Below are positions 1 through 42,938 of a stretch of DNA of 42,938 nt, piece after piece; the first letter of the stretch is position 1, and each line of letters opens with the position of its first letter. Both the position numbers and the translations under genes were made by a program. This stretch comes from Bacteroidales bacterium (GTDB taxonomy: Bacteria; Bacteroidota; Bacteroidia; Bacteroidales; VadinHA17), in contig JANTGF010000033.1 of NCBI GenBank assembly GCA_024763075.1, positions 1 through 42,938 of the forward strand, read 5' to 3'. Below the pieces are notes generated by a model. The model was not told the origin of the DNA. It saw only the letters and a list, made by a program, of their open reading frames with translations, and did no database searches.

Positions 1-149
1 AGAAAGATATATATGAAATTCCGGAAGCACACCAAAAACTGGTAATGGAGCGTTTTGACAAAGTACGCAAGAACCCGGAAAGGCTTTTAGATTGGGAGGA
101 AGCTAAGAAAACCACCGCTGCCCCACGAATCCATTTGTGTGGCAACTAA
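1..149 (+). CDS. C-terminal fragment of a probable addiction-module antitoxin (partial at window edge)
   Basis: A reading frame is open from base 3 and ends at TAA 147-149, giving 48 visible residues; its start lies outside the window. The segment IPEAHQKLVMERFDKVRKNP followed by LLDWEEAKK resembles the C-terminal end of the short 'putative addiction module component' antitoxins of Bacteroidota, which usually precede a RelE/ParE-type toxin gene. In the family the protein normally stops just after the DWEEAKK-like stretch. Here it continues with an unrelated tail (TTAAPRIHLCGN), and no toxin frame follows in the next 500 bases. That suggests the gene end and partner were replaced by the repeat-rich DNA that begins here. 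The family call rests on recognition of one short motif and is tentative. Confidence 0.5.
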   Translation, partial: KDIYEIPEAHQKLVMERFDKVRKNPERLLDWEEAKKTTAAPRIHLCGN

Positions 150-249
150 GGAATCCACGCCAGCAGTATAATTTATTTATGCTTCTTATCATTTTTTGCT
201 TGTCCAAAAAACCCCGCCTGCGGAACGGGCAGGGAAACAATAAAAGATA

Positions 250-351
250 CCGGAAACACCAAATTCTGTATGGTCGCCTTTCCCCACAGGCCTCCTGTAC
301 ACACAGGCATTCCTTTGGGCCTGACCATACAGAATTTCGCACCGTTTCCGG
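250..351. repeat. Long imperfect inverted repeat (stem-loop of about 100 nt)
   Basis: The arm at 250-275 (CCGGAAACACC then AAATTCTGTATGGTC) pairs with 323-351 (GACCATACAGAATTT then CACCGTTTCCGG). The inner 15 bp match almost perfectly and the outer part pairs with a small bulge. The 47-nt loop contains its own CAGG/CCTG pairings. There is no T-run, so it is not an ordinary terminator. It could be a remnant of a small mobile element or a structured RNA. Confidence 0.7.
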
Positions 352-374
352 AATAGCCTGCCCACGATTGCATT

Positions 375-530
375 TCGTTTGCTATGCAAAACCAGTAAAA
401 TAACGGATACTATTACAAATATCCATAAGAAAAATCCTTTGCATTAATATTAAAAGGTAGAGACACGATGCGTCATGTCTCCTGCGTTTATAATATTTAT
501 TTGCTGGATATGGGTTTAGATTTGTAAAGT
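375..530 (+). repeat. Dispersed repeat, left flank plus hairpin unit (first copy)
   Basis: Bases 375-454 match the reverse complement of the right window end (42857-42938), starting with the shared TTCGTTTGCTATGCAA. They lead into the hairpin GGTAGAGACACGATG-CGTCATGTCTCCTGC (455-485) and the conserved tail ending in GGATATGGGTTTAG (about 509-522). In the right copy this hairpin runs straight into the repeat core. Here it is followed by the MNT/HEPN segment, and a second hairpin copy resumes at 1578. Confidence 0.8.
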
Positions 531-689
531 TAGCTGTGGTACGTGATTACAACCGGAATGAAGTGTAGCTCAGCAAAGCGAAATCAGCACCTCCGAGGGT
601 TTGCAATCTTTTTTAATTTAGAAACTTTTAAAAACAAGATAATTTTTTTACTATTTGAAAAAATTAATATTGGTAGCTGCACTATGTTA

Positions 690-1088
690 TTATTCACGTA
701 AATTTATCAATCTTTCAACGAGGATTTTAATTTCCTTGGTGATATCAATATATTCTTTTGTCTCCTTCACTTCAGGAATAAAGAAATCATCCGGGTAACG
801 AACAGAAACACCAAAATCCGTAAGGCTTTTTAAATCAATCTCAAAAAAAGAGGGACTGAATTTTTGACATTTCATTAGTAAATAATCCAGGTCATGGGTC
901 CTTGGGAAGTCATAGTCATTAAAGATCAAAAAAGCTTTCAGAAATTTTTCTACGGCTTGCTGAGCATGATAACAGATAGTACTTGTATAATTTTCCAGGT
1001 CAAGGCTTGCAAGACTGTTCATTACTGCCAGATCTTCATCTGCACGAAATAATCATTGTTTTATATATTCTGCCCTCTCCTTTGTCAT
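690..1088 (-). pseudogene. HEPN-domain protein with an in-frame nonsense codon (toxin-like partner of MNT)
   Basis: HEPN proteins (PF05168 type) are helical proteins, many of them RNases or their relatives, often encoded beside a minimal nucleotidyltransferase. The full frame starts at ATG 1086-1088, which overlaps the MNT stop codon as ATGA, the usual coupled arrangement. It would encode 132 residues, but codon 12 is TGA (1053-1055), within KQ-stop-LFRADEDL. Relatives have Trp there (the W of the N-terminal 'WL.KA..DL' motif), so TGG to TGA is the simplest explanation. After the stop, the HEPN core CYHAQQAVEKFLKAFL and HDLDYLL are intact. Internal ATG 1020-1022 could still make a 110-residue protein missing most of helix 1. 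No clear R-x4-6-H RNase motif is visible; the segment VRYPDD is typical of the non-HepT subgroup. Loss of function is inferred. Confidence 0.8.
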
Positions 1089-1402
1089 AGCCAGATAGCA
1101 TCTTTCATAATATTACGAATAAGGTGGCCGGGTAATTTCTTTTTCGTTTCAATATCATTTTTACTTTGGATTAAAACATCAGAGCGAATACCATATTTCA
1201 ACAATGCTTTTCTAATAGAGGTTTTGACAGGGAATTTTTCTTTAGGAGTAAGAAATCGTTCTGTAATTACAAGGATATCATAATCACTTTCATCCCCTGA
1301 GTCTGATTTGGACCTGGAACCAAATAACCTCACTTCAGCATCATCCAAATATGCTTTTACAGTTATTTTAATAAGATGCAGATTTTTTTTCATATTTTCC
1401 AT
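1085..1402 (-). CDS. MNT-domain nucleotidyltransferase (antitoxin-type partner of HEPN)
   Basis: This is a minimal nucleotidyltransferase of 105 residues. It has the polymerase-beta-fold signature LFGSR followed, after the standard ten-residue spacing, by SDYDILV: GS binds the nucleotide phosphate and the D-x-D pair binds metal. In characterised MNT/HEPN pairs, MNT proteins act as antitoxins that can AMPylate the HEPN partner. The stop codon overlaps the ATG of the HEPN gene (ATGA at 1085-1088), so the two form one translationally coupled unit. Starts at 1402 or at the second Met (1393) are both possible. A TATTTTTG -7 box lies 17 bases upstream on the minus strand. The pair sits between two direct copies of the hairpin repeat (455-485 and 1578-1608), which suggests accessory DNA. 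The MNT gene looks intact although its partner is damaged. Confidence 0.85.
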   Translation of the reverse strand: MENMKKNLHLIKITVKAYLDDAEVRLFGSRSKSDSGDESDYDILVITERFLTPKEKFPVKTSIRKALLKYGIRSDVLIQSKNDIETKKKLPGHLIRNIMKDAIWL

Positions 1403-1418
1403 ATTCCTCTATTTTAAA

Positions 1419-1426
1419 CAAAAATA
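1419..1426 (-). promoter_or_regulatory. Candidate promoter -7 box for the MNT/HEPN pair
   Basis: Minus-strand TATTTTTG matches the Bacteroidota TAnnTTTG -7 consensus, 17 bases before the first ATG. A TTG lies about 23 bases further upstream, slightly beyond the usual 19-21 spacing. Confidence 0.35.
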
Positions 1427-1577
1427 ATGAAATTTTCCAAACCATAAGTCAATGATTTAAATTACTGTTTGGTTTTTTAGGGGATCATTAGGCATTCTGA
1501 TGACCAGAAAAATAATGCATTGCTAATAACAATTTTCGAAATTCAAGAAAACAAAAAAAGTGCCACACATTTTTAAA

Positions 1578-2030
1578 AGCTAGACACATGATGCAGCGTG
1601 TCTCCTGCTTTTAGGAGATTTGATTGCGGGATATGGGTTATAGAATTTGCCCGGTAAGAAACATATTAGATTAGGATTATTAGGTTAGTCCATGCGATGA
1701 GAATCGTGCGGTAGTGTTTTGGGAGATTATCAGTTCTCCTGTAAGTTTCCGGTTTTGACACGGATTTTGCACTCTACCACACAGTGCCCCCTCAACGGCA
1801 AAATCCCCGCCAAAACCTTTTTCCCGTGTTTCCTCAAACCCCGGGTTGAAACCCGGGGTTAATAATATTCAACCACTCCGTGGTTGTGACCTGAATACCA
1901 CATGATACATTCGAGCAACATCGGATTAATGAGTTCTGTTAAGACATCAGATGCATTGAAAAATGCTTCGCAAATAATGTTGGTAGAGACACGATGCATC
2001 GTGTCTCTACCTTTTAGGAGATATGCGGGT
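1578..2030 (+). repeat. Dispersed palindrome-rich repeat, left copy (hairpin-core-hairpin)
   Basis: This copy has a hairpin at 1578-1608 (AGACACATGATG/CAGCGTGTCT), a tail with GCGGGATATGGGTTATAG, and a core from about 1748. The core contains the inverted repeat AACCCCGGGTT-GA-AACCCGGGGTT (1837-1860) and the hairpin CAACCAC-TCC-GTGGTTG (1870-1886). A perfect 30-nt palindrome closes it at 1982-2011 (GGTAGAGACACGATG and its reverse complement). The whole block matches the reverse complement of 42405-42856; the core, about 1748-1965 against 42460-42680, differs by only scattered bases. Non-coding, function unknown. Palindromic dispersed repeats of this kind can be substrates of REP-associated (RAYT) transposases, but none is present here. 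Confidence 0.85.
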
Positions 2031-2106
2031 TTGGATTTGTATTGTAAGTTGTAACAATGATTGTAAATCAGTGACAGCAAGGATAAAATATAAATAAATC
2101 CTGATT

Positions 2107-2796
2107 TTACCGGCCGGGTTCTTCTCTTTTTGCTCCTTCAACCACCACCACAATTTCTCCTTTTACCTTTTTGGTTTCAAAGATCAGGATTAGTTCTCCA
2201 AGGGTTCCCCGGAGGGTTTCTTCATAGATTTTACTCAGTTCTCTGGAGACAGAAGCCTTTCTTTCCGGTCCGAGAAATTCCGCAAGTTGTTGCAGAAATT
2301 TAAGGATTCGAAAAGGAGACTCATAAAAGATAAGGGTTCTTTCTTCTGTTACCAGTTCCTTCAATCGTTTTGTCCTGCCTTTTTTTACAGGAAGAAATCC
2401 TTCGAAGCAAAACTTATCGGAAGGAAGACCCGAAACCACCAGTGCTGGAACAAAAGCCGTCGGACCCGGCAGGCATTCCACATCAAGCCCTTCTTCAATG
2501 CAGGCACGAACCAAAAAGAATCCGGGATCAGAAATACCCGGAGTACCTGCATCGGTTACCAGGGCAATAACATTGCCCTGCTTTAACTGTTCAAGGATCC
2601 GTGGAGTGGTGGAATGCTCATTGAATTTATGATGAGCTGTAATTTTCTTACTAATTTTCAGGTGTTTCAGAAGTATCCCTGTTTTTCTGGTATCCTCCGC
2701 CAGTATCATATCTGCTTCAGATAAGGCAGTAACCGCCCTAAAAGTGATATCTTTCAAATTGCCAATGGGAGTAGGTACCAGAATAAGTTTACCCAT
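2107..2796 (-). CDS. rsmI: 16S rRNA (cytidine-1402-2'-O)-methyltransferase RsmI
   Basis: RsmI uses S-adenosylmethionine to 2'-O-methylate C1402 of 16S rRNA in the decoding centre. The protein is 229 residues from the chosen ATG at 2796, which places the family's N-terminal strand LILVPTPIGNL directly after the start. Other tetrapyrrole-methylase-fold signatures are LAEDTRKTGILLKHL, VTDAGTPGISDPG and LPGPTAFVPALVVSGL. The frame is open upstream to 2832, but that extension lies inside the preceding gene and adds a non-family sequence. The chosen start overlaps that gene's stop by 8 bases, suggesting co-translation. The C-terminus (VVVEGAKREEPGR) is close to the usual end of the family, so the protein appears complete. 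Confidence 0.95.
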   Translation of the reverse strand: MGKLILVPTPIGNLKDITFRAVTALSEADMILAEDTRKTGILLKHLKISKKITAHHKFNEHSTTPRILEQLKQGNVIALVTDAGTPGISDPGFFLVRACIEEGLDVECLPGPTAFVPALVVSGLPSDKFCFEGFLPVKKGRTKRLKELVTEERTLIFYESPFRILKFLQQLAEFLGPERKASVSRELSKIYEETLRGTLGELILIFETKKVKGEIVVVVEGAKREEPGR

Positions 2797-3676
2797 CTGT
2801 TTTGGTTTTGAGTTTTCGCCGGGTAAGGTCAAGCAATTGTTGTACCAGTTTATTCTCTGTGTCCAGTGAAAAATTATCTTTCAGATATTCGGCTGCTTTT
2901 TGTTCGGAATCAACCTTATTTAAAAACTCAATCGCTTTTGAATACATTCCGTTGTCACCGGAGAAAAGTTCCCGGATGTACCTGAATTTATCGTTGAGGC
3001 CAATGGATGAAGCAATATCGGTAATGGCTTTATTATGAAATTGGGCTGAAATATCAGGTTTTACCCTTTGTTTTTGCAGCGATTCATTCCTGTATTTTTG
3101 CTTATTCTTATACATGTCAGAAACTACTTCTTTTGAAGAAGCGTCCGGGTGAGTTTTTATCGCAGTTGTCATATTCTCTTTTTCTTTTTTCAAAATTTCC
3201 TTCTCCTTATTTTTCTCTTTCTTTTCAGTTTCCGGTTTCTTTTCTTTTATACTCTTCGGACCGGATTTTGTTTCCGGTTCCGGAATTATATTTTCTTTTA
3301 CTTCACCATTGTTATCGGTAAGGTCTGGAATCTCTTCCTTTTCTGGTTTTTCTTTTATTTTATCCTCCTGCATAATCCGGATCTCTTCCTGGGCCGGTTC
3401 ATTTGTTCCTGTCTCTCCTTCCGGTTCAGGAACCAGTGCCTCTATTACTTCAAAATTTTTTTCAAATTCAGTACGTTCATTTTCAACTGATTCATCCTCT
3501 CCTACAGGTTTTTTCTTATCAAGTTCCAAAAGAGACAGATACAATCCCTGGATCCTGGCTTTTAATATATCAACCTCAATCCGGCTGATTCCATTATTAT
3601 TTTTTATAATCTCCAGTAAATTATTGATATCTTGTATATCTTTAGAAAGATTTTCTATTTTATCTTTGAACTTCAT
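2789..3676 (-). CDS. Conserved Bacteroidota coiled-coil protein with Lys/Glu-rich linker
   Basis: This is a 295-residue cytoplasmic protein with no signal peptide. It has three parts. The N-terminal helix (about 1-60) includes the segment SRIEVDILKARIQGLYLSLL. A long low-complexity linker rich in Lys, Glu and Pro (about 65-190) follows. The globular C-terminal helical part (about 210-290) includes LNDKFRYIRELFSGDNGMYS and ends in LLDLTRRKLKTK. I recognise this architecture from proteins encoded beside rsmI or tdk in other Bacteroidota, but I know of no proven function. It lies immediately upstream of rsmI, overlaps it by 8 bases, and is divergent from tdk. A -7 box (TAACTTTG, minus strand) sits 36 bases before its ATG. 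Confidence 0.75.
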   Translation of the reverse strand: MKFKDKIENLSKDIQDINNLLEIIKNNNGISRIEVDILKARIQGLYLSLLELDKKKPVGEDESVENERTEFEKNFEVIEALVPEPEGETGTNEPAQEEIRIMQEDKIKEKPEKEEIPDLTDNNGEVKENIIPEPETKSGPKSIKEKKPETEKKEKNKEKEILKKEKENMTTAIKTHPDASSKEVVSDMYKNKQKYRNESLQKQRVKPDISAQFHNKAITDIASSIGLNDKFRYIRELFSGDNGMYSKAIEFLNKVDSEQKAAEYLKDNFSLDTENKLVQQLLDLTRRKLKTKTDG

Positions 3677-3711
3677 AATAATATCAAATAACAGGTTTTT
3701 TGTTTACCTCA

Positions 3712-3719
3712 CAAAGTTA
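3712..3719 (-). promoter_or_regulatory. Candidate -7 promoter box for the coiled-coil/rsmI operon
   Basis: Minus-strand TAACTTTG fits TAnnTTTG and lies 36 bases upstream of the ATG at 3676, inside the 71-base divergent spacer shared with tdk. No TTG was found at the ideal -33 distance. Confidence 0.35.
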
Positions 3720-3747
3720 ACGATAATAAGTAAGAAAAAATTATCCG

Positions 3748-4332
3748 ATGTTTATAGAAAGATCTCTGGGGGATAGTAAAAAAAGAGGCTCAATTGAAGT
3801 GATTGCCGGTTCCATGTTTTCCGGAAAAACGGAGGAACTGATCCGGCGTTTGAAACGGGCAAAACTGGCAAACCAGAATGTAGAAATCTTTAAACCAAAA
3901 ACCGATACCCGTTACTCTGCCAGAGAAGTGGTTTCACACGATGCAAGAGCCATACCGTCCACGCCGGTTGAAACCGCGTCCTCTATTTTGCTTCTTGCTT
4001 CAAATGTGGAAGTGGTGGGCATTGATGAAGCCCAGTTTTTTGATGATGCATTGGTAGATGTATGTACTAAACTGGCAGACAGTGGAGTGAGGGTTATTGC
4101 AGCCGGACTGGATATGGATTATCTTGGCAAACCTTTTGGCCCGATGCCAGGTTTACTTGCCATTGCCGAAGAAGTAACAAAAGTTCATGCAATTTGTATG
4201 CGATGCGGCAGTCTGGCTTCTTATTCATACCGGATTGCCGATAGCGACAAACAGGTATTATTGGGAGAAAAAGATAATTACGAGCCACTGTGCAGGGAAT
4301 GTTTCGTGAAGGCTATGAATGAAAATCAATGA
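3748..4332 (+). CDS. tdk: Thymidine kinase (type II)
   Basis: Thymidine kinase phosphorylates thymidine to dTMP with ATP in the pyrimidine salvage pathway. The 194-residue protein has the Walker A loop GSMFSGKT (residues 21-28), the Walker B/catalytic stretch IDEAQFF (92-98, with Glu94 the likely base), the lasso-loop segment, and a structural zinc site made by Cys150/Cys153 (CMRC) and Cys182/Cys185 (CREC). Length and motif order are normal for the bacterial tetrameric enzyme. The start gives a short leader followed by [12 protein letters not shown], the usual Bacteroidota N-terminus. It is divergent from the coiled-coil/rsmI unit and 56 bases upstream of murF-alr on the same strand. Confidence 0.97.
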
Positions 4333-4388
4333 GTTATTGATAAAATGAGAGAATGCTTTAATGTTATGAATAAAATAAAAACATCGGC

Positions 4389-6854
4389 GTGAAACTACGG
4401 ATTGATGAAATAGTGAAAATAGTTGAGGGGAAACTTTTCGGAAAGGAGAACAGAAGTATTTCTCAGATTCTTACCGATAGCCGTTCCTATTGTATCCCAG
4501 GGGAAACCGCATTTTTTGCACTGAAAGGGCCCTTTCATAATGGTCATGAGTTTATCCAGCAACTTAAGGGAAAAGGGGTAAACTGTTTTATAGTAAGTGA
4601 AAAACCTGAAGAGAGTAGCATCGGGAAAGAAAACAGTTTTATCCTTGTGAACGATACCCTTTCCGCGCTTCAAAAGATTGCGGCTTTTAACAGAAAGTTG
4701 TTCAGGAAACCACTGATCTCAATTACCGGAAGTAATGGAAAGACTATTATTAAGGAATGGCTCTCTCAAATTTTATCCATTGATAATAAGGTGATTCGTA
4801 GCCCTAAGAGTTATAATTCACAAATTGGAGTACCTCTTTCCCTGTGGCTTTTGGATAATAATTTTGATTATGGAATTATTGAGGCAGGAATATCAATGCC
4901 AGGGGAAATGGAGAAGCTCGAAAAAATGATAAACCCGGATATTGGCATCATTTCCAACATTGGGGAGGCCCATCAGGAGAATTTTAGAAGTACGGAGGAA
5001 AAACTCAGAGAAAAGATCCGGCTTTTTATAAATACTGAGACCCTGATTTACTGCCGGGATCATCAGATCATCCATCAAATTATTGAAGAGGAATTTCAAA
5101 ATCAAAAAAAGAAAACGATCAACTGGTCATTTAAAGAAAATGCCGATCTTATCATCCTTTCTGTTGAAAGACACAAAAGAAAAACGGTATTGGAGGGTGA
5201 ATATGAAAAAAAGTTCTTCTCTTTTGAGATTCCGTTTACCGACCAGGCTTCCATTGAAAATGCTGTGCATGTATGGTTAACTTTAAGAGTTCTGAACATT
5301 CCGCAGGAAACTATCTCTGCCGGAATGAAAGCACTTGAACCAGTTGCAATGCGGTTGGAACTAAAAAAGGGAATCAACAATTGCACTATTATTAATGATA
5401 GTTATAATTCCGACCTGGCTTCTCTTTCCATTGCTCTGGATTTTTTGAATTTGCAACATCAGCAGGAAAAGAAAACGCTTATTCTTTCTGATATCTTTCA
5501 GAGTGGAAGAACAGAATCCGATCTTTATAACCGGGTTTCAGATATGATACGGGAGCAGAAGATTGATCAGTTTATTGGTATTGGAGAGGCCATATACCGT
5601 AATGCCGGTAATTTTCGTGGTAATAAGAAGTTCTTTAAATCAACCGGAGAGTTTCTGAAATATTTTTCCAGAAATCATTTCCGTAATGAGCTGATCCTTA
5701 TAAAAGGAGCCCGGAATTTTGAATTTGAAAAGATTTCTGAATTGCTTGAATTCCAGACACATGAGACTGTTCTGAAAATTAATCTGAATGCCATTGTGAA
5801 CAACTTGAATTATTTCAGGAGCCTGCTAAAACCGGAAACAAAAATTATGGCTATGGTAAAAGCTTTTGCCTATGGAAGTGGCTCAGTTGAACTGGCAAAC
5901 ATACTTGAATTTCATCATGCTGATTATCTGGCTGTTGCATTTGCAGATGAAGGAGTGGCTTTAAGGGAGGATGGAATCAGTCTGCCAATTATGGTAATGA
6001 GCCCAAAACCGGGGAATATGCATATACTTACCCGGTACTCACTTGAGCCTGAGATCTTCAACCTGAAAATTTTCCGGGCTTTTGTTAAGCATTTGAGAAA
6101 ATCCGGAATACATTCCTATCCAATCCACATTAAAATTGATACAGGGATGCATCGTCTGGGTTTTCTACCTTCAGAGATTGATGACCTGCTGGAAGAAATT
6201 GCAAATTCAAATGAGGTAGAGGTAAAAAGCGTTTTCTCACATCTTGCAGGAAGTGAAGATCCTGCTCTGGATACCTTTACCTTTCAGCAAATTGAGCAAA
6301 TTAAAAAAGTCAGAGAAAAGTTTAGCATAAGACTATCCGGTCATCACATTCTGTATCATATTTTAAATTCTGCCGGAATTGAACGTTTCCCGGAAGCACA
6401 ATTTGATATGGTCCGCCTGGGTATAGGATTGCACGGTATCACTCACCAAATATCCACGCCCCTGATACCCGTCAGCACCTTTACCAGTACCATTACTCAA
6501 ACACGTAGATTAGAGGTCGGTGAATCAGTTGGTTACGCACGAAAGGAAATGGCAACCACTAAAATGGAAATTGGTATAATCCCGGTTGGATATGCTGACG
6601 GACTAAACCGGAAACTGGGAAACAGGAATGGTTTTGTTTTTATAAATAATCATAGAGTTCCTGTAATTGGAGATATCTGTATGGATATGTGTATGGTGGA
6701 TATTACCGGTTTAAACATCTCCGAAGGTGATCAGGTGGAGATCTTTGGCAGGAATATCCGGATACAGGAAATCTCCTCTGTATTAGACACCATACCCTAC
6801 GAAGTTTTAACAGCTATTTCGGGGAGGGTAAAACGTGTTTATGTGCAGGAGTAA
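4389..6854 (+). CDS. murF-alr: Bifunctional MurF ligase / alanine racemase fusion
   Basis: This is a single 821-residue protein. The N-terminal half is MurF, which adds D-Ala-D-Ala to UDP-MurNAc-tripeptide: Mur ligase N-domain (about 1-100), ATP loop GSNGKT (114-119), central and C-terminal ligase domains to about 450, with NDSYNSD in the C-terminal part. The second half (about 455-821) is a PLP-dependent alanine racemase: PLP-binding Lys491 in MAMVKAFAYGSG, substrate-side Tyr716 in VGYARK, then IPVGYADG and ICMDMCMVD. One polypeptide thus makes D-Ala and couples the dipeptide to the wall precursor; the dipeptide-forming ddl lies at 20554. This fusion is established in Bacteroidota. Translation starts at GTG (4389-4391), since no ATG lies close to the family N-terminus. 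The ATP loop has Ile after GKT where Thr is usual. Confidence 0.95.
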   Translation: MKLRIDEIVKIVEGKLFGKENRSISQILTDSRSYCIPGETAFFALKGPFHNGHEFIQQLKGKGVNCFIVSEKPEESSIGKENSFILVNDTLSALQKIAAFNRKLFRKPLISITGSNGKTIIKEWLSQILSIDNKVIRSPKSYNSQIGVPLSLWLLDNNFDYGIIEAGISMPGEMEKLEKMINPDIGIISNIGEAHQENFRSTEEKLREKIRLFINTETLIYCRDHQIIHQIIEEEFQNQKKKTINWSFKENADLIILSVERHKRKTVLEGEYEKKFFSFEIPFTDQASIENAVHVWLTLRVLNIPQETISAGMKALEPVAMRLELKKGINNCTIINDSYNSDLASLSIALDFLNLQHQQEKKTLILSDIFQSGRTESDLYNRVSDMIREQKIDQFIGIGEAIYRNAGNFRGNKKFFKSTGEFLKYFSRNHFRNELILIKGARNFEFEKISELLEFQTHETVLKINLNAIVNNLNYFRSLLKPETKIMAMVKAFAYGSGSVELANILEFHHADYLAVAFADEGVALREDGISLPIMVMSPKPGNMHILTRYSLEPEIFNLKIFRAFVKHLRKSGIHSYPIHIKIDTGMHRLGFLPSEIDDLLEEIANSNEVEVKSVFSHLAGSEDPALDTFTFQQIEQIKKVREKFSIRLSGHHILYHILNSAGIERFPEAQFDMVRLGIGLHGITHQISTPLIPVSTFTSTITQTRRLEVGESVGYARKEMATTKMEIGIIPVGYADGLNRKLGNRNGFVFINNHRVPVIGDICMDMCMVDITGLNISEGDQVEIFGRNIRIQEISSVLDTIPYEVLTAISGRVKRVYVQE

Positions 6855-6918
6855 ATCCTTCTTCGCTATCACCTTCGCAATAACTACGGAGATCAAAGAA
6901 TGCTTCGAAGGATAAAAA

Positions 6919-6946
6919 GGCAGAAGGCAGAAGGCAGAAGGCAGAA
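6919..6946. repeat. 7-bp tandem repeat, four copies
   Basis: Four perfect copies of GGCAGAA followed by a partial fifth (GGA). It is intergenic, so copy-number change would not alter a reading frame. It is likely a slippage-prone simple repeat. Confidence 0.85.
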
Positions 6947-7170
6947 GGAAATCCACCTGTGCAAAGAAATCAAAAAACAATTAACAGGAAATCATAAGGA
7001 CGGAGGATAAAAACGGGAGAAGAGACCGAAAATGAATGTGTTGTGGATGACTATTGTTTGAAAGACTCCTTTTAGAATTACAGAAAAGTTATATGTGTGT
7101 GACTTTGGACAATTTTTATGATAGTCAAGGTAAGGTAGTGTTAAGTCGATTATATTATGACGTTACTATT

Positions 7171-7248
7171 TCATTTCGAAGGAAGTATGACTGAGAAATC
7201 TTTGAATTAAAGGAGATTTCTCACCATCGTTCCTCAGGTTCGAAATGA
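7171..7248. repeat. REP-like stem-loop
   Basis: The ends TCATTTCGAA (7171-7180) and TTCGAAATGA (7239-7248) are exact reverse complements. An inner pair GAGAAATCT/AGATTTCTC (about 7193-7201 and 7214-7222) extends the structure. It resembles short palindromic intergenic repeats that are common in Bacteroidota genomes; only one copy is seen here. Confidence 0.7.
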
Positions 7249-7452
7249 CAGGTTAAATTTGACTTGACAGTAGTAACCATCCAGATAAAGAAAACAAGAA
7301 GTATCGACATATTTGTTATGCCATTATTAAAGAAACATTTGTCGACTAATACAGCAGGATAGAAAATAATGAAATGTTTTACATTAATCCGCAATAAAGA
7401 CCGGAACATTTTTGTTTATGCCAAACACCATAATATATTTGACTTGCAACAG

Positions 7453-8334
7453 TTACCTGGTATACTTCCAGCGATCATGTGACCAAAGCCAGGGTGCCGG
7501 ATCTTCTTTTAATAAATCTTCCAGTGTTTTATAGTATTTTTGGGTAATCTCATATTTATTGGTTTTGGATGGCCGGTCTGAGATTAAGATAAACTCATTT
7601 TCATAATTTCCCCTTTTCACTTTACGCATTTTTAAAAACAAAACGGTTTGGTCTGTCTGTCTTGCAATTTTCTCAGCACCAAGAAGTACGGGAGTATCCT
7701 GGTTTAAAAAAGTGATCCAGTAATTCAATTCGTTCCCTAAGGGCCGCTGATCATAAAGAAAAAAGGTAATGATCTGCTTCTGCTCATTCCGGTAAGCCAT
7801 CATCTTCCGGTAAGCATTTTTCATTGGTACAGTTTCACCGCCAAACCCTTCTCTGATCCTGATATATAGTTTATCAAAACACTTGTCACTTAGTGGCTTG
7901 TAGATGGCCAGAAAATGATAGGGTGAAACCAATTCAAGATTTGCCAGCCATTCCCAGTTACCATAATGGGGAAGCAACAAAATGATGCTTTTGCCTTGTT
8001 CATAAATTTCTTTTAATAATTCAGGGTTTTTATACCGATAACGATTTAACAAATTACTTTTACTCATGTGTAAAAGATGGATTGCCTCAAAAAAGGAATC
8101 TGTGAAATGTTTGTAAAAATCTTTTGCAATACCGGTTATTTCTGCTTGTGTTTTTTCAGGGAAAGAAAGCTTTAAATTCCGGATAACCACACTTTTTCTA
8201 TACCGGAACAGAGTATAATTTAAAAAGGTGAAGGTATCGGAGATAACATATAAAAAACGAAGTGGTAAGAGGGCAACCAACCATAAGATACCGTATAGGA
8301 TACAAGAAAAGAAGTAAACCCGGAAATTTTTCAT
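7453..8334 (-). CDS. Lipid A biosynthesis acyltransferase (LpxL/HtrB family)
   Basis: LpxL-type enzymes transfer secondary acyl chains from acyl-ACP to lipid A precursors at the inner face of the cytoplasmic membrane. The 293-residue protein has an N-terminal hydrophobic anchor (about 6-35) and the catalytic H-x4-E motif in LPHYGNWEW (His123, Glu128). It also has family segments YKPLSDKCFD, FFLYDQRPLG and the C-terminal DPAPWLWSHDRWKY. Length and motifs are normal. It is the last gene of a leftward pair: its ATG lies 2 bases after the stop of the upstream Crp/Fnr gene, so the two are probably co-transcribed. Which acyl chain or position it uses cannot be told from the sequence. Confidence 0.9.
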   Translation of the reverse strand: MKNFRVYFFSCILYGILWLVALLPLRFLYVISDTFTFLNYTLFRYRKSVVIRNLKLSFPEKTQAEITGIAKDFYKHFTDSFFEAIHLLHMSKSNLLNRYRYKNPELLKEIYEQGKSIILLLPHYGNWEWLANLELVSPYHFLAIYKPLSDKCFDKLYIRIREGFGGETVPMKNAYRKMMAYRNEQKQIITFFLYDQRPLGNELNYWITFLNQDTPVLLGAEKIARQTDQTVLFLKMRKVKRGNYENEFILISDRPSKTNKYEITQKYYKTLEDLLKEDPAPWLWSHDRWKYTR

Positions 8335-8336
8335 GA

Positions 8337-9047
8337 TTATCCAAGCTCACTAATTCGCTTAAGCTCGGGGAGATCCAGTATTTTTATTTTTCTGCCTTCC
8401 AGGGCAATCACATTTTCATTTGCAAAAACCGATAAGGTACGGATAGCATTCGAAGTTGTCATATTAGAAAGATTGGCAATATCTTCCCTGGATAAATAAA
8501 CTTTTATTGATTTTCCGTCTTTATCAAAACCATAGGTTTCAATCAGAAATATCAAAGACTCAGCAAGGCGGCCACGAACATGTTTCTGGGTTAGGGTAAC
8601 AGTCCGGTTATTGGATATTCCCAGTTCCGTAGCCATATTGCGCATCATTCTAAAAGATAACTCAGAGTTTTTCCTCATTATTGTAAAGAGGGCGTACCGT
8701 TCTATCACACAAATATCACAATCTTCCAGAGCTGTGGCAGATGCTGAATAGTTTTCATCAGCAAACAAAGCACGGTATCCTATAAAACCCATAGGCCTGG
8801 CCATCCGGACAATCTGATCACGGCCTCCAACCCCTTCTTTAAAAATCTTAACTTTTCCCTTTGACAGGAATAAGATTCCGGGAGGTTTATCACCTTCTCT
8901 ATAAATGAATTCTCCTTTTTTGAAGGAAAGACAGGAATGCCCAATGACCAATTCATTCTTTTCCTCCTCAGACAATATGCTGAATATAGAATCAGGATCA
9001 TTCAGGCAATATCCACATTCAAAATAATCTTCTTTTTTTGAAATCAT
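8337..9047 (-). CDS. Crp/Fnr-family transcriptional regulator (first of two)
   Basis: This 236-residue DNA-binding regulator has a cyclic-nucleotide-binding-type beta-roll (about 20-140, with GEFIYREGDKPPGILFLSKG) joined by a dimer helix to a winged helix-turn-helix (about 160-230, LSREDIANLSNMTTSNAIRT). The N-terminus carries a Cys-x2-Cys pair in ECGYC, short of the four-Cys pattern of E. coli FNR. No canonical cAMP-contact signature is evident, so the ligand is unknown. It shares a transcript with the downstream acyltransferase. A -7 box and an adjacent perfect inverted repeat TATGTT-n4-AACATA lie just before its ATG; their 5-4-5 half-site spacing fits FNR-like proteins and suggests self-regulation (inference). 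Confidence 0.9.
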   Translation of the reverse strand: MISKKEDYFECGYCLNDPDSIFSILSEEEKNELVIGHSCLSFKKGEFIYREGDKPPGILFLSKGKVKIFKEGVGGRDQIVRMARPMGFIGYRALFADENYSASATALEDCDICVIERYALFTIMRKNSELSFRMMRNMATELGISNNRTVTLTQKHVRGRLAESLIFLIETYGFDKDGKSIKVYLSREDIANLSNMTTSNAIRTLSVFANENVIALEGRKIKILDLPELKRISELG

Positions 9048-9052
9048 CAGAA

Positions 9053-9068
9053 TATGTTAAAAAACATA
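9053..9068. promoter_or_regulatory. Palindromic candidate operator of the Crp/Fnr gene
   Basis: TATGTT-AAAA-AACATA is a perfect 6-4-6 inverted repeat. It lies between the -7 box (9069-9076) and the ATG at 9047, where the transcription start would fall. A dimer bound here would block RNA polymerase, so repression is the expected effect (inference). Confidence 0.5.
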
Positions 9069-9101
9069 CAAATATAAAAAATATAATCAATTACTGCACA
9101 A
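9069..9101 (-). promoter_or_regulatory. Candidate Bacteroidota promoter of the Crp/Fnr-acyltransferase pair
   Basis: The minus-strand -7 box TATATTTG (9069-9076) is an exact TAnnTTTG match. A TTTG/TTG at 9099-9101 is 22 bases upstream, close to the 19-21 spacing expected for the -33 element. Confidence 0.5.
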
Positions 9102-9178
9102 ATGCACGAATACATTTAATCCGCATTAAATATTAAGTCCTTAGAAGTAAAATGTCCGGATGCTTGTTATCAAATATA

Positions 9179-10843
9179 CTAAATTGCATTATAATCGGCA
9201 ACCAGTGGGATTCTCCGGCCTGAGCCAAAAGCCTTTGAGGAAATTCTCAAAATGGGAGGAGCCTGATATCTTTTATATTCATTTGCATTTATCATCCGGA
9301 TAATTTTATGGACGAGTTCCGGTTCAAAACCATCTTCAATAATCCTGTCAGATAAACGCTGCAATTCAATATATCTGTAAAGTATCTGATCCAGAACAGA
9401 ATAATCAGGTAAAGAATCAGCGTCTTTCTGGTCGGGCCTGAGTTCAGCCGAAGGTGGTTTTGAGATAATTTCGCAGGGAATTATGTTCTTATCCTGATTG
9501 ATGTACCTTGCCAGATTATATACATCCGTTTTATAAACGTCTCCCAATACGGATAATCCCCCACTCATATCGCCATACAGCGTGGTATATCCCACGGCAG
9601 CTTCGCTTTTATTTGATGTATTAAGCAAAATATATCCAAACTTATTTGAAATGGACATGAGTAAAACCGCCCGGATTCTGGCCTGAAGGTTTTCTTCGGT
9701 TACGTCTTCAGGTAAATCTCCGAACGAAGGATGTAAGGCTTCTTTAAAACTACTGAATATAGGATCAATCTTAATTATTTCATATTCCACGCCCAGATTT
9801 TCAGCCAGCTTTACCGAATCCGTTACCGAACCCTCCGATGAATACTGTGAAGGCATCAATAAAACTTTCAAATTCCCTGGACCAAGAGCTCTGGAGGCCA
9901 GAACCATGCTTACTGCCGAATCAATTCCACCTGAAAGTCCAAGTGTTGCTTTTTTAAAGTTCATTTTTGAAAAATAATCACGGATACCAAGTACCAGTGC
10001 ATTATGAATGTTTTCAATGATGGAACGATCCTCATTCTCTGTTCTCAATACTTTTTGACTCACTACTTTATCCAGATCAAAAAATCTGACTTCTTCTTCA
10101 AAAAATGGTAATTCATCATAGATTTCCCCTTTTTGATTGATCACCATTGAACCACCTTCAAAGATCAATTCTGTTTGTGCCGCAATCTGGTTGACATAAA
10201 AAACCGGTATCTTATACGTTTTGGCCTTGCTGATAAAAATATCTCTTTTAGAACCTTCTTTCAGGTACGAATAAGGAGATGCAGCGACATTCAGGATGAC
10301 ATCAGGTTTAAATTTTGCAAGTTCTTCCATGGGGGAGATGCTATAAATATGACTTTTCCCGAAATCTGTTTCGAACTCCTGTTGATCCCATAAATCTTCA
10401 CAAATGGTAAGGGCAAGTTTCTTTCCCTTGAAATTTATGATGCCGAAATCTTTATTCGGTTCAAAATACCGGTCTTCATCAAAAATATCATAAGTCGGAA
10501 GCAGGCTTTTGTTAATAATTTCCTTTATTTCCCCCTCAAAAAGGAAAAATGCCGAATTAAAAAGATTTTTTCCCTCATATTCAGGATTTTTTAATGGTCC
10601 GCCCACAATAGCGGCTATGGTATCACAATGAGCGGCGATTTGCTTTATGCCATGATAGCACTTGTTTACGAATCCTTCTCTCTCCAACAAATCCATGGGG
10701 GGATAGCCTGAAACAGACAATTCCGAAAAAAGTAAAAGGTCAACACCATGTTGTTTCGCCTCCTCAATTGCCTGTGTAATTTTAGAAATATTCTTTTCAA
10801 AATTACCTATATGATAATTTAGCTGTGCTATTCCAATGATCAT
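9179..10843 (-). CDS. nadE: Glutamine-dependent NAD+ synthetase
   Basis: This is the final step of NAD synthesis: deamido-NAD, ATP and glutamine-derived ammonia give NAD. The 554-residue protein has two domains. The nitrilase-fold glutaminase (about 1-265) carries the catalytic triad Glu41 (FSELSVSGYPP), Lys112 (NKSLLP) and Cys148 (LTICEDLWD). The synthetase domain (about 280-554) has the PP-loop SGGIDS (304-309), followed by LNTSNKSEAAVGYTTLYGDM and KPPSAELRPDQKD. The glutaminase domain means it can use glutamine rather than free ammonia. It lies upstream of the Crp/Fnr gene on the same strand, separated by 131 bases containing that gene's promoter, so it is probably a separate unit. Confidence 0.97.
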   Translation of the reverse strand: MIIGIAQLNYHIGNFEKNISKITQAIEEAKQHGVDLLLFSELSVSGYPPMDLLEREGFVNKCYHGIKQIAAHCDTIAAIVGGPLKNPEYEGKNLFNSAFFLFEGEIKEIINKSLLPTYDIFDEDRYFEPNKDFGIINFKGKKLALTICEDLWDQQEFETDFGKSHIYSISPMEELAKFKPDVILNVAASPYSYLKEGSKRDIFISKAKTYKIPVFYVNQIAAQTELIFEGGSMVINQKGEIYDELPFFEEEVRFFDLDKVVSQKVLRTENEDRSIIENIHNALVLGIRDYFSKMNFKKATLGLSGGIDSAVSMVLASRALGPGNLKVLLMPSQYSSEGSVTDSVKLAENLGVEYEIIKIDPIFSSFKEALHPSFGDLPEDVTEENLQARIRAVLLMSISNKFGYILLNTSNKSEAAVGYTTLYGDMSGGLSVLGDVYKTDVYNLARYINQDKNIIPCEIISKPPSAELRPDQKDADSLPDYSVLDQILYRYIELQRLSDRIIEDGFEPELVHKIIRMINANEYKRYQAPPILRISSKAFGSGRRIPLVADYNAI

Positions 10844-11152
10844 GCGCTCAAAATTTATAATAATATCAAAAGTTATGAAAAAAATCCGTGATAGAACAAA
10901 TTTATCAGCTAAAACTTAAAAATATGATCCGTTTTTTCCATATCGGTTTCATTTCATTATCGGTGGTAAAAATAATAAATAAAACCATTTAAGAACTTTA
11001 AAACTGGCTTTCATAAATTATAAACCAGTGTTAAGTCAAATATACTATAGAGTTTAAATATGACTTGATACTTGAGAGTTAAAATTTTTTACCCGAAATA
11101 AGAACAAGTTGTTTATTTTTACGTTTTATTAAACAAAATTCAAAGCGACATT
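10844..11152. other. Divergent spacer between nadE and gldB
   Basis: AT-rich, 309 bases, with no gene-like frame. It contains an AAGTCA...TGACTT inverted pair near 11033-11068. Promoters for both neighbours must lie here, but I found no clean TAnnTTTG with a correctly spaced TTG. Confidence 0.4.
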
Positions 11153-12181
11153 ATGGTTTTTAACAGGAATAAATACCTTTATATTTCATTAATTCTGGCT
11201 CTGGTAGTGTTTTCTTGCAAAAACAACCGATTCAATGTTCCGGTTTCAGATGTTGAAGTGAATGTAAACATTCAGCGGTTTGAAAATGATTTGTTTTCGA
11301 TCCAGCCCGCACAGATTGAAGAAGAAATCCCTGAACTCCGAAAAAAATATGGTGATTTTCTAACTGTTTTTGGTTATGTAATAAATATCGGAGAACCTTC
11401 CAGCCCTCAATATGCAGGGTTCCTGCAATCATTTGTCACAAATAAAACAAATGCAGATGTTTATAAAAAAGTTAAGAAAGAATATTCGGATTTTAGTGAT
11501 ATTGAAAACAAGTTAGTTTCAGGTTTCAAACATTACAAATATTATTTTCCTCAAAAACCCACTCCAAACATTTATACTTTTGTTTCAGGGTTTAACAATT
11601 CGATTGTCATTGATGAAAACATTCTGGGAATCGGTCTGGACCGGTATCTGGGTCAGAATTGCAAATATTACAAAGAACTGGGTATTCCAGCATATCTGTC
11701 AAAAAAAATGGTTCGTAGGAAAATACCTGCGGATTGCTTTTATTCGTGGGGAAAAACGGAGTTTCATTTAAAAGAAAGGAAAGATGAAGATGTCTCTGAC
11801 AATGTTCTTAATAATATCATTTATGAAGGCAAGCTAAAGTATTTTACGAGAGCAATGCTTCCTGATGAGCCGGAAGAACTTATTTTTGGATTTACAGATG
11901 ATCAGTTGAAATGGTGTAAGGAAAATGAAGCTGAGATGTGGACTTACCTGGTGGAGAATAAGATTTTGTATAAAACAGACTATCTGACCATTCGAAAATT
12001 AACCGGGGAAGCACCGTTCACAAGTTTTTTCCCAAAAGAGTCTCCCGGTCAGGCAGCGATTTGGTTGGGTTATCGCATTGTATCAAAGTATCTGGATAAT
12101 AAACCTGAAGAAACTTTGCAGGATTTAATGCAGAATTCAGATTACCAGAATATACTTCGTATTTCAAAATACAATCCCTAA
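11153..12181 (+). CDS. gldB: GldB-family gliding motility lipoprotein
   Basis: A 342-residue lipoprotein with an N-terminal hydrophobic signal and a lipobox ending at Cys22 (VVFSC). The rest resembles GldB, a lipoprotein needed for gliding in Flavobacterium and present in many non-gliding Bacteroidota. Visible family features are the early VNVNIQRFENDLF strand, IVIDENILGIGLDRYLG near the middle, the segment KKMVRRKIPADCFYSW, and the C-terminal SPGQAAIWLGYRIVSKYL. The protein should sit in the periplasm, anchored by lipid. A T9SS cargo protein at 28752-34070 in the same window shows that the cell probably uses the type IX system, with which Gld proteins are often associated. Followed by a bidirectional terminator. 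Confidence 0.85.
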   Translation: MVFNRNKYLYISLILALVVFSCKNNRFNVPVSDVEVNVNIQRFENDLFSIQPAQIEEEIPELRKKYGDFLTVFGYVINIGEPSSPQYAGFLQSFVTNKTNADVYKKVKKEYSDFSDIENKLVSGFKHYKYYFPQKPTPNIYTFVSGFNNSIVIDENILGIGLDRYLGQNCKYYKELGIPAYLSKKMVRRKIPADCFYSWGKTEFHLKERKDEDVSDNVLNNIIYEGKLKYFTRAMLPDEPEELIFGFTDDQLKWCKENEAEMWTYLVENKILYKTDYLTIRKLTGEAPFTSFFPKESPGQAAIWLGYRIVSKYLDNKPEETLQDLMQNSDYQNILRISKYNP

Positions 12182-12194
12182 TGACAAAAAAAAG

Positions 12195-12226
12195 AGCCGT
12201 CTGTTTCCAGACGGCTTAAATTTTTT
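12195..12226. terminator. Bidirectional terminator between gldB and the ferredoxin gene
   Basis: Stem AGCCGTCTG (12195-12203) pairs perfectly with CAGACGGCT (12208-12216) around a TTTC loop. A T-run follows on the plus strand (12220-12225) and an A-run precedes it (a T-run on the minus strand), so it can end both convergent genes. Confidence 0.9.
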
Positions 12227-12240
12227 ATAGCATTAATGTA

Positions 12241-12408
12241 CTACTCCGGATGTATAGCTTCAACGGGGCAAACATCTGCACAAGCACCACAATCGGTACA
12301 TAATTCAGGATCAATTTTGTAGATATCACCCTCGGAAATAGCTTCTACAGGACATTCATCAATACAAGTTCCGCAAGCTGTACAATCATCATTAATTACG
12401 TAAGCCAT
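12241..12408 (-). CDS. 2[4Fe-4S] ferredoxin, 55 residues
   Basis: This small electron carrier starts at ATG 12406-12408 and stops at TAG 12241-12243, giving 55 residues. It has two complete CxxCxxCxxxCP motifs: Cys9, 12, 15, 19 (CTACGTCIDECP) and Cys37, 40, 43, 47 (CTDCGACADVCP). It starts MAYVIND and ends in VEAIHPE, the clostridial-type pattern for low-potential ferredoxins that serve pyruvate:ferredoxin oxidoreductase, Rnf and similar enzymes. It is probably expressed alone: 172 bases separate it from the next gene upstream and a bidirectional terminator follows. Its partner enzymes are not in the window. Confidence 0.95.
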   Translation of the reverse strand: MAYVINDDCTACGTCIDECPVEAISEGDIYKIDPELCTDCGACADVCPVEAIHPE

Positions 12409-12580
12409 TTTTAAAAATATTTTAATTAATAATCAGTTAATAATAGTTCCTTTTACAAAAAGATGCGCAAATATACAATTATTTAAAAAATACACGAAAG
12501 GAAAATAAAATTTCATTCCTGTTTTTGAAAAAAATATCTGAAATTGAATTACCAGAAGGGTTTTGAAGTAGTCTGGAAAT

Positions 12581-13762
12581 TTATTTCAGATGGTTTACGG
12601 CCAGGCAGGCCATCAGACCAATTCCGGTTTCAATAGATTTTTCATTTACCAGAAAGCCTGATGAATGTAATCCTGCGGGGTTTTCTTCTCCGGGGAAACC
12701 TACACCCAGGCGGAAAAAGCAAGCCGGGAACTTCTGAGCAAAATAGGCAAAATCTTCAGATGTCATACGAATTCCCAAATCCAAGACATGCTCATCTCCC
12801 AGATACTTCCCTGCCAGGCTTTTTGAATTAATTGTTAACTCTTCATTATTTATCAGAGCAGGATATCCTTTGCGAATTTCAATATCACAACTTCCTCCCA
12901 TACTTTTTGTTAAATTCACACTCATCTGAGTGATTCTTCGATGAACTTCTGCTCTCCATTCTTCGTCCATTGTTCTGAAGGTTCCTTCAATTTTCACCTC
13001 ATCAGGGATAACATTGGTTGCACCATTGGCAATAAGTTTACCAAAAGAGAGAACCGTGGGAGTATCCACTCTTGCACCACGGCTGACAATTTGCTGCAAA
13101 GAAACAATCAAATGAGAGGCAATAAGAACCGGATCAACCAGTTGATGAGGCATGGCTCCATGTCCGCCTTTTCCTTTTACGGTAATATATATCTCATCAC
13201 TGGAAGCCATGTACTTTCCGGGCCTGAAACCAACCACTCCGGCCGGTATATCAGGTTGCACATGCAAAGCCAGAATCGCATCGGGTTCCGGGTCATCCAG
13301 GGCACCTTCCTCCAGCATCTGTTTTGCACCACCGGGCAGGTATTCCTCAGCAGGCTGAAAGATCAGGATCACAGTTCCTTCAAACTCATTTTTGATTTGA
13401 TTCAGGATCGCTGAAGCACCCAGTAAACATGTCATATGCACATCGTGCCCACAGGCATGCATAACTCCTTTATCTATTGAGATAAACTCAAGGTTATTCT
13501 TTTCCTGCACCGGCAAAGCATCCATATCTGCTCTCAGAGCAATGGTCTTATTTCCCGGATTCCGGCCTTCAATTCTGGCAATTATTCCGGTTCCGGCATA
13601 TCCTTTTTTAAACGGAATACCAAAATCTTCCAGTTTTTCAGAAATATATGCAGAAGTGGCGTTTTCATTAAAAGAAAGCTCAGGATATTTATGCAGGTGC
13701 CGGCGGATTTTTAAGGCTTCTTCAAAAAACTCACGTGAAAGTATTTTTATCTTATTTATCAT
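12581..13762 (-). CDS. M20D-family amidohydrolase (hippurate hydrolase / N-acyl-amino acid deacylase-like)
   Basis: A 393-residue zinc peptidase-fold enzyme that cleaves N-acyl or amide bonds of small substrates in the cytoplasm. Motifs are RHLHKYPELSFNE (about 21-33), IALRADMDALPV (74-85) and MHACGHDVHM (101-110) with metal-binding Cys104 and His106. FQPAEEYLPGGAKQM carries the catalytic Glu, GKGGHGAMPHQLVDP marks the dimerisation-domain His, and the C-terminal LHSSGFLVNE holds a further metal ligand. All key residues are present and the length is normal. The natural substrate cannot be read from the sequence. It lies 48 bases downstream of the TSUP permease gene on the same strand, so co-transcription is possible. 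Confidence 0.9.
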   Translation of the reverse strand: MINKIKILSREFFEEALKIRRHLHKYPELSFNENATSAYISEKLEDFGIPFKKGYAGTGIIARIEGRNPGNKTIALRADMDALPVQEKNNLEFISIDKGVMHACGHDVHMTCLLGASAILNQIKNEFEGTVILIFQPAEEYLPGGAKQMLEEGALDDPEPDAILALHVQPDIPAGVVGFRPGKYMASSDEIYITVKGKGGHGAMPHQLVDPVLIASHLIVSLQQIVSRGARVDTPTVLSFGKLIANGATNVIPDEVKIEGTFRTMDEEWRAEVHRRITQMSVNLTKSMGGSCDIEIRKGYPALINNEELTINSKSLAGKYLGDEHVLDLGIRMTSEDFAYFAQKFPACFFRLGVGFPGEENPAGLHSSGFLVNEKSIETGIGLMACLAVNHLK

Positions 13763-13810
13763 ATACTATATAAAATAATGCTTGTCAAAAATTCGGCTGG
13801 ATATGGGATA

Positions 13811-14179
13811 TTATTTGCTGAAGATCATCTTAAGCCCCATCAAAACAATAAAAACACCAAATACAGGCTTTAGTGTTTTGGCAGGAATATTTACAGAAAG
13901 CAAGGACCCCAGATACTGCCCAACCGCAAAAGCTGCAACAATAATCAGTGCATGTTTAAAATGAACATAACCGTTTTTGTAATAATTATAGGCACCGAAT
14001 ACAGCCATGGGAAACATCAGAACAGCCAGACTTGTTCCCTGAGCTTCATGTTGATTGAACCCAAACAAAAATACCAGTGCCGGAACAATTATAACACCCC
14101 CACCTACACCTAATCCTCCGCCAACAGTTCCGGCCAGGAGCCCTATAACAACCAGGGTAATGATTTCATTTAATTGCAT
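13811..14179 (-). CDS. Half-length TSUP (TauE/SafE) membrane permease
   Basis: A 122-residue protein that is almost entirely membrane-spanning, with about four hydrophobic helices. The N-terminal helix carries the glycine-rich motif GTVGGGLGVGGG followed by VIIVPALVF, and then QHEAQGTSLAVLMFP, both typical of the TSUP family that exports sulfite or other small sulfonates and organic anions. Usual members have 240-270 residues in two homologous halves. This protein is one half, so it would need to dimerise. The stop of the upstream 1093-residue gene is not its neighbour; rather its own ATG lies 3 bases after... that gene's stop at 14183, meaning this gene follows closely downstream on the same strand of the large outer-membrane protein gene. 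Confidence 0.8.
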   Translation of the reverse strand: MQLNEIITLVVIGLLAGTVGGGLGVGGGVIIVPALVFLFGFNQHEAQGTSLAVLMFPMAVFGAYNYYKNGYVHFKHALIIVAAFAVGQYLGSLLSVNIPAKTLKPVFGVFIVLMGLKMIFSK

Positions 14180-14182
14180 AGT

Positions 14183-17100
14183 TTAAAAATCCAGACTTAA
14201 TGAAAAATAAAACATCATGGGTTGAACTTTAAAATTTTCAACACCCCAGGCCCAGTCAGCCCTTACAAAGTAACCAAAAACCGTACTTCTTAATCCAAAA
14301 CCGTAGCCGCCAATAATGGGTTCCCTGTTTGACTGAACAATAACCGTAACCGGACCATTTTTAATCTCCTCCTTATCATAGGAATTTTCGCCTGCATAAG
14401 GGTTCCAACCGGTCCAGGCAGTTCCGATATCTCCAAATCCAACTACCTGAAAGTTATGTAGGAATTTGTTTGCAATGGGTTGATTTGCCAGATACCTGAT
14501 AATGGGCCACCTGATTTCTGAATTTATAAGTGCAAAATTATTTCCGTTACGGATATTTTGTTTAAATCCTCTCATGTTGGTGGCAAGTGTCTGAAAAACA
14601 TAATTCTGATTATAATCAACAGGAATCGTCTTGTCAAACATGTTTTCAATATTAAAAATATTGAACCAGTTATCCACACCTCCCATGTAATAGATCAGTT
14701 TATTATGGCCAAATGAACTACTGGCAGCAAATCTGTTTGCCCAAATCAGGTCCCGGTGAATTTTCAGATAGTGGCGGAAGTCCCCTCCAATCACAAACAC
14801 ATCTGATTTTTTTCTTTCAAATTGTTCATAAACCTCACCGAATATCTTGAATCTCGTTCCGTTGTACAAATTTATTCCCCGGTAACGCGTATTATCATAA
14901 ATGAGCTCCAGCTTTAAATTTCCCCAGGTAGCAAATTGATTGGGTTTGAAAAGATTACCTCTGTCGGTGGCCATATAAACTTGTTTGTCAGTACGAAGGC
15001 TCGCTGTTCCTTTTAAAGCCATCACCTGATTAAAAGGATATTTCATGGAATAAAATAACTGGTTGGAATTTACTTTCACCCAGTTTTGTCCATTATCTAC
15101 ATAGGCTTTATATGATTGCCGGTGAAAAATGATTTGCTTATCAATTCTCTTTTTCAGATTTTCAAAACTCACAAGGTATTCATTACTGTTAAAGTCCATT
15201 GAAAAACGGAATCCTCCAACAATTTTATAATCTTCAAAAAGATCATTAGCTCCAATTTTAAACATGTAGCCAATTCCGGGATTAAAGTAAACTCCACTCC
15301 CGCTGAAAGCCTGATAACTGTCACTCAGATAACCGAAATCAATCTGGTTAGCCATATAATCATTGTAAAAGGAAGTTTCATAAATACGAATAGGAGGCAG
15401 AGGAATGGTTGCCGTATCAAGATCAACATCCATCATATCTTTTCGAAGTAAATGCAAATAATAATTTTCTTTTTCAACTTCAAATACATAATTATTGATA
15501 TCGACTTTGTTATCGGTCTCAAAATAAGCATATAAAGGCTTTGTTAGTGTATCTCTCATTTTTCTGTCTTCCTCAATGAGCTTTTGACGAATGATTTCGA
15601 TACTATCCAGTTTATGAAGGTCCTTTGTGTGTTCAACTCTGAAAGACGTCTCTTCAGGGTTGTCTTTAAAACCAAGGTCATCCGGAAGCAGTTGTCCAAA
15701 ATACATATTATATTTTCCGTCTTCATACACCACTTCACCATACATTGAAGATAATGGACTGTAATCTTCTTCCAGTATATTGCGTGAATAATCAGTCAAT
15801 GGCTTTGAATTCGCAAAATATCTGTAATGGACTGTTGTATCAACGAAACTTATTGTACTGTCAAAAAGTGAATAATAACGATTTATGATCCCATTCTGGT
15901 CACCAAGGTAAAGAAACTCATTTTTCTTCATATTAGCCGGATAGGTTTTATCCATATATTTGTCATCGGATAAACGTGTAAGGATCGGCGAACGATTGTT
16001 TACATGGTACAAATAAAGGTTATAATTCTGTCCGACCTCTGTATTGTGAGAATTGTCAAAACTCAGTGTATCATTTACCCGGTTTGAGCTAAACAAAATG
16101 CTTTCACCATGCTTCGTATATCTTGGATGCAGGTCATCGGCAAGGTCATGGGTGAGTTGTTCAAATGCACCTGATTCGAGATCAAAAAGGAACAAATCTG
16201 TCAATCCGCTTTTCATGGCAGAAAACACCAGTTTGGCACCATCAGGAGAATATCCTACGTCCATGATTTTATCAAAATACAGAACGTGTTTGCGCTCAAT
16301 CTTTTTAGTGGCTGTTCGGTAAAACAGTATATCCAGTCCCCCTTTTTCCTCCGTGATTGCTATCAGCATTTTTCCGGTAGGATGCCATGCTAATATGGGA
16401 TAGGAATAATCAATAATTTGTTCAACCTTAGGCTCTTTCCTGTAAATCTTTTTTGTTTTTCCTGTTCTAACATTATAAATCCATATTTTATACCGGCCCA
16501 GATCATTTGTTACATAAGCAATATTTCTTCCATCAGGACTCACCTTAATATTTTGGTAAACTACTTTCTTCTTAGGTTTTCTTACTATTTTTTGTCCATC
16601 AGGCTGTTCTGCATCGGGAAGTTCCTCGTTGTATTTTTCCTTATAATAATTTAACCAGTTTTCATTAAGTTTTTTTAATGGTACGCCTAAAACATAATAC
16701 AGGCCTTTATTGAAATCTTTATTGATCTTTGTGATGTACAATACATCAGGAATAATATTTACGCCATAAGTGTCGGCTATAAATTTCCAGAACGAATGAC
16801 CTGCTATTTCTGCATCTTCCTTTTCAATCCGGTTCAGTTTTTTGAATTTACCAGACAGAATTGCATCTTTCACCATATTTTCAGTTTCAAAATCCCAATG
16901 ATTCGAAAGAAAAGATACCATTCCTTTTATATACCAGTCAGGAATTACCATTTTCGACGAATTTTTTGTTCTGGGTTTACCCGGGTTCCCATATAACATC
17001 TCGTTTACGATGGTATAGGAAAGGGCTTTTTTTATTTCCTGATTATACTTCCTGTGGTCTCCCTCATAATAAAGAAAAACCTTATTGTCAATAATGGTTG

Positions 17101-17464
17101 AAACGCCTCCAAGATTATACTCATCCATTCCTGATATCAGGCCAATATTACTCTGCCTGAAATCTGACAATTTATTGAACATCAGCAGAATCAGCCTTCT
17201 GTCAAGTTGATGATCCAGAAAACTCTCAAGTTCCATAAGTTGTTTATTGGCATATTGGCCTGTATATTCGGCAAGGTCTCTGCCATATTCATTGAAATAA
17301 ACATCAAATTTCTCAAAACGGTAAAACGACCAATAAAAACTGTTGTACTGAACCCTGTTCTTTCCAAAAGTCATTTGAGATCCACGATAAAACTGGCCTG
17401 TAGCAGACAACGTGGATACCAGAAAAACAACTGATAATAAATATTTTAATCTATATTTATTCAT
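14183..17464 (-). CDS. Large outer-membrane protein: degenerate peptidase domain, TolB-like propeller and C-terminal barrel
   Basis: A 1093-residue exported protein with a signal peptide (about 1-23, cleavage near ATGQ). The N-terminal third resembles the MA-clan peptidase domain often found before TolB-like propellers in Bacteroidota: ALSYTIVNEMLYG sits where HExxH would be, and VIPDWYIKGMVSF matches the following glutamate-turn segment. The His residues are missing, so it should be catalytically dead. A WD40/PD40 beta-propeller follows (about 300-570; KVSPDGRNIAYV, GYSPDGAKLVFSA, HGESILFSSN). The last 350 residues look like an Omp85-type beta-barrel (GIGYMFKIG, GGFRFSM, FGDIGTAWTG) and end in Phe, as expected for BAM-dependent insertion. 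Relatives are often annotated 'translocation protein TolB'; actual function is unknown. Confidence 0.8.
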   Translation of the reverse strand: MNKYRLKYLLSVVFLVSTLSATGQFYRGSQMTFGKNRVQYNSFYWSFYRFEKFDVYFNEYGRDLAEYTGQYANKQLMELESFLDHQLDRRLILLMFNKLSDFRQSNIGLISGMDEYNLGGVSTIIDNKVFLYYEGDHRKYNQEIKKALSYTIVNEMLYGNPGKPRTKNSSKMVIPDWYIKGMVSFLSNHWDFETENMVKDAILSGKFKKLNRIEKEDAEIAGHSFWKFIADTYGVNIIPDVLYITKINKDFNKGLYYVLGVPLKKLNENWLNYYKEKYNEELPDAEQPDGQKIVRKPKKKVVYQNIKVSPDGRNIAYVTNDLGRYKIWIYNVRTGKTKKIYRKEPKVEQIIDYSYPILAWHPTGKMLIAITEEKGGLDILFYRTATKKIERKHVLYFDKIMDVGYSPDGAKLVFSAMKSGLTDLFLFDLESGAFEQLTHDLADDLHPRYTKHGESILFSSNRVNDTLSFDNSHNTEVGQNYNLYLYHVNNRSPILTRLSDDKYMDKTYPANMKKNEFLYLGDQNGIINRYYSLFDSTISFVDTTVHYRYFANSKPLTDYSRNILEEDYSPLSSMYGEVVYEDGKYNMYFGQLLPDDLGFKDNPEETSFRVEHTKDLHKLDSIEIIRQKLIEEDRKMRDTLTKPLYAYFETDNKVDINNYVFEVEKENYYLHLLRKDMMDVDLDTATIPLPPIRIYETSFYNDYMANQIDFGYLSDSYQAFSGSGVYFNPGIGYMFKIGANDLFEDYKIVGGFRFSMDFNSNEYLVSFENLKKRIDKQIIFHRQSYKAYVDNGQNWVKVNSNQLFYSMKYPFNQVMALKGTASLRTDKQVYMATDRGNLFKPNQFATWGNLKLELIYDNTRYRGINLYNGTRFKIFGEVYEQFERKKSDVFVIGGDFRHYLKIHRDLIWANRFAASSSFGHNKLIYYMGGVDNWFNIFNIENMFDKTIPVDYNQNYVFQTLATNMRGFKQNIRNGNNFALINSEIRWPIIRYLANQPIANKFLHNFQVVGFGDIGTAWTGWNPYAGENSYDKEEIKNGPVTVIVQSNREPIIGGYGFGLRSTVFGYFVRADWAWGVENFKVQPMMFYFSLSLDF

Positions 17465-17726
17465 GGAAATTAATCCGTAAAGTCAACAATTATTAACACT
17501 AAACAACGTTAATTATGAACATAAAGTTTAAATATAAAAGAAAATACTAATAATTTTCAAATTTTATAGCTACAAATTTAAACTTTATTAATTTTGAAAC
17601 GTTTAAAATACCGATACTTTTCAGGATTTAAGGCTTTTTATATCATTCTTTCGATATTTTAAACGGATTTTTGCTAAAATTTGAAATTTAGTAAAGTTAT
17701 CATACAAATTTTTTAATCTTATAAAA

Positions 17727-18824
17727 ATGAAAAAAATAATCGCAGCATTTGTTATCCTGGTCTTTCTGCCAGGACTTTATGGAATTCATGCTCAGCAGAC
17801 AGGTCCAACAATCGCATTTGAAGAAAAAGTACATGACTTTGGAAACATAAAAGAAGAGGCTGGTTTGGCGACCTTTAATTTTAAGTTTAAAAATACAGGG
17901 AGTGAGCCACTTATTATCAACAGAGTTACAGCTTCATGTGGCTGTACCTCACCAACCTGGACCAAAGAACCGGTTCCTCCGGGAGGCGAAGGTAAAATTC
18001 AGGTGGCATATAATCCTAAAAATCGTCCGAATAAATTCAATAAGTCGATTACAGTTTACTCCAATGCATCGCAGAAGGTAGTTGCCTTGCGTATTACAGG
18101 AAATGTAATTCCCAAGCCAAGAACCATAGAAGATGATTTTCCCTTTCTTATCGGGAATGTTCGTTTTAAGACAAATCACATGGCCTTTGTTAAGGTGAAC
18201 AAAGGGCAAAAGAAAACGGTTAATATTCAGGTTATTAATACTTCCGATCAAAATCAAACCATTAGTTTTTCGCAGGTTCCGGCTCATCTCAAACTGGAAG
18301 CGCACCCGGCCACATTAAAGCCAAAAGAAAAAGGAGTGATTACCGGTGTTTATGATGCATCTAAGGTAAATGACTGGGGCTTTGTAGTAAACAGGGTACT
18401 GGTGAATTACAATGGTAAGGAAGACAGAAATAACCGTCTGACCATCTCAGCTACCATCTCAGAAGATTTTAGCAATATGACTCCGGAGCAAATAGAGAAT
18501 GCAGCGAGGATTGAATTTCAGGAAAAGGTTTTTAATTTTGGTAAGATGAGTCAAAAATCAACAGTTGAGCATAATTTTGCTTTTAAGAATACAGGTAAAA
18601 CTGACCTAATGATTAGAAAAGTACGTTCAAGCTGCGGATGTACTGCTGTAACCCCCAGAGAAACTACAATTAAGCCGGGAGGCACAAGCCAGATAAAGGC
18701 TATTTTTAATTCCGGTACAAGGGTAGGCACTCAAAATAAGTCGATTACTGTAATTACAAATGATCCTAAAAACCCAACTGTAGTTTTGAGGGTAACAGGT
18801 ACTGTTGAAGCTCCTGCAAAATAA
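17727..18824 (+). CDS. Exported protein with two DUF1573 domains
   Basis: A 365-residue protein with a signal peptide (about 1-22, ending near HAQQ). Two DUF1573 (ASPM/MSP-type immunoglobulin-like) domains lie at about 29-128 and 252-362. Both begin with a DFG/NFG strand (VHDFGNIKEEAG, VFNFGKMSQKST), have an FKNTG turn, and carry a Ser-Cys-Gly-Cys-Thr motif followed by a proline/glycine turn (VPPGGEGKIQV, IKPGGTSQIKA). The middle region (about 130-250) is a related but more divergent beta domain. Such proteins are abundant periplasmic or surface proteins in Bacteroidota, with no settled function. It is transcribed alone: a strong terminator follows 28 bases after the stop. Confidence 0.85.
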   Translation: MKKIIAAFVILVFLPGLYGIHAQQTGPTIAFEEKVHDFGNIKEEAGLATFNFKFKNTGSEPLIINRVTASCGCTSPTWTKEPVPPGGEGKIQVAYNPKNRPNKFNKSITVYSNASQKVVALRITGNVIPKPRTIEDDFPFLIGNVRFKTNHMAFVKVNKGQKKTVNIQVINTSDQNQTISFSQVPAHLKLEAHPATLKPKEKGVITGVYDASKVNDWGFVVNRVLVNYNGKEDRNNRLTISATISEDFSNMTPEQIENAARIEFQEKVFNFGKMSQKSTVEHNFAFKNTGKTDLMIRKVRSSCGCTAVTPRETTIKPGGTSQIKAIFNSGTRVGTQNKSITVITNDPKNPTVVLRVTGTVEAPAK

Positions 18825-18851
18825 TTCAATTGTTCTTTAGTATATTATAAA

Positions 18852-18879
18852 ACACCGGCGTGCCGGTGTTTTTATTTTT
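18852..18879 (+). terminator. Rho-independent terminator after the DUF1573 gene
   Basis: Stem ACACCGGC (18852-18859) and GCCGGTGT (18862-18869) with a 2-base loop, followed by TTTTATTTTT. Confidence 0.9.
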
Positions 18880-18927
18880 CAATTGAAAACAAATGATTAA
18901 AAAGTAGGGCGATTTAATTCAATTTTA

Positions 18928-18935
18928 TATTTTTG
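18928..18935 (+). promoter_or_regulatory. Candidate -7 promoter box of the thioredoxin-fold gene
   Basis: TATTTTTG fits TAnnTTTG, 50 bases before the ATG at 18986 and just past the preceding terminator. No well-spaced TTG is seen. Confidence 0.35.
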
Positions 18936-18985
18936 CCAGCTGAATTTTTAAAAAGCTTTTTTGTACGAATATAAATCAGGAAACA

Positions 18986-19330
18986 ATGTTACACACAAAC
19001 TTAAAACATATAGAAACGGAAGAGGAATACAAAAAGGTGTTGAGCGAATACGAGAATGTTATGATTTGTTGCGGACGGATGGGGCCTATGTGTATTCCTG
19101 TTTATGCATCGATGGTGGAACTTGAAGTTGATTATACTGATGTTGCTTTTTTTGATATGGATTTTGACATACCGGTTGCCATGGTCATTCGTAGTCTTCC
19201 TGAGTGTATGGGTTTTATGGGATTACCGTTTACGGTATATTATAAAAACGGAAAGGTTGTCAAAGCAACAAGCAGCATACAGTCAAAAGAACAGATTACA
19301 GAGATACTGGAACAGGAATTCGGATTATAA
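18986..19330 (+). CDS. Thioredoxin-fold protein lacking the CxxC active site
   Basis: A 114-residue cytoplasmic protein, about the size of thioredoxin, whose strand-turn-helix pattern fits the thioredoxin fold. The region that would hold WCGPC reads CCGRMGPMCIPVY (residues 28-40). Aligning the conserved Gly-Pro puts Met at both active-site cysteine positions, with Cys28/29 seven to eight residues before Cys36. The cis-proline segment is kept as GLPFTVYYKNGKVV. Other Bacteroidota have close relatives with the same CGRMGPMC block as I recall them, so it is probably a conserved variant rather than a mutation. A standard dithiol exchange role is therefore doubtful; it may use Cys36 or Cys29, or act as a binding protein. 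Followed by a terminator. Confidence 0.8.
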   Translation: MLHTNLKHIETEEEYKKVLSEYENVMICCGRMGPMCIPVYASMVELEVDYTDVAFFDMDFDIPVAMVIRSLPECMGFMGLPFTVYYKNGKVVKATSSIQSKEQITEILEQEFGL

Positions 19331-19355
19331 ACCGTGCCCGGGAACAAGAAACTCT

Positions 19356-19385
19356 AAGCCTGCAAAGAATTGCGGGCTTTTTAAT
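19356..19385 (+). terminator. Rho-independent terminator after the thioredoxin-fold gene
   Basis: AAGCCTGCAA and TTGCGGGCTT pair across an AGAA loop (19356-19379) with one G-T mismatch pair, followed by T-rich sequence. Confidence 0.8.
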
Positions 19386-19435
19386 TTTTGGTGAGAACTT
19401 TTCTGGTTACCGGAAAAGTATTAACTTCGTAATCT

Positions 19436-20539
19436 ATGGCAGCCAGGAAGGAAAAAAAAGACAACAAAAGTGCTCTTCAGGTGAGCAGTGGTATTGCTCG
19501 CCCAACCTCAGTAAATAAAGAGGCCTACCGGTTAACACGTGAAAAACGGAAAAAAATATTACCTGCCGGGGATTATATAAAGGGTATCCTGAACCGGGAC
19601 AAGGTGCTTTTGAGCCAGGCGATTACCATCATTGAAAGTTCGCACCCTTCGCATAAGGAGATTGCCAGGAAAATTGTTGAAAGCTGTATCCCTTATAGCG
19701 GAGATTCTATAAGAATTGGTATTACCGGTGCCCCGGGAGTTGGAAAAAGTTCTTTTATTGAATCACTGGGAATGCAAATTACCTCAACCGGAAGGAAGCT
19801 TGCGGTTTTAACCATTGACCCCAGTAGTGAGAAATCCGGGGGGAGTATCCTGGGTGATAAAACCAGAATGGAAAAGTTATCTGTTGACCCTCATACTTTT
19901 ATCAGACCTTCACCCTCATCCGGGACACTTGGGGGTGTGGCAGAAAAAACCCGCGAAACCATAACCTTATGTGAAGCTGCCGGATACGATACCATTATGG
20001 TTGAAACTGTGGGTGTCGGGCAGTCGGAAACAGCAGTTAATTCCATGGTGGACTTTTTTTTGCTCCTGATGCTAACCGGCTCGGGTGATGAGTTACAGGG
20101 GATAAAACGGGGGATAATGGAAATGGCAGATGCTTTGGTCATAACCAAGGCAGATGGAGACAACCTGCAGAAAGCCGTTCAGACGCAGGCAAAATTCAAA
20201 AATGCACTGCATTTTTTCCCGGTTACTGATTCGGGATGGGTCCCCAAAGTGTTAATCTGTTCTTCTTTTTCGGGTTTAGGCCTGACTGAAGTATGGGAAG
20301 CGATCCTGGAGTTTGTCAGTGCAGTAAAAAATAATTCATGGTTTCAGAATAACAGGGACCAGCAGGCTATTTACTGGCTGAAACAAACCATTGAAGAAGG
20401 TATGAAGCAACATTTTTACAACGATCCTGTTATTAAAGAAGAACTGAACAATCTGAAAAAAGACATACTTTCCGGCAGAACCAGTCCGGTACTGGCGGCA
20501 AACAAAATACTGGAGAACTATTTTAAGAACCAGAAATAA
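19436..20539 (+). CDS. meaB: Methylmalonyl-CoA mutase-associated GTPase MeaB (ArgK family)
   Basis: MeaB is a G-protein chaperone that guards cobalamin loading and integrity of methylmalonyl-CoA mutase. The 367-residue protein has the P-loop GAPGVGKS (98-105), the switch segment TIDPSSEKSGGSILGDKTRM, the Walker B-like VETVGVGQSE, LTGSGDELQGIKRGIMEMAD, and the base-specificity motif TKAD. The lysine-rich N-terminal extension (about 1-40) is longer than in the enterobacterial protein. The mutase genes are not in the window. The ATG lies only 6 bases after TAACTTCG (19422-19429), a near-match to the -7 box, so the message may have little or no leader. ddl follows 14 bases downstream, probably on the same transcript. 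Confidence 0.95.
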   Translation: MAARKEKKDNKSALQVSSGIARPTSVNKEAYRLTREKRKKILPAGDYIKGILNRDKVLLSQAITIIESSHPSHKEIARKIVESCIPYSGDSIRIGITGAPGVGKSSFIESLGMQITSTGRKLAVLTIDPSSEKSGGSILGDKTRMEKLSVDPHTFIRPSPSSGTLGGVAEKTRETITLCEAAGYDTIMVETVGVGQSETAVNSMVDFFLLLMLTGSGDELQGIKRGIMEMADALVITKADGDNLQKAVQTQAKFKNALHFFPVTDSGWVPKVLICSSFSGLGLTEVWEAILEFVSAVKNNSWFQNNRDQQAIYWLKQTIEEGMKQHFYNDPVIKEELNNLKKDILSGRTSPVLAANKILENYFKNQK

Positions 20540-20553
20540 ATTTTATTCTGAAT

Positions 20554-21531
20554 ATGAAGAAAAATATTGCCATTGTTGCAGGAGGAGATTCATCGGAATA
20601 TCAAATATCTTTAAACAGTGCGAAGGAAATAGCAGTTGCTTTAGATACCCGGAAATATAATATTTTTACAGTCCTGATCAGACGAGGCAGATGGATTATA
20701 AAAATTGGGACCAAGGAGGTTCCTGTGGATAGAAATGATTTCTCCATCCTGACTTCTGAAGGAAAAGTGAAATTCGACCTTGCCCTTATTGCCATTCACG
20801 GAACTCCCGGGGAAGATGGTAAATTACAGGCATACTTTGAACTTTCAGGTGTGCCCTATACCAGTTGCAATTCATTTACTTCGGCTCTTACTTTTAACAA
20901 ATTTGCCTGTAAAAGTTTTTTAAAAGAATTCGGAATCCCAATGGCCGAAAGTGTTTTACTCAGGAAAGAGGAAGGTTTTGAAATTTCTGAAATTTCCGGG
21001 AAACTTAAGTTCCCCTGTTTTGTTAAACCCAATAACAGTGGTTCGAGTTTTGGAATTTCAAAAGCCGGTAATGAAAAGGAACTGCTGAAAGGAATAAACA
21101 ATGCCTTTAAAGAAGATGATGAAATTATCATAGAATCCTTCATTGAGGGTACAGAAGTTTCAGGGGGGCTGGTCATAACAAGTAAAGGAAAGCATGTTTT
21201 TCCACTTACGGAAATTGTTACTGACAATGATTTTTTCGATTATGAAGCCAAATACACTGAAGGGAAAACAGATGAAATAACTCCGGCAAGAATTTCTGAG
21301 GAGATGAAGGAAAAATGTCAATCCTATTCTTCCCTGATTTATTCCAAGTTGGCTTGCCGTGGAATTGTAAGAATCGATTACATTATTTCAGGAAATATAC
21401 CCTATTTTCTGGAGATCAATACAATTCCCGGCATGAGCGCCGAGAGTATTATTCCAAAACAGATCGCTGCTTACGGAAGAAAAACCGGTGAAATCTTCGA
21501 CATGGTAATTGAGGAATCACTAAACCCGTAA
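20554..21531 (+). CDS. ddl: D-alanine--D-alanine ligase
   Basis: This ligase joins two D-Ala molecules using ATP; the product is the substrate of MurF (here in the MurF-Alr fusion at 4389). The 325-residue ATP-grasp enzyme has the N-terminal AIVAGGDSSEYQISLNSA, which carries the Glu of the first D-Ala site, then LIAIHGTPGEDGKLQ and FKPNNSGSSFGISK-type phosphate loop (CFVKPNNSGSS). IESFIEGTEVSGG, RGIVRIDYI and LEINTIPGMSAESIIPKQ follow. All catalytic regions are present and the length is normal. It lies 14 bases after meaB and is convergent with gcvP. Confidence 0.95.
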   Translation: MKKNIAIVAGGDSSEYQISLNSAKEIAVALDTRKYNIFTVLIRRGRWIIKIGTKEVPVDRNDFSILTSEGKVKFDLALIAIHGTPGEDGKLQAYFELSGVPYTSCNSFTSALTFNKFACKSFLKEFGIPMAESVLLRKEEGFEISEISGKLKFPCFVKPNNSGSSFGISKAGNEKELLKGINNAFKEDDEIIIESFIEGTEVSGGLVITSKGKHVFPLTEIVTDNDFFDYEAKYTEGKTDEITPARISEEMKEKCQSYSSLIYSKLACRGIVRIDYIISGNIPYFLEINTIPGMSAESIIPKQIAAYGRKTGEIFDMVIEESLNP

Positions 21532-21586
21532 ACTGCTCTGCCAAATAAGCGGGTGTCAGTAATCTGTTTATCAAAAACTGCCAATA

Positions 21587-24496
21587 TTAATTTCCGTCAG
21601 AATTAATTTCTGTAAAGCCAAATGCTTCTTTTCGGTATAAATCAATGGGTGCACATGTGCAAACCAGGTTCCTGTCGCCATAAGCATCATCCACTCTTCC
21701 TACTGCCGGCCATAACTTCCTTTCCCTGACCCAAGCTGCAGGATAGGCAGCCTTTTCTCTTGGATAAGGATAATCCCATCCGTCAGAAACAGCAACATAA
21801 TCAGTATGCGGGGCATTTTTCAGCACATTGTTATCTTTTGACCCGCTCTCTTTAACTTCCATAATTTCCCTGTGAATACCAATCATGGCTTCAATAAACT
21901 TATTCAATTCTCTTAGAGACTCACTCTCAGTAGGTTCCACCATTAGTGTGCCATGAACAGGGAATGAAAGTGTGGGGGCATGAAAACCGTAATCCATCAA
22001 ACGCTTGGCAATATCCAGTTCGGTAATCCCAGTTTCAGCTTTTAATTTCCGGCAATCCAGTATCATTTCATGACCAACAAAGCCCTGTCTCCCTGTATAA
22101 AGGATATCGTAATAATCCTTTAGCAGGTTGGCCAGATAATTGGCATTGAGGATGGCCATGGCAGTGGATTCTTTCAAACCTTCACCCCCAAGCATTTTAA
22201 TATATCCGTATGAAATTGGCAAAATACTGGCACTTCCGAAGGGTGCAGCAGAAACTGTGGTAATTCCTTTTTTACCGCCGGTTTTTACATAAGGATGGCC
22301 GGGGAGAAATTCCACAAGATGCCTGGCAACAGCAATCGGACCCACTCCGGGGCCTCCGCCACCATGAGGAATGGCAAAAGTCTTATGCAGGTTTAAATGG
22401 CATACATCGGCACCAATGGTAGCAGGGTTTGTATATCCTATCTGCGCATTCATATTGGCTCCATCCATATACACCTGACCACCATATTCATGGATTACAG
22501 ATACCATTTCTATAATTTCCTCTTCAAAAACACCGTGGGTGGAAGGATAGGTCACCATAAATCCTGCCAGGTTCTCTTTATTATTTTTGGCATGACTTCG
22601 CAGGCTTTCCAAATCAATATTCCCTTTCTCATCACAATCCACCACGACAACCTTAAAACCTGCCATTACAGCGCTTGCCGGATTGGTACCATGTGCGGAA
22701 GAAGGAATTAACACAACATTCCGGTTTCCTTCACCCCTGCTTTCGTGCCATGCACGGATAACAGAAAGGCCGGTGTACTCACCTGCAGCACCTGAATTTG
22801 GCTGAAAACTCACGGCACTGAATCCGGTGATTGCTTTCAGGTCTTCTTCCAGTTCCTTAATCAGTTCATGATACCCCTGTGCCTGATCTTCAGGTACAAA
22901 GGGATGAATATTGCCGAACTCCTCCCAGCTGAGTGGTAGCATTTCAACGGCAGCATTCAGTTTCATGGTACAGGAACCCAGGGAGATCATAGAATGTGTT
23001 AAAGAAAAGTCTTTTCTTTCCAGTGCCTTAATATAACGCATCATCTCCGTTTCTGAATGATAGTTGTGAAAGATATCCAGCGTTAAAAATGAACTTTTCC
23101 GGAGGAATTTCTCATTAAATGCAATTTTCTCCGATTCTTTACCTGTGATTTTTGTATTTTCCTTTAATAAAGCTTTAGCAAAAACAGAGATAAGCAAATC
23201 AATATCTTTATCTGAGGTGGTTTCATCCAGGCTTATTCCAATATGATGATCGTCAATATACCTCAGATTTATTTCATTTCTCAATGCTTCCTTCCGGACA
23301 GCTTCAACATTCTTAACATTGGGCAATTCAATTTTCAGCGTATCAAAATAATTTTTGTTCAGCTGGTTTAGCCCAAGTTGTTTCAATCCGGTTTCCAGTC
23401 TTATTGCCGCATTGTGTGCATGCATGGCAATCCGTTTCAATCCTTCCGGCCCGTGATACACAGCATACATACCAGCCATAGTTGCCAGCAGGGCCTGAGC
23501 GGTACAAATATTGGAAGAAGCACGCTCCCGTTTTATATGTTGCTCACGGGTCTGCAGAGCCATTCTGAGAGCCTGATTTCCCTGCGCATCTACCGTCAGT
23601 CCGATAATTCTTCCGGGCAGATTTCTCTTGAATTTTTCCATGGTTGCAAAGTAGCCCGCATGGGGGCCTCCAAAACCGATTGGCACTCCGAAACGTTGCG
23701 TTGATCCAACCACAATATCAGCGCCCCATTCTCCGGGAGGGCTTAATAATGCAAGACTGAGTATATCTGCAGCAACCGTTACCAGTGCTCCTGTGGAATG
23801 GGCTTTTTGCACGAATTTGCGAAAGTCGGCAATTTCACCATCCGCACCAGGATATTGTACCAATACCCCAAATATATTTTCATCCGGTTCAAAGTCAGCA
23901 AAATCACCGGTAATAATTTCTATGCCTGCATTTCCGGCCCTGCCTTTCACCACTTCGAGAGTTTGCCTGAACACATTTTTATCTACAAAAAACTTAATGG
24001 CTCCGGCTTTCACCATTGCTCTTGGTCTTAAGCGGAAAGACATAAGCATGGCCTCCGCTGCTGCGGTTGCTTCATCAAGTAAAGAAGCATTGGCAACTTC
24101 CATGCCTGTTAAATCCATGACTACTGTCTGGAAATTCAGCAGTGCCTCCAGCCTTCCCTGAGAAATTTCTGCCTGATAAGGGGTATAAGAAGTATACCAT
24201 ACCGGATTTTCCAGGACGTTTCGTTGAATAACCGCCGGAAGTATAGTTCCGTAATATCCCAGGCCAATATATGTTTTATAAAGCTTATTTTTTGCAGCTA
24301 TACTACGTATCCTGGAGAAGTATTCGTATTCACTTATTCCTTTTTCCAGTTTCAGAGGTTCTTTTACGCGGATAGAATCAGGGATTGTTTTTTCAATTAA
24401 TTCATCCATGGAGGAAACTCCGGTTTTACCGAGCATTTCCTGTATTTCTTCATTCCGTGGTCCTATATGCCTGTTTTTAAAAGAATCAAAAGCCAT
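21587..24496 (-). CDS. gcvP: Glycine dehydrogenase (decarboxylating), P-protein of the glycine cleavage system
   Basis: The P-protein uses PLP to decarboxylate glycine and transfers the aminomethyl group to lipoylated H-protein. The 969-residue chain has both halves of the homodimeric type fused. The N-terminal half contains RHIGPRNEEIQEML and GLGYYGTILPAVIQRNVLEN near its start, and the C-terminal half carries the PLP-binding Lys705 in LNLHKTFAIPHGGGGPG. Other motifs are SLGSCTMKLNAA and IPSSAHGTNPASA. It ends with CTCAPIDLYRKEAFGF, close to the usual C-terminus. The gcvT and gcvH partners are not in the window. A TATTTTTG -7 box lies 48 bases upstream of the ATG. Confidence 0.97.
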   Translation of the reverse strand: MAFDSFKNRHIGPRNEEIQEMLGKTGVSSMDELIEKTIPDSIRVKEPLKLEKGISEYEYFSRIRSIAAKNKLYKTYIGLGYYGTILPAVIQRNVLENPVWYTSYTPYQAEISQGRLEALLNFQTVVMDLTGMEVANASLLDEATAAAEAMLMSFRLRPRAMVKAGAIKFFVDKNVFRQTLEVVKGRAGNAGIEIITGDFADFEPDENIFGVLVQYPGADGEIADFRKFVQKAHSTGALVTVAADILSLALLSPPGEWGADIVVGSTQRFGVPIGFGGPHAGYFATMEKFKRNLPGRIIGLTVDAQGNQALRMALQTREQHIKRERASSNICTAQALLATMAGMYAVYHGPEGLKRIAMHAHNAAIRLETGLKQLGLNQLNKNYFDTLKIELPNVKNVEAVRKEALRNEINLRYIDDHHIGISLDETTSDKDIDLLISVFAKALLKENTKITGKESEKIAFNEKFLRKSSFLTLDIFHNYHSETEMMRYIKALERKDFSLTHSMISLGSCTMKLNAAVEMLPLSWEEFGNIHPFVPEDQAQGYHELIKELEEDLKAITGFSAVSFQPNSGAAGEYTGLSVIRAWHESRGEGNRNVVLIPSSAHGTNPASAVMAGFKVVVVDCDEKGNIDLESLRSHAKNNKENLAGFMVTYPSTHGVFEEEIIEMVSVIHEYGGQVYMDGANMNAQIGYTNPATIGADVCHLNLHKTFAIPHGGGGPGVGPIAVARHLVEFLPGHPYVKTGGKKGITTVSAAPFGSASILPISYGYIKMLGGEGLKESTAMAILNANYLANLLKDYYDILYTGRQGFVGHEMILDCRKLKAETGITELDIAKRLMDYGFHAPTLSFPVHGTLMVEPTESESLRELNKFIEAMIGIHREIMEVKESGSKDNNVLKNAPHTDYVAVSDGWDYPYPREKAAYPAAWVRERKLWPAVGRVDDAYGDRNLVCTCAPIDLYRKEAFGFTEINSDGN

Positions 24497-24543
24497 AATA
24501 TTCTTTGTATTAGTTGTTCAATAAACCAGTTTCTTTACAGCGT

Positions 24544-24551
24544 CAAAAATA
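24544..24551 (-). promoter_or_regulatory. Candidate -7 promoter box of gcvP
   Basis: Minus-strand TATTTTTG matches TAnnTTTG and lies 48 bases before the gcvP ATG. No glycine-riboswitch-like fold is apparent in the short leader. Confidence 0.3.
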
Positions 24552-24628
24552 AACAGCTGTTTTTGGATTTAATATGATTTTTTACATAAAAAAGGTGAAT
24601 CGCTGACCTGGTAATTTCCCGGTTATGT

Positions 24629-25279
24629 CTAAAGCATTTCCATATTGATAAAGGGATTGGTACTCAGCTCATCTCCAATTGTTGTTTCTCCTCCATGGCC
24701 GGGAAAAACCCGGATATCCGGACCCAGAGGAATGATCTTCTCATAAATACTCTTCATCAATACATTATAATCACCTCCGGGTAAATCCGTACGTCCGATA
24801 CTTCCTTTAAAAAGGACATCTCCTGTAAAAAGCAGGCCTTCGTCTTTATTGAAAAAAGCTACACTGCCAGCAGAATGGCCGGGCACATGAATGATCTCCA
24901 GGCTGCTATTCCCAAATACAACATCCTGTCCTTCTTCCAATGAGGGCTCCGGAACCGGAGAGGGCTCTACCTGTACACCAAATATTTTTCCATGTAATGG
25001 AGCTTCCTTCATTAAAACTACATCAAGTTTATGACATTCAGGGGTAAGCTTATAGCTTTCTTTTATAAAGCCCGTTCCACAAACATGATCCACATGCCCG
25101 TGAGTTAATATGGATTTCACAAGTGTTAGTCCTTCTTCTTCAATAAACTCTTTTAATATTGTTCTCTCATCTTTATCGATACATCCTGGATCAATAATAA
25201 TACATTCGTTGGTTTCATCGTTTACCAGCCATGTGTTTTCCTGGAAAGAATTAAATATAAATCTGCTTATCTTAATCAT
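24629..25279 (-). CDS. Metallo-beta-lactamase-fold hydrolase (glyoxalase II-like)
   Basis: A 216-residue cytoplasmic hydrolase with the binuclear zinc motif THGHVDH (His60, His62, Asp64, His65), a further ligand in VPGHSAGSVAFF, the bridging Asp in LFTGDVLF, and the final ligand in FPGHGGETTIG. The opening FNSFQENTWLV strand is typical of the YcbL/GloB-like subgroup that hydrolyses thioesters such as S-lactoylglutathione or related adducts. The long C-terminal helical domain of classical glyoxalase II is absent, so the substrate is uncertain. Its ATG lies 2 bases after the pcm stop, so the two form an operon. Confidence 0.9.
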   Translation of the reverse strand: MIKISRFIFNSFQENTWLVNDETNECIIIDPGCIDKDERTILKEFIEEEGLTLVKSILTHGHVDHVCGTGFIKESYKLTPECHKLDVVLMKEAPLHGKIFGVQVEPSPVPEPSLEEGQDVVFGNSSLEIIHVPGHSAGSVAFFNKDEGLLFTGDVLFKGSIGRTDLPGGDYNVLMKSIYEKIIPLGPDIRVFPGHGGETTIGDELSTNPFINMEML

Positions 25280-25281
25280 TT

Positions 25282-25950
25282 TTAAATTATTTCTAAATTA
25301 TTGTCGTTACTGGTCCCTTTGAGCATGGGTACAAATGAAAATTTTCCGTGTTTGCTTTTTTTAAAAACGCCATCTTCTTTCTTTTCAATTAGCAGCATTT
25401 CCTGAAAAGTTGAACTTCCCAGGGGAATTACCAGTTTCCCACCTGTTTTTAATTGATCCAGTAAGGTTTCGGGAATCTCAGGAGCTGCAGCCGTTATTAA
25501 TATCCGGTCAAACGGGGCATAGGTTTTTTGTCCTGCGAAACCGTCCCCATAAAAAAATTTTAATTGATATCCCATGAAATTAAGCAGTTGCTGGGTTGTT
25601 ATGAAAAGCTTTCTTTGCCTTTCAATGGTAAAAACTCTTGCCCCCAGTTCGGCCAGCACAGCAGCTTGGTAACCAGAACCCGTACCCACTTCAAGTACCT
25701 TCATGTGGGGTCTTACATCAAGCAATTCAGTTTGAAAAGCAACCGTGTAAGGCTGTGAAATAGTTTGCCCCTGACCAATAGGGAATGCCTGATCTTTGTA
25801 AGCAAAATTGATAAATCCTGTATCCATAAAAAGATGCCTGGGCACTTTACCTAAAGCGGAAAGAACGCGTTCATCCTTTATTCCTTTCCTTTTAACTTCT
25901 TTGATAAGGTTCTTTCTCAGTCCTTTATGCCTAAAAGTATCTTCTAACAT
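25282..25950 (-). CDS. pcm: Protein-L-isoaspartate O-methyltransferase
   Basis: This enzyme uses S-adenosylmethionine to methylate L-isoaspartyl residues formed by protein ageing, starting their repair. The 222-residue protein carries the family segments RVLSALGKVPRHLFM, IGQGQTISQPYTVA (substrate-side loop) and the SAM-binding LEVGTGSGYQAAVLAELG (about 86-103). ITAAAPEIPETLLDQLKTGG and LVIPLGSSTFQEMLL are also present. All are present in normal order. It is the first gene of a leftward pair with the MBL hydrolase. The gene at 26059 is divergent from it. Confidence 0.95.
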   Translation of the reverse strand: MLEDTFRHKGLRKNLIKEVKRKGIKDERVLSALGKVPRHLFMDTGFINFAYKDQAFPIGQGQTISQPYTVAFQTELLDVRPHMKVLEVGTGSGYQAAVLAELGARVFTIERQRKLFITTQQLLNFMGYQLKFFYGDGFAGQKTYAPFDRILITAAAPEIPETLLDQLKTGGKLVIPLGSSTFQEMLLIEKKEDGVFKKSKHGKFSFVPMLKGTSNDNNLEII

Positions 25951-26032
25951 TCCAGGGTAAAAATTATGGTTTTCAACAATTAACGGTTAATAAAACAATC
26001 AAATAAATCAACAATGCTTCATCAATTTACTT

Positions 26033-26040
26033 TAAGTTTG
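26033..26040 (+). promoter_or_regulatory. Candidate -7 box that decides the start of the next gene
   Basis: TAAGTTTG matches TAnnTTTG and lies downstream of the first in-frame ATG (26014) but 18 bases before the second (26059). If used, the protein must start at 26059. Confidence 0.4.
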
Positions 26041-26058
26041 CAAAAACGCTACAAAAAT

Positions 26059-27009
26059 ATGATAAAAATTGGTGTTTCAATTGATGACAGCCCGGTAAAA
26101 GAATATTTAGATCTCCTGTCAGGAGAAAATCCTTTTCTTATCTCGGGTTTTTCCCACTCTGTTAATTCAAAAATAAACAACCAAAGTGACATTCAAAAAA
26201 ACAGTTCTTTTATTTCATTACTTGAAAATTCGGATGCCATCCTGTTTCTGGAAGGGAAATTAATGGAGTATGACAAAATAAACTATGCCCTGAAGAAATT
26301 CAAACATGTTTTTTTAACCAGGATCAACACAATTCCCCGGCAAAAATTGCTGGAATTTCAAAAGCTTGCCAGTGAAGCAAATGTCGTTTTGAAAGCAGCA
26401 AATCCTATATTGTTCAATCCGGCATACATTTCATGTAAACAGGAACTGGTCCGGCCCAGGTTCATTGAGATTAAAAGAAAAGAAGTCCCGGCATTCAGAA
26501 CAAAAGAAGATATTGCAAAAGATCTGGCGATGGATTTGGAATTTGTTTTCATGATAACCAACAGTACTCCGAAAAAAGTTTTCACAAGTGGGTCGGTGAG
26601 TACTGCAGAGATACCTGTATTTATTAATTCCCGGGTTGAACTTGAAAATGGTGCTTCGGCTAATATCAGTTATGATTTTCTTCAATCAGAGCAGAAACAC
26701 ACTGCTATCATTCATTTATATGAGCAATCCTTTTTTATAAATTTCAGAAGCTTTGAAACGCACAGAAACCGGCTTAATGAGGGTGAAATACCTTCAGAAC
26801 AAATTATCAGTAAGCCTGTTGCACTTATTACAGACGCTTTTAGCCCTGGTGGACAGAATCCGTTTCAACTGGAAATGATTGAATTTTATGAAAGTATTTC
26901 AGGGATAAAAGATCCTTCCATCACTTTTGATAATTCTCTCATGGCCCTGGATACAGCCAAATCTGTTTTGAACAATATTCATGTACCCAAATCAAACACG
27001 GTTAGTTGA
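26059..27009 (+). CDS. Degenerate Gfo/Idh/MocA-type oxidoreductase-like protein
   Basis: A 316-residue protein from the ATG at 26059; the frame is open to ATG 26014, adding 15 residues, but the shorter start gives the expected MIKIGVSI beta strand. The overall order resembles Gfo/Idh/MocA dehydrogenases: an N-terminal nucleotide-fold-like part, the segment LLEFQKLASEANVVLKAANP then FNPAYISCKQEL, and a C-terminal sheet domain with MDLEFVFMITNSTPKKV and VELENGASANISYDFL. The glycine-rich NAD(P) loop is missing (SIDDSPVKEY instead of GxGxxG), and the EKP active-site triad is replaced by TRI. It is therefore probably not an active dehydrogenase. It precedes a polysaccharide sugar transferase by about 170 bases. 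The family placement is by pattern recognition only. Confidence 0.6.
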   Translation: MIKIGVSIDDSPVKEYLDLLSGENPFLISGFSHSVNSKINNQSDIQKNSSFISLLENSDAILFLEGKLMEYDKINYALKKFKHVFLTRINTIPRQKLLEFQKLASEANVVLKAANPILFNPAYISCKQELVRPRFIEIKRKEVPAFRTKEDIAKDLAMDLEFVFMITNSTPKKVFTSGSVSTAEIPVFINSRVELENGASANISYDFLQSEQKHTAIIHLYEQSFFINFRSFETHRNRLNEGEIPSEQIISKPVALITDAFSPGGQNPFQLEMIEFYESISGIKDPSITFDNSLMALDTAKSVLNNIHVPKSNTVS

Positions 27010-27182
27010 TTTTAAAAACCAATTGGTCACCAAACCCGTATATTCAATTTAAAGTCTTTAAAAAAAACCGGAAAACATAGTCCTGCAAAGACTTTTTGTT
27101 CATTTTACATACTAAAATCAATTAAAAAGAGTTATTTTCATAAATCCCTTTGGCTACTTTAAAGTTGGTTTTGATTTTGTAA

Positions 27183-28631
27183 ATGTACCAACCGGGGTTC
27201 CCTAATTATAAATCAATGAACAGAAAAGTTCAACGGTTAAAATACCTGATCTCTGACTTCCTTGCCGGTGCTGCCAGCTGGGTTTTATTTTATTCTTTCA
27301 GGAAGGTTTTTATTGAATCCTCCAAATTTGGGTATAAGATTCCTGTTGAACCTGATAAGAAATTCTGGATCAGCCTGATACTGATACCCACTTTCTGGTT
27401 GGTGATGCATTTTTTTTCGGGATATTATAAAACTCCTTTCCGGAAATCAAGACTTCAGGAACTGGGTAAAACCTTTCTTATTAGTCTGTTTGGTACATTA
27501 ATCCTGTTTTTTGTCCTCATCCTTGACGATACCGTTAAGGATTTTAGCAGTTATTATCTTTCTTTTGGTGTTCTTTTCACACTCCAGTTTTTTCTGACCT
27601 ATATTCCAAGGCTTATCATTACATCCCGCACAAATCATAAGATCCATACGGGAAAACTCGGTTTTAATACCCTGTTAATTGGCGGGAACGGAAAAGCATT
27701 GAAGATTTATACTGATCTGACAGAAGGTAAAAGATCCTCAGGGAATAAATTTATCGGATACATCAACATCAATTCAAACCCCACAGATCCTCTGGATCAA
27801 TTTATCCCCAGGCTTGGGAAACTTGATAATGTAACTGAAATAATAAGAGAGAAAAAGGTGGAAGAGGTTATTATTGCCATGGAAACCGGGGACCATAAAA
27901 TGATTGGACAGATCATTAACAAACTGAAAGAGACAATGATTATTATTAAGGCAATTCCCAGTACTTACGAAATTCTTGCCGGCCGGGTAAAGATGTCTTC
28001 GGTTTATGGGACACCGCTTATCGAAATATCGCATGAATTGATTCCGGTGTGGCAGGAAACACTGAAATATTTTCTTGATTTTTTTGTTTCCATATTAGCC
28101 CTGATCATTACCCTGCCTTTATCCATAGTCCTGGCTGTTATTATTAAACTCACTTCATCCGGACCGGTAATTTTTACTCAGGAGAGAATTGGAAGATATG
28201 GCAAACCGTTTAAGTTATATAAGTTCCGGACCATGTATAAGAATGCGGAAGAAAACGGACCTTCCCTGTCATCGGAAGACGATAAAAGAATCACACCCAT
28301 CGGAACCTTTATGAGAAAGGTAAGGCTGGATGAAATTCCGAATTTTGTAAATGTACTTCTGGGTGAGATGTCCCTGGTAGGGCCAAGGCCTGAAAGACAG
28401 TTCTTTATAGATCAGATCATGGAAAAAGCTCCGCAATACATCCATTTGCAAAAAGTTAAACCCGGAATTACATCCTGGGGCCAGGTCAAATACGGCTATG
28501 CTGCAAATGTTGATGAAATGGTGGAAAGACTAACATACGATTTGATCTACATTGAGAATATGTCGTTTTATGTGGACCTTAAAATCCTGATTCATACAGT
28601 CCTTACTATTATTAGAGGGAGGGGGAAATAA
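27183..28631 (+). CDS. Polyprenyl-phosphate sugar-1-phosphate transferase (exopolysaccharide initiating enzyme)
   Basis: This 482-residue membrane protein is likely to start exopolysaccharide or O-antigen repeat synthesis by moving a sugar-1-phosphate from a nucleotide sugar to undecaprenyl phosphate. The N-terminal half has about four membrane helices (about 22-145) and a CoA-binding-like nucleotide fold (about 155-270, NTLLIGGNGKALKI). A fifth helix (about 290-320) leads into the bacterial sugar transferase domain, with FTQERIGRYGKPFKLYKFRTM, VRLDEIPNFVNVLLGEMSLV, GPRPER and KPGITSWGQVKYGYA. These match the WbaP/EpsE-type group (PF02397). Which sugar it uses cannot be told. No other glycan genes flank it, which is unusual for an initiating enzyme; the terminator that follows belongs to the opposite strand. 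Confidence 0.9.
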   Translation: MYQPGFPNYKSMNRKVQRLKYLISDFLAGAASWVLFYSFRKVFIESSKFGYKIPVEPDKKFWISLILIPTFWLVMHFFSGYYKTPFRKSRLQELGKTFLISLFGTLILFFVLILDDTVKDFSSYYLSFGVLFTLQFFLTYIPRLIITSRTNHKIHTGKLGFNTLLIGGNGKALKIYTDLTEGKRSSGNKFIGYININSNPTDPLDQFIPRLGKLDNVTEIIREKKVEEVIIAMETGDHKMIGQIINKLKETMIIIKAIPSTYEILAGRVKMSSVYGTPLIEISHELIPVWQETLKYFLDFFVSILALIITLPLSIVLAVIIKLTSSGPVIFTQERIGRYGKPFKLYKFRTMYKNAEENGPSLSSEDDKRITPIGTFMRKVRLDEIPNFVNVLLGEMSLVGPRPERQFFIDQIMEKAPQYIHLQKVKPGITSWGQVKYGYAANVDEMVERLTYDLIYIENMSFYVDLKILIHTVLTIIRGRGK

Positions 28632-28702
28632 GGTTTCTTTCCCTGGATTAGAACCTAATTAATAATTGACATAAATAGAGTTAAAGTACCATACGGATAA
28701 AA

Positions 28703-28735
28703 AACAATAGACCCGCTATTTTGGGGCCTATTGTT
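28703..28735 (-). terminator. Terminator of the secreted protease gene
   Basis: AACAATAG (28703-28710) pairs with CTATTGTT (28728-28735), and inner CCC pairs with GGG. On the minus strand the stem is followed by TTTTTT, so it ends the leftward gene. On the plus strand there is no T-run. Confidence 0.75.
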
Positions 28736-28751
28736 CTATGGTTACAAAACC

Positions 28752-31700
28752 TTATTGCTTCACAATCTGGAAAACTCTGGGTTTGTCTTCCATCATTACT
28801 TTAATGAAATACATTCCTGGTTTCAATTCCATTAAATCAAGTTGAAGAGCTTGTCCACTCGGTTGTATTCTGATGTTATAAGTTTTCCCAAAAGAATCAA
28901 ACACCATGATATCTTTTGTTAAGACATCATTATTATTTAGCTCAATGTAAATCACACCAGTTGTTGGATTTGGATAAACCTTAATTTTATCAACAGTTTC
29001 CAGAGTTTCTTCATTTGATGAAAGGGTCAGGCTCTTATTAAAATTGCATTTTTTGGAATATGAATTTGCACGTGTAGCCATAGACACTTTGTGACCTTCA
29101 CCAATACTTGATACAGTCCATGTTAATTCACCTCCATCAAAACTAACATTAAAACCTCCTCCACCGGAAACAAATAATTCAGGTTGGGGTTGGGATGTTA
29201 AGCCCCCGCCAATCATAATATTGTCAGCGCCATGTGGTACAAATACATCATAATCATTGTCATTCTTATATACGAAATGTGCAGTATAAGTTCCGTTTGC
29301 ATTTTCTGTAATACAATCGAGGCTTGGTTTTACAGCATGTGTACCAGGACCATATGGATTGACAAATAATTGTCCGTTTTCATTTGTAATGTTGTAATTG
29401 GTTGCGACAGCCGTAGGAACAATTGTATAAGTTCCAGCCAATCCACTATAATCGGGTTCAATAATAAAACCAGGACTTCCTCCAAACACAATTACTTCGT
29501 CATCTTTATTAACAAATCCTGAATATGAAAACTCAATAGTTGGCATTTCACCGGCATTAATAACCTGATCAATGGCTGAAACTGTAAGAGCTGCCTTGCC
29601 AACCATAATGTCCTGGGCTTCTTCAGGTGAAGCATTGTAATTTTCATTTCCTTCCTGATTTGCAATAATTGTAACTGCTCCTGCATTATGAATGGTCAGA
29701 GCATCTCCTGCAATACTTGCAACAGATGCATTACTGCTTGTAAAAGTTACTGGTAAATTACTGCTGGAAACAGCTGATAACGAGTAAGGACCATCCCCAT
29801 AGATAATTGTAGAGGGTAAAAGGTCAAAACTAATGGTTTGTTCAGCCTTATTTACCGTAAGAATCTGTATAATATCCATTGCAGGAAGATAGTTTTCATT
29901 TCCGGCCTGGCTTGCTCTAATGTTCACAATTCCTGCTGAAATAATAATTGCGGTACTTCCTTCAATTTTAACAATATTGGTATCACTACTTGTATATATG
30001 AGTCCTAAACTACTATTAGAAGTGGCAGTCAGATCAAATGGAACATCCCCAAATGTTTTTGCCTCAATAGGATTAAATGTAATGGTCTGTTCGGCTTTTG
30101 CCACCTTTAATTCACCATTTACTATAGCCGTATTGTAATTTACTAATGCTGATGAATTTGTAAGTGCAAATAAAGAATAATCATATTCACCGGATTCAAT
30201 AAAATCAGCCTTTTTTAGTTGAATCTCAGGTACAATTTCATGTAACCCGGCAGGAACAATTTCAGTTGTTGCATACGTATTATCCCCATTTTGGATACTA
30301 AAGCTTGGATAGCCTTCTGCCATTATGTTTTCCATTAATTCATCATACATCAGGCCTTCAACACTTACTGTATATTCAGGTTGTGCTTCCCCGTAGTTCA
30401 TGCTTTCATCCGGGGCTGTAAACCTGAGATTTGCCGGGAGTATTGTAAGTTCACCCAGGTTATAGGTAATCTCAAAGTTTCCGGACTCAAGCCTGGGTTC
30501 TCCTGTTCCCTCTTCATTCCCCGAAAGGTATGCCGCCGGAACTATGATATGTGTTCCAACAGTTGTGCCGGTAATTAAATTTATGGCATATAATTCAGGC
30601 ATTTCCCATTCACCCGGGTCTCCGGAGATTTCACCCCCATTATACTCGCCGTCTGTAACTACATCGGCTGCATCCAGAATAACTGCCAGATTATTCCAGC
30701 TTTCATCCTGTATATCCACCCCGTTTACCAATGGCCGGGCATTCACAAGAGGCCGGGCGTTTACGAGAGGCCTGGCATCTGCCACAGCAAAATAATTTAC
30801 AGAAACATCTGAATTCACTAATGGTCTTGCATTTACAAGCGCCCTGGCATTTACAAGTGGTCTGGCATTTACCAATGGCCGGGCATTTATCAATGAATAG
30901 CTGTTGTAATCACCGGATGATTCAACATTCTGATATTCAAATACAGATTCCTTTGCAATATCCACAATCCTGTTAACCAATGGTCTTGCATTTACCAATG
31001 GCCGGGCATTCACCAGTGCTCTGGCACTAACCAGAAACTGAAGACCGGCCAGGTCAGAATTCACCAGCGGCCGTGCATTCACCAGCGGCCGTGCATTCAC
31101 CAATGGACGGGCATCAACCAGGGCAATTTCTTCAGCAATATTGTACGTATGGGAGAGTACCAAAGAGTTCAGAAAAACTTCCGGTGAGGCAATATTGGAA
31201 GAATCAAATGCATAGGTAAACTCAACTGGGCCAATATCATCACCGTAGGTTATGCTCATATCATTTGGAGTAATCGTCAGGGGCATCTTTTCAATGTTCA
31301 GAAAGCCATCCTCAAATTCAAACTCAAATTTCTCATCCAGAGATATATCCAACTCGCTGTACATTGGATCCGTAGTATCCAAAATCAGGCTCAGGTTAAG
31401 TCTTGGCCTTATAATATAAGTACCTACATTACTTAAATCATTCACGTTTTCCCCCGGGCTGACCAAAACAGAAGCAATTCTTAGTTTCTCATCCTCAGTT
31501 AAGTCAGACTCGGTAAGAGGAATGTTGTCCACGGTTATTGTTGTAGTAAAAACCGGTAATTTTTCTCCAAATTTTTTCGTTTGGTTATGCGCTGTAATTT
31601 TAACATTCCTTTTCGTTATTCCATAAAAATATACTGCATTGGAAGTACCTCCATCCAGCAGGCTGCTTGAAATGGGCTCTGTAAAGGCTTCAATGGAGGG

Positions 31701-34070
31701 ATTCCCCAGAAATACAGGTATATCAGCAACAATTAAATTTTCATTCTGGTAAGTTACAGACTCATCTGGTAAAGCTTCTCCCCTGAATAATACCTGAGTA
31801 GATTCTGTGAGATAATCCCCGGTAACATTAACTGTTATGGGTTCTTCCCCCGGAATTGCACCGGAAGAATTTCCCAGTTCAATTAAAACAGGTGAAGGAG
31901 CAATATATGTAGAAATCGCAGCGTCAGCTTGTATAAAGCCATAACCCGTATTATAATCAAAACCCGGGTTTTCCATATCAATAGCTGTGGATGTTAACAA
32001 TGTTTTGATATCATCCGGGGAAAGTTGCTCGCCGTCCCAGTATTTTGCTCTTGCTTCAATTAATAATGCAGCTACTGCAGCTGCATGGGGGGCAGCAGCA
32101 GAAGTACCGTGAAAATTCAAGATTCCGTCTCCATCCGGATCAAACTCAGGTGTATTGGGACTTAAATTTACCGTTGTTTCCACCCCGTTTGGAGCAGTGA
32201 TTTCAGGTTTCTGCCGGGCAGTACCATTTACCGGTGTGCCACCAACCGAAGAAAATGAGGCAATGGTGGGAGGATCAACACCAAATTCCGGTGTATTGCT
32301 GTACAATACAGCACCAACTGCAATTGCTCCTTCAGCATTCGCCTGACCTACAATGGTTGAGGATCCAGTATTATACTCATTGATGGCCAGATCCCCACGG
32401 AAAACGATGTATTTAAAGTTTACATTATCTGAGCCTGAAGCCCTGGTAATCAGGATATTTGTTGAAGCACCACCTGGTCCAACCGTAAATGGTAAAACTT
32501 CAATAGGATAAGCTCCGGTATTTATAATATTGAATCCAAACAGGGTGGAACCGTTTTCATTGGAAAGATATATATCCAGATCGTTATTTGTTGTATATTG
32601 TGAAGCATTTGCATTATCTTCCCATTGTAACACAATCGTATAGGTGCCTTCAGTGAGTGAAATATTTTGAAAAATATCTCCCCCTCCAAAATTATGGGCT
32701 TCTCCCTGAATGCCACCTGGCGAAGGTGCAGGCAGGAAAGTGTTCTGATATGATTTATTGCTGTAATTACCTGCTGCAGAAATGTAGGTAACACCCTGAG
32801 CCTTTACCTGATCCACAGCCTGAGCTACAATACCATCCCGAAAAAATGGTTCGGTAATGTAGGTAATATCATCAACGATAACATCACTGCCTGCATCTTT
32901 AAGCGCAATAATTCCATTTGCAAAATCCTGTGCATTCAGAAAACCTGTATAAAATGCCAGCTCCGCTCCGGGTGCTATATCATGAACGATTTGCAACATG
33001 GCCCTTCCTTCATCTGAAAGTACGCCAAATGTTTGTGGGTAGTCTTTTAATACATGTACCGGTGTAACATTACCATCTAAATTGCCCGGGCCCGGAAGGT
33101 CACCGTTTGATACATCCGTGGCTGCTCCACCCAGGCTGTTGTAACTATCTGAAATGACTCCCACTTTTACACCTGCACCGCTTACATTAAAACCATTTCG
33201 TGCAAAATCGGATCGCATAGCTTTATCCCCGTCATTAAAACCAAGTCCGCTGTTTTTAGTAATCGCAGGATAAACGGGCCGGGCAAAACTTATAAATTGT
33301 GGAAAGTCATTTATCAGGATTAAATTTTCTATTGATAACCATCCTGTTATTGTTAATCCAGGCAAATCTTCACTTTCAATCTCCAGGCCAATAGATAATA
33401 GGGATGTCTTCATCCCTGCATATTGACCGGATAATGCAAGTACTTCAATTAAAACCTTTGTGCCATCTTTACTGATCTGGAATATGTCATCAGATTGAAA
33501 CTGTGAAGGATCATTAACAGCAATATAAGTATTGTACAAAGAATTCAGTTCAGCACTTAAAAGTGAGTTTTCTAATTTACCTCCGTCAGGTGGTGCATAA
33601 TAGGGAAATATATTTTCACCATCGCGGCAGTGAGATGAATTTATGCTTGCAGTAACTTCCTTCCATGCATCCGGATCCGAAGGATCCCTGTTTGGCAATA
33701 GCACACGCCACAATACTCTTTCTTTACTATCAAATTCAACAGAAAATACATTGTATTGACGACCTGACTTGAAATTTGGGTTTCCATTTGACCTGCCATT
33801 GTTTTTTTCTACGTAACTATCTTCCTGGGGTACTGTAATTTCATCGGAGTTTGGATTGTCATAACCGAAGTTTGCAATGTATTTTCCATTTCCTATGTAC
33901 TCAACACATTCAGTAATAATATTTATATCTTTTAATTTCTTTCCTTTCCCTTTCTTTTGACTGAAAGTTGATAAGGGGACCAAAAAAACCAGTAGTAAAA
34001 GAATAATCCTGTAATTGGGTTTAAATCCTGTAGATGATTGTAATCCCGGATTAAGTAAAAATAATTTCAT
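28752..34070 (-). CDS. Giant secreted S8/S53-like protease with MBG domains, ARPLVN repeats and T9SS sorting domain
   Basis: A 1772-residue exported protein. Order of parts: signal/anchor (about 20-37); beta-rich N-terminal part with a VEYIGNGKYIANFGYDNP repeat-type domain (about 55-200); subtilase-fold catalytic domain (about 295-700); a stretch of immunoglobulin-like and MBG-type domains (about 720-1590); a second NGTYTAHFVYKNDND domain near 1600; and a T9SS type A sorting domain (about 1693-1772: KVYPNPTTG ... GMYFIKV). Catalytic residues I can place are Asp308 (VISDSYN), Asn435 of the oxyanion hole (SAAGNYS) and Ser657 (FHGTSAAAPH). The usual HGTHVAG histidine is absent; the matching block reads LSDEGRAMLQIVHDIAPGAE with Glu354, as in the sedolisin (S53)-like subgroup. 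Residues 987-1116 carry 13 ARPLVN-type hexapeptides within one MBG domain. It is presumably secreted by T9SS and cell-attached. Confidence 0.9.
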   Translation of the reverse strand: MKLFLLNPGLQSSTGFKPNYRIILLLLVFLVPLSTFSQKKGKGKKLKDINIITECVEYIGNGKYIANFGYDNPNSDEITVPQEDSYVEKNNGRSNGNPNFKSGRQYNVFSVEFDSKERVLWRVLLPNRDPSDPDAWKEVTASINSSHCRDGENIFPYYAPPDGGKLENSLLSAELNSLYNTYIAVNDPSQFQSDDIFQISKDGTKVLIEVLALSGQYAGMKTSLLSIGLEIESEDLPGLTITGWLSIENLILINDFPQFISFARPVYPAITKNSGLGFNDGDKAMRSDFARNGFNVSGAGVKVGVISDSYNSLGGAATDVSNGDLPGPGNLDGNVTPVHVLKDYPQTFGVLSDEGRAMLQIVHDIAPGAELAFYTGFLNAQDFANGIIALKDAGSDVIVDDITYITEPFFRDGIVAQAVDQVKAQGVTYISAAGNYSNKSYQNTFLPAPSPGGIQGEAHNFGGGDIFQNISLTEGTYTIVLQWEDNANASQYTTNNDLDIYLSNENGSTLFGFNIINTGAYPIEVLPFTVGPGGASTNILITRASGSDNVNFKYIVFRGDLAINEYNTGSSTIVGQANAEGAIAVGAVLYSNTPEFGVDPPTIASFSSVGGTPVNGTARQKPEITAPNGVETTVNLSPNTPEFDPDGDGILNFHGTSAAAPHAAAVAALLIEARAKYWDGEQLSPDDIKTLLTSTAIDMENPGFDYNTGYGFIQADAAISTYIAPSPVLIELGNSSGAIPGEEPITVNVTGDYLTESTQVLFRGEALPDESVTYQNENLIVADIPVFLGNPSIEAFTEPISSSLLDGGTSNAVYFYGITKRNVKITAHNQTKKFGEKLPVFTTTITVDNIPLTESDLTEDEKLRIASVLVSPGENVNDLSNVGTYIIRPRLNLSLILDTTDPMYSELDISLDEKFEFEFEDGFLNIEKMPLTITPNDMSITYGDDIGPVEFTYAFDSSNIASPEVFLNSLVLSHTYNIAEEIALVDARPLVNARPLVNARPLVNSDLAGLQFLVSARALVNARPLVNARPLVNRIVDIAKESVFEYQNVESSGDYNSYSLINARPLVNARPLVNARALVNARPLVNSDVSVNYFAVADARPLVNARPLVNARPLVNGVDIQDESWNNLAVILDAADVVTDGEYNGGEISGDPGEWEMPELYAINLITGTTVGTHIIVPAAYLSGNEEGTGEPRLESGNFEITYNLGELTILPANLRFTAPDESMNYGEAQPEYTVSVEGLMYDELMENIMAEGYPSFSIQNGDNTYATTEIVPAGLHEIVPEIQLKKADFIESGEYDYSLFALTNSSALVNYNTAIVNGELKVAKAEQTITFNPIEAKTFGDVPFDLTATSNSSLGLIYTSSDTNIVKIEGSTAIIISAGIVNIRASQAGNENYLPAMDIIQILTVNKAEQTISFDLLPSTIIYGDGPYSLSAVSSSNLPVTFTSSNASVASIAGDALTIHNAGAVTIIANQEGNENYNASPEEAQDIMVGKAALTVSAIDQVINAGEMPTIEFSYSGFVNKDDEVIVFGGSPGFIIEPDYSGLAGTYTIVPTAVATNYNITNENGQLFVNPYGPGTHAVKPSLDCITENANGTYTAHFVYKNDNDYDVFVPHGADNIMIGGGLTSQPQPELFVSGGGGFNVSFDGGELTWTVSSIGEGHKVSMATRANSYSKKCNFNKSLTLSSNEETLETVDKIKVYPNPTTGVIYIELNNNDVLTKDIMVFDSFGKTYNIRIQPSGQALQLDLMELKPGMYFIKVMMEDKPRVFQIVKQ
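30723..31112 (-). repeat. 18-bp coding repeat: 13 copies of the ARPLVN/ARALVN hexapeptide in four clusters
   Basis: Clusters of 3, 3, 4 and 3 units are separated by short unique spacers (SDLAGLQFLV, RIVDIAKESV..., SDVSVNYFAVAD). Each unit is 18 bp, so gain or loss keeps the reading frame. The first cluster (31059-31112) and last (30723-30776) are exactly three units each. Units differ at third codon positions, so the array is not freshly expanded. Confidence 0.9.
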
Positions 34071-34437
34071 ATTAATCTGTTTAAATTTAACATATTCATA
34101 GCAAAACTTAAGAGCAAGAACTCACTTAAAAATTTATTATTTAAAATAAATAAAAATAGCAGCAACAATTTTTCTTGTAAGCCGCTACTTTCCGGTGGTT
34201 TCTTATTTGTAAACCGGCTTTTTTACGATATATATCGCAATGTTTATGATATATAACATTAGGCGTATGTTAATTTCTTTTTGTATTTTCACTTCAAATA
34301 ATTGGTTCAAAGGATGTTAATATGAAAACAGATGATTAAGGCCATTCTATTATGTCCCTTTTTCCTCCTGATAGAAGATTTATTTATAGAGCCTGTAATA
34401 TTTTTGACACAGTACAATTTTTGATAATTTTTTAGTT
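34071..34437. other. Divergent spacer between the protease and the second Crp/Fnr gene
   Basis: 367 bases, AT-rich, no gene-like frame. It contains a GATATATATC palindrome (about 34227-34236), an AATGTT-n10-AACATT inverted repeat (34239-34260), and a TATTTTTG -7 box (34401-34408) for the rightward gene. A promoter for the leftward protease must also be here but is not clear. Confidence 0.5.
34401..34408 (+). promoter_or_regulatory. Candidate -7 promoter box of the second Crp/Fnr gene
   Basis: TATTTTTG fits TAnnTTTG, 29 bases before the ATG at 34438. No TTG at the ideal -33 distance. Confidence 0.35.
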
Positions 34438-35133
34438 ATGTTGACAAAACCCTCCAGGTGCCAAAGTTGTGTAGATTGTGATTTGAAGTCGCCTTTGTTT
34501 AATTTACTTTCGCATAAGGAACTTCAATATCTGAATTCGGACAGGTATGAAGTTGAGTTTAGCGCGGGCGACAGTATTTTCAAACAGGGTTCTGCTGTAA
34601 ACAATATATTATCCCTGACATCAGGGAAAGTAAAACTTTATCTTGAGGGAATTGCGCAACAGAGTTTAATTTTTAAAATTTCCAGACAATGGGACTTGTT
34701 GGGTGGCCCGGGTTTATTTATTGATAACCGGCACCATTGTTCTGCCCGGGCAATTGAAGATGCCAGGATTTGTTTTATTAATCATACAAAATTCAGGGAG
34801 ATTCTGTGTCAAAACAAGGAGTTCAGTAATTTATTCTGGAAACAGATGAACCAGGATATAGTTCACCTTTCCAACCGGTTTTTAAGTAACTCACAGAAAC
34901 ACATGCATGGCCGGATGGCGGATTCCCTGATTTATCTTTCTGAGGTATTCCATGATTCAGATAACGGAATACTGATTGGCAAAAAAGATATTGCAGAGCT
35001 CTCCGGGATGACCAGGGATAGTGCAGTGAGGGTTCTCAAAAGGTTTTCTACTGACAAGATACTGGAAGTGGAGAATAACTTCGTTAAAATTATAAATTAT
35101 TCCAAACTGGAAGAACTTTCGAGAGTTGGATAA
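34438..35133 (+). CDS. Crp/Fnr-family transcriptional regulator with N-terminal cysteine cluster
   Basis: This 231-residue regulator has a beta-roll sensor domain (about 20-140; FSAGDSIFKQGSAVNNILSLTSG) and a C-terminal winged helix (about 150-225; IGKKDIAELSGMTRDSAVRVLKRF). Residues 8, 11 and 14 are Cys (RCQSCVDCD), and further Cys residues lie in the sensor domain (HHCSARA, ARICF, ILCQN). E. coli FNR holds its [4Fe-4S] cluster with three N-terminal and one internal Cys, so an oxygen- or NO-sensing Fe-S cluster is possible here, but the spacing differs. It is divergent from the protease gene, sharing a 367-base spacer, which makes that gene a candidate target. It converges on the TPR gene with 8 bases between stops. 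Confidence 0.88.
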   Translation: MLTKPSRCQSCVDCDLKSPLFNLLSHKELQYLNSDRYEVEFSAGDSIFKQGSAVNNILSLTSGKVKLYLEGIAQQSLIFKISRQWDLLGGPGLFIDNRHHCSARAIEDARICFINHTKFREILCQNKEFSNLFWKQMNQDIVHLSNRFLSNSQKHMHGRMADSLIYLSEVFHDSDNGILIGKKDIAELSGMTRDSAVRVLKRFSTDKILEVENNFVKIINYSKLEELSRVG

Positions 35134-35141
35134 AATACGGG

Positions 35142-36740
35142 TTAATTACCGGGTTTAATGATTCTTTTCTTCAATTTCCGGTCCAGTAAAGTATGGAAAG
35201 GAAATAGAAGCAGGGCAATACCCACATTCGCCAGAAGTTTCCAGCCCGGTTCACCGTTTGCAAGGTTTTCAATGTAAGGATCTGCAATTACCAAAGTAGA
35301 TTCAAACAATATAAGAATTGCAAGATATATAAAAGCTTGTGTTGCTTTGGGGCCCAACCTGATTTTTCCCAACAAAGCAACTCCTGCAAACATAGACAAT
35401 AGAATAATAAGAATAATGGCATACTGGAAATTGTATCTTCTATTTCTTAATTCCATGGCTATTCTGGCGGCTTCCTTTTCCTCCTGGGCTTTTAATAATT
35501 GTGCTTTTTCAACTTCATAAATGGTTTGTTGAGCGATAGTTGACTTTCTTGTGTTAACATTCAAAATACTATCGCGCATTGAAATGTATAGCTTGTACAT
35601 GTTCAGGCCTGCCTCAAATTCCTTTTTTTTCTGATAAATATTACTGCTTAATAAGGCTGCATTTCTAATATCATCAGGGAACCCAAGTTCCTGAGCAAAC
35701 TTCAGGCTTTCGGAAGCAAGATTCGTGGCTTTTCCGAGGTTTCCTTTTTTTAATTCAATTTCACCAAAAAGCAGGTAAGCTGAAGCCAGGCCTCTCTTAT
35801 TGCCAATATTCTCATATAAGGCGAAGGCTTTTTTTCCATATTTTTCCGCATTACTTAAATCACCCTGATTCATATATTCGGTAGCTACACTACGCATTGA
35901 CCTGGCTATGATCACTTTGTCCCCGATTGTTTCAGCCGTTTTCAGGCTTTTTTGTAAATAGATCATAGCTTTTCCCGGATTTCCCATCCGGCCGTATGTA
36001 AGACCTATATTTTCCAGGTTTCTTGCTACATTTTCATATTCTTTCAATTCTTCATGCAAGTTAAGGCTTCGGCCTAAAAAATCAATCGCTTCGGGATAAT
36101 TCCCTTGTTTCATATTGAGTAGTCCGATGTTATTCAACAAGCTGGGCATACCATTTTTATAACCCTCTTCTTCACATATCATCAGACTTTTTTGATAATA
36201 TTCAAGGGCTCCGCTTATGTCACCAAATCGTTCCGAAGCACTGCCAATATTATTTAACATGGTAATCATATTATATTTATCCCCTAATTCCTCCGACAGG
36301 TCCAGTGCTTCATGAAAATAGGCCAAAGCCCTGTTAAAATCACTCTGGACCGAGGCAGCATAAAACCCAAAGTCGCCCAATGTATTTGCAAGCATCTTTT
36401 TTGAAAATAGGATTTCTTCTTTACTGATTTTTGGCTTTTCTAAAAAGTCTTGTATTTCATTATATAATACTTTATTGTATTCAAACCAGACTTCATGCCC
36501 CATTTGCTGGGTGATTAGAAACAGGGCCTTGAATTTTACCGTATCATTGTCTGTTTTATGATAAATAGTAAGAGCAGAATCCAGAAGTGACCTGTCCTGG
36601 TCCACCAATTCTTCTGGACGCAGGGAGTCAAGCAGATAATAATTTTTATCAGCATATTCCTCAGCATATTGGATAACAGGTATAAACAGGATTATTAAAA
36701 TTGAAAAAGATAATTTATATATCATGATAATTTTTATCAA
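35142..36740 (-). CDS. TPR-repeat membrane protein
   Basis: A 532-residue protein with an N-terminal signal or anchor helix (about 6-24; ATG at 36725 would also fit). About seven to eight tetratricopeptide repeats follow (about 95-375; SEELGDKYNMITMLNNIGSA, ALEYYQKSLMICEEEGYK, AIDFLGRSLNLHEELKEY), then a charged coiled-coil segment (about 395-430, EKAQLLKAQEEKEAARIAME). Three hydrophobic helices lie near the C-terminus (about 437-457, 468-486, 500-520), ending in a basic tail RKLKKRIIKPGN. TPR proteins of this shape usually carry a histidine kinase or DNA-binding output after the coiled coil. None is present here, so it may act as a scaffold or a partner of another signalling protein. I cannot name a function. 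Confidence 0.8.
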   Translation of the reverse strand: MIKIIMIYKLSFSILIILFIPVIQYAEEYADKNYYLLDSLRPEELVDQDRSLLDSALTIYHKTDNDTVKFKALFLITQQMGHEVWFEYNKVLYNEIQDFLEKPKISKEEILFSKKMLANTLGDFGFYAASVQSDFNRALAYFHEALDLSEELGDKYNMITMLNNIGSASERFGDISGALEYYQKSLMICEEEGYKNGMPSLLNNIGLLNMKQGNYPEAIDFLGRSLNLHEELKEYENVARNLENIGLTYGRMGNPGKAMIYLQKSLKTAETIGDKVIIARSMRSVATEYMNQGDLSNAEKYGKKAFALYENIGNKRGLASAYLLFGEIELKKGNLGKATNLASESLKFAQELGFPDDIRNAALLSSNIYQKKKEFEAGLNMYKLYISMRDSILNVNTRKSTIAQQTIYEVEKAQLLKAQEEKEAARIAMELRNRRYNFQYAIILIILLSMFAGVALLGKIRLGPKATQAFIYLAILILFESTLVIADPYIENLANGEPGWKLLANVGIALLLFPFHTLLDRKLKKRIIKPGN

Positions 36741-37188
36741 CTATCGGACAATCTTCTGATTATTTGCAAATTTATGCATTTATTTTTAATTAATTCAAAT
36801 AAAAAGAGGAAATTAAGATTACATTATCTCATATTTTAAGTATGCCATCAGGTTTTTATTATTAAGGGTAGTCCTGAACCGTACAGTAATGATAAGTCGA
36901 TGTATTTTCAGGAAATCCTTACTGTATTTAAAATTAGTTTAGATTCCGGAATATTTACAAACATCAATGTTGCCAGGCTTTCCGGATGGCATTTTATCAA
37001 CAACTCGATTTTCAGTGAACATCCTTTATTCAAACTTCCTGTAAGGCAAATATTTGTATGCTGTTATAAGGGCCGTTCCAGGCACATGGTTGAAAAGATT
37101 TTAAGCATTGTTGAAAAACAATTATGCCTAAAATGCTCTATTTCCTTATATTTGCAAAGTTTTTTACAAAATGGATGGTGAGGTTTAA
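36741..37188. other. Spacer upstream of the topoisomerase IV operon
   Basis: 448 bases. It includes a 93-codon plus-strand frame (36900-37181) with no recognisable family and unusual composition, which I judge non-coding, and a TATATTTG -7 box at 37147-37154. The remainder shows no RNA gene or repeat. Confidence 0.4.
37147..37154 (+). promoter_or_regulatory. Candidate -7 promoter box of parE
   Basis: TATATTTG is an exact TAnnTTTG match, 34 bases before the parE ATG at 37189. A TTG pair lies further upstream (near 37111) than the ideal spacing. Confidence 0.45.
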
Positions 37189-39030
37189 ATGACAGCGAAT
37201 TATTCAGAAGATACTATACGTACCCTTGACTGGAAAGAACACATCCGGAAAAGGCCGGGAATGTACATAGGCAAGCTTGGAGACGGTACTTCACAGGATG
37301 ATGGGATTTATGTATTGTTGAAGGAAGTTTTTGACAATTCTCTGGATGAGTATATGATGGGTTTTGGTAAGGCCATAAATGTTAGCATACAAGACCGAAA
37401 AGTGGAGGTGCGTGATTTTGGCAGGGGCATTCCACTCAGTAAGGTAGTGGATGTGGCTTCAAAAATGAATACCGGGGCAAAATATGATTCCAAGGTGTTC
37501 AAAAAATCAGTTGGGTTGAATGGAGTGGGTATCAAGGCCGTGAATGCTTTATCCCATAGTTTTATCATCAGCTCGGTGAGGGAAGGCCAGAAGAAAACAG
37601 TGGAATTTTCAGAAGGTGAGATTGTAAAGGAGCTGAAGCCGGTTTCTACAGATGAGCTGAACGGGACTTATGTTTCATTTGTTCCGGATAAAAGTCTGTT
37701 TGGAAAATATCACTACATTTCCGATTATGTGGAGTCAATGCTAAGGAATTATGTTTTTCTGAATTCCGGTTTAACGATAAACTTTAATGGTAAAAAGTAT
37801 TTTTCAAAAAACGGTCTTCTCGATCTGTTAAATGAAAATATGAACCAGCCTGGTTTGTATGAGCCGGTTCACCTGAAAAACGGAGATATCGAACTGGCAT
37901 TTACACATGGCACACAATATGGGGAAGAATACTATACCTTTGTGAATGGTCAGCATACTTCCCAGGGAGGGACCCATCTTGTCGCATTCAGGGAAGCATT
38001 TGTGAAAACCATCCGTGATTTTTATAAAAAGGATTTTGATACTGCCGATATCCGGGCTTCCATAGTAGTTGCTTTCAGTATAAAAATTGAAGAGCCTGTT
38101 TTTGAATCACAGACCAAAACCAAACTGGGTTCCCGCGAAATGAGTCCGGAAGGGAAATCGGTGCGGAATTTCGTTATGGAGTTTGTAAAGAAATACCTGG
38201 ATGATTTTTTACATAAAAACACTGAAACGGCGGAGATCCTTTTAAAGAAAATTCAGGAATCAGAAAAAGAAAGAAAAGCAATATCCGGTATCCGGAAAAT
38301 CGCCAGGGAAAGGGCAAAAAAAGCAAGCCTTCATAATAAGAAACTCAGGGATTGCCGGGTTCATTACAATATTAAAGCCGATAAAAGGCTGGAAACAACG
38401 ATTTTTATTACCGAGGGAGATTCGGCCAGTGGCTCTATTACCAAATCCAGAAATGTGGAAACTCAGGCTGTTTTTAGTCTGAAAGGAAAACCTTTGAATA
38501 CATTCGGGCTTTCAAAAAAGATCGTTTATGAGAATGAAGAGTTTAATTTGTTGCAGGCAGCACTGAATATTGAAGAAGGAATTGAAAATCTGCGTTACAA
38601 CAATGTAGTGATTGCCACAGATGCCGATGTGGACGGGATGCATATCCGTTTATTACTGATCACTTTCTTTCTGCAGTTTTTCCCGGATCTGATCAAACAG
38701 GGGCATCTTTATATATTACAAACACCTTTGTTCAGGGTAAGGAATAAAAAGAAAACGATTTATTGTTATTCTGACGATGAGAAAATAAAAGCCCGGAATA
38801 AACTGGGGCCTAACCCAGAAGTTACCCGTTTCAAGGGGTTGGGAGAAATTTCGCCTGATGAATTTAAATATTTTATCGGCAGGGATATGCGCCTGGATCC
38901 GGTGCATTTGAAAAAAGGGGACCAGATTTCTGAGTTTCTCAGATTTTTTATGGGGAAAAATACACCCGAACGACAGGACTTTATTATAGATAATTTAAAA
39001 ATTGAAGAAGATCTGGTTGATGCAGAATGA
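37189..39030 (+). CDS. parE: DNA topoisomerase IV subunit B (ParE)
   Basis: ParE is the ATPase subunit of topoisomerase IV, which unlinks daughter chromosomes. The 613-residue protein has the GHKL ATPase motifs [10 protein letters not shown] (catalytic Glu and Mg-binding Asn), VRDFGRGIP and [16 protein letters not shown]. The [10 protein letters not shown] transducer loop and the TOPRIM motifs [10 protein letters not shown] and [13 protein letters not shown] follow. It lacks the insert seen in many proteobacterial GyrB proteins, and it is followed by a ParC gene, so ParE is preferred over GyrB. Pairing with the next gene as one operon is typical; 122 bases with a small GCCCT/AGGGC hairpin (39054-39066) separate them. 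Confidence 0.93.
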
Positions 39031-39152
39031 TGTATTAAGTGAATTGCATTTAAGCCCTGTAAGGGCAAAATATTAAAGTTACCGGCTGAATAGTCAAATA
39101 CTTTATTAAATATTTATTATCAAACTATCAGAGCTACAGAGTTGATTATTCC

Positions 39153-41816
39153 ATGGATGAGAAGGATGAAATACAGAACGGAGAGGAATTAGACCAGGCT
39201 GACGAAACGGCCCTGGAAAATAATGGTGGAGAAAATACAGAAGAACTGTACAAAGTTGCCCATATTTCAGGTATGTACAAAGACTGGTTTCTCGACTATG
39301 CTTCGTATGTAATTCTTGAAAGGGCAGTTCCGAATATCTACGACGGGCTGAAACCTGTTCAACGCCGGATCCTCCATTCCATGAAGCGTTTGGATGATGG
39401 CCGTTACAATAAAGTGGCAAATATTATCGGGCACACCATGCAGTTTCATCCACATGGCGATGCCTCTATTGGGGATGCTCTGGTGCAACTGGGACAAAAA
39501 AATCTGCTGGTGGATATGCAGGGTAACTGGGGAAATATCCTTACCGGCGACCGTGCAGCAGCTCCAAGGTATATTGAAGCCCGCCTTTCGAAGTTTGCCC
39601 TTGAAGTGGTTTTTAATCCGAAAACTACCGCATGGAAACTTTCTTACGATGGACGGAATAAAGAACCTTTAACACTTCCTGTGAAGTTTCCTTTGTTACT
39701 GGCTCTTGGAACAGAGGGTATTGCAGTGGGTTTGGCTTCCAAAATTCTTCCTCATAACTTCAATGAACTGATTGATGCATCAATATTGTACCTGAAAGGG
39801 AAACCTTTTGAGATCTTCCCTGATTTTCCATCCGGGGGATTGGCTGATTTTTCAAGATATAACGATGGTCTCAGGGGAGGTGCAATTAAAGTAAGGGCCA
39901 GAATAAAAAAGATTGATAAGAAAAATCTGATCATCACAGAGCTTCCTTATGGAAAAACAACCGGTTCCCTGATAGAGTCAATTATTAAGGCAAATGACAA
40001 GGGGAAAATCAAAATTAAAAAGATAGATGATAATACCTCTGATGCAGTGGAGATACATTTAACCCTGGCATCAGGAGTTTCAGCAGACAAAACCATTGAT
40101 GCGCTGTATGCTTTTACCGATTGTGAACTTTCCATCTCACCAAATTCCTGTGTGATAAGGGATGACAAACCGGAGTTTCCTAGTGTAACTGAATTGTTGA
40201 AAGTTTCAGCAGATCATACACAGGGACTATTGAGCCAGGAACTTCAGATCAGGCTGAATGAACTGGAAGATGCCTGGCACTTGTCATCACTTGAAAAAAT
40301 ATTTATTGAGAAAAAGATTTACCGGAAAATTGAAGAATGTGAAACATGGGAAGCCGTTATTGAGGCCATTGATACAGGCCTGAAGCCGTATAAAAAGCTT
40401 TTGCTAAGAAAGGTTACCCGTGAGGATATCATCCATTTAACGGAAATTAAGATCAAAAGAATCTCGAAATATGATGTAAAAAAAGCAGATGAACACATCA
40501 GGGACCTGGAAGAGGAGATGGAGGAAGTAAAAAATAACCTGGCACATATCGTTGAATTTACCATTGATTACTACCGGAAAATTAAAAAGAAATACGGGAA
40601 ACCGTGGGCCCGCAAGACGGAGATCAGGAGTTTTGATACCATTGTGGCTACAAAAGTAGTAGCTGTGAATACAAAACTGTTTGCCAACCGTAAGGAAGGA
40701 TTTATAGGTACTTCCCTGAAAAAGGATGAGTTTATCTGCGAATGCTCGGATATTGATGATGTGATTGCCATTCGGAAAGACGGGAAATATGTGGTGACCA
40801 AAGTTGCCGATAAGGCTTTTGTAGGAAAGAATATTATACATCTTGCGGTTTTTAAGAAAAACGATACCCGAACCATCTACAATATTGTTTATCAGGATGG
40901 GCGTACCGGAAAAGTAATGGTAAAACGAACGGCCATCTCCGGGGTCACAAGGGATAAGGAATATGATCTGACCCGTGGTAAACATGGTACCCGGATCATG
41001 TATTTAAGTGTAAACCCGAACGGCGAAGCGGAAAAGATCAAAGTAATGCTGAAACCGCGCCCGAGGATAAAGAATCTTTCCTTTGAATATGATTTTGGTG
41101 AACTGGCCATAAAGGGACGTTTTTCCATGGGGAATACACTGACTAAATACGCGGTTCATAAGGTTACATTAAAAGAAAAAGGGGTGTCAACTCTGGGAGG
41201 CAGAAAAATATGGTTTGATGAGGATGTATTCAGATTAAATGTGGATGGCCGGGGTAAGTTTTTAGGCGAATTTTCCGGAGATGATAAAATATTGGTGGTA
41301 ACAAAAAGAGGAACTTTCAGGACCACAAACTTCGACCTGTCGAATCATTTTGAAGAGGATATCCTGATAATTGAAAAGTTTTCACCGGGGAAGGTATTCT
41401 CGGTCATTTATTATGACGGTACCAACAAATATTTTTATGTAAAGAGATTTGAGGTGGAAGCTACGGAGAAAGAGCAGCATTTTATTAATGATCATCCTGA
41501 TTCAAAACTGGTAAGTCTTACTGTGGTGGAATATCCACGGTTTGAAATAAGTTTTGGCGGGAAGAACAAGGACAGGGAAAGTGAAATTGTGGAGGTAGCA
41601 GAGTTTATCGGGGTAAAGAGTTTTAAGGCAAAAGGGAAAAGACTGAGTAGTTATGTTGTTTCAGATGTGCATGAACTTGAACCAGTAGTAAAAAACGAAG
41701 GCTTGCCCGAAAAGCCTGCAGAAGATGCTGAAACTCCGGAAAAGAAGAAAGGCCTGAGACCCGGTCAGGAGATTGAATTGGATCCGGATGATACGCAAAT
41801 GACATTAGACCTTTAA
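39153..41816 (+). CDS. parC: DNA topoisomerase IV subunit A (ParC)
   Basis: This is the DNA-cleaving subunit of topoisomerase IV, partner of the upstream ParE. The 887-residue protein has the winged-helix/QRDR region (GLKPVQRRILHSM, HPHGDASIGDALVQLGQ) with catalytic Tyr140 in APRYIEARLS, the tower and coiled-coil parts (to about 500), and a C-terminal six-bladed pinwheel (about 510-830). Its tail is acidic and lysine-poor (EIELDPDDTQMTLDL at the end). The acidic N-terminal extension (about 1-35) is not seen in the enterobacterial protein, and the total is longer than E. coli ParC, as is common in Bacteroidota. It is followed by aroK after 11 bases. Confidence 0.93.
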   Translation: MDEKDEIQNGEELDQADETALENNGGENTEELYKVAHISGMYKDWFLDYASYVILERAVPNIYDGLKPVQRRILHSMKRLDDGRYNKVANIIGHTMQFHPHGDASIGDALVQLGQKNLLVDMQGNWGNILTGDRAAAPRYIEARLSKFALEVVFNPKTTAWKLSYDGRNKEPLTLPVKFPLLLALGTEGIAVGLASKILPHNFNELIDASILYLKGKPFEIFPDFPSGGLADFSRYNDGLRGGAIKVRARIKKIDKKNLIITELPYGKTTGSLIESIIKANDKGKIKIKKIDDNTSDAVEIHLTLASGVSADKTIDALYAFTDCELSISPNSCVIRDDKPEFPSVTELLKVSADHTQGLLSQELQIRLNELEDAWHLSSLEKIFIEKKIYRKIEECETWEAVIEAIDTGLKPYKKLLLRKVTREDIIHLTEIKIKRISKYDVKKADEHIRDLEEEMEEVKNNLAHIVEFTIDYYRKIKKKYGKPWARKTEIRSFDTIVATKVVAVNTKLFANRKEGFIGTSLKKDEFICECSDIDDVIAIRKDGKYVVTKVADKAFVGKNIIHLAVFKKNDTRTIYNIVYQDGRTGKVMVKRTAISGVTRDKEYDLTRGKHGTRIMYLSVNPNGEAEKIKVMLKPRPRIKNLSFEYDFGELAIKGRFSMGNTLTKYAVHKVTLKEKGVSTLGGRKIWFDEDVFRLNVDGRGKFLGEFSGDDKILVVTKRGTFRTTNFDLSNHFEEDILIIEKFSPGKVFSVIYYDGTNKYFYVKRFEVEATEKEQHFINDHPDSKLVSLTVVEYPRFEISFGGKNKDRESEIVEVAEFIGVKSFKAKGKRLSSYVVSDVHELEPVVKNEGLPEKPAEDAETPEKKKGLRPGQEIELDPDDTQMTLDL

Positions 41817-41827
41817 AAATAGCAGTA

Positions 41828-42331
41828 TTGAGAGTTTTTCTGATTGGTTTTATGGGTGCCGGCAAAACCACGCTGGGTAAGGAAATTGCAAAGAAAATGA
41901 ATTTGCGGTTTTTGGATCTGGATAGAATGATTGTGAATGATCAGGGCAGAACCATCAATCAGATTTTTGAAGAAGAGGGTGAAAAAGGTTTTCGGAAGAT
42001 GGAAAGAAAAGTCCTTGAAAAAACACTTGAATCAGATAATTACCTTTTGGCCTGTGGCGGCGGAACGCCCTGTTATAAAGACAATATGGAGCAGATGAAT
42101 GCGAAAGGTGTCAGCCTTTTTTTGGATATTCCTGAGGAAGAACTTGTCAGGCGTCTTTCCCGGAATCAGGCCAGCCGGCCTTTACTTCGTAATCTGGATA
42201 GACAGGAATTAATAGAATATATCCACAATAAATTAGAGAAAAGGCAGGAATGCTACCGAAAATCAAAGATATGGATCAATCCGCTTTCCACCAGTGTGGA
42301 TACGATTATTATGTCTCTGAGGTATAGTTAA
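41828..42331 (+). CDS. aroK: Shikimate kinase
   Basis: Shikimate kinase phosphorylates shikimate at the 3-hydroxyl in the pathway to chorismate and the aromatic amino acids. The 167-residue protein has the P-loop GFMGAGKTT (7-15), the shikimate-binding DLDRMI, the conserved FRKMERKVL and the glycine loop ACGGGTP. The lid segment NQASRPLL holds the Arg that contacts both substrates. The start codon is TTG (41828-41830), which places MRVFLIGFMGAGKT exactly at the family N-terminus. It lies 11 bases after parC and is probably the last gene of that operon. After it the window has only repeat DNA. Confidence 0.93.
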   Translation: MRVFLIGFMGAGKTTLGKEIAKKMNLRFLDLDRMIVNDQGRTINQIFEEEGEKGFRKMERKVLEKTLESDNYLLACGGGTPCYKDNMEQMNAKGVSLFLDIPEEELVRRLSRNQASRPLLRNLDRQELIEYIHNKLEKRQECYRKSKIWINPLSTSVDTIIMSLRYS

Positions 42332-42938
42332 TTTAATCACCGATAGCACTGATCTTTCATTACTGAGCAACTTCTTTAATCCGTATTCGCAAAAAAATAT
42401 CCTGAAAGCAGGAGATACGGTGCAAAGTGTCTCTTCCAACAAGTTATTTGTAAAACATTTTTCAATGCATCCGATATCTCAACAGAACTCATTAATCCAA
42501 TGTCGCTCGAATGTATCATGTGGTATTCAGGTCACAACCACGGAGTGGTTGAATAACACTAACCCCGGGTTTCAACCCGGGGTTCAAGAAAGCACGGGAA
42601 AAAGGTTTTGGCGGGGATTTTGTCGTTGAGGGGGCACTGTTTGGTAGAGTGCAAAATCCGTGTCAAAACCGGAAATTTACATGAGAACTGAAAATCTCTG
42701 CTCCTGTACAAAATTTTACTCTCGCTACCGCACGATTGTATCGTGTGGTATTCTGAATCCTATTCTAAAATGCTTATTATTTAGCAAATCCTATAACCCA
42801 TATCCCGCAAACAAATCTCCTAAACACAGGAGACACGATGCATCGTGTCTCTACCTTTTGATAAATATGCATAGCATTTTTCTTTTCTGCTATTTATAAA
42901 AGCTTCCGTTATTTCCCAGGCATTGCATAGCAAACGAA
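42332..42938. other. Gene-free right edge containing the inverted repeat copy
   Basis: Bases 42332-42404 are plain AT-rich spacer, and 42405-42938 is the inverted copy of the left-edge repeat. Small frames (42420-42629, 42660-42899) run through the palindromes and resemble no family. Confidence 0.75.
42405..42938 (-). repeat. Dispersed palindrome-rich repeat, right copy (inverted, uninterrupted)
   Basis: Read on the minus strand it gives, in order: the flank matching 375-454 (42938-42857), a hairpin with GGTAGAGACACGATG/CATCGTGTCTCC (42855-42829), and the tail GCGGGATATGGGTTATAG. The core follows, with AACCCCGGGTT/AACCCGGGGTT (42561-42584) and CAACCAC/GTGGTTG, and a degenerate hairpin (42437-42410) closes the copy. 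Compared with the left copy there is no MNT/HEPN segment between flank-hairpin and core, so this is probably the simpler form. The window ends inside the flank, so the full extent is unknown. Confidence 0.85.

Follow-up and report, generated by a model that had tools for sequence, protein, structure and literature searches.

A tandem hexapeptide array inserted in an MBG-type domain of putatively T9SS-exported S8-like proteases

The protein considered here, encoded in a 42,938-nucleotide stretch of DNA from a Bacteroidales bacterium (the whole stretch is hereafter called the window), can be compared with several described systems. T9SS-exported S8 (subtilase) peptidases share with it the PF00082 domain, the sorting domain and the presence of SprA in the genome, but it differs from them by a Glu at the place of the His motif and by an array of short tandem repeat units (words), which S8 relatives from two other genomes (G249 and G387) lack. 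The hexapeptide repeats of left-handed beta-helix proteins (PF00132) resemble the array in their six-residue period and in the pattern small-x-aliphatic-turn, whereas the array rarely matches their strict consensus, has units of five or eight residues in some homologues and carries no signal of a three-unit (lag-3) super-period. Pentapeptide-repeat proteins (PF00805) have the consensus A(D/N)LxX, which a five-residue ANLSL repeat in one homologue (L156) resembles; PF00805 is not listed by Pfam for this homologue at E<=0.01. MBG_2 (PF18676) figures as the stalk repeat of CdrA in a passage of the paper on Periscope proteins (PMC8201768). The two ends of the array domain match both ends of this 72-position profile, weakly, and full MBG_2 domains occur in the same proteins, but here the MBG_2 domain is interrupted by words together with conserved spacers, and the array domains of our 36-member set measure 186-557 aa. 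Periscope proteins and other high-identity tandem-repeat (VNTR) adhesins, finally, are like the array protein in being exported and in differing in repeat number between homologues; whereas repeat-number variation in Periscope proteins is, in a passage of the same paper (PMC8201768), tied to high DNA identity, the DNA of most array units is near the random level of identity. We regard the array as a repeat inserted into T9SS proteases that carry MBG domains, unusual in its evolutionary signature, and it is apparently undescribed in the literature searched: no description of the array or its repeat was recognised in full-text searches, and a search for the literal repeat words returned, by title, no paper on bacterial repeats.

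The host gene and the features of its product are as follows (window positions with strand, or residues of the protein).

28752..34070 (-), host gene, a single open frame encoding 1772 aa with a signal-like N-terminus, an S8-like protease, MBG domains and a T9SS type A sorting domain
31911..33263 (-), region of the protease that served as query (residues 270-720), with Asp in VGVISDSYN, Glu in DEGRAM and Ser in GTSAAAPH
Residues 539-711, PF00082 (Peptidase_S8), Pfam match
Three stretches of the 1772-aa protein, PF18676 (MBG_2), Pfam match
30432..31289 (-), MBG-type domain containing the array, residues 928-1213, delimited by profile, alignments and AF2
Residues 1698-1762, PF18962, Pfam match
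Residues 1698-1772, TIGR04183, T9SS type A sorting domain, NCBIfam match

The signal-like N-terminal segment was read from the sequence. Scanned as a whole, the protein passes the Pfam cut-offs for PF00082 (75.4 bits versus 21.8, placing it within the S8 profile), PF18676 and PF18962, and it scores 40.1 bits against the cut-off of 23 for TIGR04183. The source genome (G000) encodes SprA, a T9SS protein (SprA_N, 634.5 bits), and together with the sorting domain this makes the product a putative T9SS cargo. The His motif of S8 peptidases is HGTH. In the window protein an Asp (VISDSY) and a Ser (GTSAAAP) were found, but DEGRAM replaces the His motif and the Asp-His-Ser triad is absent, with the catalytic residues assigned by what we take to be the S8 and S53 motifs. 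DEGRAM is common to all 15 family members that reach that far (14 by regular expression, L076 by eye), and L076 has an Asn (VISNSY) at the place of the Asp. Judging from these motifs, the domain may represent a sedolisin-like enzyme (Asp-Glu-Ser) that uses an S8 scaffold.

The initial annotation, made from the sequence of the window, had reported 13 ARPLVN/ARALVN units in four clusters, and a regular-expression count bears this out: 13 AR[PA]LVN units (11 ARPLVN and two ARALVN) lie at 30723-31112 (-), residues 987-1116, in clusters of three, three, four and three units, arranged as listed below.

31059..31112 (-), cluster 1: ARPLVN three times, residues 987-1004, with the same DNA sequence in units 2 and 3
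31026..31058 (-), spacer 1: SDLAGLQFLVS, a conserved landmark (xDLxxLxFLVS in close relatives)
30972..31025 (-), cluster 2: ARALVN, ARPLVN, ARPLVN
30885..30971 (-), spacer 2: RIVDIAKESVFEYQ...SYSLIN, a conserved landmark (hVDhAxxSIFxYQ in close relatives)
30813..30884 (-), cluster 3: ARPLVN, ARPLVN, ARALVN, ARPLVN
30777..30812 (-), spacer 3: SDVSVNYFAVAD, not present in 11 aligned close relatives
30723..30776 (-), cluster 4: ARPLVN three times, residues 1099-1116

Inspection by eye shows a degenerate unit in front of every cluster (EIALVD, LQFLVS, SYSLIN and YFAVAD) and a wider form of spacer 1, xFhVS. The landmark assignments rest on alignments; in some rows the landmark regular expressions also matched array units. 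When the window protein was shuffled 2000 times, the maximum for any 6-mer was two copies. Tandem Repeats Finder resolves the DNA of the array into five short 18-bp arrays (2.4-2.8 copies, 75-100% matches), and a search of the organism's own genome with the array matched at one place only. Residues 981-1117 carry 14 Arg and one Lys versus six Asp and four Glu.

The array had likewise been placed, from the sequence, in an MBG domain of a T9SS-secreted protease, and the Pfam and NCBIfam matches, which give an S8-like protease and a T9SS sorting domain, support this, as does SprA in the genome. The start of the window's array domain corresponds to MBG_2 profile positions 1-22 with 16 bits, below the gathering cut-off of 25; the array domains of 13 of 24 members match this profile at E<=0.1. 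It is the full MBG_2 domains elsewhere in the window protein, present also in homologues, that carry the whole protein over the cut-off. In L114 and L137 the C-terminal piece of the array domain matches MBG_2 positions 43-72 and 39-72, respectively, each time below the cut-off, and the pieces from the window and L147 gave no MBG_2 match. From the matched start of the domain and the matched ends in these siblings it follows that the insert sits at about profile positions 22-40. The 24 aligned sequences share this domain, and its MBG ends are conserved in them.

A search of 60 relatives with the window domain matched only its own genome, the 59 others giving no match, and alignment profiles were needed. 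With these, the array domain was found in 5 of the 395 genomes of a phylum sample, in 7 of the 295 of an order sample and, in three families, in 1 of 2, 5 of 151 and 11 of 150 genomes, the own or centre genome being counted each time. When the species collection was scanned with a degenerate DNA pattern for three [LF]VN units spaced by six residues, it gave at least 117 stretches, among which about 25 proteins were judged to have the same insert; stretches judged to be chance, out of frame or of other families were dropped, and record titles were seen for 80 of the loci. Array proteins of known origin among the matches listed come from Bacteroidota and one Chlorobiota MAG. The family is sparse and patchy in its distribution. 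Our 36-member set comprises the members with a usable domain; loci L149-L174 stand outside it except L156 and L157, and the partial members L012, L037, L052, L058, L065, L070, L091, L092 and L119 were left out. The search for the hexapeptide in other proteins, suggested in the initial annotation, thus led to arrays of the same type at the same MBG position in homologues. One genome (G893) encodes two paralogous array proteins (L147 and L157), 72% identical in the array domain.

The array keeps constant company with the protease. A catalytic-serine motif was found by regular expression 246-329 residues upstream of the array domain in 33 of the 36 members, and L054 and L062, negative by this expression, have PF00082; an S8 domain is accordingly present upstream in 35 members, the remaining one (L148) being cut, with 46 residues upstream only. 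All ten long ORFs scanned have PF00082 and six of them the sorting domain, the other four running off their loci. In the opposite direction, the protease region was matched at E<=1e-20 in 17 of the 395 phylum-sample genomes, five of which have the array, on the same contigs. The relative in G249 (49% identity in the protease) is a whole frame of 1891 aa without the array, and in G387 (47% identity) other domains adjoin the protease and there is no array profile match. The protease therefore does not need the array, which is an addition in one branch. Within the window's own family, a protease with 60% identity (L177 in G1024) stands on a contig that ends within the gene, short of where an array would begin.

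Each array protein has its own favoured words (ARPLVN, GIPLVN, GISLVN, ATALVN, GFNLVN, TRGLVN, GKGLVN, GLSVIN, LRGIVS and others). The unit is five, six or eight residues long, a few homologues having eight-residue (GRAVSIVN, GQATALVN) or five-residue (LSLAN) words, and both copy number and cluster size vary between homologues. The arrays are only partly uniform: on average over 31 domains, 0.55 of the tandem units are the commonest word, the extremes being 14 of 15 in L073 and, at the low end, 4 of 17 in L017, 3 of 19 in L148 and 2 of 13 in L122. For the 29 members with hexapeptide units (465 in all), the first, second and third positions of the unit have identities of 0.67, 0.53 and 0.59 within proteins versus 0.37, 0.15 and 0.22 between them. 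In the window's subfamily (148 units) the contrast at position 2 is small (0.49 within versus 0.44 between), because the commonest word has Arg or Lys there in all 12 of its 12 proteins. On a tree inferred from the protein without the array (35 rows, L148 left out, a quick method with SH-aLRT support only), the side-chain class at position 2 of the commonest word changes four times, the least possible being two and the mean of shuffled assignments 15.7, with 0 of 200 shuffles as low; this count includes five rows with five- or eight-residue units classed by hand and mixed arrays classed by their commonest word. Unit length changes three times on the same tree and the exact word 25 times. L076, with its hydrophobic word GIPLVN, sits among basic-word proteins. 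The position-2 class is old and the exact word drifts; the array is old and mostly vertically inherited, its words being more alike within than between proteins. Giant array proteins (L201, L202 and L203) with ORFs of 3240-3806 aa within their stretches contain 57-80 tandem ALVD or SLVN words. Hexapeptide arrays of the GNGLVN/GTGLVN type occur in L035 (2087-2419), L080 (1484-1822) and L110 (5778-6623); L035 and L080 come from archaeal MAGs, in which a hydrophobic segment stands after the array. These are LVN-type words in an unrelated context.

Uniformity of short tandem repeats in proteins often stems from recent duplication of DNA. Twenty-four proteins have five or more copies of one word, and in these the identical words are mismatched at 3.43 of their 6 codons on average, versus 3.87 for codons drawn independently from the rest of the gene; for the window the values are 3.62 and 3.92 (P 0.12). 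Mismatches fall below expectation at P<0.05 in 8 of the 24, five of these at P<=0.0025. Codon identity is 0.41 between neighbours and 0.37-0.46 over lags 1-6, with no peak at lag 1 (504 units in runs of at least five), and in two giant members the 32 copies of GLSLVN have 30 and 31 DNA spellings. For the 13 window units pS is 0.744 and pN 0.052, the low pN being conditional on the choice of these units by word; when the four degenerate units are counted as well, pS is 0.728 and pN 0.257. Of 358 neighbouring pairs across the 36 domains, 8 are DNA-identical; these belong to five proteins, L147 alone having four, and the other 350 pairs differ. Since the codons of identical words are near random, most copies are old and their likeness is kept at the protein level. 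Indeed, much of the uniformity of the arrays persists despite near-random DNA divergence, so that selection seems to keep the copies alike.

One of the nine neighbouring pairs among the 13 window units is DNA-identical (residues 993-1004, units at 993 and 999; P 0.008 under independent codons), and it lies in cluster 1, which is one unit longer than in aligned relatives. Single units hence still duplicate in frame, one recent duplication in the window array is likely, and the earlier suggestion that the 18-bp unit can expand in frame finds support. Codon divergence in the array was like that of the rest of the gene in five of seven ortholog pairs and above the matched expectation in two (P 0.004 and 0.028). 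The idea of faster synonymous change in arrays was dropped, as five of the seven pairs do not exceed expectation and both pairs that do involve L071.

Our preferred interpretation, tentative and with a probability of roughly 0.4, sees in the array a beta-rich repeat scaffold under selection, set into a single loop of an MBG domain in one branch of T9SS-exported S8-like proteases. Each word would form a short beta-strand and a tight Asn-(Gly/Ala) turn, and the words would pack on one another, like side chains over like; such packing would preserve the likeness of the words in any one protein and let the set drift from protein to protein. Position 2 of the unit would build an exposed ladder, a displayed face that is basic here (Arg/Lys in the commonest word of the window's relatives) and Ile/Leu/Val/Phe or Thr elsewhere, and the ladder might hold or space the protease against a surface polymer or another copy. 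Derivation of the words from the G-F/L-V-N-G-D turn of the MBG loop is a guess suggested by the insertion point at MBG_2 positions of about 22-40. The scaffold interpretation is supported by the spacer landmarks, which are conserved within subfamilies, and by the position-2 class and unit length, which follow phylogeny. The low AF2 confidence for the array, the partial uniformity, the DNA memory of copies, the small position-2 contrast in the window's subfamily and the place of L076 on the tree count against it, and unit lengths of 5, 6 and 8 combined with single-unit copy changes make a poor fit to a fixed solenoid.

In the AF2 model of the window domain, pLDDT is 88-94 in domain residues 1-50 and 82-91 in parts of the C-terminal half, and 25-57 by ten-residue block in the array, reaching 71 only around spacer 1; the array of L147 has 22-42, except 55 at one spacer. 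Structure prediction, which the initial annotation had recommended in view of a possible solenoid or repeated binding site, thus models the MBG start well and gives a low-confidence array in which the two ideas are not distinguished. The annotation had set against its own idea a disordered prediction combined with random copy number and sequence in relatives; of these, the low-confidence model is there, but the sequence of the relatives is far from random. Foldseek with the window model found nothing in the PDB at E<=0.001, only noise, PDB sequences gave no match to the array profile at E<=1, and no Pfam or NCBIfam family accounts for the window array. Pfam matches to Pam3_gp18, LED_rpt and others were taken as compositional (Pam3_gp18 is above its cut-off in L137, L071 and L076), and PDB chain 9e5c (E 2e-9) was set aside, the alignment being one of low-complexity repeats.

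Somewhat unlikely, in our judgement, is that the array is a series of linear recognition motifs, each word being the target of a single partner (the protein's own protease or that of a sister, to which it would be a pseudosubstrate or decoy, a receptor or a polyanion) and the copies having to fit the specificity of that partner and drifting with it. The protease paired with the array in 35 of 36 members (the other being cut), the greater likeness of words within than between proteins and the poor structure of the array in AF2 models all suit such a role; S8 relatives without the array (G249 and G387) do not, and the conserved spacers would be unneeded for the simple display of motifs. That the array is a flexible or semi-ordered spacer, in which composition rather than the exact words matters and occasional re-amplification is followed by purifying selection on composition, we consider unlikely. 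Low AF2 confidence, copy numbers and cluster sizes varying between homologues, the many arrays that are mixtures of words and the ongoing duplication attested by the DNA-identical pair agree with a spacer, but it leaves unexplained the conserved landmarks between clusters, the stability of position-2 class and unit length on the tree, and a pN below pS even with the degenerate units (0.257 versus 0.728). Packing, a shared partner or composition are three reasons why repeats may stay alike, and the array offers a natural test of them in a sparse family of exported proteases marked by an integral array that can reach 80 tandem units.

We also consider, as unlikely, a more general rule under which words of 5-8 residues and of the right type are allowed provided that the copies in one molecule match one another in type. 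If true, such self-likeness would define either a homotypic self-packing domain or a recognition word private to a protease and the tail of the same protein; the word set would drift between species, each lineage obtaining its own self-compatible surface word.

A left-handed beta-helix of the hexapeptide-transferase type, with three hexapeptides per coil, was favoured at first and then dropped on account of the unit lengths, the missing lag-3 signal and the rarity of the strict consensus, and it now appears very improbable. When rotated, the window unit resembles what we take to be the consensus, [STAV]-x-[LIV]-[GAED]-x-x, and admitting Asn at the GAED place brings 278 of 472 units into agreement with it; L137 has a weak phmmer match (E 0.31) to YdcK (2f9c), presumably a beta-helix. 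The strict form, [LIV]-[GAED]-x2-[STAV]-x, is nevertheless matched by just 8 of 472 units, and in the window by 1 of 16, Hexapep is absent from the Pfam families listed for the array domains, no excess of similarity was found at lag 3 in 504 units, and homologues have units of 5 and 8. Least probable of all is neutral or recent slippage expansion of the 18-bp unit as a VNTR, possibly phase-variable, for which the unit size, the in-frame copy differences between homologues and the few DNA-identical neighbours (one window pair, P 0.008; 8 of 358 in all) might speak, but which is disfavoured as the main source of the array by the 350 differing pairs, by near-random codons among identical words with no lag-1 peak and by the same position of the array in distant families.

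Two minor observations concern other parts of the window. A gene at 34438-35133 (+), divergent from the protease gene, encodes a Crp/Fnr-like regulator, and Tandem Repeats Finder detected a perfect 7-bp tandem repeat, AAGGCAG, with 4.6 copies at 6917-6948, shortly past a murF-alr-like fusion gene (4389-6854); both gene names were read from the sequence.
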